Origin: Mycolicibacterium cosmeticum
GTDB lineage: Bacteria > Actinomycetota > Actinomycetes > Mycobacteriales > Mycobacteriaceae
Length of the DNA stretch: 64,000 nucleotides
Assembly (NCBI RefSeq): GCF_000613185.1
Contig: NZ_CCBB010000001.1
Location: 2,790,001 to 2,854,000, forward strand
Direction: 5' to 3'
A model generated the notes under the pieces. It did no database searches. It was not told where the DNA came from and worked only from the letters and a program-made list of their open reading frames with translations. Made by a program: the position numbers and the translations under genes. Shown one piece after another: positions 1 through 64,000 of this stretch (the stretch's first letter is position 1; each line of letters opens with the position of its first letter).

Positions 1-2
1 GC

Positions 3-230
3 GGTGATGTGCCCGCGCGACTCATCCTGCTCGGCGGTCCCCCGTTTCCGGAACGGCTGGTGATGTGGTGGAACTTCGTCGGCCGCAGCCACGAGGACAT
101 CGTGGCCTACCGGGAGGCCTGGCAAGCCGGTGACGACCGCTTCGGCGCGGTCCAGGGTTACCGCGGTGCGGTCGGTCGGCTGCCCGCGCCCGTACTCCCC
201 GGGGTTAGGCTCAAACCTCGTGAGCGCTGA
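3..230 (+). CDS. Pirin family protein, C-terminal part (cut by window edge)
   Basis: The reading frame is open from the window edge to a TGA. It carries the typical C-terminal pirin segment: a LLLGG-PF-E-like stretch followed by LVMWWNFVGRSHEDIV and a closing RLPAP-LP-RLKPR. Pirins are cupin-fold proteins of broad regulatory or quercetinase-like role. The N-terminal cupin with the metal-binding His residues lies outside the window, so activity cannot be judged. The stop overlaps the GTG start of the next gene by 11 bases, which suggests co-transcription. Confidence 0.8.
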   Translation, partial: GDVPARLILLGGPPFPERLVMWWNFVGRSHEDIVAYREAWQAGDDRFGAVQGYRGAVGRLPAPVLPGVRLKPRER

Positions 231-477
231 AGCACAAGTGACGCCCGGCGACAACCGGTTCACCATCGCGCTGGACGGCCGGCAGGTCGGGCTCATCGAC
301 TTCCACGACCGCGACGGGGTACGGGTGTTCACCCACACCGAGATCGATCCCGCCTACGGCGGTCGGGGGCTGGGCACCCAGTTGGTCGCCGAGACGGTGG
401 CGGCCACCCGCGCCGCAGGCCTGAAGATCGAGTCGTATTGCTCGATGGTCACCCATTACCTGGCGAAGAACCCCTGA
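220..477 (+). CDS. GNAT family N-acetyltransferase, small
   Basis: An 85-residue protein with the acetyl-CoA binding signature of the small GNAT (YidJ/COG2388-like) family: a TEIDPAYGGRGLGTQLV segment corresponding to the Q/R-x-x-G-x-G/A loop, after two short beta strands, then a helix and an SYC strand. The GTG at 220 was chosen because the protein then begins just before the first conserved strand. Longer in-frame starts would run through the pirin gene. The substrate cannot be predicted. It is likely translationally coupled to the pirin gene it overlaps. Confidence 0.75.
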   Translation: MSAEAQVTPGDNRFTIALDGRQVGLIDFHDRDGVRVFTHTEIDPAYGGRGLGTQLVAETVAATRAAGLKIESYCSMVTHYLAKNP

Positions 478-480
478 GCG

Positions 481-981
481 CTAAGTCAGGTACTGCGCGG
501 TGCTGCCGCTGACCGGCATGTCGGGCATGCCCAGCTTGCGGTGATCCCAACTGCGCCGCCGCGACTCGCGCACCCGGACGCAGATGCGGTTGTTCATCAT
601 CTGATCCACAAACGGTTTCATCTCGTCGGTGTACGGGCCGGTGTAGCGCTCCCACACGCTGATGCCGACGCGAAGGTTGGTCTCCGGGTCGTCGATGATC
701 TCGGCGGTGCCGTCGATGGACACCCCGCGCAAGGTGTTGTAGGTCAGGCCGTCCTCGATCATCACGGTGATGGTCGGATCGCGGCGCAGGTTCACCGCCT
801 TCTGCGACTTGGCCTTGGTCTCGAACCAGATCTCGCCGTCGAGGACGGCGTACCACATGGCCACCAGGTGCGGCCGGCCGTTGGGCAGCACGGTGGCCAT
901 GGTGGCGGTGCGGCTGCGCTGGATGAATTCGGCGATCTCGTCGTCGGCCATCACGATCTTGGCGCGCTGATTCTCTCCCAT
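481..981 (-). CDS. Pyridoxamine 5'-phosphate oxidase-fold, probably F420-dependent oxidoreductase
   Basis: A 166-residue split-barrel protein. The N-terminal helix and the segment RTATMATVLPNGRPHLVAMWYAV are typical of PPOX-class F420-binding enzymes (FDOR-B type), which are much expanded in mycobacteria. A central KSQKAVNLRRDPTITVMIE stretch completes the cofactor-binding barrel. The ATG at 981 has AAGGA six bases upstream and is preferred over a TTG two codons earlier. It converges with the GNAT gene only 3 bp away. Cofactor (F420 versus flavin) and substrate are inferred from the family. Confidence 0.8.
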   Translation of the reverse strand: MGENQRAKIVMADDEIAEFIQRSRTATMATVLPNGRPHLVAMWYAVLDGEIWFETKAKSQKAVNLRRDPTITVMIEDGLTYNTLRGVSIDGTAEIIDDPETNLRVGISVWERYTGPYTDEMKPFVDQMMNNRICVRVRESRRRSWDHRKLGMPDMPVSGSTAQYLT

Positions 982-1030
982 GATCAATCCTTAGCAGGGC
1001 TGTGATGCCGAACCCGGCACCGGGTGCGAC

Positions 1031-1693
1031 TCAGCTGGCGGCCGCGGCCCGCAGGGTGAGCGCGGCGGCGCCGAACATCGTCTGCTTGATCGCCCCCAGG
1101 GTGCCCGGGTCCTTGCCGGCCAGCGGCCGCAGGATGTCCAGCGCGGCGCCGTCCACCGCGCCTTCGCCCGCGGTGGCGTCGACGATCGCGTAGCCCTGGG
1201 CGTCGGCGCCGCCGAACCGGCGCCCGGTGGTCATCGACGCGACGGCGGCCTGCGGGGTGAGCTTGGCCTGGATCAGCGCCGCCATGCCGTCGGTGAACGG
1301 GATGCGGATATCGGCCTCGGGGAAGCAGAAGAAGCCGCGGTCGGCGCGCATCACCCGGAAGTCGTGTGCCATGGCCAGCATCGCGCCGGCGCCGAAGGCG
1401 TGCCCGACGATGGCGGCCGCGGTCGGGATGGGCAGCGTGAGTACCCGGGCCAGCAGGTCCTGCACCTGCCCGACATACCACTGGGTGCGATCCCCGTTGG
1501 CCGTCAACCAGTCCAGGTCCAGCCCGTTGGTGTAGAACTTGCCGGCCGCCGTGGTGACCAGGCCGGCGGCACCGTCGGCCAGCACGGTGTCCAGGTGCGC
1601 GTTGACGGTGTCGAGAAACTCTGGGCTGAACCGGTTTTCGCCGTCGCCGAGGTTGAGCACCGCGATGTTGTCGACGTACTCGAGAGTGGTCAT
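1031..1693 (-). CDS. Enoyl-CoA hydratase/isomerase family protein
   Basis: A crotonase-fold protein of 220 residues. It shows the family's N-terminal strand (TLEYVDNIAVLNLG), the oxyanion-hole region around KFYTNGLDLDWL, and the second oxyanion segment IVGHAFGAGAMLAMAHDFRVMR. It ends in an Ala-rich helix. The acidic catalytic pair of true hydratases is not obvious, so it may act as an isomerase or on an unusual CoA ester. Its ATG overlaps the stop of the upstream TetR gene by 4 bp (ATGA), so the two form an operon and TetR probably controls it. Confidence 0.82.
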   Translation of the reverse strand: MTTLEYVDNIAVLNLGDGENRFSPEFLDTVNAHLDTVLADGAAGLVTTAAGKFYTNGLDLDWLTANGDRTQWYVGQVQDLLARVLTLPIPTAAAIVGHAFGAGAMLAMAHDFRVMRADRGFFCFPEADIRIPFTDGMAALIQAKLTPQAAVASMTTGRRFGGADAQGYAIVDATAGEGAVDGAALDILRPLAGKDPGTLGAIKQTMFGAAALTLRAAAAS

Positions 1694-2307
1694 GGCTGAC
1701 GTCCTTTTCCTGTGTTGGGTGGGGGTCCGATGTCGAGCACGGCGCGCACGGCCGCACTCAGGTGCCGGCGGGCGGTGGGGCTGGCCAACCGGTCTCGGGT
1801 CAGCAGGATCGCGGTCGGCAGGTCGACGACGCATTCGGTGATGGTGTCCGCGGCGGCGCGGTCGCGGCGTTGCCACAGCCCGTCGGCCAGCCGCACCATG
1901 GTCGCGACCAGGCGGTTCTGCAGGTCGTGCAGCCGGCGGGCCAGCTCGTCGGGCATCTCGGCGTCCAGGATGTCCTGCCGCCGCACGGCGAGCACCAGCC
2001 GGCAGGACGCCGGGTAGTGGTCGGACAGCACGCCGGGGGCGCCGGCGGCCGCGATGACGGCCTCCGTGGGGTCGGCGGCCGCCTCGATCAGGGCGTCCTG
2101 GACCTGCAGGAACCGCTCACCGGCGCGCAGCCAGGCCCGGCCCAGCAACTCCGAGCGGGACGAAAAGCTGTGGTACAGCGCCCCGTTGGAGATGCCGGCG
2201 GCGGTGGCCACCGCGCGCACGGTGACCGCGGCCGGGCCGTGCTCGACGGCCAGGGTCTCGACGGCGTCCAGCACGGTGTCCGGGTCGTACACACGTGGGC
2301 GCGGCAT
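1690..2307 (-). CDS. TetR family transcriptional regulator
   Basis: A 205-residue regulator. The N-terminal helix-turn-helix covers about residues 20-50, with a VRAVATAAGISNGALYHSFSSRSELL recognition region of TetR type. The rest is an alpha-helical ligand domain. The ATG at 2307 starts at MPRPRVYDP; an upstream TTG-like extension would run into the operator. It is followed with a 4-bp overlap by the enoyl-CoA hydratase gene. A perfect 24-bp palindrome begins 9 bp upstream of the start, which points to autoregulation of the operon. The ligand is unknown, perhaps an acyl-CoA. Confidence 0.88.
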   Translation of the reverse strand: MPRPRVYDPDTVLDAVETLAVEHGPAAVTVRAVATAAGISNGALYHSFSSRSELLGRAWLRAGERFLQVQDALIEAAADPTEAVIAAAGAPGVLSDHYPASCRLVLAVRRQDILDAEMPDELARRLHDLQNRLVATMVRLADGLWQRRDRAAADTITECVVDLPTAILLTRDRLASPTARRHLSAAVRAVLDIGPPPNTGKGRQP

Positions 2308-2316
2308 GACGCCACC

Positions 2317-2340
2317 ATAACAGAGCATCTGCTCTGTTAT
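2317..2340. promoter_or_regulatory. Perfect inverted repeat, probable TetR operator
   Basis: Two 11-bp arms, ATAACAGAGCA and TGCTCTGTTAT, are exact reverse complements separated by 2 bp. The site lies between the start of the TetR gene (minus) and the DUF808 gene (plus), only 9 bp from the TetR start codon. Perfect palindromes this long in front of a tetR gene are usually its own operator, so the tetR-hydratase operon is probably autorepressed. Confidence 0.75.
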
Positions 2341-2405
2341 GGCTCCGGTACGGGGCTGTGAGTCTCCTGGGCAACCGGTAGCCTGCGGGGTATGCGGGGA
2401 ACGTC

Positions 2406-3344
2406 ATGAGTGCTGGCCTGTTCGGACTGCTCGACGACATCGCCGCACTGGCGCGGCTGGCGGCCGCGTCGATCGACGACATCGGCGCCGCCACCGGTAA
2501 GGCGACGGCGAAGGCGGCCGGCGTGGTCATCGACGACACCGCGGTGACCCCGCAATACGTGCACGGCATCACCGCCGACCGCGAGCTGCCGATGATCAAG
2601 CGCATCGCCATCGGATCGCTGCGCAACAAACTGATCTTCATCCTTCCGGCGGCGCTGTTGCTCAGCCAGTTCGCGCCGTGGCTGCTCACCCCGATCCTGA
2701 TGATCGGCGCCACCTATCTGTGCTTCGAGGGCGCGGAGAAGGTGCTGGGCCGTTTCCTGCACCACGGCAACGCCGAGGAGCACGGCAGCGCCGCGGGGGC
2801 GGTCGACGAGAAGCAGATGACCGCCGGGGCCATCCGCACGGACTTCATCCTGTCCGCCGAGATCATGGTGATCGCACTCAACGAAGTGGCACACCAGCCG
2901 TTCGTCCCGCGACTGATCATCCTGGTGATCGTCGCGCTGGTGATCACCGCGGCGGTGTACGGCGTGGTCGGGGTCATCGTGAAGATGGACGATGTCGGCC
3001 TGAGTTTGGCGCAGCGGCAGTCCCGCCTCGCCCAGAAGGTGGGCCGCGGTCTGGTCGCCGGGATGCCCAAGGTGCTGGCGGTGCTCTCGACGGTCGGCAC
3101 GGTGGCGATGTTGTGGGTGGGTGGACACATCCTGCTGACCGGTACCGACAACCTGGGCTGGCACGCGCCCTACGGTCTGGTGCACCACGCCGAGGACTTC
3201 GTGCATCACGCCGTCCAGGGCATCGGCGGGCTGTTGGCCTGGCTGACCAACACCGCCGCGTCGGCGGTCGTGGGGTTCGTCGTCGGCGCCATCGTGGTGG
3301 GCATCATCCACGTCCTGCCGTTCGGCAAGAAGAAGCACGCCTGA
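2406..3344 (+). CDS. DUF808 (YedI-like) inner membrane protein
   Basis: A 312-residue protein with the conserved DUF808 start (SAGLFGLLDDIAALARLAAAS) and the following segment on proteins targeting a membrane domain. Hydrophobic segments lie near residues 80-110, 170-200, 225-250 and 280-300, interrupted by charged linkers. The C-terminus ends in KKKHA. The family, which includes E. coli YedI, has no established function. It stands alone, downstream of the TetR operator and upstream of the EVE gene. Confidence 0.85.
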   Translation: MSAGLFGLLDDIAALARLAAASIDDIGAATGKATAKAAGVVIDDTAVTPQYVHGITADRELPMIKRIAIGSLRNKLIFILPAALLLSQFAPWLLTPILMIGATYLCFEGAEKVLGRFLHHGNAEEHGSAAGAVDEKQMTAGAIRTDFILSAEIMVIALNEVAHQPFVPRLIILVIVALVITAAVYGVVGVIVKMDDVGLSLAQRQSRLAQKVGRGLVAGMPKVLAVLSTVGTVAMLWVGGHILLTGTDNLGWHAPYGLVHHAEDFVHHAVQGIGGLLAWLTNTAASAVVGFVVGAIVVGIIHVLPFGKKKHA

Positions 3345-3395
3345 ACCTGACTGGACTTGGCTGAACCTGTCGGTGGCGGCGCCTAGCCTTCGCGC

Positions 3396-3818
3396 ATGAC
3401 CTACTGGATCAACACCGTGAGCCGCGGCCATGTCGAGCGCGGCGTGGCCGGCGGCTTCACCCAGGCCAACCACGGCAAGCCGCACGCGCTGCGCCGGCTG
3501 GCCCGCGACGACTGGATCGCCTTCTACTCACCGAAGACCGACTATCCCGAAGGCGAACCGCTGCAGGCGTTCACAGCGCTCGGCCGAGTCTGCGACGACG
3601 AGCCGTATCAAGCCGACAACGGTCACTGGCGGCGCGGGATGGTCTTCGAGGGATGCGCCGAGACACCGATCCGGCCGCTGCTGGACCGGCTGGAGTTCAT
3701 CGTCGACAAGGATCGCTGGGGCTACCGCTTCCGGTTCGGGCTGTTCTCGATAACGCAGGCCGATTTCGAGGTGATCCGTGCCGCGATGACCGTCGCCGTC
3801 AGTACGGCACCGCACTGA
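3396..3818 (+). CDS. EVE domain protein
   Basis: A 140-residue single-domain EVE protein. It begins with TYWINTVSRGHVERGVAGGF and has the family's RLARDDWIAFYSPKTDY stretch, then VFEGCAETPIRPLLDRLEFI. EVE domains are PUA-like and bind modified bases in nucleic acids; bacterial copies often go with modification-dependent restriction. No partner nuclease is adjacent here. The 3' end overlaps by 20 bp the convergent small membrane-protein gene. Confidence 0.85.
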   Translation: MTYWINTVSRGHVERGVAGGFTQANHGKPHALRRLARDDWIAFYSPKTDYPEGEPLQAFTALGRVCDDEPYQADNGHWRRGMVFEGCAETPIRPLLDRLEFIVDKDRWGYRFRFGLFSITQADFEVIRAAMTVAVSTAPH

Positions 3819-4161
3819 GCATCAGGTAGGCCACACACAGCAACGCGTTCAGCGCCACCAGCGTGACCACGATGAAGATCAACAGTTGCACCACGCCGGC
3901 CCGGGCCCGCCGCATGGCGGCCTGATGCCGCTGTTGTTCGATATCGAGTGCGGTGAGGGCGAAGCGGATATCGGTCACCTCGTCATCGGATGCCACCGTG
4001 CCGGCGACCAGCTCCCGGAGCCGGGCCGCGGTGATGGTGACACCGACACCGGAGAACCGCCGACTCCAGTGCCGCGCCTGCCGTCTGCTCAGCGTCTGCG
4101 GCCGCCCGTACGCCCGGTGCGGAGCGACTCCCCATTCGCCGGCCCACACCGGGAATGACAC
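3799..4161 (-). CDS. Hypothetical single-span membrane protein
   Basis: A 120-residue protein with a basic N-terminal half (AYGRPQTLSRRQARHWSRR), a middle helix rich in charged residues, and one hydrophobic C-terminal segment at about residues 92-115. It reads as a tail-anchored cytoplasmic domain. The start is GTG at 4161. The regular codon pattern and mycobacterial-type composition support a real gene, but I recognise no family. The 3' end overlaps the EVE gene. Confidence 0.55.
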   Translation of the reverse strand: MSFPVWAGEWGVAPHRAYGRPQTLSRRQARHWSRRFSGVGVTITAARLRELVAGTVASDDEVTDIRFALTALDIEQQRHQAAMRRARAGVVQLLIFIVVTLVALNALLCVAYLMLSAVPY

Positions 4162-4200
4162 CCATCCATGCTATTCCCATTTCGCCTGCGGGGGAACAAC

Positions 4201-4767
4201 TTAACCGGCGGTAGTCAGGACTTTCAGTTCGGCGATCGCTTCGGCGAGGATGTCGTCGAACCGGGGGTTTCCCTCGGCACGGATCCACCGTTCGAACGCC
4301 ACCTTGAACATCGCGACGCCCACCTCGGCGGTGAGCCGCGCCGTGCGGTCGTCCAATCCCCGCTCGCGCAGCGCATCGGTGAGCGCGGTTGCCAGCGTCG
4401 CGAGCTTGATCAGTTCCCGTTCCTGCAGGCCGGGATTGGCGTCGATCACCGCCTGCCGCCGGCGGGCGCTGTCCCGCCGCGCTCCGATCATCGCGCCGGC
4501 CGCGCGCACCGCGGCACCCATCACCTCGATCGGGGTGGCCTCCGGCGCCGCCTCGGCCACCGCGGCGACCATCGACGCCGTGAGCGTCGCTTGCCCGGAG
4601 AACAGCACCTCACGTTTGTCGGTGAAATGACGGAAGAAGGTGCGTTCGGTCAGGCCGGCCCGGTCGGCGATCTCGGCGACCGTCGTCGCGTCGAACCCCT
4701 GGGCGGCGTAGAGCGCCAGGGCCGCCTCCTCCAGGCGGCCCCGGGCATTGGGCTGCCACCGGCTCAT
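4201..4767 (-). CDS. TetR family transcriptional regulator
   Basis: A 188-residue TetR regulator. The helix-turn-helix is at about residues 25-50 (TTVAEIADRAGLTERTFFRHFTDKRE), followed by a helical sensor domain with an acidic stretch and an ERWIRAEGN segment. It is transcribed divergently from the epimerase-like SDR gene. The 83-bp gap holds two related palindromes 30 bp apart, so it very probably represses that SDR and itself. Confidence 0.88.
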   Translation of the reverse strand: MSRWQPNARGRLEEAALALYAAQGFDATTVAEIADRAGLTERTFFRHFTDKREVLFSGQATLTASMVAAVAEAAPEATPIEVMGAAVRAAGAMIGARRDSARRRQAVIDANPGLQERELIKLATLATALTDALRERGLDDRTARLTAEVGVAMFKVAFERWIRAEGNPRFDDILAEAIAELKVLTTAG

Positions 4768-4790
4768 GACCGAAATCCTAGCCAGCGGGA

Positions 4791-4837
4791 ATGACAGCGA
4801 CTGTCATCGGGTTATCCCTGATGACAGCTACTGACAT
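4791..4837. promoter_or_regulatory. Two TetR-type operators, 30 bp apart
   Basis: The first site (4791-4807) has perfect 7-bp arms ATGACAG and CTGTCAT around CGA. The second (4821-4837) repeats ATGACAG with right arm CTGACAT, one mismatch from perfect. Their centres are 30 bp apart, about three helical turns, so both face the same side of the helix. They lie in the divergent gap between the TetR gene and the SDR gene, the second ending 13 bp before the SDR start codon. Confidence 0.75.
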
Positions 4838-4850
4838 CACTGGAGGTTTC

Positions 4851-5729
4851 ATGCATGTCTTCGTCACCGGGGCGTCCGGATTCATCGGATCGGCTGTGGT
4901 CGCCGAACTCCTGGCCGCCGGCCACGAGGTGACCGGCCTGGCCCGCTCACCCGAATCGGCCGAGGCCATCCGCGCCGCGGGGGCCGTGCCCCACCGGGGT
5001 GATCTGGCGGATCCGGCCGGCCTGCGCACCGCCGCCGAGAACGCCGACGCGGTCGCGCACCTGGCGTTCCATCACGATTTCACCGACTATGCCCGCGCCG
5101 GAGAACTCGATCGACAAGCCATCACCGCCTTCGGTGAGGCGCTTGCCGGATCGAACCGGCCGCTGCTCGTCACGTCCGGGCTCGCGGCGCTGGGCGCCGG
5201 CGATCTCATCACGGAATCGGATGCCGCGGCCCCCGGGGTGCCCCGACAGTCCGAGGCGGCGGCGCTCGGGTACGCCGAGCGCGGGGTGCGGGTCGTCGCG
5301 ATCCGGCTGTCCCCGACCGTGCACGGCAACGGCGACCACGGCTTCGTACCGCGACTCATCGAGATCGCACGCGAAACCGGGGTTGCCGCCTATCCGGGCG
5401 AGGGTGTCAACCGGTGGCCGGCGGTGCACCGCCTGGACGCGGCGCGGCTGTTCCGGCTGGCGCTCGAGCAGCCGGCCGGCGCACCGGCCGGCAGCGTCAT
5501 GCACGGGGTGGCTGAGGAGGGCATCGCCAGCCGTGTCATCGCCGAGGCAATCGGCAGCGGGCTCGGGCTGCCGGTGCGCTCTGCCCAGCCGGAACACTTC
5601 GGCTGGCTCGGCGCCTTCTTCGCCCTGGACATGGCCGCCTCCAGCGAGCAGACCCGAAAGGCCTTGGGCTGGAAGCCGACCGAGGTCGGGCTGCTGGAGG
5701 ACCTGGCTCAGGGCCATTACTTCGGCTGA
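4851..5729 (+). CDS. NAD-dependent epimerase/dehydratase-like SDR
   Basis: A 292-residue extended or atypical SDR. The Rossmann motif VTGASGFIGSAVV opens the protein, followed by GDLADP and DAVAHLAFHHDF. The Ser-Tyr-Lys site is altered: LVTSGLAALG is present but no clear YxxxK follows at the expected place, only GYAERGVRV. This is as in the 'SDR family' NAD-binding proteins related to isoflavone reductases. The ATG at 4851 has GGAGG five bases upstream; earlier in-frame starts lie inside the operator. It is controlled by the divergent TetR. Confidence 0.82.
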   Translation: MHVFVTGASGFIGSAVVAELLAAGHEVTGLARSPESAEAIRAAGAVPHRGDLADPAGLRTAAENADAVAHLAFHHDFTDYARAGELDRQAITAFGEALAGSNRPLLVTSGLAALGAGDLITESDAAAPGVPRQSEAAALGYAERGVRVVAIRLSPTVHGNGDHGFVPRLIEIARETGVAAYPGEGVNRWPAVHRLDAARLFRLALEQPAGAPAGSVMHGVAEEGIASRVIAEAIGSGLGLPVRSAQPEHFGWLGAFFALDMAASSEQTRKALGWKPTEVGLLEDLAQGHYFG

Positions 5730-5741
5730 CCCGGAAACGGA

Positions 5742-5783
5742 CCAGGCCGGCCCCCACCCTTCGACACGGTGGGGCCGGCCTGG
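5742..5783. terminator. Bidirectional hairpin between SDR and katG
   Basis: A strong GC-rich inverted repeat with arms beginning CCAGGCCGGCCCC and ending GGGGCCGGCCTGG around a short loop. It lies in the 70-bp gap between two convergent genes and can serve both. There is no long T-run, as usual for mycobacterial terminators. Confidence 0.7.
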
Positions 5784-5799
5784 CTCGGGAGGGCTGCAG

Positions 5800-7983
5800 T
5801 TAGAACAGGTCCGCGTTGGCGACCTTGGTCCACGCGGCGACGAAGTCCTTGACGAACTTCTCCTTCGCGTCGTCCTCGGCGTACACCTCGGCCAGCGCCC
5901 GCAGCTGCGAGTTCGACGCGAACAGCAGGTCGACGCGGCTGGCGGTCCACTTCGGCGCACCGCTGGCGCGGTCGGTGCCCACGTAGGTACCGTCCTCGGC
6001 CGGCGCCCACTTGGTGGCCATATCGGTCAGGTTGACGAAGTAGTCGTTGGTCAGTTGACCCTTCTTGTCCGTCAGCACACCGAGATCCGATCCACCGTAG
6101 GTGGCACCCAGCGCCCGCAGGCCGCCGACCAAGACCGTCATCTCCGGAGCGGTCAGCCCCAGCAGGTTGGCCCGGTCGATCAGCCGGTACTCGGCGGGCA
6201 GGCTCTCGCCCTTGCCGACGTAGTTGCGGAAGCCGTCGGCCGTGGGCTCCAGGTAGGAGAACGATTCGACATCGGTCTGCTCCTGGGTGGCGTCACCGCG
6301 GCCCGAGGTGAACGGCACCGCGATGTCGAATCCGGCGTCCTTGATCGCCTTCTCCAGGCCGACCACACCGCCGAGCACCACCAGGTCGGCGAACGACACC
6401 GGCACACCGGCGCCCGCCTGGATCTCCTCCAGCTTGCGGATCACCTGAGCCAGCTCCTCGGTCTCGTTGACCTCCCAGCCCAGTTGCGGCTGCAGCCGGA
6501 TGCGGCCGCCGTTGGCGCCGCCGCGCATATCGCTGGAGCGGAACGACGACGCCGCCTTCCACGCGGTGTCCACCAGTTGCTGGACGGTCAGGCCCGAGTC
6601 GGCGATGGCGGCCTTGAGTGTGGCGACGTCGGCCTCACTCAACGGGGTGCCGGCCGGCACGATGTCCTGCCACAGCCAGGTTTCCTTGGGAACGAACGGG
6701 CCGAGGTAACGCGTCACCGGTCCCATGTCACGGTGCATCAGCTTGAACCAGGCCTTGGCGTACTCCTGCGCCAGCTCTTCGGGGTGGTCCAGCCAGCGCC
6801 GGGTGATCTCACCGTAGATCGGATCCATCCGCATCGACAGGTCGGTCGTCAGCATCGACGGGTGGGTCTTACCGCTGCCCTGCGCCATCGGCACCGAGTT
6901 CGCCCAGCCACCGTCCTTGGGCTGCCACTGGTAGGCACCCGCGGGACTCTTGGTCAGCTCCCACTCGTTGCCGTACAGGATCTCCAGGAAACTGTTGTCC
7001 CACTTGGTCGGTGTGTGGGTCCAGATCACCTCGAGGCCGCTGGACACCGTGTCGTTACCCACGCCGGAGTTGCTCCAACCGAGGCCGGCCTGCTCCAGCG
7101 GCGCGGCCTCGGGCTCGGGGCCGTTCTCCACTTCGGTGGCACCGTGGGTCTTGCCGAACGTGTGGCCGCCGACGATCAGCGCGGCGGTCTCGATGTCGTT
7201 CATCGCCATCCGGCCGAAGGTCTCCCGGATGTCGATGGCAGCGGCCACCGGATCCGGCTTCCCTTCCGGCCCTTCGGGGTTCACGTAGATGAGACCCATG
7301 TGGCTGGCACCCAGCGGATTCTCCAGCTTGGTCCGGTCACCGTTGGCGCCGGCGTAGCGCTCCTGGGAGCCCAGCCATTCGTGCTCGGCGCCCCAGTAGA
7401 TGTCCTCTTCGGGCTCCCAGTAGTCCGGGCGTCCGAACGCGAACCCGGCGGTCTTGAAGCCCATGTGCTCCATCGCCCGGTTCCCGGCGTAGGCGATGAG
7501 GTCGGACCAGGAAATCTTCTTGCCGTACTTCTTCTTCAGCGGCCACAGCAGGCGACGGGCCTTGTCCAGGTTGACGTTGTCGGGCCAGCTGTTCAGCGGC
7601 GCGAAGCGCTGCATGCCGCGGCCGGCGCCACCGCGGCCGTCGACGACCCGGTAGGTGCCGGCGGCGTGCCAGGACATCCGGATGAACAGTGGGCCGTAGT
7701 GCCCGAAGTCGGCGGGCCACCAGTCCTGGGAGTCCGTGAGCAGGGCGTCGAAATCTCGTTGGAAGGCCTCGAAATCGAGCGTCTTGACGACCTCGCGGTA
7801 GTCGTAGTCCTCGTCCATCGGGTCGATGGCGGGCGGGTTCTTCTGCAGGATCTTCAGGTTCACCGCATTGGGCCACCAGTCGCGGTTGCTGCCACCCTCG
7901 ACGGGCGGCTTGATGCGCATCGGACAACCGCTCTCGGCGGGCTCCGTCTGGGCTTCACCGATGGGTGGGGACGTTTCGGACAT
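5800..7983 (-). CDS. katG: Catalase-peroxidase KatG
   Basis: A 727-residue bifunctional haem catalase-peroxidase that removes H2O2 and, in mycobacteria, activates isoniazid. The distal-pocket residues Arg102, Trp105 and His106 sit in [10 protein letters not shown]. Together with a Tyr near 227 (DIYWG) and a Met near 253 (ASHMGL), Trp105 gives the Met-Tyr-Trp adduct of the family. The proximal His is in [12 protein letters not shown]. The C-terminal half repeats the fold without haem ligands. The serine matching M. tuberculosis Ser315 (in SSGLEV) is kept. It lies 39 bp downstream of furA in the same orientation, the usual furA-katG pair. Confidence 0.97.
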
Positions 7984-8022
7984 GTCGATCCTTTCCGGGG
8001 CTGTCGGACTCGGTACAGATGA

Positions 8023-8469
8023 TCAAACTGGCTGTGCCAGAGCACATTCGGGGCACACGCCCCAGTAGATGACCTCGGCTTCCTCGATCGCGAAGCCGAG
8101 GTCGTCGGACGCCGTCAGGCAGGGTGCCTCACCGACGGCGCAGTCGACGTCGGCGATCACACCACAGACTCGGCACACCACGTGGTGGTGGTTGTCCCCG
8201 ACCCGGGACTCGTAACGAGCCACGGAACCGGAAGGCTGGATTCGGCGCACCAGACCAGCCGCGGTCAAGGCATTGAGCGCGTCGTACACCGTCTGATGCG
8301 AAACGTCGGGCAGGTCCGCCCGCACCGCACGGATGACCGTGTCGGTGTCGGCGTGCGGATGTCCGTGCACGGCAGTCAACACCGCCACCCTGGGACGGGT
8401 CACGCGCAGGGCGGCATCCCGCAGCATCTGCTGGAACTCCTCTGCCGTACCCACGCAGACGAGTCTCAC
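8023..8469 (-). CDS. furA: Ferric uptake-type repressor FurA
   Basis: A 148-residue Fur-family repressor of katG. It has a winged helix (RVTRPRVAVLTAV, DVSHQTVYDALNALTAAGLV), the metal-binding HHHVVCRVCG segment and a C-terminal CPEC pair. The match to mycobacterial FurA from LRVTRPRVAVL through DCAVGEAPCLTASD is very close. The start is uncertain: GTG at 8469 is used, but in-frame GTGs a few codons later are possible, and mycobacterial furA is reported to be translated from a leaderless transcript. FurA senses oxidative stress and represses its own promoter and katG. Confidence 0.93.
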   Translation of the reverse strand: MRLVCVGTAEEFQQMLRDAALRVTRPRVAVLTAVHGHPHADTDTVIRAVRADLPDVSHQTVYDALNALTAAGLVRRIQPSGSVARYESRVGDNHHHVVCRVCGVIADVDCAVGEAPCLTASDDLGFAIEEAEVIYWGVCPECALAQPV

Positions 8470-8500
8470 CCGTTATCTGGAATTAGTCAAGAAAAAGGTT
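8470..8500 (-). promoter_or_regulatory. AT-rich furA promoter/operator
   Basis: Directly upstream of furA the GC-rich background gives way to an AT-rich tract containing, on the minus strand, CTTTTTCTTGACTAATTCC. This includes a TTGACT -35-like hexamer. An AT-rich FurA binding site at this place is established for mycobacterial furA genes. The exact -10 cannot be fixed by eye. Confidence 0.5.
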
Positions 8501-8529
8501 GGGGTGGGTTCGATGACATGTGGGCAAAG

Positions 8530-8560
8530 CGAAAGCCCCGGCCATCGGCCGGGGCTTTCG
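8530..8560. terminator. Hairpin upstream of furA, downstream of the GlsB-type gene
   Basis: A nearly perfect inverted repeat: GAAAGCCCCGGCC pairs with GGCCGGGGCTTTC around a 3-base loop. It lies 15 bp past the stop of the GlsB/YeaQ-type gene (minus strand), so it most likely ends that transcript, and it separates it from furA. Confidence 0.7.
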
Positions 8561-8575
8561 GTTCGAGCTCGAGGG

Positions 8576-8857
8576 TCAGTGCGTCATGCGGTGCGAGGAA
8601 CCACCCCGGATCGCCACGTACACCGCGATCAGGCCGGCCGCGACGGCCACTCCGACGACGAACGGGATGACCTCCCAACCGCCGTTGGCGTTGCTGTAGC
8701 CGAACTGATAGGTGAGCCAGCTGCCGATGAGTGAGCCCAAGGCGCCGAGCACGATCGTCATGAGGATGCCGATGTCCTGCCGGCCCGGCATGACAAGCCG
8801 AGCCAGGACGCCGATGATCAGCCCCACGACGAGAGCGCTGATGATGGTCCCGATCAT
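8576..8857 (-). CDS. GlsB/YeaQ/YmgE family stress-response membrane protein
   Basis: A 93-residue protein of three hydrophobic segments. The start MIGTIISALVVGLIIGVLARLVMPGRQ and a second GILMTIVLGALGSLIGSWL segment are the signature of the transglycosylase-associated (GlsB/YeaQ) family. A third segment VIPFVVGVAVAAGLIAVYV is followed by a short basic tail. The family is small, membrane-bound and linked to stress response, without a known reaction. The start was chosen at the first conserved Met. Confidence 0.85.
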   Translation of the reverse strand: MIGTIISALVVGLIIGVLARLVMPGRQDIGILMTIVLGALGSLIGSWLTYQFGYSNANGGWEVIPFVVGVAVAAGLIAVYVAIRGGSSHRMTH

Positions 8858-8928
8858 GGTCCTACTCCTGTTCGTACGGTGCACCCCGGTGGCGCGCGCA
8901 CAACGGGATTGCCCGCTGGGAGCGGACT

Positions 8929-9669
8929 TCAAACCGGCCCGGCACTGTCGAGGGGCTTTCGTTCGGTCAATCGCGCGGCGATCTCCTTCACCGGCGTGTT
9001 GGACTCTTGCGACACCCGGCGCAACAGTTCGAAGGCGCGCACGGCGTCGACGTCGAAGCGTTCCATGAGAATGCCTTTGGCCTGCCCGATCAGGTCCCGG
9101 CTGGCCAGGGCCGACTCGAACTGCTGCTGACGGTTCACCGCCACCAGCGCGACGGCCGCATGGGTGGCGAGCATGGCGCCCAAGGCCTCCGGTTCCGCCG
9201 TGAACGACCCCGTACCGAACCCGAACAGGTTCAGCGCGCCGCTGTCGACGCCCACGGTGTACAGCCGGAACGACATCACGCTGAGCACCCCCTCGGCTAT
9301 CGCGATCTCGCTGAACCGCGGCCACCGGCCGTCGTGGCGCAAGTCGTTGCACCGCACGATGACGTCACGTTCGGCGGCGTCCACGCAGGGCCCCTCGCCG
9401 GTTTCGCGTTGCGCGTGGTCCAGCATCCTGGCGACATCCGAAGTCGCTGCCACCGAATTGAACTCGCCGTTCTCGATGACCAGGATGCCGGCACAGTCGA
9501 CGCCGTCGATCATCGCGACCGCGGCCTCGGTCAGCTCCGACAGCGTCTCGGCGACCGGCTTGCGCCCGTCGGCGGCGGTGGCCGCGAGATCCGCCATCGC
9601 CGCGGCGATGGCGTCGTCGTAACTGTGCGTCACCGCACCGGGTCCTGCCTCATCCGCCCACCCTCTCAC
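8929..9669 (-). CDS. GAF-ANTAR domain regulator
   Basis: A 246-residue protein with an N-terminal GAF sensor (about residues 35-185; EAAVAMIDGVDCAGILVIE, then TGEGPCVDAAERDV) and a C-terminal ANTAR three-helix domain (SRDLIGQAKGILMERFDVDAVRAFELLRRVSQESN). ANTAR domains bind tandem stem-loops in RNA and cause antitermination. The GTG at 9669 overlaps the last base of the upstream AraC gene's stop, so the pair is translationally coupled; a longer start would run into araC. The GAF ligand is unknown. Confidence 0.85.
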   Translation of the reverse strand: MRGWADEAGPGAVTHSYDDAIAAAMADLAATAADGRKPVAETLSELTEAAVAMIDGVDCAGILVIENGEFNSVAATSDVARMLDHAQRETGEGPCVDAAERDVIVRCNDLRHDGRWPRFSEIAIAEGVLSVMSFRLYTVGVDSGALNLFGFGTGSFTAEPEALGAMLATHAAVALVAVNRQQQFESALASRDLIGQAKGILMERFDVDAVRAFELLRRVSQESNTPVKEIAARLTERKPLDSAGPV

Positions 9670-10658
9670 TAACCGCGCAGCGTCACGTGCGGACTCACAC
9701 CGTACGTTTCGCGATAGAGCACCGCGAACCGGCCGGTGTGGCTGAATCCCCACCGCCGCGCCACCTCCGACACCGTCGTGGTGCCCCGATGTGCGGCAGC
9801 CAGGTCGAGATGGGCCCGCTGCAGCCGGACCCGGCGCAGGTGTTCGGTCGGCGTCTCGTCGAGGTGTTTGCGAAACAGGTACTGCACCGCACGCGGGGAC
9901 AGATGCACCGCCCCCGCGATCTCCTGCACACCGATCTCGTCACGAGCGTTCTCGGCGATGAAGAACAGCGCACGGCGCAACGAGATCGGGAGGTCGGGAT
10001 CGTGCACCGCCGGCACATTCGCCGAATCCGTCGGCGCGAAACACGACAGCACCGCCGCGGCCAGCACCCGGCCCGACGCGTCCACCACCGGACGCGGGCT
10101 GCCCACCGCGAGCGTCTCGACGACGTAGTTGACGCTGCGGGTCCACGCTTCGGTGAGCGCGGGAGTGGCCGGCGTGGGTTCCAGCATGCGCAGCGGATCA
10201 CCGCGCCGCGGCAGGTATTCATCGGCCGTCCGCTGCAGCAGCCACGGCTCCAGGGTGAGCACCTGCACCGTGCCGTGATCCACCTGCAGTGACCAGTCCC
10301 GATCCGGGTGCGCCAGTACCGGTCGGCCGGGCTGCACCGCGAAGCCCCCGGGCAGCCGGGCAGCGCCGTCGAGCAAGGTCCCGATCATCACCCCCGCCAG
10401 TGGCGCGGCGCCGACCCGGGCGCGGCGCTCCACGGTGATCTCGTCGACCGCGAAACCGAGGGCGGCGCTGCGCAGATGGCGCAGGCCGTGCCCGGGGAGC
10501 AAGCCTTCGACACGCAGGGCTCCGTCGGGGATACCGTCGAGGGGGGCGTGGTCGGCAGCGACCAAGGTCGGCGCGGGCCGCACGGCCGCCGGTGGCGGTG
10601 CTGCTCCGATGGCGCTGACGCCGGATAACCCATTCACGTTTTCGGTCCGCTCTGACAA
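9669..10658 (-). CDS. AraC family transcriptional regulator
   Basis: A 329-residue regulator. The C-terminal AraC DNA-binding domain has two helix-turn-helices: IGVQEIAGAVHLSPRAVQYLFRKHL and STVSEVARRWGFSHTGRFAVLYRETYG. The N-terminal ~200 residues resemble the AraC ligand-binding region of mycobacterial VirS/ArcR-like regulators with an LPGH-x-LRHL start. The start is probably TTG at 10658, or GTG a few codons in. It is followed without gap by the GAF-ANTAR gene. Confidence 0.85.
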   Translation of the reverse strand: MSERTENVNGLSGVSAIGAAPPPAAVRPAPTLVAADHAPLDGIPDGALRVEGLLPGHGLRHLRSAALGFAVDEITVERRARVGAAPLAGVMIGTLLDGAARLPGGFAVQPGRPVLAHPDRDWSLQVDHGTVQVLTLEPWLLQRTADEYLPRRGDPLRMLEPTPATPALTEAWTRSVNYVVETLAVGSPRPVVDASGRVLAAAVLSCFAPTDSANVPAVHDPDLPISLRRALFFIAENARDEIGVQEIAGAVHLSPRAVQYLFRKHLDETPTEHLRRVRLQRAHLDLAAAHRGTTTVSEVARRWGFSHTGRFAVLYRETYGVSPHVTLRG

Positions 10659-10876
10659 GTGTGGGCCAGTTGACGCCGGTCCCGCGCGCGAGGCGAACGG
10701 AACCGGGACGGCTTTTGCTCAGCCGGACCGAGCCAGCATACCGCCCACCACCGAGCCGTGGTTTTGCGCTCACAGCGTCGGGTACGCATTGTGCGGGCCG
10801 GGCCGCCGAAAGTGATCCACCGCGGCACCCGCGCCCGGAACTAGAGTGAGAGCACCGACGCGGAGAGCGGGCGGGC

Positions 10877-11866
10877 ATGACGGCCGACCAAGACGAACTG
10901 CGGGGCGTGGTGGCCGTAGGCGCGTCAGCCGGTGGCGTCGAGGCCCTCACGCAGATGGCGGCCTACCTTCCCGCCGAGTTACCCTTCGCGATCCTGGTGA
11001 CGTTGCACATGCCGCCCGGCATACCAAGTGTCTTGGCACGCATCTTGGACCGCGCCGGCCCCCTGCCGGCTGTCAGCGCCATCGACGGCGGGCCGCTGGA
11101 ACCGGGCTGCATCCACGTCTGCGTACCCGACCGGCACCTGCTGCTGAATGATCACCGGATGGTGCTCAGCCGGGGCCCGACCGAGAACGGCCATCGGCCT
11201 GCCATCAACGCCTTGTTCCGCTCCGCCGCGCTGGGATTCGGGCCCAGGGCCATAGGCATCCTGTTGTCCGGGGTGCTCGACGACGGTGTCACCGGACTCA
11301 AGGCGATTCAGTCGCGCGGCGGCACCACCGTCGCGCAGACGCCCGACGACGCCGCCTTTCCGGCCATGCCCTCCAACGCCATGGCCGCCGGCGCGGTCGA
11401 TCACCAGGTGCGCGCCGCCGACATCGGTGCGCTGCTGAAGCGGTTGTCCCACCGCGAAATCGAGGAAACAACCATGGACCGCGACCACAGCCTCGAGCTG
11501 GAGAACCGCATCGCGATGGCACGGCCGTATGCCACCGATTTCGACACCAACGAACTGGGTCCCCCGTCCAGCTTCACCTGCCCGGACTGCAACGGCAGCC
11601 TGTCGACCATCCGGGATGGCGGTTACCGCTGCCAGGTGGGGCACGCGTGGTCGGCCGAAGCCCTGTTGCAGGCCCGCGACCAGGAGGTGGAAGGCGCGCT
11701 CTGGGTGGCGGTGCGCAGCCTGCAGGAGAAGGCCCGGCTCGCGCGCCGGCTGGCCGCATCCGTCAGCGGGGGATTGATGCAGGACCGTTTCCGTGATCAG
11801 GCCGAAGAAGCAGAGCGCGCACTGGCGGTCCTCAGCGCACGCCTCGACCACCCGACAGACCGGTGA
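10877..11866 (+). CDS. CheB-type protein-glutamate methylesterase without receiver domain
   Basis: A 329-residue protein whose N-terminal ~190 residues are a CheB esterase. The catalytic Ser17 is in GASAGG, His44 in LHMPPG and Asp136 in SGVLDDG. The usual receiver domain is missing, so activity is not set by CheA phosphorylation. A C-terminal part (about 230-260) has C-x2-C and C-x3-GH pairs (CPDC, CQVGHAWS), as in CheB proteins of non-flagellar systems, followed by a helical tail. It heads a module with STAS-ATPase, CheR-PAS and PAS-ANTAR genes. Its stop overlaps the next start. Confidence 0.85.
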   Translation: MTADQDELRGVVAVGASAGGVEALTQMAAYLPAELPFAILVTLHMPPGIPSVLARILDRAGPLPAVSAIDGGPLEPGCIHVCVPDRHLLLNDHRMVLSRGPTENGHRPAINALFRSAALGFGPRAIGILLSGVLDDGVTGLKAIQSRGGTTVAQTPDDAAFPAMPSNAMAAGAVDHQVRAADIGALLKRLSHREIEETTMDRDHSLELENRIAMARPYATDFDTNELGPPSSFTCPDCNGSLSTIRDGGYRCQVGHAWSAEALLQARDQEVEGALWVAVRSLQEKARLARRLAASVSGGLMQDRFRDQAEEAERALAVLSARLDHPTDR

Positions 11867-12618
11867 CCGCGAGCCTACGCATCGACGGGCCCGCCCGCGG
11901 TGGGTACGGGGACTACACCCTGACGTGCGCCGGAACGCTGGACGGGTCCACCTACCGCAAACTCCGCGACATCGTCGTCAAGGCCGCCCTCGAAGAACCG
12001 CCCCTCGTCATAGTCGACGTGAACGGATTGAGCACCCCAGCCGAGTCGGCTTGGGCGGTGTTCACCAGCGCCCGCTGGCACGTCAGCACGTGGCCCGACG
12101 TGCCCATCGCCCTGGTCTGCTCCGACGCCGCCACCTGTGACACTCTGCGCCGCAACGGAATCACCCGCTATGTGCCGGTGTACCCCACGCTGTCCGCTGC
12201 CCGCGCGGCGTGTGCCGCCGACGAGCACCGGCGCCGGCAGCGAGCGCGGGCCCAGCTGCCCGCCGTCATGGGCAGCGCGAGCAGGGCGCGCCGACTGGTC
12301 GAGAGCTGGCTGACCGCCTGGGCCCGTGGGACCATGATCCCGCTGGCCGCGACCATCGCTTCCGAGTTGGTGGAAAACGCTCTGTTGCATACCGATTCGG
12401 AGCCGGCACTGATCCTGGAGTGCGAAGGCGACCAGATCACGGTGGCCGTCGAGGATGCCAGCCCGGCGCCGGCACAGCGCCGGGAGCACCCCCGGGCCGG
12501 GGCCAGTCCGGTCTCCGGATTGGCGGTGGTGTCGGCGCTGGCCAGAACCTGGGGTTGTATCCCGACCGTGTCGGGCAAGACGGTGTGGGCCGTGATGGGT
12601 CCCGAGAACGCCCTGTGA
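11863..12618 (+). CDS. STAS and anti-sigma-type ATPase fusion
   Basis: A 251-residue fusion. The N-terminal STAS-like domain (about 1-115) has the strand-helix pattern of anti-sigma antagonists (YTLTCAGTLDGSTYRKL, PLVIVDVNGL). The C-terminal GHKL ATPase of RsbW type (about 140-251) has the N-box ASELVENALLH, a VEDASP G1-like loop and an SGLAVVSALA G2 loop. Such proteins bind ATP and partner proteins in partner-switching. The start GTG at 11863 overlaps the cheB stop by 4 bp. Confidence 0.75.
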   Translation: MTASLRIDGPARGGYGDYTLTCAGTLDGSTYRKLRDIVVKAALEEPPLVIVDVNGLSTPAESAWAVFTSARWHVSTWPDVPIALVCSDAATCDTLRRNGITRYVPVYPTLSAARAACAADEHRRRQRARAQLPAVMGSASRARRLVESWLTAWARGTMIPLAATIASELVENALLHTDSEPALILECEGDQITVAVEDASPAPAQRREHPRAGASPVSGLAVVSALARTWGCIPTVSGKTVWAVMGPENAL

Positions 12619-12665
12619 CCGCGGGTAGTGTTCCGGTCACGCCCACCCGACTGAACGGTAACCCC

Positions 12666-14507
12666 ATGGAAGCCAGCACCGACGACTCGTTCGAGGCCCT
12701 GCTTCGCTACCTGCGCGATTCCCGCGGTTTCGACTTCACGGGCTACAAACGCACGTCGCTGATGCGGCGGGTCCGACACCGGATGGATCAGGCCGGCCAT
12801 ACGACGTTCGACGAGTATCTCGATGTCCTGCAGGCCAGTTCCGACGAATTCGCCGCACTGTTCAACACCATCTTGATCAACGTGACGGCGTTCTTCCGCG
12901 ACCCCGAGGCCTGGCGGTGCATCGCGGACGACGTCATCCCGCAGCTACTGGCCGAGCAGGGCCCCGACGACCCGATCCGGGTGTGGAGTGCCGGGTGTGC
13001 CTCCGGTCAGGAGGCCTACACCCTGGCCATCCTGCTGGCCGAGGCGCTGGGTCACGATGCGTTCCGGCGGCGGGTCAAGATCTACGCCACCGATGTCGAC
13101 GAGCACGCCCTCAGCGAAGCCCGGGCGGCGTCCTATGACGGACGTGCCGTCGAGTCGGTGCCGCCGGAACTGCTGGTCAACTATTTCGAGCAAGTCAACG
13201 GGCACTACGTGTTTCACAAGGACTTGCGTCGCGCCGTGATCTTCGGCCGCAACGACCTGGTTCGCGACGCCCCCATCTCCAAAGTCGACCTGCTGGCGTG
13301 CCGCAACACGCTGATGTACCTCAACGCCGAGACGCAGCGCAACGTGCTCGGCCGCCTGCATTTCGCGCTCGCCCCGAAGGGCACGTTGTTCCTCGGCCAC
13401 GCCGAGATGCTCTTGAGCCACAGCGATCGCTTCACCCCGATCGATCTGAAGAACCGGATCTTCCGTAAGGCCGTCGGCTCACACCAGGGGCTGGAACGTT
13501 TCGACCCCGCGGCCGCGCTCTACGAACGACACGGCGAACTGAACGGACTGACCACGGTGCGCGATCTGGCGTTCCGGGCCAGCCCGGTGCCCCAGATCGT
13601 GGTCACCGGTGACGACACCGTCGCGATGATCAACCAGCAGGCCGAGACGTTCTTCGGGTTGTCGGCCCGCGATATCGGCCGGCTGCTGCGGGACCTGGAG
13701 ATTTCGTATCGTCCGGTCGAGCTTCGGGCCTACGTCGAGCAGGCCAAGGTCGAGCGCCGCTCGGCGCGGATCCAGGATGTGCAGTGGCAGCGCCCGGGTG
13801 CGGAGACGGTGTGGTTCGAGATCCACATCAACCCGCTGGTCGACGCCGACAATGGGCTGTTGGGCGTGTCGATCGTGTTCTTCGACGTCACCGCGATGCG
13901 CGCGCTGCTGGACAAGGTGGTGCAGACCAACCGCCAGCTCGAGACGGCCTACGAGGAGCTGCAGTCCACCAACGAAGAACTCGAGACGACCAACGAGGAA
14001 CTGCAGTCCACGGTGGAGGAGCTGGAAACCACCAACGAGGAGCTCCAGTCCACCAACGAGGAGCTCGAGACGATGAACGAGGAGCTGCAGTCCATCAACG
14101 ACGAGCTGCACACCATCAACGACACCCTGCGCGAGCGCAGCCTGGAGCTCGACGACGCCCGCACGTTCATGGACGCCATGATCAACTCGATCCGGCTCGG
14201 GGTGGTGGTGGTGGACCGCGAGATGCGCGTGGTGGTGTGGAACCGCGGCTGCGAGGAGCTGTGGGGCCTGCGTGCCGACGAGACCACCGGGATGGTGTTG
14301 ACCACCCTGGACATCGGGCTGCCGGTACAGGAGGTGCGCCCGCTGATCGGTACCGCGTTCGTGGATCCAGACAGCACGGGTGAGGTGATCCTGGACGCGG
14401 TGAACCGGCGCGGGCGGTCCACCCGGGTGCGGGTGACCTGTTCACCGTTCCGTTCTGCGGAGGACAGTGTGCGCGGCGCGCTGCTGCTCATGGACGTTCT
14501 CGAGTAG
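12666..14507 (+). CDS. CheR methyltransferase with coiled coil and PAS domains
   Basis: A 613-residue protein. The CheR region (about 10-275) contains an alpha-helical N-domain (FDFTGYKRTSLMRRVRHRM), the SAM-binding VWSAGCASGQEAYTLAI and the conserved FFRDP and ACRNTLMYL segments. A PAS-like region follows (about 295-410), then a striking coiled coil (about 415-487) built of near-identical heptads of the type ELQSTNEELET. A second PAS domain ends the protein. The fusion matches the CheR-PAS part of CheB-CheR hybrids. A GTG at 12615 overlapping the previous stop would add 17 residues and cannot be excluded. Confidence 0.85.
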   Translation: MEASTDDSFEALLRYLRDSRGFDFTGYKRTSLMRRVRHRMDQAGHTTFDEYLDVLQASSDEFAALFNTILINVTAFFRDPEAWRCIADDVIPQLLAEQGPDDPIRVWSAGCASGQEAYTLAILLAEALGHDAFRRRVKIYATDVDEHALSEARAASYDGRAVESVPPELLVNYFEQVNGHYVFHKDLRRAVIFGRNDLVRDAPISKVDLLACRNTLMYLNAETQRNVLGRLHFALAPKGTLFLGHAEMLLSHSDRFTPIDLKNRIFRKAVGSHQGLERFDPAAALYERHGELNGLTTVRDLAFRASPVPQIVVTGDDTVAMINQQAETFFGLSARDIGRLLRDLEISYRPVELRAYVEQAKVERRSARIQDVQWQRPGAETVWFEIHINPLVDADNGLLGVSIVFFDVTAMRALLDKVVQTNRQLETAYEELQSTNEELETTNEELQSTVEELETTNEELQSTNEELETMNEELQSINDELHTINDTLRERSLELDDARTFMDAMINSIRLGVVVVDREMRVVVWNRGCEELWGLRADETTGMVLTTLDIGLPVQEVRPLIGTAFVDPDSTGEVILDAVNRRGRSTRVRVTCSPFRSAEDSVRGALLLMDVLE

Positions 14508-14594
14508 TGCGTCGGACGTACTGGGTTATCCACCGAGCGAAAAGCCAACGCGCTCGGTTCGTCTCGGGGCCGCTGGCCGTTCTACCGTGACGCC

Positions 14595-15269
14595 GTGGTC
14601 GACGACGAGCCGGCAAACCGGATGCCCCACGCGGGCAGCTTTCGTTACCTCGCCGCTTCCGACACCTGGGAGTGGTCCGACGAGTTGGCAGTGATGCACG
14701 GTTATCAACCGGGCACCGTGACGCCGACGACGGAACTGATGCTGTCGCACAAGCACCCCGACGATCGCACGACGGTGGCCGAGTTGCTGGAAAACGTCCG
14801 CAGGCATGGTGCCGCGTTCAGCAGCAGGCACCGAATCGTGGACACGGCGGGTCGCACCAGGTTGGTCGTGGTCGTCGGGGACCGGATCGTCGGCCCGGAC
14901 GGCACCCACGCCGGCACTGCCGGTTTCTACGTGGACATCACCGACGGCTTCCAGGCCGACATCCAGCAGGAGATCACCGCCGAACTGGCGGTGATCACCC
15001 CACGCCGCGCGGCCATCAATCAGGCCATCGGCATGGTGATGCTGCGTTACGGGCTGACGCCGGAGCAGGCCTTCCGCGTGTTGACCTCGCTGTCGCAGAA
15101 CGCCAACGTCAAACTGCGCGACCTCGCCGAGCGGTTGGTGGAGCAGGCCGCCGCCTCCGCCACCCCGCTGCTGACCGACTCCGCAGCAACGGTTTTCGAC
15201 GAATGGCTCAACACCGCCGGGCGGCCGCGGCGGGCCGGTTCCACCGACGAACCCGCCGCGCAGAACTGA
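14595..15269 (+). CDS. PAS-ANTAR regulator
   Basis: A 224-residue protein. A PAS fold of the PAS_3 type (about 15-120; TWEWSDELAVMHGYQPG, HKHPDDR, DTAGRTRLVVVVGDRIV, then GTAGFYVDIT) is followed by an ANTAR RNA-binding domain (RRAAINQAIGMVMLRYGLTPEQAFRVLTSLSQNANVKL). This is a common architecture in mycobacteria. The GTG start at 14595 fits the first PAS strand. It is 87 bp downstream of the cheR gene and likely part of that module; ANTAR output would be transcript antitermination. Confidence 0.85.
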   Translation: MVDDEPANRMPHAGSFRYLAASDTWEWSDELAVMHGYQPGTVTPTTELMLSHKHPDDRTTVAELLENVRRHGAAFSSRHRIVDTAGRTRLVVVVGDRIVGPDGTHAGTAGFYVDITDGFQADIQQEITAELAVITPRRAAINQAIGMVMLRYGLTPEQAFRVLTSLSQNANVKLRDLAERLVEQAAASATPLLTDSAATVFDEWLNTAGRPRRAGSTDEPAAQN

Positions 15270-15274
15270 GCTAC

Positions 15275-15724
15275 TCAGGCTGTCTTGTTGTCCCCATCCG
15301 GACCGGCGAACTGCACGATGGGCACATGCAGTTCGGCCGCGGCGAACGCTTGCTCGAGGGACGCGGTCGTGGGCACCTGGCCGGTCAGGTCGAAGCGGCG
15401 AAGCAAACGCCGGACCGCCGAGGACGGAATGACCGTCCACCGGGTGTCGGCCAGGGCGCAGCGGGCATCGAGCAGGCGCAGCGCCTCGAATCCGGAGACC
15501 GACAGATACCGGACGCCCCGCATGTCCACGATCATCGAACAGCACAGCATCGCCCGGTCCAACACCGTGTCGATCAAGCTGTCGACATTGGCCGCGTCGA
15601 CGACGCCGCCGACGGTCACCACCGTGACGGCGGGGTCGTACCACTGGGTGTCGATGGTGAGGACGGTGTCCGCGCGGACGGGTCCGCGGCGGCGCCCGTT
15701 GTCCGTTGTTCGCGTCTGCGCCAT
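15275..15724 (-). CDS. STAS domain protein (anti-anti-sigma factor-like)
   Basis: A 149-residue protein with one STAS domain: strands TVVTVGGVVDAANVDSLIDTVLD and MIVDMRGVRYLSVSGFEALRLLD, the latter containing the D-x-S/R...S loop where antagonists are phosphorylated (the Ser residues in LSVSGF). It converges with the PAS-ANTAR gene 5 bp away. It could be the substrate of the ATPase domain encoded at 11863. That is an inference from proximity. Confidence 0.8.
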   Translation of the reverse strand: MAQTRTTDNGRRRGPVRADTVLTIDTQWYDPAVTVVTVGGVVDAANVDSLIDTVLDRAMLCCSMIVDMRGVRYLSVSGFEALRLLDARCALADTRWTVIPSSAVRRLLRRFDLTGQVPTTASLEQAFAAAELHVPIVQFAGPDGDNKTA

Positions 15725-16108
15725 ATGCCACTTCCTGACTGTCGGCGACGCCCGGGCCGTGACTCAGCCGCCGGTCCGCACGTCGAGTGCTCACAAGCAA
15801 GCTGTTGGCTCAACCGCCCTCATCGTAGTGACGTAGACCACAAAATTCCACGGCGCATGTTCAGGTCTTCGGTTTGCGGATGTCCATGAGTCCGGTCGCT
15901 GAGCTGGCAGGCATACCGAACGCAAGCCTTTCCGTCGTTTGCCTGTCCGCCAGGCCGTGGCCGCCCGGCCGCGGCGTGTCCGACAAACGAAACAGCGCGC
16001 CGGTAGTCTGGCTGCGCATGCGGTACAGGTCACAGATGAGCACCGGAGTGAGAACTCCCATCACTCCACGATTCTCCGGATAGTTAGCGCTGCTACTATA
16101 TTTGTGCT
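15725..16108. other. Intergenic region without a clear gene; promoter side of the acyl-AMP ligase
   Basis: Short open frames exist here on both strands (for example 15861-16064 minus, 67 codons), but none shows a family signature or convincing ribosome site. The last 15 bases before the ligase gene hold overlapping -10-like hexamers TACTAT and TATATT (16094-16102). A start of transcription about 7 bases on would fall at or just before the ATG at 16109, so the ligase mRNA may be leaderless. Confidence 0.5.
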
Positions 16109-17941
<1,833 letters not shown>

Positions 17942-17968
17942 AAGCGGTTGGGGTTCAGAGCACCCGAC

Positions 17969-19216
17969 TCAGTACCGGCCGAACACCACCGCGGCGTTGA
18001 CGGCGCCGATGCCGAACGACGTGCTCACTGCACACCGATAGTCACCCCGGCGCGGTTGTCCGGAGACGACGTCCAGATCGAATTCCGGGTCGAGCTGGTA
18101 CAGGTTGCGCGTCGGCGGAATCACGTTGTCGCGCAAGGTTTGTACCGTCACGATCGCCTCGATGGCGCCGGTGGCGCCCATGGACTGTCCGAGCGCTGCC
18201 TTCGGGGCGTAGACGGCCGGGTGATGGCCGCCGAACACCGATCGGATGGCGGCGGCTTCCGACCGGTCGCCGTCGCGGGTGCCCGTCGCGTGCGCGTTGA
18301 CGTGGTCGACATCGGCGGGCGTCAGGCCGGCTGAGCGCAGCGCGCGCTGGATCGCCTCGCCTTCCGATTCACCCGTCGGGTCGAAGGTGCCCTCCTCGGA
18401 GGGGTCGAAGCTGAGGCCATAGCCCAGCACCCGCGCGAAGATCTGCGCCCCACGCGATTTCGCGTGTTCTTCGGTCTCGAGCACCAGCAGCGCACCGCCC
18501 TCGCTGAGCACCGTCCCGTCCCGGTCGCGGTCGAAGGGGCGGCACGCGCCCTCCGGATCGTCGTTGCGGGTGGACAGCCACCCGGCGTTACTGAAGGCCG
18601 CCAACGGCGTGGCCTCGATCCCGCTTTCCACACCCCCACAGATCGCCATGTCGGCCTCACCGAGCGCCAGCAGGCGCCAGGCCTCCCCGATGGCCGCCGT
18701 CCCGGAGGCATCGCCCACCATGGGCGTGATGACGCCCGCTTTGGCCTTGCGTTCCAGGCCCACGGCGGCCGCGGCCGCGTTGGGCATGTGCATCTGCACC
18801 GTCAGGGGCGAGGCCGCGCGCATGCCGCGGACCTGCCAGTCGTCGTACAACTCGACCAGGTCGTGGGTGGTGCCGTAGCCCTGACCGATCGCCACCGTCA
18901 GCCGACGGGCGTCGATCTCCGGGGCGCCGGCGTGCGTCCAGGCTCGGCGACCCAGCAGCGTCGCCATCTGGGTCACCCGGGTCATCCGGCGGGCCTCGAC
19001 GCGGTTGACCTGGCTGGCGATGTCCTCACGCAGCGGTCCGCCGATGTGAACCGGCAGCCCGAACTGCTCGATGAATGGATACTCCAGCTTCTCGATACCG
19101 CTGGCGCCGGCCAACAACCCGGTCCAGGTCTGTTCCGCGTCGGCAGCGATCGCCGTCGTGGAGGCGAAACCGGTCACCACGACATCGTGAAATCGGACGT
19201 TTGCATTCAACGCCAC
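17969..19216 (-). CDS. KasA-like beta-ketoacyl synthase lacking the catalytic Cys
   Basis: A 415-residue thiolase-fold protein that follows KasA/KasB along its whole length (for example ADMAICGGVESGIEA, STRNDDPEGACRPFDRDRDG, NVIPPTRNLYQLDPE). The nucleophile Cys in KasA's SACSSG is Asp169 here (VGDASG), and the second catalytic His in ALGHS is Gln344 (ALGQS). His309 (NAHATGT) and Lys339 remain. It can hardly elongate chains; it may act like a chain-length factor or decarboxylate. The start is GTG with a GGGGAGG site upstream. The first ten codons resemble a dispersed repeat. Confidence 0.85.
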   Translation of the reverse strand: MALNANVRFHDVVVTGFASTTAIAADAEQTWTGLLAGASGIEKLEYPFIEQFGLPVHIGGPLREDIASQVNRVEARRMTRVTQMATLLGRRAWTHAGAPEIDARRLTVAIGQGYGTTHDLVELYDDWQVRGMRAASPLTVQMHMPNAAAAAVGLERKAKAGVITPMVGDASGTAAIGEAWRLLALGEADMAICGGVESGIEATPLAAFSNAGWLSTRNDDPEGACRPFDRDRDGTVLSEGGALLVLETEEHAKSRGAQIFARVLGYGLSFDPSEEGTFDPTGESEGEAIQRALRSAGLTPADVDHVNAHATGTRDGDRSEAAAIRSVFGGHHPAVYAPKAALGQSMGATGAIEAIVTVQTLRDNVIPPTRNLYQLDPEFDLDVVSGQPRRGDYRCAVSTSFGIGAVNAAVVFGRY

Positions 19217-19581
19217 GTTGCCTCCCCAGGCAGCTTCACCCGGCCACACACCACTGTCGCGGGTGCCGGGCTACAACGGCGCGGCCACGGGCTGGACCGC
19301 ATGTCACCAGCAGGCTTGGCACCCGCTATCGCACGTCGGACATGACGTTAGCGCACATCCACAGGTGGCACCCAGGCTCTGGACGCCGGTTCCGTCGGTC
19401 GACGGACGGCCGGGTTGGTTCGTATCCCACCACCTCCACACCCCGGGGTACATTGGTGGCCGTCGCGAAAAGCGATCGGACCCCCGGTCGTCGATACGGT
19501 GCTCAGGCCATCGGTCTCAGCCGCCCAGCGTCTTTTCAAGAATGGCTCGACACTCGTCGGGCCATGACCGAGGAGCGCTGA
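19217..19581. other. Intergenic region without a clear gene
   Basis: No protein with family features was found here. On the plus strand an open frame runs directly to a TGA that touches the ATG of the monooxygenase gene. Its last 18 codons (ending with WLDTRRAMTEER) could be the tail of a decayed upstream gene, but I cannot name it. The region must hold the promoters of both the KAS-like gene (minus) and the monooxygenase gene (plus). Confidence 0.4.
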
Positions 19582-20709
19582 ATGACATCGATCGCCATTG
19601 TCGGAGCCGGACTGGGCGGCCTGGTTCTCGCCCGCACGCTGCATCGTCGAGGCGTCACCACCACCGTGTACGACGCCGAAGAATCTGCCGCGGCGCGCAC
19701 CCAGGGTGGCCTACTCGACATCCATACCCACACGGGACAGGCGGCGTTGCGCGATGCCGGTCTGTTCGACGAGTTTCGTACCCTCATCCGTCCAGGTCAC
19801 GATGCCAAGCGCATCACCGACCGGGACGGCACCGTCCTGTTCGATTGGCCGGGTAGCACCCTGGGCACCCGGCCCGAGGTGGACCGTGGCGAGCTGCGCA
19901 GCATGTTGATTGCCTCGCTTCCCAACGGCACGATCCGGTGGGGGCATAAGGCGACCGGCGTGGTCACCGCTCCGGGGCGGCGTCCGCAGGTGAACTTCGC
20001 CGACGGTTCTTCGGTTACCGCGGATCTCGTCGTGGGTGCCGACGGCGCCTGGTCGAAAGTGCGTCGAAGCGTCTCGAGCGCCGATCCGGTCTATACGGGC
20101 ACCTGCTTCATCGAGATCTGCTCTCCCCCTGGTCAATTGCTGTCCCATGACGACGCAGCGATCATCGGGAGAGGCACGCTCATGGCGGTGGCGCCCGGGC
20201 AGGGCATCCTGGCTCACCACAACGCCGACGGCACGCTCAGCGGGTACGCTGCGATCAATGCACCGCTCGAGCTCATGACCTCTGTGGATGTCGGTGACCC
20301 GTCGGCCATGCGGGCAATGATCCAGCGGCACTTCGGGAACTGGGCTCCGGCGCTGTCCGCGCTGGTGCTCGATAACCTGGACGATCCTGTGCTGCGGCCC
20401 ATCTTCGCGTTACCGATCACGCATCGGTGGGAGCGGACGCCAGGGGTGACGTTGGTCGGCGATGCGGCGCATCTGATGTCACCGTTCGCCGGTGAGGGCG
20501 CCAATCTCGCCATGTTCGACGGGGCAGCGCTGGCCGCAGCGATCATCGCGTACCCCGGCCGTATCGAGGAAGCGTTGGCTGCGTATGAGAACGAGCTCTT
20601 CCCCCGCAGTGCCGAAGTGGCCCAACGCAGTGCAAGCAATCTGCAGCAGTTCTTCGGGCCTGACGCACCCCGCAGTGCGGTGGAGTTGTTCGCCGGGGTC
20701 CTCGGGTGA
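19582..20709 (+). CDS. TetX-like FAD-dependent monooxygenase
   Basis: A 375-residue class A flavoprotein hydroxylase. The FAD site is IVGAGLGGLVLARTL at the start; the NADPH/FAD loop is RPEVDRGELRSMLI. The C-terminal motif GDAAHLMSPFAGEGANLAMFDG is typical of the TetX group, and GGLLDIHTHTGQAALRDAGL also matches TetX better than generic salicylate hydroxylases. TetX enzymes inactivate tetracyclines by hydroxylation; relatives act on other aromatics, so the substrate is open. GC content and codon use look native. The start touches an upstream TGA. Confidence 0.85.
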   Translation: MTSIAIVGAGLGGLVLARTLHRRGVTTTVYDAEESAAARTQGGLLDIHTHTGQAALRDAGLFDEFRTLIRPGHDAKRITDRDGTVLFDWPGSTLGTRPEVDRGELRSMLIASLPNGTIRWGHKATGVVTAPGRRPQVNFADGSSVTADLVVGADGAWSKVRRSVSSADPVYTGTCFIEICSPPGQLLSHDDAAIIGRGTLMAVAPGQGILAHHNADGTLSGYAAINAPLELMTSVDVGDPSAMRAMIQRHFGNWAPALSALVLDNLDDPVLRPIFALPITHRWERTPGVTLVGDAAHLMSPFAGEGANLAMFDGAALAAAIIAYPGRIEEALAAYENELFPRSAEVAQRSASNLQQFFGPDAPRSAVELFAGVLG

Positions 20710-20737
20710 GCGATGACGGGGTTCGTCTGGCAGCCAG

Positions 20738-21146
20738 ATGGCCGACGGGGCGACCATGTTCACTCCGACCGGGGCGGCCAAGAAGATCGCCGAAGAAACG
20801 GCCGCGGTGGTCGCCGAACAAGCCTTCAAACACAGTGCGCAAGCACGTTCAAGGACACATGTGGAGTATCCAGAGTCATCGGCGAGGACAGAATCGTCGC
20901 CAGCTGAGAGCGGTCAGAGATCACGACCATCCACTCCCGCTGTACAGCGTGAAGACCAAGCCGCCCCGTATCCAAGAGGTCACCGATAAGCAGCGCGACC
21001 GTGCTAGCAAGGAAGCTCAGTCGGCGTCGCAACGGTCTGACCCCAGTGGTGGGCACGACTCAGATCATGGCGACTCACATGACCGCGGGGGTAAGAGCAC
21101 CAAGAAACAAAAGACAAGCAAGAAGCACCGTAAAGAACAGAAGTGA
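20738..21146 (+). pseudogene. Frameshifted 3' remnant of a polymorphic toxin gene
   Basis: The first part (from 20738) encodes TMFTPTGAAKKIAEETAAVV, which resembles the MVTPQGAAKAAVKEVAEKAT stretch of the intact-length toxin copy at 24523. From about 20945 the coding continues in another frame to a Lys-rich tail ending KTSKKHRKEQK and a stop, matching RTSKKNRKGQK of that copy. A frame change and loss of the 5' part make it a dead copy. A candidate immunity gene starts 18 bp downstream, as in the other locus. Confidence 0.6.
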
Positions 21147-21164
21147 AGAACGGCAACCATAGAC

Positions 21165-21620
21165 TTGATCCTGGATAGAGGTGAGCGGGCGACTCATTCC
21201 AATGATGTAATTAGACCGTGGACGGGTGCGATGTTTGGTATTTCTCCTGACGAAAATTTCGATTTTCTTATCGGGAAACTGCTGCGACAGATGTGTTTTG
21301 GTGAAAATGAATTGGTTCTCCGATTTGACGACCCGACCATCGACCTCAAAGTGGTTTCTGACGTTCCGCAGATTGTATGCGTCATCGAGGCTGATATCGA
21401 GGTCATCACTCATGCTCGCGGGAGCAGATTGGCAGAAAGTGCGCTCTCGCTTGCCGCTGATCTCGTAAACCTGCTTGGAAAGCACATCCTTGATGTAGAG
21501 ACCAGACCTCGAGCCCTGTCCCTGAAGTTCGACAATGAATACACGCTAGTACTCCACGATTCGGAAGAACATTATGAATCTTTCAATATCCAATACGGCG
21601 AACGCACGATCGTAGTCTGA
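21165..21620 (+). CDS. Candidate immunity protein (possibly DUF6188-like)
   Basis: Up to 151 residues, or 129 if the ATG at 21231 is used instead of TTG at 21165. The C-terminal half (LSLKFDNEYTLVLHDSEEHYESFNIQYGERTIVV) reads like the small all-beta/alpha immunity proteins grouped as DUF6188. I hold this assignment loosely. Base composition is clearly more AT-rich than neighbouring genes, a common sign of transferred immunity genes. It follows the toxin remnant directly. Confidence 0.5.
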   Translation: MILDRGERATHSNDVIRPWTGAMFGISPDENFDFLIGKLLRQMCFGENELVLRFDDPTIDLKVVSDVPQIVCVIEADIEVITHARGSRLAESALSLAADLVNLLGKHILDVETRPRALSLKFDNEYTLVLHDSEEHYESFNIQYGERTIVV

Positions 21621-21665
21621 GGAGTCCAGGGCCTAGTGCACAATCGACCGAAACTCGGGTTCGAC

Positions 21666-21787
21666 TGGATACGGATGACCACCATATTCGTGCGGACCGC
21701 GGCCCATACGGTGATGCTGGCCGACACCAACGGCTACGTGAGGATCAGCCGCGCCACGCCAACCGCCGAGACGGTCAGCATGCCTGG
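21666..21787 (+). pseudogene. Orphan fragment of the polymorphic toxin N-terminal region
   Basis: About 110 bp here align with positions near 24990-25100 of the toxin gene with roughly 85% identity by eye. The encoded peptides are FVRTAAHTVMLADTNGYV and FVRTPADTVMLAHTNGYL. There is no start, no continuation and no toxin domain. It is a leftover from rearrangement of the toxin locus and sits between two immunity-type genes. Confidence 0.7.
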
Positions 21788-21799
21788 AAGGACTGATCA

Positions 21800-22303
21800 T
21801 TGATCGATCGAGAGAGCGTTGAACATGAGTCAACGGACTCGCGCGGAGAATCGCATCGTCGCATGGCCTTCAACCTGCCTCTAGAGGACGATGATCCGGA
21901 GCACCCGTGGCCTCCGTACGCGGTTGAGACCATGTGGGTTGAAGCGCTGGGCGAAAATCGCTACCGGATCGACAACATCCCATTTTTCGTCAAACCTCTC
22001 GCCGTAAACGACATCGTGCGAGGCCACCCATCAGACTCCAATAGCGCCGTGGTTTGGTTCTCGGATCGACTCGAATGGTCACGGCGTTCGACAGTGCGCA
22101 TCATCTTTTTTTCTGGTGAAGAACAAATCTTGAACGCGCTGGTTGAGATGGGCTGTCGTTATGAGAGATTGCGTCAGATCGTCGCAGTCGATATCCCCGC
22201 CGGTTCAGTCGTCGATCATGTCCATGCATTTCTGTCGGACAAGCAGGCTAGCGGGGACCTGGATCTTGAAGAAGCATGTCTACCTGACCGCTTTCTGCGC
22301 TAG
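21800..22303 (+). CDS. DUF4265 domain protein, candidate immunity protein
   Basis: A 167-residue cytoplasmic protein. The segment YAVETMWVEALGENRYRIDNIPFFVKPLAVNDIV followed by SRRSTVRIIFF has the pattern of DUF4265, a family often found as immunity protein in toxin loci. The probable start is TTG at 21800, with GGAAGGA six bases upstream. A later ATG at residue 22 is possible. It lies among toxin fragments and other immunity-type genes, with no intact toxin upstream. Confidence 0.65.
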   Translation: MIDRESVEHESTDSRGESHRRMAFNLPLEDDDPEHPWPPYAVETMWVEALGENRYRIDNIPFFVKPLAVNDIVRGHPSDSNSAVVWFSDRLEWSRRSTVRIIFFSGEEQILNALVEMGCRYERLRQIVAVDIPAGSVVDHVHAFLSDKQASGDLDLEEACLPDRFLR

Positions 22304-22323
22304 TACGGAAGGAGCTCCCCCAC

Positions 22324-22701
22324 ATGGCTCGCACACCCTTGCACCAAGCGGCAGTCCGGGGAACTCAGGACAGTGTCCGCGACACGATAGGCGAAGGTTA
22401 CGACGTCAACGAACCCGACGCCGACGGACTCACCCCTCTGCACATGGCCGCCATCAACAACAATTACGGCGCTGCCAAGACACTTCTCGAAGCCGGTGCT
22501 GACATCGATCCCCAAGACAAATGGGGCAATACGCCGCTCAATCGAGCTGTCTTCGAGGAGGACACGGACGAACTTGTGCGGCTTCTCGTCGACTACGGGT
22601 CAAATCCCTCGCTCGAGAATTACCACGGACACAGCCCCTTGAGCGAGGCTGAGCGCTACGGCAAGGTGGATTGCTTGTCCATGTTCAAAAACGCTACCTA
22701 G
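22324..22701 (+). CDS. Ankyrin-repeat protein, candidate immunity protein
   Basis: A 125-residue protein built of about four ankyrin repeats (TPLHQAAVRG, GLTPLHMAAINNNYGAAKTLLEAGADID, GNTPLNRAVFEEDTDELVRLLVDYG, GHSPLSEAERYG). There is no signal or membrane segment. An AAGGAG site lies upstream of the ATG. Stand-alone ankyrin proteins of this length are a known class of immunity proteins in polymorphic toxin loci. The position, 20 bp after the DUF4265 gene, supports that role. Confidence 0.75.
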   Translation: MARTPLHQAAVRGTQDSVRDTIGEGYDVNEPDADGLTPLHMAAINNNYGAAKTLLEAGADIDPQDKWGNTPLNRAVFEEDTDELVRLLVDYGSNPSLENYHGHSPLSEAERYGKVDCLSMFKNAT

Positions 22702-22824
22702 CAATCAAACTCGCCGATGGGTGCCATCACCACCCCGTCGGGAAGACGGTTGAGCAAGCTCGCGCCGCCGACTTCTGGAGACGAGGGTGATCGTTTCCTC
22801 TCGGCGATCGGGCTCGGCGCGTGG

Positions 22825-23382
22825 TTACTGCACGCGCAGCCCCGCGACCAAAAGTGACACCAGCTGATGAGCGTCGTAGCGATCATCCCCATCGGGGCCC
22901 GCGCAGAGGTTTCCGATACCGCGAAGCAGGCCGTAGGCGTTTACGCCTGAACGGATTTCGCCCGCGCTTTCGGCTGCGGTGAGTAACGCTGCGCCCACGG
23001 GAAGCAAACGCTCCAAGAAGTAAGCGTGCAGCGCCTCGAAGCGGGCGCTGCCCGACTGCAGTGCAGCGGCCAGTCCGTGTTTGGTGACGAGGAACTCGAC
23101 GAACATGTCGACCCATTGCACGAGCGCGTCGTAGCCGGCGGTACCGGTGCCCAGTAGCTCCGCACCAGCGTCGGCGCAGGCATCGACCTGGTGACGATAG
23201 ACCGCGATCACGAGGTCCGCCCGGGTCGGGAAATGGCGGTAGACAGTGCCCGTCCCGACACCCGCGCGCGCCGCGATGTCACGAACGGGAGCATCTACCC
23301 CGACTTCGACGAACGCTCGGGCGGCAGCCTCCAAGAGCACCTGCTCATTGCGTCGGGCGTCGACTCGCCTCGACACGACCAT
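22825..23382 (-). CDS. TetR family transcriptional regulator
   Basis: A 185-residue TetR regulator with helix-turn-helix at about 30-55 (APVRDIAARAGVGTGTVYRHFPTRADL) and a helical sensor domain ending LLVAGLRVQ. Starts at GTG 23385, ATG 23382 or GTG 23376 are all possible; a GGAGG lies just upstream. It is divergent from the luciferase-like gene. Two GGAAC-n3-GTTCC palindromes in the gap are its probable operators. Confidence 0.88.
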   Translation of the reverse strand: MVVSRRVDARRNEQVLLEAAARAFVEVGVDAPVRDIAARAGVGTGTVYRHFPTRADLVIAVYRHQVDACADAGAELLGTGTAGYDALVQWVDMFVEFLVTKHGLAAALQSGSARFEALHAYFLERLLPVGAALLTAAESAGEIRSGVNAYGLLRGIGNLCAGPDGDDRYDAHQLVSLLVAGLRVQ

Positions 23383-23399
23383 CACCCTCCATCGACAAG

Positions 23400-23445
23400 C
23401 GGAACCATGTTCCGTAACGTGGCTTGCATCGGAACACTGTTCCGA
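23400..23445. promoter_or_regulatory. Two TetR operators of GGAAC-n3-GTTCC type
   Basis: CGGAAC-CAT-GTTCCG (23400-23414) and TCGGAAC-ACT-GTTCCGA (23429-23445) are perfect palindromes with centres 30 bp apart. They lie between the divergent TetR gene and the luciferase-like monooxygenase gene, so binding would control both. The spacing equals that of the operator pair at 4791-4837, though the sequences differ. Confidence 0.8.
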
Positions 23446-23480
23446 TTAGATCATGTCGGCCCCGCGGAAGGACCCACCAC

Positions 23481-24341
23481 ATGGCGACATTCGGGATCAT
23501 GACAGCCCCCCAACAGGTGGACTACCCCAGCTTGCTGCAAGTTTGGCAGGACGCCGACGCCATCCCAGAAATAAGTCGCGCCTGGCTCTTTGACCATCTT
23601 CTGCCCATCCAAGGCGATATCGGCGGACCGATCTTCGAGGGGTGGACACTACTGTCGGCGCTCGCCTCCGCGACGCAACGGTTGCGACTGGGCATCCTGG
23701 TGACCAGCAACCGCCTTCGGCCTCCCGCGGTACTGGCCAAAATCGCCACCACCGTCGACGTGGTGTCTGGTGGAAGGCTCGACTTCGGCATCGGAGCCGG
23801 CTCCCGTCCCGACATCGACTGGGCCCGGCGTGAATACGAGGCCCACGGCCTGCCCTACCACGACTTCGGCCCGTCAGTCACGGCGCTGGCCGAGGCGTGC
23901 AATGTCATCAAGCGGTTGTGGACCGAGGATGCGCCGTTCGACTTCGAAGGTGAACATGTCCATCTGATCGGGGCTTTGGCCAGCCCCAAGCCCCTGCAAC
24001 GCCCGCATCCGCCGATAGTGATCGGTGGCCGATCCACCCCCACGCTGCGGGTGGTTGCCGAGTATGCAGACGTGTGGAACGTGTCCGGCGACGACCTAAC
24101 GGATGTCCTCAAGCGGAACGCCCGACTCGATCAACTGTGCGCGGAGATCGGCCGCGACCCGGCCACGATCCGGCGGTCCATCGCGATCCCGGTGTCCTAC
24201 GAGCAGATTGCGCGCACCCGGGCCGCCGTTGCGGACGCTGTTGGTGCGGGATTCAGTCAGATCGAACTGATCCTGCCGTCTCCTTACCCCGCGCGGGTAG
24301 CGCGCTGGATAGCCGACGAGGTCATCCAGGACTGGCACTAG
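23481..24341 (+). CDS. LLM-class, probably F420-dependent oxidoreductase
   Basis: A 286-residue luciferase-like (TIM-barrel) enzyme. Typical segments are ISRAWLFDHLLPI, RLGILVTSNRLRPPAVLAKIATTVDVVSGGRLDFGIGAG and PHPPIVIGGRSTPTLRVVAEYADVWN. Mycobacterial members mostly use F420; the substrate is unknown. The ATG at 23481 has GGAAGGA upstream. The longer frame would start inside the operators and is rejected. It is regulated by the divergent TetR. Confidence 0.85.
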   Translation: MATFGIMTAPQQVDYPSLLQVWQDADAIPEISRAWLFDHLLPIQGDIGGPIFEGWTLLSALASATQRLRLGILVTSNRLRPPAVLAKIATTVDVVSGGRLDFGIGAGSRPDIDWARREYEAHGLPYHDFGPSVTALAEACNVIKRLWTEDAPFDFEGEHVHLIGALASPKPLQRPHPPIVIGGRSTPTLRVVAEYADVWNVSGDDLTDVLKRNARLDQLCAEIGRDPATIRRSIAIPVSYEQIARTRAAVADAVGAGFSQIELILPSPYPARVARWIADEVIQDWH

Positions 24342-24522
24342 AAGCTGACGTCCGTTGAGCCGAAGTTCGGGAGTAGATGAGCTTCGTCGCCAGGTCCGTG
24401 CCGACGATCTGTTGCTGTGAGCTAGATCACCGTTCGGTTTTGGGACTGGTTCCCGACTACCTCTTTCAGAAACTCGCCTTTGCTGGCGGGTGGGGGATCT
24501 GATGTAGAGGGGGAACTGGGCC

Positions 24523-26487
24523 GTGGGGGATTTTTTGCCGGGTGACCGGTCGTGGTGGGCTGTGCGTCGGTGGTGGCCAGTGGCAGTGGCGCTGGTCGTC
24601 ACGGTTGCGTTGACTGTCGGTGGGCAGCACTGGTTTGCCGACTCTGGCCGTTCAGAGACTGCAAGTGCATCGGCTGCCTCGCCGGCGCAGCGGTTCGCCG
24701 ACGCTGCTCTGGCGGCATTCACCGGATCAACCACGCTGGCCATCCCTGCCTCGGCGTTGACACCTGCGCAGCGGTCATCGGGTTTGCCGGCTGATCCGGT
24801 GACCGGGTTGACCTCGAACACCGCGGCCGGGCCGGTGCAGGTGGTGCTCCCGGGTGGTTTGGGCGCCGCCTAGACCACCACCGGCGGGCAGGTGGTCTAC
24901 CCCGATGCCGGTGCCGGGTTCGATTTCCTGGCCGAGAACACCGGCACCGGTACCCGCACCGTGGCCCGCATCGCAGGCCCCGACGGCGTGCGGATGGTCA
25001 CCACCTTCGTGCGCACCCCCGCCGATACGGTGATGCTGGCCCACACCAACGGCTACCTGACCATCAACCGCGCCACCCCGACCGCCGAAACAGTCGGCAT
25101 GTTCTCCCCAGCTGAAACCCGGGACGCGACAGGCAAACTGGTGCCCTCGTCCTATGTGGTGAAGAAGGTTGCCCCGCAGCTGTATCTGTTGGCTGAGGTG
25201 ATCGACCCCCGCCCCGACACCGCCTGGCCGGTCTATGTCGACCCGCCCCTGCATCTCGGCGGCCCTGGGGGGATCCCGCTGCCAGCGGGATTGTTCGATT
25301 CGATCACCTCCACCATCAGCAGCGCCGCGAACGCGGTCGGAAGCGCGGTCTCGACGGCTGCCTCAGCGACAGTGGCCGGCGCACAGACGGTGGGCCGGAT
25401 CGTCAAAGCCCACCCCCTGGAATCGGCCATGCTCGTCGGCGGGGTCGCCATGGCGCTGACCGGCGTGGGCGGCCCGGCCGGAGCGGCGATGATCGCCTCT
25501 GCCGGGGTCAATATCGCCTCTGCGGGGGTGGATTTCGCTGCCGCCCTCAACCCCGACAACCAGGCCCTCGGCGTCGTATCCAACGTGCTGGGCGTGGCCT
25601 CGATGGTCACCCCGCAAGGCGCGGCCAAGGCCGCGGTCAAAGAGGTCGCCGAGAAAGCCACCGAAGAACTCGCCTCCCACGCCGACGACATCGCCAACGC
25701 GACCAAGAAGGTCATCGACACCGCTACTGAGGCCCCGACCCCACCCACGCAGCTGGTCAACGACATCACCGCGGCCCCCGCGGCAACCAAACCGCCGCTG
25801 CCCGGTGTCGAGACCCCTAAAGCACCCAATGCGCCACCGGCAGCGGTTAAGGCTCCCGAACCGCCGGCAACGGTCAGTCCGGGACGACCGTTCTCTATCG
25901 ACGATGTACCTCAGGGAGGTGTTGTCTATCGGATTGATAGAGCTGACGGCACTCCCAAATATGTCGGCCAGTCCATCAAACCTCGCGCCCGGATCCGGAC
26001 TCACATCCGGAAGGGCAAGTTCGATCCTGACGCCGGGGACACGATCCACTTCCCGTACCGGACCAGTGACCGTGACGCACTCAACGGTCTCGAACAACGC
26101 GAGATGGATCGGGTCGGCACACGCAGGCCCTCGGCTGCCGCTCCCAATCGACGTTTCAACGGTATTGGCTTGAACAAATTCCGTGTGTACGACCCCAAGA
26201 AGAATCCCGAGGCAGCTGCACGATACGAGGCCGCCGCGGACCGGCATATCGCCAGCCAGCAGAATCCCGTGCGGCGTCCGTCATCTCCCGCAGAACAGCG
26301 CCTCAACCAGCAAGCACAAGCGGAAGCGCGCGCAGAGCAGCAGCGCTCCGCGGCCCGTGACTCCGCCCAGAGCGGCGGGCAATCTTCTCGAGGCGGCGAG
26401 AATGGAGGATCATCCTCGAAGTCCGGCTCCCGCTCCGAGAAGAAGAAGCAGCGCACGAGCAAGAAGAACCGTAAAGGCCAGAAGTAA
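24523..26487 (+). pseudogene. Polymorphic toxin with GIY-YIG nuclease domain, split by an in-frame amber stop
   Basis: One frame of 655 codons is interrupted only by TAG at 24871-24873, where CAG (Gln) would read through. The N-terminus has a membrane anchor (WWPVAVALVVTVALTVGG, about 17-35). After the stop come a beta-rich region to VYVDPP, a long Gly/Ala hydrophobic helical segment and a Pro-rich linker. The C-terminal domain begins GGVVYRIDRADGTPKYVGQS, with ARIRTHI and a later LEQREMDR Glu, as in GIY-YIG nucleases. A Lys-rich tail ends it. The gene starts at GTG with GAGGGGGA upstream. Restart at GTG 24892 would give a protein without anchor. Confidence 0.75.
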
Positions 26488-26499
26488 GGAGGCGGTGGA

Positions 26500-27495
26500 A
26501 TGACCATCGACCCTGCCAGCTCCCGAGCGCACGGAGACGCCCTGTCGGCGGAGTTGCAGAAACTGAACCTGGGTAACTGGTGCTTCCTCGACTCAACCGG
26601 CGTCGAAATGCTTGTACAGACGGAGCTGGCCGAACAGCAGTGGTCGGCGTTGGCAGGGTTCATGCGTGAGCATGCGATCACTGCATTGGATGTTTCGTAT
26701 CAGGAAATGGTCGATCTGAATTTCCTGGCGCATTTCCCGTGGTTGACTGCGTTCACCTTCGAGGGCCCCGTGGAGTCGGTCGACGGGTTGAACTATCTGT
26801 CCGAAGATCTGAGGTCGTTGGGGTTCGGGCCGACGCGGAAGTTCTCGCTGCGCTTTCTGGAGCGCTTTCCGAACCTGACCAGCTTCGGGGTCGGTCGGCC
26901 GGTCAAAGATATCGAGACAATCAGCACCTTGCACAACCTGCGCTGGGTGGGCCTCGGCGGTGCGCTGAGGCTCAAGAACGTTGACGTCCTCGGCGGGCTT
27001 CCAAATCTGATGATCGTGTCCCTGGAGTCGGGCTCGTGCCCGGATCTGAGTGCCCTGTCCAGCCTGCCTGCGCTACAGATGATCGATATCTCCAGCATGC
27101 GCACCGCCCAAGATTCCGATCTGGCGCCAATCGCTGACTGCACCACGCTCAAACACCTCGAACTGTATGCGCTGCCCCAGATCACAGCGCTGCCCGACCT
27201 GTCGCGACTGATTAATCTGCATGGCGCCTACATACAGACTATGCGGTCGTTGAGCAGCCTCGCTGGTCTGGCAGCGGCCCCGAACCTGACCTACCTCAGG
27301 GTCGAAGACGACACCGTCAATCCCGATATCTTCGCTGACCTGAAGGGGCATCCGACTCTCAAAGAGGTCACCGTCATTTCCACCAAAGACCGCCGCGAAG
27401 CGATCCAGCACGTGCTGCCCAACCCGCCATACCCGTCCTCCGGCGATTACGGCACTCAGTACCGAGCCGCCATCTATGCCCAACGCCAAGCCTGA
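26500..27495 (+). CDS. Leucine-rich-repeat-like protein, candidate immunity to the GIY-YIG toxin
   Basis: A 331-residue protein with about nine irregular leucine-rich repeats of the pattern L-x2-L-x-S/L (FLERFPNLTSFGVG, ISTLHNLRWVGLGG, LGGLPNLMIVSLESG, LSSLPALQMIDISS, LAAAPNLTYLRVEDD). There is no signal peptide, so it acts in the cytoplasm. It begins 12 bp after the toxin stop with GGAGG upstream of its ATG, the place where cognate immunity genes usually sit. No database assignment is claimed. Confidence 0.7.
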   Translation: MTIDPASSRAHGDALSAELQKLNLGNWCFLDSTGVEMLVQTELAEQQWSALAGFMREHAITALDVSYQEMVDLNFLAHFPWLTAFTFEGPVESVDGLNYLSEDLRSLGFGPTRKFSLRFLERFPNLTSFGVGRPVKDIETISTLHNLRWVGLGGALRLKNVDVLGGLPNLMIVSLESGSCPDLSALSSLPALQMIDISSMRTAQDSDLAPIADCTTLKHLELYALPQITALPDLSRLINLHGAYIQTMRSLSSLAGLAAAPNLTYLRVEDDTVNPDIFADLKGHPTLKEVTVISTKDRREAIQHVLPNPPYPSSGDYGTQYRAAIYAQRQA

Positions 27496-27620
27496 AGGCG
27501 AACTGACCTACCTTGTCGAGTCGTCTTCGTTATCGCCCTGGTGTGTACCGACGCCGCTGAGGGATATAGCGAATCCTGATGTATCCAGCCATAAGTAGAG
27601 AGAAGGAGTCGCCGAGCCCG

Positions 27621-27959
27621 ATGGACCCATTCGACCTATTCGAGGACGAGGATACGGAGTACCAACTTATCCTCAGTGCAGATGACGATCTTCCCGTCGA
27701 CGATGCCGTGGACGCCGCTGGGCACATACCCAACGGCCATTTTTGGACTGCGGTCGCCCGATACCTGATAGGTCAGAACCAACCAGCCCTAGCTGACACC
27801 ATCGAATTTGATCCTGAGGCTGGCACTTTCGCCGCCTACGGAGACCGCGACAGCCTCATCCAACTGCACGCCCTCATGCTCCCCGCCGTCACCGATCCCC
27901 ACACCATCACCACGCTCCTTGACGCCGCGGCTGCCCAAGGAGACGACCTCTTCACGTAA
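27621..27959 (+). CDS. Imm51 family immunity protein
   Basis: A 112-residue acidic protein. HIPNGHFWTAVARYLIGQNQ and the segment IEFDPEAGTFAAYGDRDSLIQLHALM have the Imm51 pattern, a small immunity family in bacterial toxin systems. The ATG at 27621 is used; GAAGGAG lies about 13 bases upstream, rather far. It stands after the LRR gene without its own toxin, suggesting an orphan immunity gene kept from a lost toxin. Confidence 0.72.
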   Translation: MDPFDLFEDEDTEYQLILSADDDLPVDDAVDAAGHIPNGHFWTAVARYLIGQNQPALADTIEFDPEAGTFAAYGDRDSLIQLHALMLPAVTDPHTITTLLDAAAAQGDDLFT

Positions 27960-28195
27960 CGACCCTCCCAGTTTGGCGATCTCCCTCGTTCCTGGGAAGT
28001 TGAGACGTGTCGCATCTCCTCTCGAATGCCGTGCGCATTTCGCCCGAAGCGGTTGCCGCGGTAGCTAGCTGGGTTGGCCCGCTATGGTGGTGGTCGAGCT
28101 GGCGGACAGCATGACGGCATGGTGGTTCAGCCTGGTCGTGGCTCACGGCGACGCCTCGCTCTCCTATGAGCAGCAGGTCCTCGGATCATTGTCTG

Positions 28196-28906
28196 CTACT
28201 GCGTGACGCCGGCATACATCGCCGCGGGCGGCTGGGACAGCAACGCTTTCACCGTCCGGGTTTCGGTATCAGCCAACACCTCGTCTGCGCCCGACTCAAT
28301 CCCGTCCAGCGCGAACCGCACCACGTCGGCTGGATCATTTTTCGCCATGTCGATGCCGGCGAGCATGTCAGTGTCGGTGGCCGACAAGTGCAGGCCGAGT
28401 ACCTGGGTCCCCTGCGCTGCCAATTCGAGCCGAGTGCTGTTGGTCAACTGCCATTCAGCGGCCTTGGCCGCGGCGTACGCCCCGTTTCCGGGGAACACCT
28501 GGAAAGACCCGATCGACAGCACGTTGAGAAGCGCGCCGCCCCCGTTGCGTGCCAAGATCGGGGCGAAGGCGCGGGTCATAAACAGCGTGCCCCAAAAATG
28601 GGTGGCCATTTCGAGGCGGATCGCATCGAGATCCCCGGTCACCAGGTTTTGAAACATCACAACACCGGCGTTGTTGATCAGTAGGTCGACGTCCGCCGCG
28701 GCGTCGGCCACCTCACCCACCATGGTCTCGTCGGTGATGTCCAACCGCACGGGCACGATGCGAGTGTCGTTGCAGGGCAGAGCTTCCGGCTGGCGAGCGG
28801 CGGCATATACCTTGCGTGCGCCTCGGTCGAGCAACTCTTGGACGAACCCCGCACCTATCCCGCGGTTGGCGCCAGTAACCAGAGCGGTGGCATTGTGCAG
28901 TTCCAT
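28196..28906 (-). CDS. Short-chain dehydrogenase/reductase
   Basis: A 236-residue classical SDR: cofactor motif TGANRGIGAGFV, LINNAG, the Ser in VLSIGSFQ and the active pair in AYAAAKAAEW. It uses NAD(P)H; the substrate is unknown. It is transcribed away from a MerR gene. The promoter has the long -35/-10 spacing with an internal palindrome typical of MerR control, so it is probably induced by the MerR ligand. Confidence 0.88.
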   Translation of the reverse strand: MELHNATALVTGANRGIGAGFVQELLDRGARKVYAAARQPEALPCNDTRIVPVRLDITDETMVGEVADAAADVDLLINNAGVVMFQNLVTGDLDAIRLEMATHFWGTLFMTRAFAPILARNGGGALLNVLSIGSFQVFPGNGAYAAAKAAEWQLTNSTRLELAAQGTQVLGLHLSATDTDMLAGIDMAKNDPADVVRFALDGIESGADEVLADTETRTVKALLSQPPAAMYAGVTQ

Positions 28907-28916
28907 CCACCAAGCC

Positions 28917-28945
28917 TAAAATCTGACATCGATGTCAGGTTCAAG
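28917..28945 (-). promoter_or_regulatory. MerR-type promoter/operator of the SDR gene
   Basis: On the minus strand TTGAAC is followed by a perfect 16-bp palindrome (arms CTGACATC and GATGTCAG, 28923-28938), then TTTTAGGCT. The gap between the TTGAAC -35 and a TAGGCT -10 is about 20 bp, longer than the usual 17. MerR-family activators act by twisting just such over-long promoters. It lies between the SDR gene and the merR gene. Confidence 0.75.
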
Positions 28946-28992
28946 GCGCCGGCGCGGTGATGTAGCGCACACTCGTTCGCGGCGGAGTGAAC

Positions 28993-29370
28993 ATGAAGAT
29001 CGGTGAGCTCGCCCGCATCACCGGCGCCAGCGTGCGGTCACTGCGTTACTACGAGCAAAGGCAGCTGCTGTCGTCTCAGCGCACCGCCGGTGGTCAGCGT
29101 ATTTACGATCAGGACGCGGTGGAGCGGGTCATCCTCATCAAAGAACTGTTCGCAGCCGGCGTCAGCAGTGATGTGGTAGTGCAGTTGCTGCCGTGCATCC
29201 ATTCAGGCACGGCAACACCGGCGATGGTGGAACGGCTGGCACATGAACGTGCGCGAATCAACACCGAAGTGCGCCGGCTGGCCGCCACCCGTGACCGCCT
29301 CGACCAGCTGATCGTCACGACACGAGCCGCCATCCCGCCCGCGGGCGCTCGAGCAACTTCGGCCCCGTAA
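28993..29370 (+). CDS. MerR family transcriptional regulator
   Basis: A 125-residue MerR protein. The winged helix is IGELARITGASVRSLRYYEQRQLL, followed by GGQRIYDQDAVERVILIKELFAAGV and a long dimerisation helix (PAMVERLAHERARINTEVRRLAATRDRLDQLI). There is no metal-binding Cys cluster, so it senses an organic or redox signal. The ATG at 28993 has GGAG five bases upstream; a GTG two codons earlier is less likely. It probably activates the divergent SDR gene. Confidence 0.88.
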   Translation: MKIGELARITGASVRSLRYYEQRQLLSSQRTAGGQRIYDQDAVERVILIKELFAAGVSSDVVVQLLPCIHSGTATPAMVERLAHERARINTEVRRLAATRDRLDQLIVTTRAAIPPAGARATSAP

Positions 29371-29433
29371 AACGTTCTCCGCAGGTGATTCTTGGGATAT
29401 AGGTACTTCTCCGCTGGGTTGATACGCCACGGG

Positions 29434-29655
29434 TCAGACCGGCTTACGGGCGGAGGCAACCGCAGCGACGACGAACGCGTCACGGACGGGATTAGCCACA
29501 GCGGCCTCCCACATCAGCGTGACCCCACCAGGTGGGATGTCCACGATGGGCAAGACGCACACGTCGGGCCGCCGGTAGAACGCCGTTGCCGATCGCGGCA
29601 GGATCGCGACGCCCTCGTCCGCGACGACGCGCTCGAGCTTCCCTCCATGGAGGTC
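29434..29655 (-). pseudogene. C-terminal remnant of a LysR family regulator
   Basis: Reading the minus strand to the TGA at 29434 gives a LysR effector-domain tail (KLERVVADEGVAILPRSATA, then DVCVLPIVDIPPGGVTLMWE and a final VAAVASARKPV). The DNA-binding domain and most of the sensor domain are absent; upstream the frame passes into unrelated sequence. It is a truncated leftover between the MerR gene and the EcsC gene and marks a recombination scar. Confidence 0.7.
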
Positions 29656-29698
29656 GCGGGGCGGGCGTGACGCGCCGCGCTCAGGCGACTTTGAGCAG

Positions 29699-30301
29699 CT
29701 ATGTGCCAGTGTCCGCCCTGTTCAAGGCGTCTGCGGAATCGAACATGATTTTGGCGGTCTTTATCACTCCACGAGCCATAATCAGGTTGCCGCCAGCCCC
29801 GATCGCGAACCCTACCCCGAACGGTGCCAATTTCCCGATGGCGATGATGCCCCGTTTTGTACCGTACTTGGTGATGAAGTGGGCTCCCAGAACCTTGTTG
29901 ATCGACCGGATTGTGGAAAGCGGCACCGCGTTCGTCACGATCTTTCCGAGGTGAGGTCCTGTTCGGCTCGCCGCATTGGTGAAGAACGTTGATCCACCGC
30001 CGCCAGCCAGAACCATGAGCACGAGCGCCCGCTGGTGCTCAAAATCCTCCACTTTGACACCGCGAAGCTCAGCTGCGCTGAGTACGTAAGCGGCGGCAGC
30101 GGCTAGGAACCAAGGGGTATCGCCTGCGGCCGCAACAAGTCCCGTAGCAGTGCCGACACCCGGTGCCGCGGCCATCGCTCCTGTCGCAGCGCCCGTCGTA
30201 GTCACAGCAGACGTAAAGGTCGTATCGACCTTTTTCAAGAGCTGCTCGTCGGACAGCTGCGGATGCTTGGACCGCAGCGCCTCTACGCGCTGACGCGCCA
30301 A
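29699..30301 (-). CDS. EcsC family protein
   Basis: An EcsC-like helical protein. It has the Gly/Ala-rich core (TTTGAATGAMAAAPGVGTATGLVAAAGDTPWFLAAAAAYVLSAAE), a KVEDFEHQRALVLMVLAGGG stretch and the late GKLAPFGVGFAIGAGGNLIMARGVIKTAK segment. The TTG at 30301 is the first usual start, but family-like sequence (SNKLLQALDKSIETAGK) extends upstream in frame with no ATG, GTG or TTG. A GGGGG run lies five bases before an ATA codon (30365-30367). The frame is open up to the hsdR stop, so initiation at ATA or readthrough from hsdR is possible. Confidence 0.7.
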   Translation of the reverse strand: MARQRVEALRSKHPQLSDEQLLKKVDTTFTSAVTTTGAATGAMAAAPGVGTATGLVAAAGDTPWFLAAAAAYVLSAAELRGVKVEDFEHQRALVLMVLAGGGGSTFFTNAASRTGPHLGKIVTNAVPLSTIRSINKVLGAHFITKYGTKRGIIAIGKLAPFGVGFAIGAGGNLIMARGVIKTAKIMFDSADALNRADTGT

Positions 30302-30388
30302 CTTGCCTGCCGTCTCGATCGACTTGTCGAGAGCCTGAAGAAGTTTGTTCGAATCCGGTTCATTTATCTGGTCCCCCTGTTGGCCTTG

Positions 30389-33300
30389 TCACGCAGCGCC
30401 GTCTTTCGGAGCGGCATTGTCCCGCACGGTGTTCAGGATGGCCACGATGTTCTCCACATCCGCCTCGCCGAACATGTCGTCGGGCCCCGTGGGCGCGTGG
30501 TCGATGTAGGGCGACTCATAGAGCCGCACAGGTTCCATGAACCCGTTCGCGGTCAGTTCGGTGATGATGAGGTTCACGAAGCGGATCTGGTCGGCATTGA
30601 ACTTCGTGCCGTCCAGGTATGTGCCGAAAGCTTCGGCGGCGGCCTCGCGGTCCAGACCGACCAGCGACCGCACGAACAACCCCAGGCCATGCGACTGCTC
30701 CTTAGCCAGCTCGATATCCGCTGGCTCCCCCGTCCCGCTCTCGATGAGCATCTGCTCCAACGAGGTGAGATCAGCGGGGGTCAACGGCTTATTACGTCGT
30801 AACCGTTGCAGCGCAACGTGATCCTGGTGCTGTCTGAGATAAGCGCGGGCCTTGGCTTGGAAGCGTTCCCAGTTGGTGCCGGGCGTGATCCCCGGGAGAT
30901 CAACGAGGGTGGCTTCGCTGAGTTCGTCGGCGAAGTCGGTATAGACCTGGTTCCGTTTCGCCTTCTCTAGGAAGCGGAGCAGACCGCGCAGCTTGCGCCG
31001 TACTGATTCGAGCATCGGCAGAGTGACGTCAATCCACCACTCATCCCCGCCGACCTCTTCGAGAAGCGCCTCTTGTGCCTTCACCGACGGGATCGCGGTC
31101 TGGCTCAGCAGGCCAGTCGCGATGTTCTGGATCTGTTCGCGTAGCCGTTCGGCCGCGACAGCGTCGCCCTCGAGTTGGGCAAGTTGACGACGCAGCACGA
31201 GCATGTCGAAGCGCTTGGCGTCCTCGTCGTCGTCTTTGTGGGCTGACGGCAGCCCGGCGAGGTGTTCAGCGACGTCGCCGGCGACCTCGGGCGTCAACGA
31301 CGTCCAGGCCGGCCATTGCGAGTACTGCTCGACCAGCCTGCGGTGGGGTCGAACCAGGAAGTTGTCCAGGTTCATCCCCGTGACGGCACGATGGAGCGAC
31401 CACGCGACATCGACCCGTAACCCTCGTTCGGTCTCGGTGCCCTGCCCCTCTTCGGGTTCCGGTTCCGAGGCCGGCCAGGCGTGGTCGATGGCGGTGATCA
31501 GCCCGAGGCGCGTTTCGAACAGCCGCTGGTTCAATGACTTCTGGAACGAGCCCTCGGAGCCGGGCAGGTCCTGGCTGAAGAATTCGAGGTTGCCGCAGAA
31601 GTCGAAGACGTAGAAGTTCTGCTTGTCCTTGCCGGGGCCGAAGAGGTCGGGACGGAGGCGGGTGCCGCGGCCGATCATCTGCCAGAACTTGGTCTTGGAC
31701 CGGACGAGCTTGAAAAATACGAGGTTGACCACATCGGGAACGTCGATGCCGGTGTCGAGCATGTCGACGGATATAGCGATGTGTGGCGCCTTATCGGTGA
31801 CAGAGAAGTCGTCGATCAACGACTGGGCATACGCAGTGCTGTGGGTGATCACGCGGGCGAATGTTCCGGCGTATTGCGGATATTGGGCGTCGAAGCGTCG
31901 CGCGATGAACTCAGCGTGCGCTTGGTTCTTGGCGAAAACGATGGTTTTGCCGAGCCGGTCACCTTCGGCGACGCGGTGTCCCTTGCTCATCAGTTCGGCG
32001 AGCACCTTGTCCGCGGTGTCCTCGTTGAACAGGAACCTGTTGATCTCCTCGGAGCTCACCTCGTCAGGTGGATCTTCGTCGCCCCAGTCCAAGGCGTCCC
32101 AGTCGTCCTTCTCCTCTTCGGAGAGGTCGGCGTAGCGGATACCTTGGCGCAGGAACTTGGTGCCGACGGAGATCCCAACCGCAGGAACCAAGAACCCTTC
32201 TTTGACGGCATCGTCGAGGCTATAGGCGTCAGTGGGCACGCCGTCTTCGAGGTTGAACAGTCGGTAGGTGTTGTGGTCGACCTCGTCTTTAGGGGTGGCG
32301 GTCAGGCCGACCAGGAGTGAGTCGTACCAGTCGAAGATGGCTCGGTACTTTTGATAGACGGAGCGGTGGGCTTCATCGATGACGACGAGGTCGAAGTAGC
32401 CGGGTCCGAATTTCCTGATGCCGGAGTCGGTGTCGTTGATGAGGTTCATTATCGTCGGGTAGGTGCACACGTACACCCGACCGTCGGTGATCTTCTCGGT
32501 CACCAGATTCACGGTGGTGGCATCGGGCAGGTGCGCCTTGAATGCGTTGGCGGCCTGGGTGACCAGCGCGGTGCGGTCGGCCAGGAACAGCACCCGTTTG
32601 ACCCAGTTGGCCTCCATCAGCTGCTTGACCAGAGCGATGACGGTGCGGGTCTTTCCCGACCCGGTGGCCATAACCAATAGGGCTTCGCGTTCCTTAGCGG
32701 TGAATGCGTCGTCGATAGCGCGGATCGCACGGTGTTGATAGTGCCGTTCCACGATGGCCGAGTCGATCGGCATGTCGGTCAACGGCTTGCGGGTGTCGCG
32801 ACGCTGGATTAGGAGCTCCAGCTCATCCTTGGTGTAGAAACCCTGGATCTCCCGCGGAGGGTAGCCGCCGGTGTCATCCCAGATCCAGTGCTCGAAACCG
32901 TTGGTGTAGAAGATGACCGGCCGACGCCCTGTCATCTTCTCCAGGCAGGCCGCGTACAGCTTGGCCTGCTGCTGGCCGACCTGCGGGCTCTTGGTCGTCC
33001 GTTTGGCCTCCACGATCGCCAACGGGAGACCGTCTGCACCCCACAGAACGTAGTCGACGAATCCCTTGCCGTCGCCATTGGGCATGCCGGTTACCAGGTA
33101 TTCACGATCCTTGGTATCGGTCAGGGGCCAGCCCGCTTCGGCGAGCATGACGTCAATGAACCGGTCACGAGTGTCAGCCTCGTTGTAGTCCCGGTCGTCG
33201 GTCTGCTGGTTGGCGGCCTGGGCCTTCCTGACAGCCTCGCGCAATGCGGCGATCTCGGTGGCCTGCGCAGCGGCAAGTTCGTCCTTCTCGGCCAGCGCCT

Positions 33301-33802
33301 TGGCGTGGGCTTCATCCTGAGCGGCGAACTTCGCCGCGAGCTGGGCGACTTCTTGCCGAGACAGCGGCGACGCTTTGGCGGCGATCTTCGGATCGAACGC
33401 GGCCCTCATCGGAACTGCCTGCGGCTGAGTCGAATACCGGAATGCCGCCCACAGCATCACGTGGTGCAGTTCGCGCAACACATCCAACGCGGCCCGCGCC
33501 GGGATGGGCTGCGAATCGTGGACAGCGGTGTTGCCGAGCTTGCGGATCAGGTTCAGCTTGGTAGCGATCCCGACGCCGACTTTCGACTTGAACTTCGGAT
33601 CGTTGATCTTGGCGGCCAGGTCGTTCTTGTACGGAACCGGCAGCGCCAGAACGTCGTACAAATAGTCGACCAACAACTCGGCTGTCCGACGGCTGTAGAA
33701 ACACGCTGAACGTGGGTCGCTGGTAGCGTAGCTCTCCGCGCGAGCGCAGTCGGCGTGCATCTCTGGCCAGCCGACGGTCTGCAGGAAGGCGAAGTTCGAC
33801 AT
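30389..33802 (-). CDS. hsdR: Type I restriction enzyme R subunit
   Basis: An 1137-residue HsdR. An N-terminal DUF4145 region (about 1-120) and coiled segment are followed by the PD-(D/E)xK nuclease (FVDYVLWGADGLPLAIVEAKRT) and superfamily 2 motor motifs: Walker A ATGSGKTRT, DEAH in VVIDEAHRS, GLTATP and QMIGRGTRLRPD. The C-terminal helical domain binds the methylase complex. It translocates and cuts unmodified DNA together with HsdM and HsdS. It is the third gene of hsdM-hsdS-hsdR, 7 bp after hsdS. Its TGA is followed in frame by the EcsC gene. Confidence 0.95.
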   Translation of the reverse strand: MSNFAFLQTVGWPEMHADCARAESYATSDPRSACFYSRRTAELLVDYLYDVLALPVPYKNDLAAKINDPKFKSKVGVGIATKLNLIRKLGNTAVHDSQPIPARAALDVLRELHHVMLWAAFRYSTQPQAVPMRAAFDPKIAAKASPLSRQEVAQLAAKFAAQDEAHAKALAEKDELAAAQATEIAALREAVRKAQAANQQTDDRDYNEADTRDRFIDVMLAEAGWPLTDTKDREYLVTGMPNGDGKGFVDYVLWGADGLPLAIVEAKRTTKSPQVGQQQAKLYAACLEKMTGRRPVIFYTNGFEHWIWDDTGGYPPREIQGFYTKDELELLIQRRDTRKPLTDMPIDSAIVERHYQHRAIRAIDDAFTAKEREALLVMATGSGKTRTVIALVKQLMEANWVKRVLFLADRTALVTQAANAFKAHLPDATTVNLVTEKITDGRVYVCTYPTIMNLINDTDSGIRKFGPGYFDLVVIDEAHRSVYQKYRAIFDWYDSLLVGLTATPKDEVDHNTYRLFNLEDGVPTDAYSLDDAVKEGFLVPAVGISVGTKFLRQGIRYADLSEEEKDDWDALDWGDEDPPDEVSSEEINRFLFNEDTADKVLAELMSKGHRVAEGDRLGKTIVFAKNQAHAEFIARRFDAQYPQYAGTFARVITHSTAYAQSLIDDFSVTDKAPHIAISVDMLDTGIDVPDVVNLVFFKLVRSKTKFWQMIGRGTRLRPDLFGPGKDKQNFYVFDFCGNLEFFSQDLPGSEGSFQKSLNQRLFETRLGLITAIDHAWPASEPEPEEGQGTETERGLRVDVAWSLHRAVTGMNLDNFLVRPHRRLVEQYSQWPAWTSLTPEVAGDVAEHLAGLPSAHKDDDEDAKRFDMLVLRRQLAQLEGDAVAAERLREQIQNIATGLLSQTAIPSVKAQEALLEEVGGDEWWIDVTLPMLESVRRKLRGLLRFLEKAKRNQVYTDFADELSEATLVDLPGITPGTNWERFQAKARAYLRQHQDHVALQRLRRNKPLTPADLTSLEQMLIESGTGEPADIELAKEQSHGLGLFVRSLVGLDREAAAEAFGTYLDGTKFNADQIRFVNLIITELTANGFMEPVRLYESPYIDHAPTGPDDMFGEADVENIVAILNTVRDNAAPKDGAA

Positions 33803-33809
33803 ACCTGCC

Positions 33810-34946
33810 TCAGAGGTGACCGGAAAAGGCGCGGGATTGGAGGGACGTCAGAAGCTCCGCCAGATATGCGCTCCGTGAGCGCAAGAGGCGACCATGCTGA
33901 TGTATCGAAGTCAGTCTGTGCTCAAACTCATCCTGGTCACGCAACGTCGCCAGCGGAAACTCCAACGGCGCTAAGTCGCGCTTGTTCAGTTGTGGCACAG
34001 TGCTTCCGCTCGTAAGCGAGGCCAGGTCGAACCGCTTAAACCAATAGAGCAGGAAGCTCGTTCGCAGCCTGCCATCGAGCGGAGCAACACCCATCAAGTT
34101 TGGGTCGAGGATCGTCGGCCGTGTAGCTCTTCGCTTTTTATTGGTCGATATTGCTCCCCCCCGCTTCGGGAGGATCACAGCTCCCGGAGGGCAGGTCGAT
34201 GCTTTCGGCCCCGTGTCCCGTGACCATAGCGCGCAGGACGCAACTTCCTCCTCGTTACCCGGCAAATTCATATCTGAGACCTTCATTAAAAAGGCCCCGT
34301 CTGATTGCCCAGTAAACGGTATCCCGTCCGGAAGGGTCGTCCCTCCGTAGAACTGTGCGATATCACCTAGTTGAACCGTATTAGTCACTCCGCCGACGAT
34401 CTCGTCAAAGACGGCGTTCGCGAAGTCGTCCACAAGTCGCGCCGCCTCCTCCTGCCGAGTATTTAGCAGTTCAATCCGGTGAAGAATGGCAGCGATGCGG
34501 CGCTGATCGTCGAGTGCTGGAAGTGGAACATCTAGCGCACGAAATACCGTACTCGGAAGTGATCTGCGGCGTGCGGTGCTCCCTCGGAGCTTTCCCTTGT
34601 AGTACGCCATCGCCCGTGGTGAGCGAAGGTAGCGCCGGAGGTACTCAACGTCTGCCGTCCTCGAGTCTTTAAGATCCCAGATTCCATAGGCAGGGCTCAC
34701 GATTGCTTCGGGGTAAAGCGTTTGAAAGTCGAGAACACCTTCGTCGATAGGAAATCCGACCACCAGTTGTCCTCGCCGCACTACCTTGTAGTCAGAGGTG
34801 TCACTGCTCGCTACGCGCTTCTTAAACTTGGTGGATTGATCGACTAGGCCAGACCGCATGGTGATCGATAGAACGGGCAGCTCGTCACAGCCCGCCCTTC
34901 GAACATTCGCAGGGGCGATCAGGTCTCCCAAGGTCACTTCGTTCAT
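33810..34946 (-). CDS. hsdS: Type I restriction-modification specificity subunit S
   Basis: A 378-residue HsdS with two target-recognition domains separated by conserved helical regions. The first ends with DVPLPALDDQRRIAAILHRIELLNTRQEEA. The second begins with VQLGDIAQFYGGTTL and ends with LEFPLATLRDQDEFEHRL. These domains choose the two half-sites of the bipartite target; the target cannot be read from sequence. It overlaps hsdM by 4 bp. No second hsdS or inverted repeats suggesting shuffling are seen. GC is lower than in the flanking genes. Confidence 0.93.
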   Translation of the reverse strand: MNEVTLGDLIAPANVRRAGCDELPVLSITMRSGLVDQSTKFKKRVASSDTSDYKVVRRGQLVVGFPIDEGVLDFQTLYPEAIVSPAYGIWDLKDSRTADVEYLRRYLRSPRAMAYYKGKLRGSTARRRSLPSTVFRALDVPLPALDDQRRIAAILHRIELLNTRQEEAARLVDDFANAVFDEIVGGVTNTVQLGDIAQFYGGTTLPDGIPFTGQSDGAFLMKVSDMNLPGNEEEVASCALWSRDTGPKASTCPPGAVILPKRGGAISTNKKRRATRPTILDPNLMGVAPLDGRLRTSFLLYWFKRFDLASLTSGSTVPQLNKRDLAPLEFPLATLRDQDEFEHRLTSIHQHGRLLRSRSAYLAELLTSLQSRAFSGHL

Positions 34947-36397
34947 GACAGCATCGCTTTCAAATCTGCAATGCCAGAGGTGATTTCACCATCAAGCGAC
35001 TCGAGCTCCGCAATGATCTCCAGCGGGTCTCGGTGGCACTTGTCATCGTGAACGATCTCTCGGTACCGGTTCAGCGACAGATCGAACCCCTGCGCAACGA
35101 TATCCTCCTTCGGTACAACGAAGGACTGTTCAGTGCGCAAACGACTACGCTCAGAGCTGTTCCGCTCAGCCCACCGAGCCAGTACCTCGGGAAGGTCGGT
35201 TTCCCCTATTGGGGTTCGCTTGTCGTCCAGCGAGAATCCGTCGGCTGTCACGTCATAGAACCAAACAGTGTCAGTACCACCCGAGTTGGTCTTGGTGAAC
35301 AACAAGATCGCAGTAGACACACCCGCGTAAGGCTTGAATACACCCGAGGGTAGCTTCACGATCCCGTCGAGCTTCTGATCTTCCACCAATGTACGACGAA
35401 GATCCTTGTGCGCCTTGGATGATCCAAACAACACACCGTCAGGAACGATCACAGCAGCCCGACCACCTGGCTTGAGTATCTTGAGGAACAGCGCTACGAA
35501 TAGCAGCTCGGTCTTCTTGGTCTTGACAACCCGTTGGAGATCTTTGGACGTCGACTCGTAGTCCAGCGAGCCAGCGAACGGCGGGTTAGCCAGGATCAGC
35601 GTGTACTTCTCAGCGTCCTCACTCGCACCCTCCGACAGCGAGTCCCGGTAGCGGATATCAGGGCTTTCGATGCCATGCATCAGCATATTCATGCTGGCGA
35701 TCCGGAGCATTGTGTTGTCGAAGTCGTATCCATGAAACATACTGGAGTGGAAGTGCTTACGTTGCGTAGCATCGGTGAGCACCGATGGGTAATGCTCACG
35801 GATGTACTCCGACGCCGCCACCAGAAAGCCCGCAGTGCCGGAAGCGGGATCGCAGATTTCATCCTTCGGCTTCGGCGCCATCATGTCGACCATCAGCTTG
35901 ATGATGTGGCGAGGCGTGCGGAATTGACCATTGACGCCGGCGCTCGCGATTTTGGACAACAGGTACTCGTAGAGATCGCCGTTGGTGTCGCGGTCGTTCA
36001 TCGGGATGTCGTCGAGCAGGTCCACAACTCGCGAGAGCAGCTGCGGGGTCGGAATCGTGAACCGGGCATCCTTCATGTGCTCGCCATAGGTCGAGCCGTC
36101 GCCACCGAGGGTCCGCAGGAACGGGAAGACCTTTTCCCCGACCGTCGCGAACATGACAGCAGGCTCCTGATTCTTGAAACGCGACCACCGGAGCTCTTGC
36201 TGGTCTGAACCGAAACGGAGCTCACCGGCTGCGCCGAGGCGAACTTTGCGCTCCTCCAGAGTCTCCAGGTCGTCGAGGCGTCGGATGAACAGCAGGTAGG
36301 TGATCTGCTCGATCACCTCCAGCGGGTTGGAGATGCCGCCGGACCAGAACGCGTCCCAGACCCGGTCCACTTTGCTCTTCAACTCACCGGTGATCAC
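34943..36397 (-). CDS. hsdM: Type I restriction-modification methyltransferase M subunit
   Basis: A 484-residue HsdM, an adenine-N6 methyltransferase. The N-terminal HsdM_N domain (VDRVWDAFWSGGISNPLEVIEQITYLLFIRRLDD) is followed by the SAM motif DPASGTAGFLVAA and the catalytic motif IV ANPPF. It forms M2S with HsdS for methylation and R2M2S for restriction. It is the first gene of the operon. Upstream, on the minus strand, an AT-rich TATATAC element near 36440 may be the -10. Confidence 0.95.
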   Translation of the reverse strand: MITGELKSKVDRVWDAFWSGGISNPLEVIEQITYLLFIRRLDDLETLEERKVRLGAAGELRFGSDQQELRWSRFKNQEPAVMFATVGEKVFPFLRTLGGDGSTYGEHMKDARFTIPTPQLLSRVVDLLDDIPMNDRDTNGDLYEYLLSKIASAGVNGQFRTPRHIIKLMVDMMAPKPKDEICDPASGTAGFLVAASEYIREHYPSVLTDATQRKHFHSSMFHGYDFDNTMLRIASMNMLMHGIESPDIRYRDSLSEGASEDAEKYTLILANPPFAGSLDYESTSKDLQRVVKTKKTELLFVALFLKILKPGGRAAVIVPDGVLFGSSKAHKDLRRTLVEDQKLDGIVKLPSGVFKPYAGVSTAILLFTKTNSGGTDTVWFYDVTADGFSLDDKRTPIGETDLPEVLARWAERNSSERSRLRTEQSFVVPKEDIVAQGFDLSLNRYREIVHDDKCHRDPLEIIAELESLDGEITSGIADLKAMLS

Positions 36398-36599
36398 GGC
36401 GGAAGCCCCCTCAACTCATCGTCCTGAACTGAACGGAACTGTATATAGGACCCGGCCGACAGGTGATGCACAACGCTGAGGATCGACCCCGCAGATTGGG
36501 AGGCTCCGCGACAACTGGCCATCCAGATGGGGACCTAGAACTCGAAATCCCGCGCCCTGCCGCCGGGCGGTTCACTCAGGCCGTCCCCACCAAACACAA

Positions 36600-36629
36600 A
36601 GGCCACGAACTCCGGAGAGTCCGTGGCCT
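36600..36629 (-). terminator. Rho-independent-type terminator after tRNA-Leu
   Basis: Arms AGGCCACG and CGTGGCCT with an inner ACTC/GAGT pair form a long hairpin. On the minus strand it is followed by TTTGTGTTT. It lies about 28 bp beyond the 3' end of tRNA-Leu and before hsdM, so it ends the tRNA transcript. Confidence 0.75.
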
Positions 36630-36656
36630 CATGCCTGCAGTTCGTAGAACCGCTCG

Positions 36657-36742
36657 TGGTGGGCGAAGGGGGACTTGAACCCCCACGTCCCGAAGGACAC
36701 TGGCACCTGAAGCCAGCGCGTCTGCCATTCCGCCACTCGCCC
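36657..36742 (-). tRNA. tRNA-Leu(CAG)
   Basis: A complete type II tRNA of 86 nt including an encoded CCA. The acceptor GGGCGAG pairs with TTCGCCC; the anticodon loop TTCAGGT gives CAG. A long variable arm (GTGTCCTTCGGGAC) and T-arm GGGGG-TTCAAGT-CCCCC follow. This is the tRNA-Leu that normally stands upstream of fhaA in mycobacteria. The restriction-modification operon lies at its 3' side. Confidence 0.96.
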
Positions 36743-36958
36743 GAATGACCGCGCAACCGTATCACCACAGCCCCACCGGACCCAAACCGCCAGATCGGAA
36801 TCAAGATCACGCGTCCTGACCTGCCGCTACCCGATTCTCAGAGTTCTGTTGGTCACGCATCCCAGCAGTGGGCCGATAACATGCGTGTGAGCAGTGTGGC
36901 CACAGCGACACGCGAACACGCGGGGGCACGGCACGACGACAACAGAAGGGGCGGTGAG

Positions 36959-38401
36959 ATGGGTCTGGCAGACCGTATCGAACGTCGCCTCGAGTCGACC
37001 GTCGGCGACGCTTTCGCCCGGGTCTTCGGCGGATCCATCGTTCCGCAGGAAGTCGAAGCGCTGTTGCGTCGTGAAGCCGAGGCCCATGCCCGTGAAGTCG
37101 GCGGCGGCCGCATTTTGGCCCCCAACGACTACGTCATTACGCTCAGCGACACTGATTACCAGAACGTGAGCGCCGATCCGGAACGGACGTCGTCGACATT
37201 TGCCAGGCACCTACGAGGTTTCATTCATGACCAGGGATGGCAAACGTATGGTGATGTGGTCGTCAGGTTCGAGGCCGCATCGACGCTGCACACCGGACAG
37301 TTTCGTGCCCGTGGAGCGGTCAACCCCGACTCGTCCACCGGCACGCCTGCCCCACCACAGCACGACCGCCCGTCCACCGCACAACCAGGAGTACCAGCGA
37401 TGACCGACAACCCGAGCTACCGCGGCCAGGGACAGGGGCGGCCCGGCGACGAACAGTACGACGAGCGCTACCGCCAGCAGGAAGAGCAGCGCGGCGGCTA
37501 CCCGCCCGAGCACGGTGCCCACCCCGACCAGGGTGGTTACCCGCCGCGCCAGGGCGGCTACCCGGACCAGGGCTACCCGCCGCCGCCGGCCCCGCCGTCC
37601 TACGAGCAGCGTCCGCCGGCCGGATACGGCCAACAGCCGCCCGCCGGCTACCCCGACCAGGGTTACCGCCAGCAGCCGCCGACCGGTTATCCGCAGCCGC
37701 CGGCCTCTCCGCCGCCCGGCTACGGCGAATACGACTACGGCCGCCCGCCGGCCCCGCCGCGCCCGGACGAGGGCTACGGACGCCCGCCCGCTCCCCCGGC
37801 GCCGCCCTATGAGCAGCCGTCCTACCCGGATCAGGGCGGCTACCCCGATCAGGGTGGCTACGGTCGCGATTACGGCCGCCAGGACTACGCCGCGCCCGCT
37901 GCACCGCCGGCACCGGACTACGGCCGCTACGGTGAGCCGCCCGCGGCCCCCGGCTACCCGGACACCGGCTACGGCGAGCCCGAGGGCTACGGCCAGGGCT
38001 ACGGACAGCCGGCCGGCCAACCGGCCGCGCAGCCGGGGTACGGCCAGGACTACGGACAGGGTTACGGGGCCGAGCCCGCGGCTCCCGCCGCGTACGGCGG
38101 CTACGCCGGTGCCGGGGCGACGGTGACGCTGCAGCTCGACGACGGCAGTGGCCGCACCTACCAGCTGCGCGAGGGTGCCAACGTGATCGGCCGCGGGCAG
38201 GACGCCCAGTTCCGGCTGCCCGACACCGGGGTGTCGCGCCGTCATCTGGAGATCCGCTGGGACGGTCAGGTCGCGCTGTTGTCGGACCTGAACTCCACCA
38301 ACGGCACCACGGTGAACAACGCCCCGGTGCAGGAGTGGCAGCTGGCCGACGGCGACGTCATCCGACTGGGCCACTCCGAGATCATCGTCCGCGTCCACTG
38401 A
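36959..38401 (+). CDS. fhaA: FhaA, FHA domain protein of the PknA/PknB pathway
   Basis: A 480-residue protein. The N-terminal DUF3662 domain (about 1-125; RIERRLESTVGDAFARVFGGSIVPQEVEALL) is followed by a long Pro/Tyr/Gly/Gln-rich low-complexity linker (about 150-380), and the C-terminal FHA domain (about 385-480) contains VIGRGQDAQ, GVSRRHLEI and STNGTTVN. FHA domains bind phosphothreonine; FhaA binds kinase-phosphorylated partners such as MviN in peptidoglycan control. The ATG at 36959 matches the known M. tuberculosis N-terminus. Confidence 0.96.
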   Translation: MGLADRIERRLESTVGDAFARVFGGSIVPQEVEALLRREAEAHAREVGGGRILAPNDYVITLSDTDYQNVSADPERTSSTFARHLRGFIHDQGWQTYGDVVVRFEAASTLHTGQFRARGAVNPDSSTGTPAPPQHDRPSTAQPGVPAMTDNPSYRGQGQGRPGDEQYDERYRQQEEQRGGYPPEHGAHPDQGGYPPRQGGYPDQGYPPPPAPPSYEQRPPAGYGQQPPAGYPDQGYRQQPPTGYPQPPASPPPGYGEYDYGRPPAPPRPDEGYGRPPAPPAPPYEQPSYPDQGGYPDQGGYGRDYGRQDYAAPAAPPAPDYGRYGEPPAAPGYPDTGYGEPEGYGQGYGQPAGQPAAQPGYGQDYGQGYGAEPAAPAAYGGYAGAGATVTLQLDDGSGRTYQLREGANVIGRGQDAQFRLPDTGVSRRHLEIRWDGQVALLSDLNSTNGTTVNNAPVQEWQLADGDVIRLGHSEIIVRVH

Positions 38402-38495
38402 GCGGCGCCGAGCTGGCACTTCGCCCTCGAGCCGACGGGCGCCCCAGTATCGTGACGGTGCCGATGATCTTGAGACGAGGCGGGGAGGACGTCAG

Positions 38496-38963
38496 ATGCA
38501 GGGGCTAGTTCTGCAGCTGACACGGGTCGGTTTCCTGCTGCTGCTGTGGTTGTTCATCTGGTCGGTGCTGCGCATCCTGCGCACCGATATCTACGCCCCG
38601 ACCGGGGCGGTGATGGTGCGCCGCGGGCTGGCGCTGCGGGGATCACTGCTGCCCAACCGGCAGCGGCGCCACATCGCCAGGCACATGGTCGTCACCGAGG
38701 GAGCGCTCGCCGGCACCCGGATCACCCTGGGCAGCCAACCGGTGCTCATCGGACGGGCCGACGACTCGACGCTGGTGCTCACCGACGACTATGCGTCGAC
38801 ACGGCACGCCAGGCTGTCCCCGCGGGGCTCGGAATGGTATGTCGAGGACCTAGGATCGACCAACGGTACATACCTTGACAGGGCGAAGGTGACGACGGCG
38901 GTAAGGGTTCCGATGGGAACGCCGGTACGAATCGGCAAGACGGTAATCGAGTTGCGGCCGTGA
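38496..38963 (+). CDS. fhaB: FhaB (FipA), membrane-anchored FHA protein
   Basis: A 155-residue protein with one N-terminal membrane helix (TRVGFLLLLWLFIWSVLRIL, about 9-28) and a C-terminal FHA domain (LIGRADDSTLVL, YASTRHARL, GSTNGTYLD). In mycobacteria it is a PknA substrate that links FtsZ and FtsQ during division. Its stop overlaps the pstP GTG by 4 bp, starting the chain of overlapping genes that runs to pknB. Confidence 0.95.
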   Translation: MQGLVLQLTRVGFLLLLWLFIWSVLRILRTDIYAPTGAVMVRRGLALRGSLLPNRQRRHIARHMVVTEGALAGTRITLGSQPVLIGRADDSTLVLTDDYASTRHARLSPRGSEWYVEDLGSTNGTYLDRAKVTTAVRVPMGTPVRIGKTVIELRP

Positions 38964-40555
38964 CACTAGTTCTACGGTATGCGGCGCGCAGCGACCGCGG
39001 ACTGGTGCGCGCGAACAACGAGGACTCGGTGTACGCGGGTGCGCGGCTGCTGGCATTGGCCGACGGCATGGGTGGTCACGCCGCGGGCGAGGTGGCCTCC
39101 CAGCTGGTGATCGCGGCGCTGGCCCACCTGGACGACGACGAGCCGGGCGGTGATCTGCTCAAGAAGCTCGACGACGCAGTGCACGAAGGCAACTCGGCCA
39201 TCGCCGCACACGTGGAGGCCGACCCGGAACTGGAGGGCATGGGCACCACGCTCACGGCCATCCTGTTCGCGGGCAGCCGGCTGGGCCTGGTGCACATCGG
39301 CGACTCCCGCGGCTACCTGCTGCGCGACGGCGAGCTGACCCAGATCACCAAGGACGACACCTTCGTCCAAACCCTGGTGGACGAGGGCCGCATCACCGCC
39401 GAGGAGGCACACAGCCATCCGCAGCGGTCGCTCATCATGCGCGCCCTGACTGGGCACGAGGTGGAGCCCACCCTGATCGTCCGGGAGGCCCGCGCCGGCG
39501 ACCGGTACCTGCTGTGTTCGGACGGCCTGTCCGACCCGGTCAGCCACGACACCATCCACGAGGCGCTGCTAATACCGGATGTGGTGGACAGCGCGGACCG
39601 GCTCATCGAACTGGCCCTGCGCGGCGGCGGCCCGGACAACGTCACCGTGGTGGTGGCCGACGTCGTCGACTACGACTACGGCCAGACCCAGCCGATCCTG
39701 GCCGGGGCCGTGTCCGGGGAGGACGATGACACGCTCCCCCCTAATACCGCGGCGGGGCGGGCATCGGCGTTCAACCCCCGCCGCATCGCCCCGAAAAGGG
39801 TTGTGACGCAGCAGGAGGAACTCCCAAAAGCACACCGCTCCAAGCGGCGTCTGGTGATAGCGGGAGTCGTGGTGTTGTTGGTCGTGCTGGCCGGCTTGGC
39901 GGTCGCACGGGAGATCATCCGCAACAACTACTACGTCGGTGAGCGCGACGGCACCGTTTCGATCATGCGGGGGGTGCAGGGCTCGTTTCTGGGCATGGCC
40001 CTGCAGGAACCGTTTCTGGTCGGCTGCCTCAACCCGCGAAATGAATTGTCGCTGATCAGCTTCGGCCAGTCCAAGGACAACCTGAACTGTGAACTGCTGG
40101 GTGTCGACGACATCCGCGAATCCGAACGCGCGCAGGTGACGGCGGGCCTGCCCGCGGGCAGCCTGGACGACGCGATCAACCAGATCAACGAGTTGGTCCG
40201 CAGCTCGCTGCTGCCGATCTGCGCGCCGCCGGCTCCCGCCCCGAAGCCGACGCCGAAACCTGCCCCGGCACCCACGACGTCGGGAGCGCCGGCGCCCAGC
40301 ACGACAGGCGCGCCGACGCCGAGCACGACAGGCGCGCCGAAGGACACCGCCGCCCCCGACACCAGCACAGCACCGGCGCCCGCGCCGACCGCCGCGCCGA
40401 CGCCGGGGCCCACTCCCCCGCCCACCGCTGGGTCTCCCTCGCCCGTGCCCCCACCCACCACTGTGTCTCCCCCGCCCACCACCCAGGCACCGACCGTCAC
40501 GGCCCTGCCTCCCTCACCGCCGGAGCCGGGCACCACCTGCCGGACGGCGTCATGA
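38960..40555 (+). CDS. pstP: PstP, PP2C-type Ser/Thr phosphatase
   Basis: A 531-residue membrane phosphatase that dephosphorylates PknA, PknB and their substrates. The PP2C catalytic domain (about 1-235) carries the metal-binding motifs RANNEDS, LALADGMGGH, GDSRGYLL, CSDGLSDPV and GGPDNVTVVVAD. A juxtamembrane linker, one membrane helix (about 296-315) and an extracellular part follow. The outer tail is Pro/Thr-rich with imperfect repeats (about 415-520). It starts at GTG overlapping fhaB and overlaps rodA by 4 bp. Confidence 0.96.
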   Translation: MTLVLRYAARSDRGLVRANNEDSVYAGARLLALADGMGGHAAGEVASQLVIAALAHLDDDEPGGDLLKKLDDAVHEGNSAIAAHVEADPELEGMGTTLTAILFAGSRLGLVHIGDSRGYLLRDGELTQITKDDTFVQTLVDEGRITAEEAHSHPQRSLIMRALTGHEVEPTLIVREARAGDRYLLCSDGLSDPVSHDTIHEALLIPDVVDSADRLIELALRGGGPDNVTVVVADVVDYDYGQTQPILAGAVSGEDDDTLPPNTAAGRASAFNPRRIAPKRVVTQQEELPKAHRSKRRLVIAGVVVLLVVLAGLAVAREIIRNNYYVGERDGTVSIMRGVQGSFLGMALQEPFLVGCLNPRNELSLISFGQSKDNLNCELLGVDDIRESERAQVTAGLPAGSLDDAINQINELVRSSLLPICAPPAPAPKPTPKPAPAPTTSGAPAPSTTGAPTPSTTGAPKDTAAPDTSTAPAPAPTAAPTPGPTPPPTAGSPSPVPPPTTVSPPPTTQAPTVTALPPSPPEPGTTCRTAS

Positions 40556-41961
40556 CCACCGCTCCCCAGTCGCCCGTCGCCGTCACACCGCCGCTGCCCA
40601 ACCGGCGCAACGCCGAACTGGGGTTGCTGGGCTTCGCCGCCGCGATCACCACCGTGGCCCTGTTGATCGTCGAGGCCAACCAGGAGCAGGGCCTGAGCTG
40701 GGACCTGCTGCAGTACACCGTGGCCTACCTGGCGCTGTTCGCCGGGGCACACCTGGCGATCCGCCGGTTCGCGCCCTACGCCGACCCGCTGCTGCTGCCG
40801 GTGGTCGCCCTGCTGAATGGGTTGGGGCTGGTCATGATTCACCGCCTCGACCTGGCCGCGGCACCGCTGAACCCGGACAGCCCGACCGCCAACCAGCAGA
40901 TGTTGTGGACGCTGGTCGGCGTGATCGCGTTCTCGGCGATCGTCATCGCGGTGCCCGACCACCGGGTGCTGGCCCGCTACGGATACCTCTGCGGCCTCAC
41001 CGGCCTTGCGCTGCTTGTCATTCCGGCGCTGCTGCCCGCCAGGTTCTCCGAGCAGAACGGCGCCAAGATCTGGATCCAGTTCCCCGGCTTCTCGATCCAG
41101 CCGGCGGAGTTCTCCAAGATCCTGCTGCTGATCTTCTTCTCCGCCGTGCTGGTGGACAAGCGCGAACTGTTCATCAGCGCCGGAAAGCACGTGCTGGGAA
41201 TGGATCTGCCGCGCCCGCGCGACCTGGCGCCCCTACTGGTGGCCTGGATCGCCTCGGTCGGGGTGATGGTGTTCGAGAAGGACCTGGGCACTTCGCTGCT
41301 GCTGTACACGTCGTTCCTGGTGCTGGTCTACGTGGCCACCGGCCGGCTGTCCTGGGTGCTCATCGGTCTTGGCCTGTTCGCGGTGGGAAGCGTTGTGGCA
41401 TACCACCTTTTCGGGCACGTCCGGGTCCGGGTGCAGAACTGGATCGACCCGTTCGCCGATCCCGACGGTGCCGGCTTCCAGATGGTGCAGTCCCTGTTCA
41501 GCTTCGCCACCGGCGGCATCTTCGGCACCGGGCTGGGCAACGGTCAGCCCGGCACGGTGCCCGCCGCCTCAACGGATTTCATCATCGCTGCCGTCGGCGA
41601 AGAACTCGGCCTGGTCGGGCTGGCCGGCGTGCTGATGCTCTACACCATCGTCGTGATCCGCGGGTTGCGCACCGCGATCGCCGTGCGCGACAGCTTCGGC
41701 AAGCTGCTGGCCGCCGGGCTGGCCTCGACGCTGGGCATCCAGCTGTTCATCGTCGTCGGCGGGGTGACCAAGCTGATCCCGCTGACCGGACTGACCACCC
41801 CGTGGATGTCCTACGGCGGTTCGTCGTTGGTGGCCAACTACATCCTGCTGGCCATCCTGGTGCGCATCTCGCACGCGGCGCGCCGGCCCATCACCTCCAG
41901 CCGCGGACCCAATCCGAGCCCGATCGCATCGGCCAGCACCGAGGTGATCTCGAAGACATGA
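40552..41961 (+). CDS. rodA: RodA, SEDS peptidoglycan polymerase
   Basis: A 469-residue FtsW/RodA/SpoVE family membrane protein with about twelve hydrophobic segments. Family motifs include FSIQPAEFSKILLLIFFS, GVMVFEKDLGTSLLLY, DFIIAAVGEELGLVGL and PWMSYGGSSLVANYILLAIL. It polymerises glycan strands from lipid II, working with the transpeptidase PbpA encoded next. Its TGA overlaps the pbpA ATG by 4 bp. Confidence 0.96.
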   Translation: MTTAPQSPVAVTPPLPNRRNAELGLLGFAAAITTVALLIVEANQEQGLSWDLLQYTVAYLALFAGAHLAIRRFAPYADPLLLPVVALLNGLGLVMIHRLDLAAAPLNPDSPTANQQMLWTLVGVIAFSAIVIAVPDHRVLARYGYLCGLTGLALLVIPALLPARFSEQNGAKIWIQFPGFSIQPAEFSKILLLIFFSAVLVDKRELFISAGKHVLGMDLPRPRDLAPLLVAWIASVGVMVFEKDLGTSLLLYTSFLVLVYVATGRLSWVLIGLGLFAVGSVVAYHLFGHVRVRVQNWIDPFADPDGAGFQMVQSLFSFATGGIFGTGLGNGQPGTVPAASTDFIIAAVGEELGLVGLAGVLMLYTIVVIRGLRTAIAVRDSFGKLLAAGLASTLGIQLFIVVGGVTKLIPLTGLTTPWMSYGGSSLVANYILLAILVRISHAARRPITSSRGPNPSPIASASTEVISKT

Positions 41962-43433
41962 ACACCGCGCTGCGCCGCCTGTCCGTCACGATCATGGTGC
42001 TGATCGTGCTGCTGCTCGCCAATGCCACCTTCACCCAGGTGTTCGCCGCCGACGGCTACCGCACCGACCCCCGCAATCAGCGGGTGCTGCTCGACGAGTA
42101 CTCGCGCCAGCGCGGGCAGATCTCGGCCGGCGGCCAGCTGCTGGCGTACTCGGTCTCTACCAACGGCCGCTTCCGGTTCCTGCGGGTCTACCCCAACCCG
42201 CTCACCTACGCGCCCGTCACCGGCTTCTACTCGCTGCAGTACTCCAGCACGGGCCTCGAGCGCGCCGAGGACGCCATCCTCAACGGCTCCGACGAGCGGC
42301 TGTTCGGGCGGCGGCTGGCCGACTTCTTCACCGGCCGCGACCCGCGCGGCGGCAATGTCTCGACCACCATCAACCCGCAGGTGCAGCAGGCCGCCTGGGA
42401 CGCGATGGAGCGCGGCTGCGACGGCGCCTGCAAGGGCGCGGTGGTGGCCCTGGAACCGTCCACCGGCAAGATCCTGGCCATGGTGTCCGCCCCGTCGTAC
42501 GACCCGAACCAGCTGGCCAGCCATGACGGCAGCGAGCAATCCGCGGCCTGGCAGAAGCTGCGCGACAATCCGGACAACCCGCTGGTAAACCGCGCCATCT
42601 CCGAGACCTACCCGCCGGGGTCGACGTTCAAGGTGGTCACCACCGCGGCCGCGCTGCAGGCCGGCACCACCCCGGACACCCCACTGACGGCGGCCGCCCG
42701 CATCCCGCTGCCGAACAGCACCGCGACCCTGGAGAACTACGGCGGGTCCACCTGCGGCAACGGTCCCACCGCGACGCTGCGTGAGGCGTTCGCGCGGTCC
42801 TGCAACACCGCCTTCGTCCAGCTCGGCATCGACACCGGCGCCGACCGGCTGCGCGGGGCCGCCCGCGCGTTCGGGCTCGACGACGCCCCCGTCCAGATCC
42901 CGCTGCAGGTGGCCGACTCCACCATCGGCCCGATCGACGACGCCGCCGCACTGGGCATGTCGAGCATCGGACAAAAGGATGTCGCGGTGACACCCTTGCA
43001 GAACGCGATGGTGGCGGCCACCATCGCCAATGACGGCGTCACCATGGCGCCCTACCTCGTCGATGGCCTCAAGGGCCCTGACCTCTCGAATATCGCCACC
43101 ACCGCCCCGCAGGAGCTGCGGCGGGCCGTGTCGCCGCAGGTCGCGGCTACACTGACTGATCTGATGGTGGGCGCCGAGCAGGTGACACAGCAGAAGGGAG
43201 CCATCGCCGGCGTGCAGATCGCATCGAAGACGGGCACCGCCGAACACGGAACGGATCCCCGCAACACCCCGCCCCATGCCTGGTACATCGCATTCGCCCC
43301 GGCACAGGCCCCCAAAGTGGCCGTCGCCGTGCTCGTGGAGAATGGTGGGGACCGATTGTCCGCCACCGGCGGCGCGGTGGCCGCCCCGATCGGGCGAGCG
43401 ACCATCGCCGCTGCCCTGCGGGAGGCATCATGA
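41958..43433 (+). CDS. pbpA: PbpA, class B penicillin-binding protein
   Basis: A 491-residue transpeptidase. One N-terminal membrane anchor ([22 protein letters not shown]) is followed by a dimerisation domain and the penicillin-binding domain with SxxK in PPGSTFKVV (Ser near 221), SCN in FARSCNTAF and KTG in [10 protein letters not shown]. It cross-links peptidoglycan for division and cell shape together with RodA. Overlaps of 4 bp link it to rodA and pknA. Confidence 0.96.
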
Positions 43434-44623
43434 CGGCCCGGGTGGGTGTGACGCTGTCCGGACGCTACCGGCTGCAGCGTCTGATCGCGACGGGCGGTAT
43501 GGGCCAGGTGTGGGAAGGCCTGGACACCCGGCTCGGCCGCCAGGTGGCCATCAAGGTGCTCAAGGCCGAGTTCTCCACCGACGCCGAGTTCGTCGACCGG
43601 TTCCGCGGCGAGGCCCGCACCGTGGCCATGCTCAACCATCCGGGTATCGCCAGCGTCTACGACTATGGCGAGACCGAGCTCGAAGCCGGGGAGGGCCGCA
43701 CCGCCTACCTGGTGATGGAGCTCGTCAACGGTGAACCGCTGAACTCCGTCATCAAACGCACCGGGCGGTTGTCGCTGCGGCACGCGCTGGACATGCTCGA
43801 GCAGACCGGCCGCGCCCTGCAGGTGGCGCACACCGCCGGGCTGGTGCACCGGGACGTGAAACCGGGCAACATCCTGATCACCCCGACCGGTCAGGTGAAA
43901 CTGACCGACTTCGGCATCGCCAAGGCGGTCGACGCCGCCCCGGTCACCCAGACCGGCATGGTGATGGGCACCGCGCAGTACATCGCGCCGGAGCAGGCGC
44001 TGGGCCGCGACGCCACCGCCGCCAGCGACGTGTACTCACTGGGCGTCGTTGGCTACGAATCGCTTTCGGGCAAGCGGCCGTTCACCGGTGACGGCGCGCT
44101 GACGGTCGCGATGAAGCACATCAAGGAGCAGCCCGCCCCGCTGCCTGCCGACCTGCCGCCCAACGTGCGCGAGCTCATCGAGATCACCCTGGCCAAGGAA
44201 CCCAACCACCGGTACCGCTCCGGCGGCCCGTTCGCCGACGCCGTCGCGGCCGTGCGCGCCGGCCGGCGCCCACCCCGGCCCAACCACGCACCGACCATCG
44301 GCCGCGCCACCCCGGCGGCCATCCCGTCGACCACGCAGGCCCGGGCCGCCGCGGCGGCCGAGTACCGGCCGCCGGTCACCGCCGCGCGGCCCCGCCCGGC
44401 CACCGGCAGCCACCGCACGCCCCCGCCGCGGCGCACCTTCTCGCCCGGCCAGCGGGCCCTGCTGTGGGCCGCCGGCGTGCTCGGCGCGCTGGCCATCATC
44501 ATCGCCGTACTGATCGTGCTGAACGCGCAGGACAAGAAGGACCGTCCGGTGCAGCAGCAAACCTCGACCAGCACCACCGTCATCGGCGTGCCACCCGCCT
44601 CGCCGCCCAGTGGGTCACCGTGA
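43430..44623 (+). CDS. pknA: PknA, Ser/Thr protein kinase
   Basis: A 397-residue receptor-type kinase. The Gly loop (ATGGMGQVW), catalytic Lys (VAIKVL), HRDVKPGN loop and DFGIAKAV are intact; an activation loop with several Thr ([10 protein letters not shown]) is present. After a Pro/Arg-rich linker a single membrane helix (about 344-366) leads to a very short outer tail. It phosphorylates division proteins and activates PknB. It overlaps pbpA and pknB by 4 bp each. Confidence 0.97.
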
Positions 44624-46494
44624 CCACGCCCCAACACCTCTCGGACCGCTACGAGCTGGGTGAGATCCTCGGCTTCGGCGGGATGTCGGAGGTGCACATC
44701 GCGCGTGATGTGCGGTTGCACCGTGATGTCGCGGTCAAGGTGCTGCGCGCGGATTTGGCCCGCGACCCCAGCTTCTATCTGCGGTTCCGCCGGGAGGCGC
44801 AGAACGCCGCCGCGCTGAACCACCCGGCGATCGTGGCCGTCTACGACACCGGCGAGGCCGAGACGCCCAACGGCCCGCTGCCCTACATCGTCATGGAGTA
44901 CGTCGACGGCGTGACGCTCCGCGACATCGTGCACACCGACGGTCCGATGGAGCCCAAGCGCGCCATCGAGATCATCGCCGACGCCTGCCAGGCCCTGAAC
45001 TTCAGCCACCAGCACGGCATCATCCATCGCGACGTCAAGCCCGCGAACATCATGATCAGCAACAGCGGCGCGGTGAAGGTGATGGATTTCGGCATCGCCC
45101 GCGCCCTGGCCGACACCGGCAACAGCGTCACCCAGACCGCCGCGGTGATCGGCACGGCGCAGTATCTGTCCCCCGAGCAGGCTCGCGGTGAGCCGGTGGA
45201 CGCCCGCTCCGACGTGTACTCGCTGGGCTGCGTGTTGTACGAAATCCTCACCGGCGAGCCACCTTTCGTCGGTGACTCCCCGGTGGCCGTGGCCTACCAG
45301 CATGTCCGCGAGGACCCCGACCCGCCGTCCAAGCGGCACGCCGGTATCTCCCCGGAACTCGATGCGGTGGTGCTCAAGGCGCTGACCAAGAACCCGGAGA
45401 ACCGGTATCAGAGTGCGGCCGAGATGCGCGCCGACCTGATCCGCGTGCACAGCGGCGAGGCGCCCGAGGCGCCCAAGGTGCTCACCGACGCCGAGCGCAC
45501 CCACATCCTGACCGCACACCAGCCGCACGCGCGGGCCCTGCCGACCGAACACATTCCGACCGCCGGCGGCTACACCCCGCCCGGCAGCGGGGGCTCGGTG
45601 GGCCGCTGGCTCATCGCGGTCGCGGTGCTCGCGGTGCTGACCGTGGTGGTCACCATCGCGATCAACGCCATCGGCGGCAAGCCCCGCGATGTGCAGGTGC
45701 CCGACGTGTCCGGGCAGGCCTCGGCCGACGCCATCGCCGCGCTGCAGAACCGCGGGTTCAAGACCAACATTGCGCGCAACCCGGACTCGAAGGTGCCGCC
45801 GGATCACGTCATCGGGACCGACCCGAACGCCAACGCGTCGGTGAGCGCAGGGGACGAGATCACCATCAACGTCTCGACCGGCCCCGAGCAGCGCGAGGTG
45901 CCCGACGTGTCGGGCCTGAGCTACGCCGACGCGGTCCGCAAGCTCACCACGGCCGGTTTCGGCAAGTTCAAGCAGGCGCCGTCGTCCTCGGCGCCCGAAC
46001 TCAAGGACCGGGTGGTCAGCACCGTGCCGCCGGCCAACTCGACGTCGGCGATCACCAACGAGATCACCGTCGTGGTGGGCACCGGGCCGCAGACCAAGGC
46101 GGTCCCGGATGTCACCGGTCAGCCCGAGCAGGGCGCCCGCAACAACCTGCAGATCCTGGGCTTCACCGCCGTGCTGACGGCCCCGGTCGCCAGCCCGCGC
46201 CCGGCGGGGGAGGTGGTGGCCACCGACCCGGTCGCGGGCACCGTGGTACCGCTGGACGCGCCGATCACGCTGAAGGTGTCCCTGGGCAATCAGTTCGTGA
46301 TGCCGAACCTGGTGGGCCAGTTCTGGGTGGACGCCGAGCCGAATCTGCGGGCGCTGGGTTGGACCGGTGTACTGATCAAGGGCGCCAACGTGGACAACAG
46401 CGGGCTGCGGTCGAATGCCGTGGTGACGCAGAGCCCGTCACCGGGCAGCGGCGTGGGCTACGGCGACTCGATCACGCTGAGCTTCGCGTCCTAG
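44620..46494 (+). CDS. pknB: PknB, PASTA-domain Ser/Thr protein kinase
   Basis: A 624-residue essential receptor kinase. The kinase domain has [33 protein letters not shown] and the activation-loop [13 protein letters not shown] basic/Pro juxtamembrane region, a membrane helix (about 330-352) and four extracellular PASTA repeats follow, three of them opening VPDVSG or VPDVTG. PASTA repeats bind muropeptides or lipid II. It starts at GTG overlapping the pknA stop. It is the last gene of the fhaB-pknB chain. Confidence 0.97.
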
Positions 46495-46502
46495 CGACCG
46501 GC

Positions 46503-47162
46503 TCAGCCGACGGTCGTAGCAGCCTGGACGGTATCGGCGACTTCCTGCTCGAGGCGGCGGACCAGACTCTCGTCGGGGGCCTGCCCGCAGAAGCCCAGCC
46601 AGTTGGCCAACATCCGGTGCCCACCCTCGGTGAGGATGGATTCCGGGTGGAACTGCACGCCGTGGATGGGCAACTCGGTGTGCCGGACGGCCATGATGAC
46701 CCCGGAGTCGGTCTGCCCGATGGCCTCCAGCACGTCCGGTTTGGTCTCCGGCAGGATGGTCAGCGAGTGGTACCGGGTGGCGGTGAAGGGGTCCGGAAGT
46801 CCGTGCAGCACACCGACATCGGAGTGGTGCACCAGGCTGGTCTTGCCGTGTAGCAGCTCCGGCGCGCGGTCCACGGTGCCGCCGAAGGCCACGCCGATGG
46901 CCTGGTGTCCCAGACACACGCCGAGCAGCGGCGTGCCGGTTTCGGCGGCGGCGTGCACCAGCGGGATGGACGCACCGGCGCGTTCCGGGGTGCCGGGACC
47001 GGGGGAGAGCAGGATGCCGTCGAATTGCTCGGCGATGGCCCGCGGCTCGGTCAGGCGCTCGTCGTCGTTGCGCCAGACCTGTGCGTGCACGCCGAGCTGA
47101 CCCAGGTACTGGACCAGGTTGAACACGAAGCTGTCATAGTTGTCGACGACCAGAACCTGCAT
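46503..47162 (-). CDS. trpG: Glutamine amidotransferase TrpG/PabA
   Basis: A 219-residue class I amidotransferase supplying ammonia for anthranilate and/or aminodeoxychorismate synthesis. The catalytic Cys is in [12 protein letters not shown], His in [10 protein letters not shown] with the following Glu, and the N-terminal [22 protein letters not shown] and [11 protein letters not shown] are typical. Its partner synthase subunits are not in the window. It converges with pknB, separated by 8 bp. The symbol follows the syntenic M. tuberculosis gene. Confidence 0.93.
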
Positions 47163-47192
47163 GTCACCAGGCTACTGCGACGGACAAACCGG

Positions 47193-47981
47193 TTAATACC
47201 CGAGCGGCCCGGCGGGCTTGGCGTACTTCATCCGGACCGGTGCGGTGTACCCGGCGAGTTCCACGGATGGCTGCGCCACCTCGCTGTAGCCCAGCCCGAA
47301 CCGCACCACGTACTGCTTGTACAGCGTCACCAGCGGCGCGGCGGCCAGCGCGGCCTGCATGGCGGGCACGTCACCGATCGCGGTGACGACGTACGGCGGG
47401 CTGTAGGTGCGCCCGCCCAGCAGCAGGGTGTTGCCGACGCAGCGCGGCACCGAGGTGCCGATGATCCGCTGATCTTGCACCTGGATACCGTCGGCGCCCG
47501 CGCTCCACAGCGCGTTGAGGACGGCCACGATGTCCTGCTGGTGCACCACCAGGTCGTCCGGGGCCGCGTCGCGCGGGAAGCGGCCCTCCGCGTCGCGTTG
47601 GGCGTCGTTGAGGGTGATCACCAGCCCGGGCCCGCGTTCGGGGTTCAGCCCGGCCTGTTCGGCCAGCCGGTCGGAGCGCGCGGTGATGGCGTGCAGGGCG
47701 GCGTCGGCGCCGGGGGAGCCGCCGTGATGGTTGTCGATGGCCGAGACCAGCTGGTCACGCTGCGCGGTGAGCCGGTCCACCCCGCTCTGCGCCTCGCGCA
47801 CCAGATCCACCAGCCGCGGCGCGTCACTGCGCCGGATCTCGCCGCCGCCCGAGACGCCGTGCGTCGCCGCCAGCAGCAGACCGGCGAGCAGACACACCAC
47901 CGGCACGCCGAATCGCCAGGCCGAGCGTGGTCTCCCAGAATTCTCGGCAGGGGCGGACGCTGCGTTAGGCTCAGTGTTCAA
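47193..47981 (-). CDS. DUF881 membrane-anchored protein
   Basis: A 262-residue protein with one N-terminal membrane helix ([22 protein letters not shown]), a coiled-coil stretch ([23 protein letters not shown]) and the DUF881 domain ([45 protein letters not shown]). It corresponds to the M. tuberculosis protein encoded between crgA and trpG. The start is not certain; TTG at 47981 gives a natural cytoplasmic tail. It is divergent from crgA, the likely shared control region being short. Confidence 0.9.
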
Positions 47982-48029
47982 TGCCGGCGTCCCATCCGGC
48001 CACGTGTTCCATCGTCTCCAAAGGTAACC

Positions 48030-48311
48030 ATGCCCAAGTCCAAAGTTCGCAAGAAGAACGACTTCACCATCAACCCGGTGAGCCGGACCCCGGTGAAGGT
48101 GAAGGCCGGGCCGTCGAGCGTGTGGTTCGTGGTGCTGTTCGTGGGGCTGATGCTGATCGGGCTGCTGTGGCTGCTCGTGTTCCAGCTGGGTGCCACCGGC
48201 CTGAATGCCCCGACTTGGCTGAATTGGATGGCCGACCTCGGCCCGTGGAACTACGCGATCGCCTTTGCTTTCATGATCACAGGGTTGTTGCTCACCATGC
48301 GGTGGCGCTGA
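48030..48311 (+). CDS. crgA: CrgA, cell division protein
   Basis: A 93-residue protein with the conserved start [16 protein letters not shown], then two membrane helices ([41 protein letters not shown]). CrgA binds FtsZ, FtsQ, PBPs and CwsA at the septum. The length and sequence fit the mycobacterial protein. AAGG lies seven bases before the ATG. Confidence 0.96.
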
Positions 48312-48466
48312 GGCGGCACCCCGCCGGATTGAATTCATTTTGGCTTCGAACTGTTACCCAGCTCGCTACCCCGGCGTCACCCAATCACAACGTTGTGATT
48401 CATCCCCATTGGGGATAGCGCCTGTGGATAACTGCAAACCTCGCGGTGAGACCGGGTATTGACGCC

Positions 48467-48883
48467 ATGCAGCAAACAACGTGGGGCCCTAAGCCCGCAG
48501 GCATCCTCGCCATCGGTTTCGCCGGCCTCGTGATGGCCGTAACCGTTGTGACTGTGGTCACAGACGGTCCGGGCCGTGTCCTGGGCGGCGTTGCCGCGGT
48601 GGGTTTGCTGGTGTTTGCAACTATGTCGTGGGTCGCGCGGCCGAAGCTGGCAATCTCCGGTGAGGGTCTGGTGGTGCGCGGCTGGTGGCGCACCAGAGTT
48701 TTGCGCCGCGACGATATCGCCACCATCCGGATCACCGAATTCCGCCGGCTGGCCCGCAAGGTGCGGTTACTCGAGGTCGACACCGCCGACGATCGGCTCT
48801 ACGTGTTCACCCGCTGGGATCTGGGCACCAGCCCGCTGGACGTGCTCGACGCACTCACCGATGCGGGGTACGCGGGCCGCTGA
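48467..48883 (+). CDS. PH domain membrane protein
   Basis: A 138-residue protein with two membrane helices at the N-terminus (GILAIGFAGLVMAVTVVTVVT; VLGGVAAVGLLVFATMSWVA) and a small bacterial PH-like domain (RPKLAISGEGLVVRGWWRTRVL to the C-terminus). It matches the M. tuberculosis gene between ppiA and crgA in content and orientation. The ATG at 48467 fits that homologue. Function unknown; likely tied to the envelope or division given its place. Confidence 0.88.
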   Translation: MQQTTWGPKPAGILAIGFAGLVMAVTVVTVVTDGPGRVLGGVAAVGLLVFATMSWVARPKLAISGEGLVVRGWWRTRVLRRDDIATIRITEFRRLARKVRLLEVDTADDRLYVFTRWDLGTSPLDVLDALTDAGYAGR

Positions 48884-48901
48884 CCCGGCCGTCAACGCAA
48901 A

Positions 48902-48950
48902 TGTGCGGTTTCATACGCGACGCGCGGGGCGAGGCGTATGAAACCGCACA
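48902..48950. repeat. Long inverted repeat between convergent genes; palindromic repeat/terminator
   Basis: Perfect 17-bp arms (TGTGCGGTTTCATACGC and its exact complement) flank a 15-base loop. The element lies between the stops of the PH-domain gene and ppiA and can end both transcripts. Its left arm with the preceding CAACGCAAA encodes NANVRFH in one frame, the same peptide as near the start of the KAS-like gene, so it may belong to a dispersed palindromic repeat family. Confidence 0.7.
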
Positions 48951-48967
48951 AGCGGTAAAGCGGGAGG

Positions 48968-49495
48968 TCAGGAGATGGTGACGGACTCGATCACCACCGG
49001 CTCGGTGGGCCGGTCGCTGCGGTCGGTCGCCGTAGTGGCGATCGCGTCGACGACCTTCTGCGAGGCCTCGTCGACGACCTCACCGAAGATGGTGTGCCGG
49101 CGGTTCAGGTGCGGGGTCTTGCCGACGGTGATGAAGAACTGCGAGCCGTTGGTGCCGGGCCCGGCGTTGGCCATGGCCAGCAGGTAGGGCTTGTCGAACT
49201 GCAGTTCCGGGTGGAATTCGTCGGCGAACTGGTAGCCGGGGCCGCCGCGGCCGGTGCCGGTCGGGTCGCCGCCCTGGATCATGAATCCGTCGATGACACG
49301 GTGGAACACGGCGCCGTCGTAGAACGGGCCGGAGGTGCTGCCCGAGGCGTTCTCGGTGCTGTAGTCCTTGGTGCCCTGCGCGAGGCCGACGAAGTTGGCG
49401 ACCGTCTTGGGGGCGTGGTTACCGAACAGGGCGATCTTGATGTCGCCGCGGTTGGTGTGCAGCGTCGCGGTGGCTGTCTGAATGGGGCTCGTCAC
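48968..49495 (-). CDS. ppiA: PpiA, cyclophilin-type peptidyl-prolyl isomerase
   Basis: A 175-residue cyclophilin, catalysing Xaa-Pro isomerisation. Conserved active-site segments are [26 protein letters not shown] and [11 protein letters not shown]. There is no signal peptide, so it is probably cytoplasmic, though mycobacterial PpiA has been found outside cells. The GTG start at 49495 gives a length close to the M. tuberculosis protein. Confidence 0.95.
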
Positions 49496-49625
49496 GAGTT
49501 GCAGTCTGCCACCCGGGCTTGCAGGCGCCTTTCGAGGCCCCTCCCGCAGTGCACCCGTACCGCGTCGGCAGGGTTTGGTGGCAGGCTGGGGAGGCGTTTC
49601 CCGCCCGCCTGCGAAAGAGGTGCCC

Positions 49626-49952
49626 ATGAGTTCCAACACGGATGTCCGGCTGACGTCGGGACAACGGCTTGCGCGTGGTCTGAGGTACTCCGTGGTGGGC
49701 CCGGCGGATCTCACCCGCGGGGCTGTGGGCGTGGGTGTGAGCTCGGCGCTGTCGTCGGCATCCTGGCTCGGGCGCAAGCTCCGTAAGGAAGACGTGGTGC
49801 CCGAACCTCGCCGGCGTAAGCCGCTGCTGTGGATCGCCGTCGGGGCCGTCGTGCTCGCCGGCGGGGCCGCGGCGTTCTCCATCGTGCGCCGCTCGACCCG
49901 CCCGGAGCCGTCGTCGCTGCCGCCCAGCGTCGAGGTCGCGCCCAAGCCGTAG
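49626..49952 (+). CDS. cwsA: CwsA, cell wall synthesis and division protein
   Basis: A 108-residue protein with a cytoplasmic N-terminal part ([33 protein letters not shown]), a basic stretch and one membrane helix (about 68-88) near the C-terminus with a short outer tail. The position (between gyrA-side genes and ppiA, opposite strand to ppiA) and sequence pattern fit CwsA, which interacts with CrgA and Wag31. GAAAGAGG lies upstream of the ATG. Confidence 0.85.
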
Positions 49953-49956
49953 CGCG

Positions 49957-50574
49957 TCAGCCCAGCGGGCTGCTCGGCAGTCCCGTGACGGGCAACCCCG
50001 TCGGCAACCCGGCACCGGGTAGTCCGGTGCTCGGCAGCGCCGGGATGTTCAGTCCGGCCGTGTTGGTCGCGCCGGTCAGCGCCTGCAACGGGTCGGTCGC
50101 CGCGCCGGTGACACTCTGCATCGGGTTGATCGCCGACGCTGCACCGGTGAGGGCTCCTGGCAAGTGCCCGTTGGCAATTGAGTTGATCCACGACGGGCAC
50201 TGGTTCTGGATGACGAGGTTGGTGACGCCGCCGGCCACCGCGCCACCCAGGCCGTTGCCGTTGGCGCTGTAGGAGTTGCTGGCGAAGTTGCTGCCGGCCT
50301 GGGCGATCAGCGGGCAGAACATCTCGCCCAGCTCCGCGATCATCGAGCTGATGGTCCCGTTGTTGCCCACTCCGACGTCGTTGAGGACGGTGTTGACCGG
50401 GTCGGCCGCGGCCTTGGGCATGGACCACCACATCGCGGCGATCATGATGGCCACCGCCACGAGCACCGGCCGCAGCACCGTGGCGAGCACATCGCCGATG
50501 CGGACCACCGCGCGCCCGAGCTTCCGCCGGGACGCCCAGTCCGGCATGGTCTGGTGGTACAGCGCAATCGTCAT
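49957..50574 (-). CDS. Hypothetical exported protein with LP-rich tail
   Basis: A 205-residue protein. After a basic N-terminus a hydrophobic segment ([27 protein letters not shown], about 35-60) ends in an AxA-like signal peptidase site. The mature part is polar and Ser/Asn/Gly-rich with three Cys-like positions (FCPLI, NQCPSW). The C-terminal 40 residues are repeats of L-P-x-T/S-G-L. GGGGAACG precedes the ATG at 50574. I recognise no family. Its stop is 5 bp from that of convergent cwsA. Confidence 0.65.
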
Positions 50575-51053
50575 GTCGTTCCCCTTGTTCCCCGACGGCA
50601 TCGTCCGCATCGCGCGGCAATGTCACTTTGGTAACGGTGGGCTACAAAGGTCACGTTTTTAACACGGGATGGTCACCGTTCGAACCCTATGCGTTTCGCT
50701 GCACCGCGCTGTGGCGGTTTGGTGAGAGCATGGCCGGTTTACTAAACGCCCACTAAGAGATTGGGCGGTTACCTTAACGAAAATTGGGCGCGCGCAACCG
50801 AATCCGCGAAGCGGTCGAAGAGGTGGTTCCGGCGCACGCCTGGAGAAGAATGCTTGTGGAGCCTAGGAGATTCGATATCTCTAGGTGGCGCAAAGGTATC
50901 CGCGACGTACACGACGACTGCTAATTCGAGGCTCCGGTCGCTGTCGCGGACAAGTTATCTACAGCTGCTCCACGACGATGGCGGCCAGCATTTATTGTTG
51001 CGCCGACGAGCGCGTACCCCTGATATGTCGGGGTGCCGTGGCATCGTTGATCT
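50575..51053. other. Non-coding stretch with the left element junction
   Basis: No gene is seen. The part up to 50856 is chromosomal sequence that would normally follow tRNA-Ala; it holds the upstream region of the exported-protein gene. Positions 50857-50875 are the 3' end of tRNA-Ala. From 50876 on the sequence belongs to the integrated element and leads to its first gene at 51054. Confidence 0.6.
50857..50875 (-). tRNA. 3' fragment of split tRNA-Ala(UGC), left attachment site
   Basis: The minus strand reads TCGAATCTCCTAGGCTCCA: end of the T-loop, CTCCT of the T-stem, the 3' acceptor strand AGGCTCC and discriminator A. It completes exactly the 5' fragment at 61482-61538 (GGGGCCT pairs with AGGCTCC, AGGAG with CTCCT). 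It cannot function alone. The trinucleotide CGA at its inner edge is shared with the other junction. Confidence 0.9.
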
Positions 51054-51479
51054 ATGGAGGCTCCCAACCAGGTCATCTGCGAATGCTGCGAACTGAGCGT
51101 CCCCGAACGTCTGGCGTCGGCGGATCGTAACGCCCACGGTCTCGTCCGGGGCTGGATTTGCCGCCAGTGCAACGAGCACCGTGGCGACCCGTTGAAAACC
51201 GCTCGGGACCACGAGTACGAGGTCCGGGTCCGCTGGGGAGAAACCGCCGACGAGTTGAACAACGCGCTAGACCGCGCAGACGACTACCGCGAGAAGATGC
51301 TCGCAGCGTTCAGGTCACGTGACAATGTGCTGCGTCAGTTCGAGAAGCTGAGCCGCTACCATCGCGAGACTGGCCATGGCTGCGTCTGCGGCAAGCGACG
51401 CTGCGAAGTGCTCTCCATCGTGGACGCAGACTGGATCAACGATCACCTTCGGCGGCTCCACGAGCGCGAGGCAATGTGA
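51054..51479 (+). CDS. Zinc-binding protein resembling recombination endonuclease VII
   Basis: A 141-residue protein. The N-terminal part has C-x2-C (CECC) and, after HGLVRG, a second pair in WICRQCNEHRG, the arrangement of T4 endonuclease VII-like proteins (VRG-LLC-x2-CN). The Asp-His pair that is catalytic in that family is not conserved, so it may bind DNA without cutting. A third Cys group (CVCGKRRC) follows a helical middle. It is the first gene inside the element. Family placement is tentative. Confidence 0.45.
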   Translation: MEAPNQVICECCELSVPERLASADRNAHGLVRGWICRQCNEHRGDPLKTARDHEYEVRVRWGETADELNNALDRADDYREKMLAAFRSRDNVLRQFEKLSRYHRETGHGCVCGKRRCEVLSIVDADWINDHLRRLHEREAM

Positions 51480-51493
51480 GGACAGCCAGGTCG

Positions 51494-51826
51494 TCACGAC
51501 GTTGGAGCTGATACCTCGTTGACCGTTAGGCCTTGGTCGTGGGCCAGTTGCCAGCCGGCGGCCAGGTTGGCGGCTCGGTTGGCGGCGGTGACCTCGCCAA
51601 GGTACTTGCTGTGTTGTTTTTTGTTGACCTGCCACCGCAATTCGGCGTAGAGGCGGCGATTTCTAGCTTGTAGGACTATTCGGCCGAGAGCGCCTTCGTT
51701 GCCATGCATGACGCGGTGCTCACGGCCGCCGGCGGCGTGGTCTTGTTCGAGGGCCTGTGCCTGTTTGGTCGGATGGACCGGCGGCTTCCACTGGGTATCG
51801 CGGACATGGGTCGGGCTCCACCCCAT
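51494..51826 (-). CDS. Hypothetical protein of the element
   Basis: A 110-residue basic protein: an N-terminal part rich in His/Gln and a C-terminal half (LQARNRRLYAELRWQVNKKQHSKYLGEVTAANRAANLAAGW) of strand-strand-helix character with many Arg/Lys. This could bind nucleic acid. No family is recognised. It lies 17 bp downstream of the XRE-ImmA gene on the same strand and may be co-transcribed with it. Confidence 0.5.
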   Translation of the reverse strand: MGWSPTHVRDTQWKPPVHPTKQAQALEQDHAAGGREHRVMHGNEGALGRIVLQARNRRLYAELRWQVNKKQHSKYLGEVTAANRAANLAAGWQLAHDQGLTVNEVSAPTS

Positions 51827-51843
51827 GGCCCGCGCTCGATGCC

Positions 51844-52941
51844 TTAGACCATCGTGAGGTGTCGGGTGGCGGCTTGATCGCTTGCGGTGTGGAACAAGTC
51901 GGCGCGTTGTGCGCTTGTGAGTAGTGTGATGTCGTCGAGCTCGTTGGTGGTGTAGCCGGCAGCAGTGAGTTGGTTGAGCACGTCGTGGGCGAGCGTGGGT
52001 TCTTCTTGGGCGACGCCGGGCCGCGGTCCGTATATGCGGCCGGTCTCGTTGAGCAGCCGGAACATTGATCGATACTGGTAGTCGGAGAGGATGCCCCGTT
52101 CACGGGCGCGCATGACCAATGAGGACACGCTGACGCCCCAGGTGAGGCGGAGCTCGTCGAGTTCGTGGACGGTGCGAATGGAGACCCGGTCGAGGTCGAA
52201 GGCGATGTCGTCGATGGGGGCGAGGAATTCGGCTGCGAAGGCTGTGGCGCGGCGCTCGGTCTCTACCGGGCTGACCAAGGTCATCGCATCCATCACGAGG
52301 TGGCCCAGCTCGTGGGCGAGGGTCATTCGCATGCGGTCGGCAGGCAAGGCTGCGTTTACGTACACCAGGTGCGGATGGTGCTGGTTTGCCCGCAGGGTGA
52401 CGGCGTCGATCTCAGGGTCGCTGAAGTCCTCGGTGACCACGAAAACCCCTGCGGCTTCCAGTAATTCGACGATGGAACGGATCGGTCCAACTACCCGCCA
52501 CAGGCGTCGCAGAACCTGCGCGGCGGTGATTTCGCCGTGTTCGGCGGCGTAGTCGGTGGGGTCGAGTTCGGGGAGCGCGAGCACCGGTTCGATGTCCGCA
52601 CGCGCTCCGATCCGCCCGAGCCGCATCGCGATGAGGTTTGCGCGCGCCCAGACGCGGTCGCGTTTCCACTCCGCGGTGCTCGCATTGGCCCGGAAGTGGG
52701 TGCCTTCGGCCGGCGACCGGGTGAACGGAACGCATAACGCCTCCGGTGAGCATTGCATGACCCTCGCGTAGTCCAGCAGGGCTTTCCCTGCCAACGGCAG
52801 GGCGCCGGACTCGACCTTGCTCACGTGCGAGGGCGATACACCGACCTCATCGGCCAACCGCTTTTTCGACCATCCGCAGGCGAGTCTGGTCAGCTGCACC
52901 ATCACGTTGTTTGCCTCTGCATAGGGGCCCGGTGCCGTCAC
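51844..52941 (-). CDS. XRE regulator fused to ImmA/IrrE metallopeptidase
   Basis: A 365-residue protein. An XRE helix-turn-helix (about 15-70; GWSKKRLADEVGVSPSHVSKVESGALPL) is joined to an ImmA/IrrE peptidase domain with the zinc motif HELGH (210-214) and a following E-x3-FAAEFLAP segment. In ICEBs1 separate ImmR and ImmA proteins do this job: the repressor is cleaved by the peptidase to induce excision. Here one chain holds both. It is divergent from the recombinase operon, so control of that operon is plausible. Confidence 0.85.
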   Translation of the reverse strand: MTAPGPYAEANNVMVQLTRLACGWSKKRLADEVGVSPSHVSKVESGALPLAGKALLDYARVMQCSPEALCVPFTRSPAEGTHFRANASTAEWKRDRVWARANLIAMRLGRIGARADIEPVLALPELDPTDYAAEHGEITAAQVLRRLWRVVGPIRSIVELLEAAGVFVVTEDFSDPEIDAVTLRANQHHPHLVYVNAALPADRMRMTLAHELGHLVMDAMTLVSPVETERRATAFAAEFLAPIDDIAFDLDRVSIRTVHELDELRLTWGVSVSSLVMRARERGILSDYQYRSMFRLLNETGRIYGPRPGVAQEEPTLAHDVLNQLTAAGYTTNELDDITLLTSAQRADLFHTASDQAATRHLTMV

Positions 52942-53002
52942 AGATCAACTCCCCATCCGTCTCGGTGCTCGTCTCTGGACACTATCCCTCAGTCGGGCCG
53001 AA

Positions 53003-53046
53003 TCTGCGCAGAAACACGGTGTGATCTGCGATTTCCCAATTCTGCG
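53003..53046. promoter_or_regulatory. TCTGCG repeats, candidate operator
   Basis: In the gap between the XRE-ImmA gene (minus) and the recombinase operon (plus), TCTGCG occurs at 53003, 53025 and 53041. The first is part of a perfect palindrome TCTGCGCAGA. Repeats in such a position are often sites of the XRE regulator. This is by analogy only. Confidence 0.4.
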
Positions 53047-53209
53047 GCTTTCCGACCTGCGACAAGAGTGACTGGTGTGACTAAAGACGCACGGTACTCG
53101 CCTGCGTCATGTCTGTGCGAACACGGTGCTGATACGGCGTGGCGCACGGGAAAAACCTTACCACGGTCGGCACGATTCTAGGCAAGATTTTCAATCGGAA
53201 GGTGCAGTT

Positions 53210-53938
53210 GTGACGGCGCTCTTTGAGGATTGCGGCCCGCGGGACCGCGCGGTGTCGCGTAAAGAGGCAACTCGGTTGCTGCGGCAGGTCACGACCGGGG
53301 TAGGGGCGCTGCTCCTCGCCGCTGTCGATGACTGGAACGCCCTGTCCGAACGGCACGCAGCGCATCTGCGCACCGAACTGCACGGGCTGCTCCGCGGCTC
53401 ACATGTCGCCGCCGTCACCTCGGCATGCACTGCGGTGTGGCTCAGCACGCAGGGAATGCACCCGCCCGGCCACATCGTGTCGAAGCCGCATCGGTGGCCG
53501 ATGATCAGCAGCCACGGCAAGACCTACATGGCCATCCACCACAACGAGATGGAACCGACCAATGCCCGACGCACCGCGTTCTGCACCCAGGACTCCGAAA
53601 CCCTGCGCCTGCTCGACGCCGAAACCTCTGGTCTGATAGGCAATCCGACGCATTGCGAATTGACTTGGGACTACGACCCTTACACCGACTCGCACATCCG
53701 CATGATCTGGGTCAGCGCCCCCAGCGTCGACTGGGACAGATTCGAGATTCCGATGGCGCGAGTTCAGGCCCAGCTCGCGTCATGGCGCAAACGGAAGATG
53801 AAATGGTTACCGGGCGCACTCCCGACCGATGTCAACACGGTGGCGCCCTTGCCGGCCCGCGACGCAGACGACCGTCTCCGGCCGGGTATCGATGTCCAGC
53901 CGCCGCAGCGCTCGAAGGACGCCGAGGACCGGCAGTGA
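53210..53938 (+). CDS. Hypothetical protein, first gene of the recombinase operon
   Basis: A 242-residue protein without recognised domain. The centre (SKPHRWPMISSHGKTYMAIHHNEMEP, then CTQDSETLRLLDAETSGLIG) is mixed alpha/beta with several Trp and His; the C-terminus is charged and likely disordered. The GTG at 53210 has GGAAGG upstream. Its stop overlaps the tnpA-like GTG by 4 bp, so it is made together with the recombinases and may be an accessory factor. Confidence 0.6.
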   Translation: MTALFEDCGPRDRAVSRKEATRLLRQVTTGVGALLLAAVDDWNALSERHAAHLRTELHGLLRGSHVAAVTSACTAVWLSTQGMHPPGHIVSKPHRWPMISSHGKTYMAIHHNEMEPTNARRTAFCTQDSETLRLLDAETSGLIGNPTHCELTWDYDPYTDSHIRMIWVSAPSVDWDRFEIPMARVQAQLASWRKRKMKWLPGALPTDVNTVAPLPARDADDRLRPGIDVQPPQRSKDAEDRQ

Positions 53939-55047
53939 GGGCCGCCCCGGTGACCGTGCACGGCCGGCCGTCGTGGACGGTGGTGGACGACCTCGGACTG
54001 CCGATCGATGAGATCGAGCAGTTCCTGCACTGGCTGCGGGCGGTGGGCCGGTCACAGAACACCGTCCGGTCCTACGCACGGCACCTGAGCCTGTTCTACC
54101 GCTGGCTGTCGACGCGCGGAATCCCTTGGGATGAAGTGGCATTCGACGGATTGTGTGACTTTGTCGGTGTTCTTTCGGTGGGCTTGCCACCGCTGCAGAC
54201 CTGGCGTGGTAGCCGCTCAACGGCGACGGTGAAGGCGGTCAGCGCGGGTGTTCGCGAGTTCTACGAGTTCCACCGGGTCGAAGGCCGGGGACCGCTCGAG
54301 TTGGTGCTCACTCGCAACCCGTCGAGGCTGCCGCGCCGGGCGCAAAGCTTCCTGGCACACATCGAGCAGCGGCGCCCCAGTGAGGTCTCCCGCCTGGTGA
54401 GGCGAGGCAAGTCCGCTGCTGAGACAGTCCAGGTCATCGACTTCGAGGCCGACTTCGCCCGGCTCCTGCAGGCAGCGTCAACAGGCCGCGACCGGCTGCT
54501 CCTGTCTGCCCTGTATGACCTGGGGCTGCGGGTGGGGCAAGCGTTGGGGCTGCGCCACGGCGACCTTGATCCGATGCGCCGGCGCGTCCAGGTCTGCCGC
54601 CGGAAAGACAATCAGAACGGGGCGTTGTCGAAGCAGCGAGCGCAGTTCACGGTGGAGGCGCCACGTCGCTTCTTCGACCTGTACGCCGCGTACCTGCTCG
54701 GCGAGATCGCCGATGTGGATAGCGATTACGTGTTCGTGAACCTGTCCCGGAATCCGCGGGGTGGCCCGCTGTCGTACTCCAACGCCTACCAGCTCGTGGA
54801 GCGCATCGGAGCGTCCGCGGGCATTGACGACCTGCATCCCCACATGCTGCGGCACACCCACGCCACGGCCCTGGCGAGGGCGGGCTGGACCGCTGCCGAG
54901 ATCGCCGCCCGGCTCGGACAATCGCACGCCTCCAGCGCCGACGTGTACATCCATCTGGGTGGCGATGATCTCGCCGAAAGACTACGCCACACAGAGCATC
55001 TGGTGTGGCGGGCACCGCAGAACGGGGCCGGTGATGCCACGCCGTGA
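53935..55047 (+). CDS. Tyrosine recombinase, TnpA-like (Tn554 family)
   Basis: A 370-residue integrase. The N-terminal SAM-like domain (about 25-115; FLHWLRAVGRSQNTVRSYARHLSLFYRWL) is followed by the catalytic domain with Arg199, Lys224, His303-x2-Arg306 (HPHMLRH), His331 and nucleophile Tyr338 (VYIH). Its length is close to TnpA of Tn554 (361). It starts at GTG overlapping the previous stop; its own end overlaps the next gene by 14 bp. Confidence 0.9.
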   Translation: MRAAPVTVHGRPSWTVVDDLGLPIDEIEQFLHWLRAVGRSQNTVRSYARHLSLFYRWLSTRGIPWDEVAFDGLCDFVGVLSVGLPPLQTWRGSRSTATVKAVSAGVREFYEFHRVEGRGPLELVLTRNPSRLPRRAQSFLAHIEQRRPSEVSRLVRRGKSAAETVQVIDFEADFARLLQAASTGRDRLLLSALYDLGLRVGQALGLRHGDLDPMRRRVQVCRRKDNQNGALSKQRAQFTVEAPRRFFDLYAAYLLGEIADVDSDYVFVNLSRNPRGGPLSYSNAYQLVERIGASAGIDDLHPHMLRHTHATALARAGWTAAEIAARLGQSHASSADVYIHLGGDDLAERLRHTEHLVWRAPQNGAGDATP

Positions 55048-57043
55048 GTCCAGGAGCAGCTCCGCCCGCACCGTCCCGCAGCGGACCCTGCGGGTGCCCG
55101 ACGGCCCGTGGTGCCAGCCGACATGGCAGGTGGTTGATGTCTCCGGCGATCGCCGCCGGCAGGCCGTGGAGCCGTGCGCCGTCGAGGATTGCGATGGCCC
55201 GCGGTACTGGCTGGGCGGCCCCCGCAGCACTTCCACCGTCACGTCCGGGCTCTGCTACGCGCACTACTTCCAATGGTTTCGCGCCGGCCAGCCGGCCGAC
55301 TTCACCGCCTGGGCCGCAACCGAGTCGACACCGGTAGGACCGCCACGCGGCCGCCCGTCCAGCCAGATGGTCGACTTCCGGCGGCTCGCGCTCACCGCTG
55401 CCGACGAGGTCCGGTTCGTCGTGGCTACCAAGGTCGCCCGGGGCGACTGGACCTGCAACACCAGCCTGCGCCGCGTCCTGATGGTGCTGATCGATACAGC
55501 CGACGGCCGGATCACCGACTCGTTGACCGAACGACCCGTGCACGATTGGCTTCTGCTCTGCCGACAACATTGGCCACACGCCAGCTCCTTCGACACGCTG
55601 TGCGCACCGTACATCCGGAGCTTCTTTCGACTCCTCGACGGCGCAACCAACCCCGACCCGTGGACCGACGATCATTGGCACTGGCGAGATCAATTCGAGT
55701 TCGTCCTCGACGCCGCCCAATCAGGCTCGACGCACACCGCCGTCGACTGGTCGTCGGTGTCGGTGCCGTGGATGAGAGTAGCCGTTAAATCCCTTGCCCG
55801 ACAACAACTCACTACCGCCACCCTGTCCTGGGGAACCCTGACCCAGTGGGTGCGCGCCTCCCGCCAACTCGCCCAATTCCTCACCCTCGACGGCACAGTG
55901 CCCGATCCGCCCGCGGTAACCCGGACGGTGTTCCTCGACTACCTCGCGTGGACCCGCCGCACCGACACCACCGCTGACGCCCGCCTGGCGAACACGGGCG
56001 CATACCTGCTGGAGTCGCTGCACGACACCGGGCTCGTCTCCGACCTGGGCTCATCGATGTTCCTGCGCCGCGGCGAGAACGTTCACCGCAAGACCCGCAA
56101 TCCTCGGCCGTTCCCGGCGGATGTCATCGAGCGGGTCGACACCCTGATCGTCGACAACCCCGACACCGACCCCACCCTGCGGGCGATGATCGCCACCACC
56201 CGCTGGGCAGGATGCCGAATCTCCGAACTGGTCGCTCTCCCGCTCGACTGTCTGCATCACTCCGACGCAGGGCACTGGATCGAATACTGGATGACCAAAA
56301 CCAGCGCGTGGCGCCGGTTCCCCATCCCGGACACCTTGGCTAGCGTGATTCTGGCGCAGCAGGCCCGGGTGCGAGACACCTACGGACCCGATGCCATCCA
56401 CCTGTTTCCCGGGGCTCGATCAAGCGCCGCAGCCGGTCGCACCCAGCCCTGGTCCACCAGCGGCCTGCGGCACCGGCTTTCTGCCTTGTTCCGCGAACAC
56501 GGAATCACCTCATCGACGATCACCGGCGAGCTGATCTCCGGCGGTGACGTCCACCGTTTCCGGCACACCGTCGGGATGACCCTGCTCAACAACGGATGGA
56601 CCCAGCAGGAAGTCCGAGACTTCCTCGGCCATCAGAGCGACACCATGACCTCGACGTACGCCCGGATCACCGACGACACCCTCGCCCGCAAAGCGCGCGA
56701 ATTCTGGGAGAACAAACCCGAGAACAGCTCAGAAGGCGACGCCGGTGTCGAACGGCTACGCGCACGATTGACCGCGGCGCTGCCCAACGGATTCTGCACA
56801 CTGCCATCGACACAACGCTGCGAGTTCCGGCCCAATCCCTGCCTTGACTGCTCGTTTCACGACCCTGGCGGCCGCGTCTTCCTGGGTATCCACATTGCCC
56901 ACCGCGACCAGCTGCAGCGCCTCGCGGCCGACGCTGCCGAGCGGGGCGACACCGCAGCGGCCGAGCTGAACACGACGATGCTCGACAAAGTCACCAAGCT
57001 GATCGGCGAAATCGATCCGGATGCCCCGCTGGAGACCTCATGA
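55034..57043 (+). CDS. Tyrosine recombinase, TnpB-like (Tn554 family)
   Basis: A 669-residue large recombinase. An N-terminal Cys/His cluster (Cys48, Cys53, Cys74, His77) may bind zinc. A long helical middle leads to the catalytic domain with Arg395 (GCRISELV), Lys422, His507-x2-Arg510 (HRFRH), His533 and Tyr542 (STYARI). The tail has further Cys pairs (FCTLPSTQRC, CLDCSFH). Tn554 TnpB is of similar size (630). ATG at 55034 is used; GTG one codon earlier is possible. It overlaps tnpC by 4 bp. Confidence 0.9.
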   Translation: MPRRESRSSSARTVPQRTLRVPDGPWCQPTWQVVDVSGDRRRQAVEPCAVEDCDGPRYWLGGPRSTSTVTSGLCYAHYFQWFRAGQPADFTAWAATESTPVGPPRGRPSSQMVDFRRLALTAADEVRFVVATKVARGDWTCNTSLRRVLMVLIDTADGRITDSLTERPVHDWLLLCRQHWPHASSFDTLCAPYIRSFFRLLDGATNPDPWTDDHWHWRDQFEFVLDAAQSGSTHTAVDWSSVSVPWMRVAVKSLARQQLTTATLSWGTLTQWVRASRQLAQFLTLDGTVPDPPAVTRTVFLDYLAWTRRTDTTADARLANTGAYLLESLHDTGLVSDLGSSMFLRRGENVHRKTRNPRPFPADVIERVDTLIVDNPDTDPTLRAMIATTRWAGCRISELVALPLDCLHHSDAGHWIEYWMTKTSAWRRFPIPDTLASVILAQQARVRDTYGPDAIHLFPGARSSAAAGRTQPWSTSGLRHRLSALFREHGITSSTITGELISGGDVHRFRHTVGMTLLNNGWTQQEVRDFLGHQSDTMTSTYARITDDTLARKAREFWENKPENSSEGDAGVERLRARLTAALPNGFCTLPSTQRCEFRPNPCLDCSFHDPGGRVFLGIHIAHRDQLQRLAADAAERGDTAAAELNTTMLDKVTKLIGEIDPDAPLETS

Positions 57044-57459
57044 CCGCCGACGACCGGGACCGCCGCACCGCCCGTCTTGCCCAGGCCGCCGCGGCCCGCA
57101 CCACCGACGCGGCGGCCCGAGCCCGCAGGGCGATCACCAAACTGCACAACGCCGGGCAAACGATCACCTTCGTCTCGGTGGCCCGCGCCGCGGGGGTGTC
57201 GACCAGTTTTCTATATCAGCACCCCGCCCTGCGGCGCGAGATCGGCGAGCGGCGCAACCGTGCCGCCGACCAGCTCCCCACGCCCACAGCCGGTTCGGCG
57301 ACAGTTGAGTCGTTGCGCACCAAACTTGCTGTGGCCATGCAACGTAACCGTGACCTCACCGAGGAGATCGCTGTTCTGCGCACCGAGAACGAGGCACTGC
57401 GGAGTCGACTGCTCGAACAGCGCTGCGCGCAATCACGATCAGCAGAACCTTCATCGTGA
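57040..57459 (+). CDS. TnpC-like accessory protein (DUF6262)
   Basis: A 139-residue basic protein. A helical region with a small helix-turn-helix-like segment (ITFVSVARAAGVSTSFLYQHPALRREI) is followed by a C-terminal coiled coil (LRTKLAVAMQRNRDLTEEIAVLRTENEALRSRLLEQ). This is the make-up of TnpC-type proteins (DUF6262) that set orientation and efficiency of Tn554 transposition. The position directly behind the two recombinases fits. Confidence 0.85.
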   Translation: MTADDRDRRTARLAQAAAARTTDAAARARRAITKLHNAGQTITFVSVARAAGVSTSFLYQHPALRREIGERRNRAADQLPTPTAGSATVESLRTKLAVAMQRNRDLTEEIAVLRTENEALRSRLLEQRCAQSRSAEPSS

Positions 57460-57707
57460 CCAAACAGTCCATCGCCCGAAGAGGAGACGGCCCGGCGCCA
57501 GACCCGATAAACCCATACGCCCCTTACGAATTCGTCGGTCCCGGAATGACCCGACAGTTCTACCTCGACCAGCTCGCCGCGACCGGCTACACCGGCTGGT
57601 ACGACGAAAACGGTGTCCCCGCGCCCTGGCCAAACAACTTCTGCGACCCCGGCGGCGATTGGCAACCAAATCCGGGGGCGTTTACAGCCAGAGACCGCCC
57701 CTTCTAG
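57456..57707 (+). CDS. Small hypothetical protein, last gene of the recombinase operon
   Basis: An 83-residue protein rich in Pro, Gly, Tyr and Trp (PINPYAPYEFVGPGMTRQFY, GYTGWYDENGVPAPWP), without recognised family. The GTG start overlaps the tnpC stop by 4 bp, so it is translated with the recombinase genes; this is the main evidence that it is real. Confidence 0.55.
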   Translation: MTKQSIARRGDGPAPDPINPYAPYEFVGPGMTRQFYLDQLAATGYTGWYDENGVPAPWPNNFCDPGGDWQPNPGAFTARDRPF

Positions 57708-57833
57708 CCCCGTCGCCCGGACGACGATGGCGCGAAATTCGTGCCGCGAGCAGATGCTGGCTTGCGAGGTGGCGCTGGAACGACTCGCCAAGGGCATTCG
57801 AGAACCCCCAATAGGTCGTCCCTATCTCTCGGC

Positions 57834-58433
57834 TTATTCCCGTGCCGGTGGTTCGGGCCAGGCCTTGAGAGCTCGGTCGGCTACCTCGTGTAGCTCTTCT
57901 CTGGTGGCGCCGCTGCATGCCTGGATCGAAATACCTTGGCAAACGGCATGAATCCAGCGGGCGATGACTTGTGGGTCCACCCCGGGCAGCTCCCCTTCCT
58001 GCTGTGCCATGGCGAAGCGTTCGGTGAGCAGCTTCACTCCGGCGGCCCGGCGGTCAGCGAGATCGGCTTGAATCGGAGCCGCCTCCTCGCCCGCGGCGAG
58101 TGCTCCCTGCACCAGGAGGCACCCCCGGGGACTGGCAGGATCGGTGTAGGCATCCGCAGCGCCATGGGCCATCGCGTAGGCGATGCCCCAGGCGGTCGGC
58201 GCGGCCATGGCCGCGCCGACGAACCCGCCGGGCCCGGCCAGGTAGCGGTCCACCGCCTTGTAGAACAGTTGCTCCTTGGAGCCGAACTCGGCATACAGAC
58301 TCCGCCGGTTGACCCCCGTGGCTGATGTCAGGTCGCTGATCGACACCCCGTCATAGCCGTGCTCCCAGAACAGGGTCATCGCCTTGTCGAGAACGTCCTC
58401 AGGATTGAACTCGCGGGGCCGTCCCATCGCCAT
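57834..58433 (-). CDS. TetR family transcriptional regulator
   Basis: A 199-residue TetR regulator with MGRPREFNPEDVLDKAMTLFWEHGYDGVSISDLTSATGVNRRSLYAEFGSKEQLF as DNA-binding part and a sensor domain typical of the AcrR/YxaF-like group (RGCLLVQGALAAGEEA). The ATG at 58433 has GGAGG seven bases upstream. It is divergent from the SDR gene; a palindrome in the gap is its likely site. It controls the redox cassette carried by the element. Confidence 0.9.
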   Translation of the reverse strand: MAMGRPREFNPEDVLDKAMTLFWEHGYDGVSISDLTSATGVNRRSLYAEFGSKEQLFYKAVDRYLAGPGGFVGAAMAAPTAWGIAYAMAHGAADAYTDPASPRGCLLVQGALAAGEEAAPIQADLADRRAAGVKLLTERFAMAQQEGELPGVDPQVIARWIHAVCQGISIQACSGATREELHEVADRALKAWPEPPARE

Positions 58434-58509
58434 CCGATCACCTCCTGTGATCCGCGCCACAGTCTGGAATGTGGCGGTGCGTCAGCGGCTTTACCTGATC
58501 ATACTTAGT

Positions 58510-58521
58510 AACCGATCGGTT
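58510..58521. promoter_or_regulatory. Palindrome AACCGATCGGTT, TetR operator
   Basis: A perfect 12-bp palindrome in the gap between the divergent TetR and SDR genes, 35 bp before the SDR start. It is preceded by TACTTAGT, which may include a -10 element. Position and type fit TetR control of the four-gene cassette. Confidence 0.7.
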
Positions 58522-58555
58522 CGAAAGTCCCGATCCAGATGAAAGAGAGCGACCA

Positions 58556-59329
58556 ATGACCACCACTGACACCGCCACCACCAACACCGTGCGCCCGCTG
58601 GCCGGGCGGCGAGCGTTGGTCACCGGCGGATCCCGCGGGATCGGCGCGGCCACCGTAGCCCGCCTGGCCGCTGACGGCGCGGCTGTCGCGTTCACCTACC
58701 ACTCCTCACCCGAGCAGGCCGACAAACTCGTCGCCGAAGCCTCCGCGTCCGGTGCACAGGTCGTGGCGATCCGCGCCGACAGCGGCAACGTGGAGGCGAT
58801 CACCTCCGCGGTGGAGCAGACCGTGACCGCGCTCGGCGGGCTCGACATCCTGGTCAACAACGCCGGCGTGGCCCATGGTGCGCCGATCGAAGAGTTCCCG
58901 CTCGAGGAGTTCGATCGCCTGATCGCGGTCAACGTGCGCGGGGTGTTCGCCGCCGTCCGCGCCGCCGTGCCGCACCTGGGCTCCGGTGGGCGGATCATCA
59001 CCATCGGCAGCGTCAACGCCGACCGCGTCCCGGTGCCCGGCATCTCGATCTACTCCACCACCAAAGCGGCCGTCGCGGGCCTGACCCGCGGCCTGGCCCG
59101 CGAACTCGGCCCCCGCGGGATCACCGTCAACAACGTCCAGCCCGGTCCCACCGCCACCGACATGAACCCCGACGAAGGCGACTTCGCCGACCACATGCGC
59201 AGCCTCACCGCACTCGGACGTTACGGCCAACCCGCCGATATCGCCAGCGCCGTGGCCTATCTCGCGCTGCCCGAGGCCGGATTCGTCACCGGCGTCACCT
59301 GGAACATCGACGGCGGCTACACCCTCTAA
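58556..59329 (+). CDS. Short-chain dehydrogenase/reductase
   Basis: A 257-residue classical SDR: VTGGSRGIGAATVARL cofactor motif, LVNNAG, Ser in ITIGSVNAD, Tyr and Lys in IYSTTKAAVAGL and the C-terminal GVTWNIDGGYTL of FabG-like enzymes. It probably reduces a keto or quinone substrate with NAD(P)H. It is first of four genes in one direction (hydrolase, F420-reductase-like, SnoaL-like), all behind the TetR site. Confidence 0.9.
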   Translation: MTTTDTATTNTVRPLAGRRALVTGGSRGIGAATVARLAADGAAVAFTYHSSPEQADKLVAEASASGAQVVAIRADSGNVEAITSAVEQTVTALGGLDILVNNAGVAHGAPIEEFPLEEFDRLIAVNVRGVFAAVRAAVPHLGSGGRIITIGSVNADRVPVPGISIYSTTKAAVAGLTRGLARELGPRGITVNNVQPGPTATDMNPDEGDFADHMRSLTALGRYGQPADIASAVAYLALPEAGFVTGVTWNIDGGYTL

Positions 59330-59370
59330 CCGCGTCTTACCCGCCAGCCCCGAGAGGACACCGGCACATC

Positions 59371-60168
59371 ATGACCGACATCGTATTCATCCACGGCCTG
59401 TGGATCGCCCACAGCGCGTGGCAACCGTGGATCGACCACTTCGCCGAACACGGCCACCAGGGGGTCGCGCCCGCATGGCCGGGGGAAGCCGACACCGTCG
59501 CCGCAACCCGAGAAAACCCCGCGGCGCAGGCAGGATTCGGCATCGACGATCTCACCGAGCACTTCGCCGGAATCGTCAAGCAATTCGACACCCCACCAGT
59601 TGTCATCGGGCATTCCTTCGGCGGCCTGATCGCCCAGAAACTGCTGGGACAGAACCTGGTCGCCGCCGCGGTGGCCATCGACCCCGCCCCCATCAAAGGA
59701 GTCAGACCTCTCCCAGTCGCCCAGCTCCGCTCCGCATTCCCCGTGCTGGGCAACCCGCTCAACCGTGGCCGTGCCAAAGCCTTGAGTGTCAGCCAGTTCC
59801 GCTACGGCTTCGGAAACGCCCTCACCGCAGCCGAATCCGACCAACTGTGGGAAAAGTGGGCCATCCCCTCCCCGGGCAAGCCGCTGTTCGAGGCCGGACT
59901 GGCCAACTTCACCCCGAATTCGCCAGCAAAGGTCGACACCGCCAACGCCACCCGGGGTCCGCTGCTGATCACCGCCGGCACCGCCGACCACACCGTGCCC
60001 CACGTCAGCGCCAAGGCGGCCTTCAAGCAGTACGCGAAATCGACGGCTATCACCGAGTTTCACGAATTCGACGGCCGCGGGCACTCCCTGACCATCGACC
60101 ACGGCTGGCGCGACGTCGCCGACACCACCCTGGCCTGGCTGGCCTCCCACAACATCACCGGAAAGTAG
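59371..60168 (+). CDS. Alpha/beta hydrolase
   Basis: A 265-residue alpha/beta-fold hydrolase. The oxyanion loop is FIHGLW, the nucleophile elbow VIGHSFGGLIAQ, the acid lies in TAGTADHTVP and the His in FDGRGHSLTIDHGW. Related proteins are annotated as esterases or haloperoxidase-like enzymes. The substrate is unknown. It is 41 bp after the SDR gene. Confidence 0.88.
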   Translation: MTDIVFIHGLWIAHSAWQPWIDHFAEHGHQGVAPAWPGEADTVAATRENPAAQAGFGIDDLTEHFAGIVKQFDTPPVVIGHSFGGLIAQKLLGQNLVAAAVAIDPAPIKGVRPLPVAQLRSAFPVLGNPLNRGRAKALSVSQFRYGFGNALTAAESDQLWEKWAIPSPGKPLFEAGLANFTPNSPAKVDTANATRGPLLITAGTADHTVPHVSAKAAFKQYAKSTAITEFHEFDGRGHSLTIDHGWRDVADTTLAWLASHNITGK

Positions 60169-60177
60169 GACACCCAC

Positions 60178-60780
60178 ATGAAGATCGGATTCATCGGCGC
60201 CGGCAACATCGCCCAAGCCGTCGGAACGCAGCTGGCCGCCGTCGGCCACGACGTCACCATCAGCAACAGCCGCGGCGGCGACACCCTGGCCGCACTCGCC
60301 GCACCACTGAGCCTGACCGCCGGCACCGTCGCCCAGGCCGCCGACCACGAGGTGGTCTTCCTGGCCGTCCCATGGGGCAAAGTGCCCGCCGCACTGGACG
60401 CGGCGGGTGACCTCACCGACCGCATCCTGGTCGATACCACCAACCCGCTGGAAGCCCCCACCTTCACCAAAGCCGACCTCGGCGGGCTGACCTCCAGCGA
60501 AGTCATCGCCAACCTCGCCCCCACCGCGCAGGTGATCAAGGCGTTCAACCACATGACCCCGGAAAGCTATGCAGACGGACCTGTCGTCTCCGGCGGCCGA
60601 AAACTGCTCTTCCACTCCAGCGACCACCCCGACGCGCACACCGTCATCGCCGCACTCATCGAGTCGCTGGACTACACACCGATCAACCTCGGTACCCTCG
60701 CCGGCGGTGGAGCGCTCCACGAATTCCCCGGCGGCCCACTGCCCGCCAGAACCTTCATCGAATACATCCCGACCAGCTAG
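60178..60780 (+). CDS. NADPH-dependent F420 reductase-like protein
   Basis: A 200-residue protein of the F420H2:NADP oxidoreductase-like family. The Rossmann start is KIGFIGAGNIAQAVGTQL, with ISNSRGG after the second strand (NADP preference), then VFLAVPW and DTTNPLE. The middle KAFNHM corresponds to the family's conserved region. It may reduce F420 or another partner for the cassette. It starts 9 bp after the hydrolase stop. Confidence 0.85.
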   Translation: MKIGFIGAGNIAQAVGTQLAAVGHDVTISNSRGGDTLAALAAPLSLTAGTVAQAADHEVVFLAVPWGKVPAALDAAGDLTDRILVDTTNPLEAPTFTKADLGGLTSSEVIANLAPTAQVIKAFNHMTPESYADGPVVSGGRKLLFHSSDHPDAHTVIAALIESLDYTPINLGTLAGGGALHEFPGGPLPARTFIEYIPTS

Positions 60781-60792
60781 GACACAACAGAG

Positions 60793-61227
60793 ATGACCGA
60801 CAACCGTGAGGTCTTCAAAGACCTGGTCCGACGCAACACCGAGCAAGTCCAAGGCGGCGGCGACTTCACCGTGTTCGACGAACTGTTTGCCGACGGCTTC
60901 ACCGACCACACACCTCAACCCGGCATCACCCCCGACAAAGAAGGTGTCCGAGCCCTCTACACCGGATTACGCACAGCGTTCCCGGACCTGCACGCCGAAA
61001 TCCACTGGCAGACAGTCGACGACGATAAAGTCACCACCTTCAAGACCTACCGTGGCACCCACCACGGAGAATTCCTCGGCATCGCCCCCACCGGCCGACC
61101 CATCTCGTTTGACACCGTCGATGTCTTCCGAGTCCACAACGGCCAACTCACCGACCACTGGGGAGTAGCCAACCTCCTCGGAGTCCTCATCCAACTCGAC
61201 TCACTACCCGGCCAAACAACCCTCTGA
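60793..61227 (+). CDS. SnoaL-like ester cyclase/NTF2-fold protein
   Basis: A 144-residue NTF2-like protein of the SnoaL ester-cyclase group: VFDELFADGFTDHTPQPG, a GLRTAFPDLHAEIHWQTVDDDKV segment and GRPISFDTVDVFRVHNGQLTDHWGVAN. Members cyclise or hydrate small polyketide-like substrates or only bind them. It is last of the TetR-controlled cassette, 12 bp after the reductase gene. Confidence 0.88.
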   Translation: MTDNREVFKDLVRRNTEQVQGGGDFTVFDELFADGFTDHTPQPGITPDKEGVRALYTGLRTAFPDLHAEIHWQTVDDDKVTTFKTYRGTHHGEFLGIAPTGRPISFDTVDVFRVHNGQLTDHWGVANLLGVLIQLDSLPGQTTL

Positions 61228-61337
61228 AACGCCGCGGACGACAGTCGCAAGACCAATTGAACTTGGGTCACCCAGATACCGCAGCCAGGTAATCGATCTC
61301 GGCCACGATGCCAGCGGTCAGTGCCGACCCACAGAAG

Positions 61338-61408
61338 TGGAGCCACGGGGAATCGAACCCCGATCTGAGCCTTGCAAAGGCCCCGTTCTACCGTTGAACT
61401 ATGGCCCC
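61338..61408 (-). tRNA. Element-borne replacement tRNA-Ala(UGC)
   Basis: A complete 71-nt cloverleaf. Acceptor GGGGCCA pairs with TGGCTCC; the G3:U70 wobble that marks alanine tRNAs is present. D-arm GTTC-AACGGTA-GAAC, anticodon loop TTTGCAA (TGC), T-arm CGGGG-TTCGATT-CCCCG and discriminator A are all in place; CCA is not encoded. The sequence differs from the chromosomal copy in D-arm, anticodon stem and T-stem. It lies 73 bp inside the right end of the element, in the orientation of the broken gene. Confidence 0.93.
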
Positions 61409-61481
61409 GTCACGGACATGACCGCGACGGTATCATCGCTGGTCATCCGCACTTCCAACTCACTCTCCTACAGATAAAGAA

Positions 61482-61538
61482 CGAACTCCTGACATCTGCC
61501 TTGCAAAGGCAGCGCTCTACCAACTGAGCTAAGGCCCC
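61482..61538 (-). tRNA. 5' fragment of split tRNA-Ala(UGC), right attachment site
   Basis: The minus strand gives the first 57 nt of a normal mycobacterial tRNA-Ala(UGC): acceptor GGGGCCT, D-arm, anticodon arm CTGCC-TTTGCAA-GGCAG, variable loop and T-stem AGGAG with TTCG. Then it breaks off into TTCTTTATC. The missing 3' part lies at 50857-50875. It retains the whole anticodon arm but cannot be aminoacylated. Confidence 0.93.
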
Positions 61539-61646
61539 TTACGGGTTCGCAGGGTCTGCGGCGGTGTGCCAGACTTCGGCGCCGTGTCGCGATCGCCATA
61601 CGACGGCTGCGGCCAGAACTGCCGCGAGCACTACCACCAGCCTCAT
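61539..61646 (-). CDS. DLW-39 family small protein
   Basis: A 35-residue protein on the minus strand, start ATG at 61646 with GGAAGGG upstream. It has a single hydrophobic helix (RLVVVLAAVLAAAVVW) followed by RSRHGAEVWHTAADPANP. A very small membrane protein with a (D/E)-(L/V)-W motif between tRNA-Ile and tRNA-Ala is the hallmark of the actinobacterial DLW-39 family. The TAA ends exactly next to the first base of the split tRNA-Ala. Function unknown. Confidence 0.75.
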   Translation of the reverse strand: MRLVVVLAAVLAAAVVWRSRHGAEVWHTAADPANP

Positions 61647-61661
61647 GGTGTAACCCTTCCG

Positions 61662-61735
61662 TGGGCCTAGGAGGACTCGAACCTCCGACCTCTTCGTTAT
61701 CAGCGAAGCGCTCTAACCGCCTGAGCTATAGGCCC
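61662..61735 (-). tRNA. tRNA-Ile(GAU)
   Basis: A complete tRNA: acceptor GGGCCTA pairs with TAGGCCC, D-arm with GGCGGTTA loop, anticodon loop CTGATAA (GAT), T-arm GGAGG-TTCGAGT-CCTCC, discriminator A. CCA is not encoded. It is the usual neighbour of tRNA-Ala downstream of gyrA in mycobacteria and probably shares a transcript with the DLW-39 gene and tRNA-Ala. Confidence 0.96.
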
Positions 61736-61813
61736 GTGTGACCACTCGATTTCTCTGACCGGCCGAGCGACGAGATTACCGTAATGGGCCCCGTCTTCCC
61801 AAACCGCGTAGAT

Positions 61814-62695
61814 CTAATCCCGATCGGCCAGCGTCACCTCCACCCCGCCCACCAGGTCGGTGGTGAGGTTGTAGATGAACGCACCGGCGGTCGCCATCGC
61901 GGTCAACAGCACGATGTTCACCAGGCCGATCAACGCGGCACCGCCGAAAATCGTTCCGCTGGACACCAATTCGCCGCCGGTACCGCTGTTGCTGGTGAGC
62001 AGATCGCCCACGTTGCTGTTCAGCTTGCTCCACACGCCCATACCGCCGAGCACCAGGTAGAGGAACGCCACGGCGATCATCCAGACGAAGAACAGCGCGG
62101 CCGAGAGCACCAGCGACACCTTCAGCGTGCTCCACGGATCGATGCGTCGGATCTGCATGCTGGCCCGCACCGGACCTTGCTTACGGTTGGCCACCTGCAC
62201 CCGCCCGGGCGGGGGAGCGGGCCGGGATTCGGCCGCCGTGGCCCGGGCCGGCCGCGGCGGCGGTCCGGACAGGTCCGGCAGCTCGCTGGCGTAGTTCTCC
62301 GGCCGTGCGGCCTCCGGCCGCTCGGTGCGGGTGGGCAACACCTCGGTTTCGCGCGGCGGGTTCTGCGGAGGACCGGCAGGCGTCTCCCGGGCCGGTGCGT
62401 TACCCCCGGCGATGAACCGGTTGAGCCTGGCGTCCACCCCCTGGGGGTGCGCCGGCCGGGTCCCGCCGTCGGCGGGACGGGCGCCTTCCGCCGGCCGGCC
62501 GGCAATCGACGCTTCCGCCGGCCTACCGGCATTCGACCCTTCCGCCGGCCTACCGGTGTTGGCCCGGGCCGCCGGTCCGCGCTGCCACGGGGGCACTTCA
62601 CCCTCGGGTACGGCACCCGGCGTCCCGGCGGCGCCGTTTGCGCTGCCGGGGCCCTCGCTTGCCCGCGAGTGGCCGGGTTCCTTCGGTGACGTCAC
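61814..62695 (-). CDS. DUF3566 membrane protein downstream of gyrA
   Basis: A 293-residue protein. The first ~170 residues are Pro/Ala/Gly/Arg-rich and disordered, with repeats such as [17 protein letters not shown]. The C-terminal DUF3566 domain (about 175-293) has two membrane helices ([32 protein letters not shown] and [39 protein letters not shown]). It is the usual gene after gyrA in mycobacteria. Start GTG at 62695. The function is not established. Confidence 0.92.
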
Positions 62696-62770
62696 CTGAG
62701 GTGCTCCTTAGCTCAGGCCCCGGAGGGCTCGGTGCTGGCGGTACTGCCGCAGTGGCATCCGGCAGTCACG

Positions 62771-64000
62771 CTACGCGTCGGTCGACTCGTCGCCTGCGGC
62801 CTGATCGCCTTCCACGTCGACAACTTCGGCCTCACCGGCTTCCGCTTCGACAGCTTCGGCCTCGTCGGATTCCTCCGCGTTGTGTGCGATGGCAATCAGT
62901 GTGTCGCCCTCACCGAGGTTCATCAAGCGCACGCCCTTGGTCTGCCTGCCGGCCTTGCGCACCTGACGCGCCGCCGTGCGGATCACCCCGCCGCCGGAGG
63001 TGATGGCGTACAACTCGGTGTCGTCGTCGACGATCAGCGCACCCACCAGGCTGCCGCGGCGCCGGTCGTACTGGATGGTCAAGATGCCCTTACCGCCGCG
63101 GCCCTGCACCGTGTACTCCTCGATATCGGTGCGCTTGGCGTATCCGCCGGCGGTGGCGACCAGCAGGTAGGTGCCCTCACGGACCACGTTGAGCGACAGC
63201 AGCCGGTCGTCCTCGTTGAACCGCATGCCCTGCACACCCGAGGTGGCGCGACCCATCGGCCGCAGCGCCTCGTCGGTGGCCGAGAACCGGATGGACTGCC
63301 CGTTGGCCGAGACCAGCAGCAGATCGTCCTCGGCCGAGCACAGCACGGCACCGACCAGTTCGTCGCCTTCGCGCAGGTTGATGGCGACGATGCCGCCGGA
63401 GCGGTTCGAGTCGAAGTCGATCAGCTTCGACTTCTTCACCAGACCGTTGCGGGTGGCCAGCACCAGGTAGGGCGCATCCTCGTAGCTCTTGATCTGGATG
63501 ACCTGGGCGATGCGTTCCTCGGGCTGGAAGGCCAGCAGGTTGGCCACGTGCTGGCCACGGGCCGTGCGCGACGCCTCCGGCAGGTCGTAGGCCTTGGCCC
63601 GGTACACCCGGCCCTGCGTGGTGAAGAACAGGATCCAGTCGTGCGTCGAGCACACGAAGAAGTGGTTGACGATGTCGTCCTGCTTGAGACCCGCGCCCTG
63701 CACACCCTTACCGCCGCGCTTCTGGCTGCGGTACAGGTCGGTCTTGGTGCGCTTGGCATAGCCCGTCTCGGTGATGGTGACGACGACGTCCTCGCGCTGG
63801 ATGAGGTCCTCGTCGGTGACGTCACCGTCCGCGGCGATGATCCGGGTGCGACGTTCGTCACCGTGCTTCTCGACGATCTCCTTGAGCTCGTCACGCACGA
63901 TGGCGCGCTGGCGCTCCGGCTTGGCCAGGATGTCCTCGAGGTCGGCGATCTCGGCCTCGATCTTGGCCAGGTCGTCGACGATGCGCTGCCGTTCCAGGGC
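62771..64000 (-). CDS. gyrA: DNA gyrase subunit A, C-terminal part (cut by window edge)
   Basis: About 409 codons of GyrA up to the stop. The stretch at the window edge (LERQRIVDDLAKIEAEIADLEDIL) is the end of the coiled-coil tower region. The rest is the six-bladed DNA-wrapping beta-pinwheel, with the GyrA box in QKRGGKGVQGAG and a further GRGGKGIL element. An acidic tail (EEAEAVEAEAGEAEVVDVEG-like) ends the protein. The breakage-reunion domain with the active Tyr and the quinolone region lie outside the window. Confidence 0.97.
   Translation of the reverse strand, partial: ALERQRIVDDLAKIEAEIADLEDILAKPERQRAIVRDELKEIVEKHGDERRTRIIAADGDVTDEDLIQREDVVVTITETGYAKRTKTDLYRSQKRGGKGVQGAGLKQDDIVNHFFVCSTHDWILFFTTQGRVYRAKAYDLPEASRTARGQHVANLLAFQPEERIAQVIQIKSYEDAPYLVLATRNGLVKKSKLIDFDSNRSGGIVAINLREGDELVGAVLCSAEDDLLLVSANGQSIRFSATDEALRPMGRATSGVQGMRFNEDDRLLSLNVVREGTYLLVATAGGYAKRTDIEEYTVQGRGGKGILTIQYDRRRGSLVGALIVDDDTELYAITSGGGVIRTAARQVRKAGRQTKGVRLMNLGEGDTLIAIAHNAEESDEAEAVEAEAGEAEVVDVEGDQAAGDESTDA

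Follow-up and report, generated by a model that had tools for sequence, protein, structure and literature searches.

A Tn554-related transposon in the T-loop of a mycobacterial tRNA-Ala(UGC) gene and the tRNA-Ala(UGC) that it carries

What becomes of a bacterium whose tRNA-Ala(UGC) gene has been cut in two by a mobile element, and what part is played by a second tRNA-Ala(UGC) inside that element? In the window (the whole stretch of DNA analysed, 64,000 nucleotides of Mycolicibacterium cosmeticum), an element of ~10.6 kb interrupts the native tRNA-Ala(UGC) gene, which adjoins a tRNA-Ile gene, within its T-loop. From its sequence, we consider it very probable that this is a Tn554-related transposon, that its recombinases insert it in the T-loop of tRNA-Ala(UGC), and that its own tRNA-Ala(UGC) takes over from the gene that it breaks.

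The broken native gene and the intact tRNA beside it

The tRNA genes and element ends of the locus, all on the minus strand, are:

61661..61735, minus: host tRNA-Ile(GAU) gene, lying upstream of the target (ARAGORN)
61482..61538, minus: native tRNA-Ala(UGC), 5' 57 nt up to the T-loop break (100% match to nt 1-57 of the joined gene)
61478..61483, minus: right junction hexamer CGTTCT, interpreted as a carryover from the previous site (junction comparison)
61409..61477, minus: right element end, starting TTATCT, leader of the replacement tRNA (conserved in 15 copies, mean identity 74%)
61338..61408, minus: replacement tRNA-Ala(UGC), element-borne (ARAGORN call at 61337-61408; Rfam tRNA, 68 bits)
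50875..50985, minus: left element end, finishing AGATAT (left-end profile)
50869..50874, minus: left junction hexamer CGAATC, the native T-loop (sequence; left-end profile)
50857..50875, minus: native tRNA-Ala(UGC), last 19 nt, TCGAATCTCCTAGGCTCCA

The original prediction of a native gene split between nt 1-57 at 61482-61538 and the last 19 nt at 50857-50875 is borne out, with one correction: the only bases common to both halves are TCG, not the CGA that had been proposed. Past nt 57 the sequence departs from the tRNA and the gene is not rebuilt, so that, as predicted, it is truly broken in the T-loop, unlike those islands that restore the 3' end. Restoration is the usual outcome of tRNA-gene integration (PMC8371274), and an ordinary island of that kind, misread here, would be the conventional explanation; the junction sequence leads us to reject it as scarcely conceivable, since the other copies read at the native locus leave the tRNA in the same way.

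The intact tRNA-Ala(UGC) lies ~70 nt inside one element end and shares 75% identity with the native gene, in keeping with the claim that the element holds a full, different tRNA-Ala with the same anticodon. The source genome (100% complete, 5 contigs) gave 47 matches to the Rfam tRNA model, namely 46 intact tRNAs and the broken fragment. Its three alanine tRNAs by anticodon are CGC, GGC and a single UGC, which is the element-borne one; the second intact chromosomal tRNA-Ala(UGC) that would have spoken against a takeover was sought by Rfam model and anticodon and was not found among the 46. This sole-copy statement covers the source genome alone. Among 20 secondary native-like stretches retrieved from other genomes, 18 are tRNA-Thr, one (G202 C10) gave no tRNA, and one (G215 C2) proved to be a genuine additional tRNA-Ala(UGC) within a tRNA array. 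G215 thus has a tRNA-Ala(UGC) besides the replacement.

An uninterrupted locus, in the form of a single contiguous match from tRNA-Ile through an intact tRNA-Ala, was recovered in 12 of 41 relatives searched; one further genome (G013) is split at the locus, and 27 others had no match at the E-value used. Contigs of several related assemblies (L141, L144, L152, L156) break off at these repeats, as might be expected if unrelated contigs had been joined in error. The window, on the other hand, lies within a 3.2 Mb contig, and the same structure is present in assemblies of 1-4 contigs (G002, G186, G229, G319, G215); we therefore reject an assembly error, to which we give almost no weight. Because the same kind of split and replacement recurs in separately assembled genomes, it is more than chance or assembly error, and the arrangement of a split tRNA-Ala(UGC) with an element-borne tRNA-Ala(UGC) is confirmed as real.

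A recurrent arrangement and the fate of the native gene

The main search pattern, a native half plus the tRNA end, which would miss most insertions in the opposite orientation, identified a broken or eroded native gene with an adjoining replacement in 18 of 396 same-genus genomes. The same break with a replacement, or an eroded form of it, was found in eight records labelled Tsukamurella or Gordonia. The check suggested with the original prediction, a search of related genomes for the same element and for the uninterrupted gene, thus turned up both; its treatment of the locus as a single case needs correction, as this is a recurrent family. Copies also occur on plasmids and at other sites, and in those carriers (4/21) whose replacement tRNA lies away from the native locus or next to an uninterrupted native gene, the native gene is intact. 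Elements of 10 kb are 99.95-99.98% identical across different species, from which we conclude that their spread is recent. A candidate element nested in the replacement tRNA itself (G013 C137) was rejected: the 50-nt fragment ends at an assembly N.

Wherever native-locus copies were read, the replacement tRNA stands on the same strand and in the same place. Across 15 copies it retains 98.2% identity, against 74.1% for its leader and 25% for the DNA behind it. The G3-U70 pair noted in the original prediction is kept in 15/15, and in three of the 15 both members of the pair C5-G68 have changed, to U5-A68. In two genomes (G087, G088) the replacement tRNAs have substitutions and gaps, which we read as probable decay, yet ARAGORN still calls them tRNAs.

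The replacement might instead be an idle passenger, with the split native gene still yielding a tRNA, for example by trans splicing; split tRNA genes do occur in some archaea. The conservation of the replacement, far above that of its flanks, argues against this, as does the state of the native 5' half: G191 and G290 have changes there, and in G044 and G094 little of it is left, with an intact replacement in all four. We regard an idle passenger as highly improbable. The replacement tRNA-Ala(UGC) likely keeps the cell alive, as these patterns of conservation and erosion suggest. In five genomes (G002, G186, G191, G094, G290) no transposase gene was detected beside the break and the replacement is intact, which fits the proposal that the element makes its own loss risky.

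Element genes, junction hexamers and a proposed mechanism

The genes between the ends, from right to left, are:

60793..61227, plus: cargo SnoaL-like protein (Pfam PF07366)
60178..60780, plus: cargo NADPH-F420-reductase-like protein, weak match (NCBIfam, below cut-off)
59371..60168, plus: cargo alpha/beta hydrolase (Pfam PF12697)
58556..59329, plus: cargo SDR oxidoreductase (NCBIfam SDR models, under their cut-offs)
57834..58460, minus: cargo TetR-type regulator (Pfam PF00440)
57040..57459, plus: gene in the TnpC position, 139 aa, DUF6262 (Pfam PF19776)
55034..57043, plus: TnpB, long tyrosine recombinase, 669 aa (Pfam PF00589; relatives found)
53935..55047, plus: TnpA, tyrosine recombinase, 370 aa (Pfam PF00589, PF02899)
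53210..53938, plus: conserved ORF directly before tnpA, no Pfam match (adjoins tnpA in most related elements read)
51844..52941, minus: HTH + M78/IrrE-like regulator of the element (Pfam PF06114, PF01381; conserved in related elements)
51494..51826, minus: small conserved element ORF (tblastn in related elements)
51054..51479, plus: endonuclease VII-like ORF, weak (Pfam PF02945, below cut-off)

The predicted Tn554-like TnpA/TnpB/TnpC operon holds for TnpA and TnpB, which Pfam identifies as tyrosine recombinases; the 139-aa DUF6262 gene is, by its position, a putative relative of TnpC. The operon is conserved: G319 and G215 have it in their 10 kb elements, and it also occurs on plasmids. Residues 1-351 of TnpA share 31% identity with a 361-aa recombinase of S. 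epidermidis encoded directly behind a JAB-domain gene and beside cfr; that gene is presumably radC, and the element presumably Tn558-like.

The element ends in short, imperfect inverted motifs (AGATAW/TTATCT), and the two junction hexamers differ in the window (CGAATC, CGTTCT) as in most copies. A T-loop hexamer (CGAATC or CGATTC) stands at the right end of 8/12 outside copies versus 4/23 native-locus copies, and is absent from the remaining 4/12 outside copies. The native-locus count excludes the chromosomal copy of G290 (where GTT CG and TTATCT are eight bases apart instead of six), the eroded junctions of G044 and G094, and the native-locus copy of G561, which was read at its left end only. 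G088, whose end reads CTATCT, is counted. Among outside copies, the M. marinum plasmids (four records, two read; end TATCT) count as one copy lacking the T-loop hexamer; G290 C2 has the same right end as the Ca. M. methanotrophicum plasmid, and the two are counted once. We read the T-loop hexamer on outside copies as a probable trace left by former residence in a tRNA gene. CGAATC is the T-loop of many other tRNAs as well, so the previous site need not be tRNA-Ala. In G543, the contig that carries the native 5' half has a left end other than the T-loop hexamer.

From these observations we propose the following mechanism:

(i) TnpA and TnpB would recombine the element ends (TTATCT..., ...AGATAW) with a target of CG plus four free bases; the left hexamer would be that of the present target, and the right one would have been carried over from the previous site.

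(ii) The replacement tRNA, which lies on the same strand directly behind the broken 5' half, would for that reason be transcribed from the host promoter.

(iii) With the native gene dead, selection would retain the element's tRNA and render the element hard to lose; as the transposase genes decay, the tRNA may persist as a host gene. Excision may also restore the native gene.

(iv) For copies on plasmids or at other sites, the carried tRNA would be a spare that permits entry into a new host's tRNA gene without cell death.

Taken further, and leaning towards this view with moderate confidence, we picture a transposon lineage whose speciality is to break one essential tRNA gene of the host and supply a replacement. 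The lineage would shuttle between plasmids and the T-loop of tRNA-Ala(UGC) with its previous address written in the junction hexamer, and its carried tRNA would differ from the target and so not be hit again. Several mycobacterial species would have had an alanine tRNA permanently swapped, and domesticated after the transposon's death.

Integration in tRNA genes is described in a review as reconstituting an intact gene (PMC8371274); a transposon family that breaks and replaces tRNA-Ala(UGC) is an exception outside phages, and suggests that a translation gene can pass to mobile DNA repeatedly in wild bacteria. Its various states (native gene broken, native gene intact, element decayed, plasmid copy) are natural experiments for selection on one tRNA, and self-indispensability of a mobile element through a tRNA is directly testable in M. 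smegmatis.

Comparison with known systems

The actinobacterial Tn554-related transposons surveyed by Van Houdt 2012 (PMC3414803) comprise a recombinase of ~350 aa, an abnormally long one (611-828 aa) and, in the same direction, a gene of TnpC type. The present element matches them in its recombinases of 370 and 669 aa, both with a Phage_integrase domain; where they have the TnpC-related gene, it has a same-direction gene of 139 aa (DUF6262) that may be TnpC-related. In contrast to the present element, that description of them reports no tRNA target or carried tRNA. Tn554, Tn558 and Tn6188 of Firmicutes resemble it in having tnpABC genes of similar size (361, 637 and 121 aa products in Tn6188), in disrupting a gene at a fixed site and in their 6-bp junctions; they differ in their target, radC, which is given as non-essential in the species named, with no tRNA mentioned in that account (PMC3788773). 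Tn6188 is stated there to lack terminal inverted repeats; the present element has its short imperfect inverted ends, AGATAW/TTATCT. The narrow Tn554 family shares the 6-bp junction sequences (here CGAATC and CGTTCT) without target duplication, but inserts in radC (att554) rather than in the T-loop of tRNA-Ala(UGC) or other sites; as the target is not radC, we call the element Tn554-related and not Tn554.

Phages offer a parallel for the tRNA. The Rhizobium phage vTRX32-1 group interrupts a tRNA gene, tRNA-Leu, and carries a whole cognate tRNA that is without the 12-bp target motif (PMC8631192). That group differs from our tRNA-Ala(UGC) transposon in being phage, in the tRNA concerned and in its one shared attachment motif.

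In tRNA-dependent lysogeny, actinobacteriophages break a tRNA gene and bring a cognate tRNA (Guerrero-Bustamante & Hatfull 2024, mBio, PMC10865867); the takeover of a tRNA by a mobile element, as put forward in the original prediction, was thus already known for phages. Our literature searches listed no counterpart among transposons. Since this principle is proven for mycobacteriophages, the element could be a prophage remnant that lost its virion genes and kept the phage's tRNA. We consider this very unlikely: no phage-structural gene is present among the element ORFs examined in the window, none was seen in the 10 kb elements, and the recombination genes are the TnpA-TnpB-TnpC operon shared with plasmid copies. 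A right-end query against 50,697 phage records returned one match only, 77% to an ordinary tRNA-Ala. The phages use one integrase, break Lys, Ile2 and Leu tRNAs (their Table 2), and in mycobacteriophages commonly have anticodon-loop cores (PMC10865867); the Tn554-related transposon has TnpABC and sits in the T-loop of tRNA-Ala(UGC), its junction hexamers vary, copies of it lie on plasmids, and decayed forms survive as lone-tRNA remnants. That the phages need their tRNA was put to the test (PMC10865867), and for the transposon such a need is one that we infer. Both have a short core (here TCG), leave the host tRNA gene unreconstructed and carry the cognate tRNA within the element. Without a phage-structural gene among the ORFs examined, the transposon works like tRNA-dependent lysogeny, a strategy of temperate phages, and is not a member of it.

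The broken gene and its replacement

Next to tRNA-Ile and a gyrA-like gene, the window carries on its minus strand a canonical tRNA-Ala(UGC) (the native gene) that is split after nucleotide 57, within the T-loop. The 3'-terminal 19 nt are found at a distance of 10.6 kb; the two halves have only the bases TCG in common, and the interval between them measures 10,606 bp. It is occupied by a Tn554-related element with an HTH/M78 regulator, the tyrosine recombinases TnpA (370 aa) and TnpB (669 aa), a gene in the TnpC position (139 aa, DUF6262) and five cargo genes. The element also carries, on the native strand and about 70 nt in from the end adjoining the native 5' half, a complete tRNA-Ala(UGC), the replacement tRNA, which is 75% identical to the native one. 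This is the only tRNA-Ala(UGC) among the 46 intact tRNAs of the genome, whose remaining two alanine tRNAs have the anticodons CGC and GGC. Because the wobble rules leave GCA to the UGC anticodon only, and GCA codons are present in all seven window genes counted, including some that we take, from sequence and order, to be pknB- and gyrA-like, a tRNA-Ala(UGC) would be essential for the host.

Most mycobacterial elements carry a replacement tRNA of 71 nt, while Tsukamurella, a Gordonia-labelled MAG and one same-genus genome, G229, have a 73-nt type with 85% identity to the native gene. Across 15 copies of the 71-nt type, mean identity is 98.2% in the tRNA, 74.1% in its leader and 25% in the DNA behind it. 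The alanine identity pair, G3-U70, is kept in all 15, and a paired change from C5-G68 to U5-A68 is common to three of them (two from one organism). The tRNA sits at the same element end whichever way the TnpA/TnpB/TnpC-position genes face, which is towards it in the window, M. chelonae, M. farcinogenes and genome G173, and away from it in Tsukamurella and genomes G140, G319 and G215.

Distribution of the split gene

We searched 396 same-genus genomes for a DNA pattern joining a native half to an element end, with the backward version as control; the pattern occurred in 14 and the control in none. In 12 of the 14 the contig continues through the complete replacement tRNA; in G120 and G176 it breaks off at the first bases of the tRNA, which is present on a separate contig. 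The mycobacterial replacement tRNA is present in 21 of the 396 genomes. Broken or eroded native genes are found in 17 of these and in G229, which has the Tsukamurella type (18/396); G087, G088, G259 and G263 have an intact one. Outside the genus, the split recurs in seven Tsukamurella records and one Gordonia-labelled record, two of which (L152, L156) end where the replacement tRNA starts. The unbroken site was seen in twelve relatives. The split-and-replacement arrangement is a family.

Close TnpA relatives (73-100% identity) occur in 6 of 198 same-genus genomes, the window's own included. Matches at E <= 1e-40 extend to 23 genomes, 17 of them with relatives at 35-39% only, apart from a 102-residue TnpA piece at 68% in one of the 17 (G083). 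In a named genome collection, nine of 13 TnpA loci are close relatives (Mycobacterium sp. shizuoka-1, Mycobacteroides chelonae, six Tsukamurella and one MAG labelled Gordonia) and four are distant and clostridial; across the family, matches at E <= 1e-110 were obtained in 10 of 401 genomes.

T. sputi combines an intact gene with an element that terminates in the 3' half of a tRNA-Ala. At L159:8531-8604 (G201:C77), a tRNA-Ala(UGC) agrees with the Tsukamurella replacement type in its 3' part and departs from it in its 5' part; this may be a further insertion, in the T. sputi replacement tRNA. Record L190 (NZ_LR134456.1) bears the label T. tyrosinosolvens 'plasmid 14'; with gyrA, gyrB, pknB and crgA on it, it looks like chromosome. 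G215 has an extra tRNA-Ala(UGC), which belongs to a second cluster of tRNA genes (Ser, Ala(UGC), Asp, Ile) located on a contig of 278 kb (L222, G215:C2:59200-59640).

Junctions, other sites and movement

Copies at the native locus have a left junction (native 3' half) of AGATAW plus the native T-loop hexamer (CGAATC or CGATTC) in every case where it was read whole, except in G543. There CGCTGC follows the left end on the contig that carries the native 5' half, and the tRNA 3' half is on a different contig, perhaps through exchange between two copies. The G543:C2 stretches (L206/L207), with native halves on different contigs, also show an element interrupted by a second, distant TnpA/TnpB/M78 set. 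The right junction runs from native ...GTT through a hexamer of CG (CA in one copy) and four varied bases to TTATCT.

Copies outside the native gene have the left hexamers CGGGCG, CGGTAC, CGGGGT, CGACTC (twice), CTAACG and CGAGCG. At the right junction, 8 of 12 such copies have CGAATC or CGATTC, against 4 of 23 native-locus copies (Fisher 0.007) and against a window background of 56 in 16,271 CG-starting hexamers (binomial ~1e-17), the copies being not fully independent. In Tn554-type elements one of the 6-bp junction sequences is donor-derived. On a simple reading, the left hexamer would be the present target and the right hexamer the previous site, so that many outside copies would have left a tRNA T-loop. 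CGAATC is shared by other tRNAs, and the 71-nt replacement tRNA itself has CGATTC as its T-loop hexamer.

Plasmid copies with an intact replacement tRNA occur in M. farcinogenes, M. avium (with a MOBF relaxase) and Ca. M. methanotrophicum. On M. marinum pRAW and pMMRN (L189, L191), which also hold MOBF relaxase and type VII secretion genes, there is a ruined remnant of the element's tRNA end, in which the anticodon has changed and the 3' end is lost. In G561 (L209/L210, C3:2680000-2719999) a copy splits an apparent tRNA-Ala in its T-loop; the same stretch holds 35 further tRNA genes besides the replacement and split tRNAs. One copy in G013 apparently lies inside tnpB of another, adjoining an N of the assembly.

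In a collection of one genome per species, the 9,992-bp element of G319, whose cargo includes a 652-aa protein that we presume from motifs to be a P-type metal ATPase, is 99.95-99.98% identical in G215, G120 and G176, and recurs with an internal deletion in G263. The flanks of the G319 and G215 elements match in blocks of 73-98% only. Right hexamers vary among the copies (CGAATC, CGACAC, CGCGCA); the one pair in agreement is G319 and G176, with CGAATC. The window element is 99.98-100% identical to two G176 contigs; identity in the chromosomal flank is 81-88%, and the right junctions carry CGTTCT (window) and CGAATC (G176). Near-identical elements between diverged flanks, with differing right hexamers, indicate that the element has spread recently and that most of these copies are separate insertions, not one inherited event.

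Decay, possible lock-in and known precedents

No transposase gene was detected beside the break in G002, G186, G191, G094 and G290 (stretches of 40, 40, 15, 20 and 20 kb), yet the replacement tRNA is intact in all five. Of these, G094 and G290 retain the left end together with the native 3' half, and G186 carries a distant relative of TnpA at another location. The native 5' half is altered in G191 and G290, and little of it is left in G044 and G094. The replacement tRNAs of G087 (beside an intact native gene) and G088 (at another site) have substitutions and gaps (93-94% identity) and are still called by ARAGORN; those of G259 and G263 are 97-99% identical. In these small numbers, the pattern is as selection on whichever gene works would give. 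In G087 the altered tRNA lies directly behind the intact native tRNA-Ala (L251, G087:C1, near 7,557,500).

Among the matches listed in the open-access literature, we found no report of a transposon replacing the tRNA gene that it interrupts. The actinobacterial Tn554-related class was defined by Van Houdt 2012 (PMC3414803), whose relevant section names no targets, and 6-bp junction sequences are described for Tn554-type elements (PMC3788773). Breakage with replacement of a tRNA has a phage precedent in tRNA-dependent lysogeny (PMC10865867), and a group of Rhizobium phages carries a whole tRNA-Leu, without the target motif (PMC8631192).
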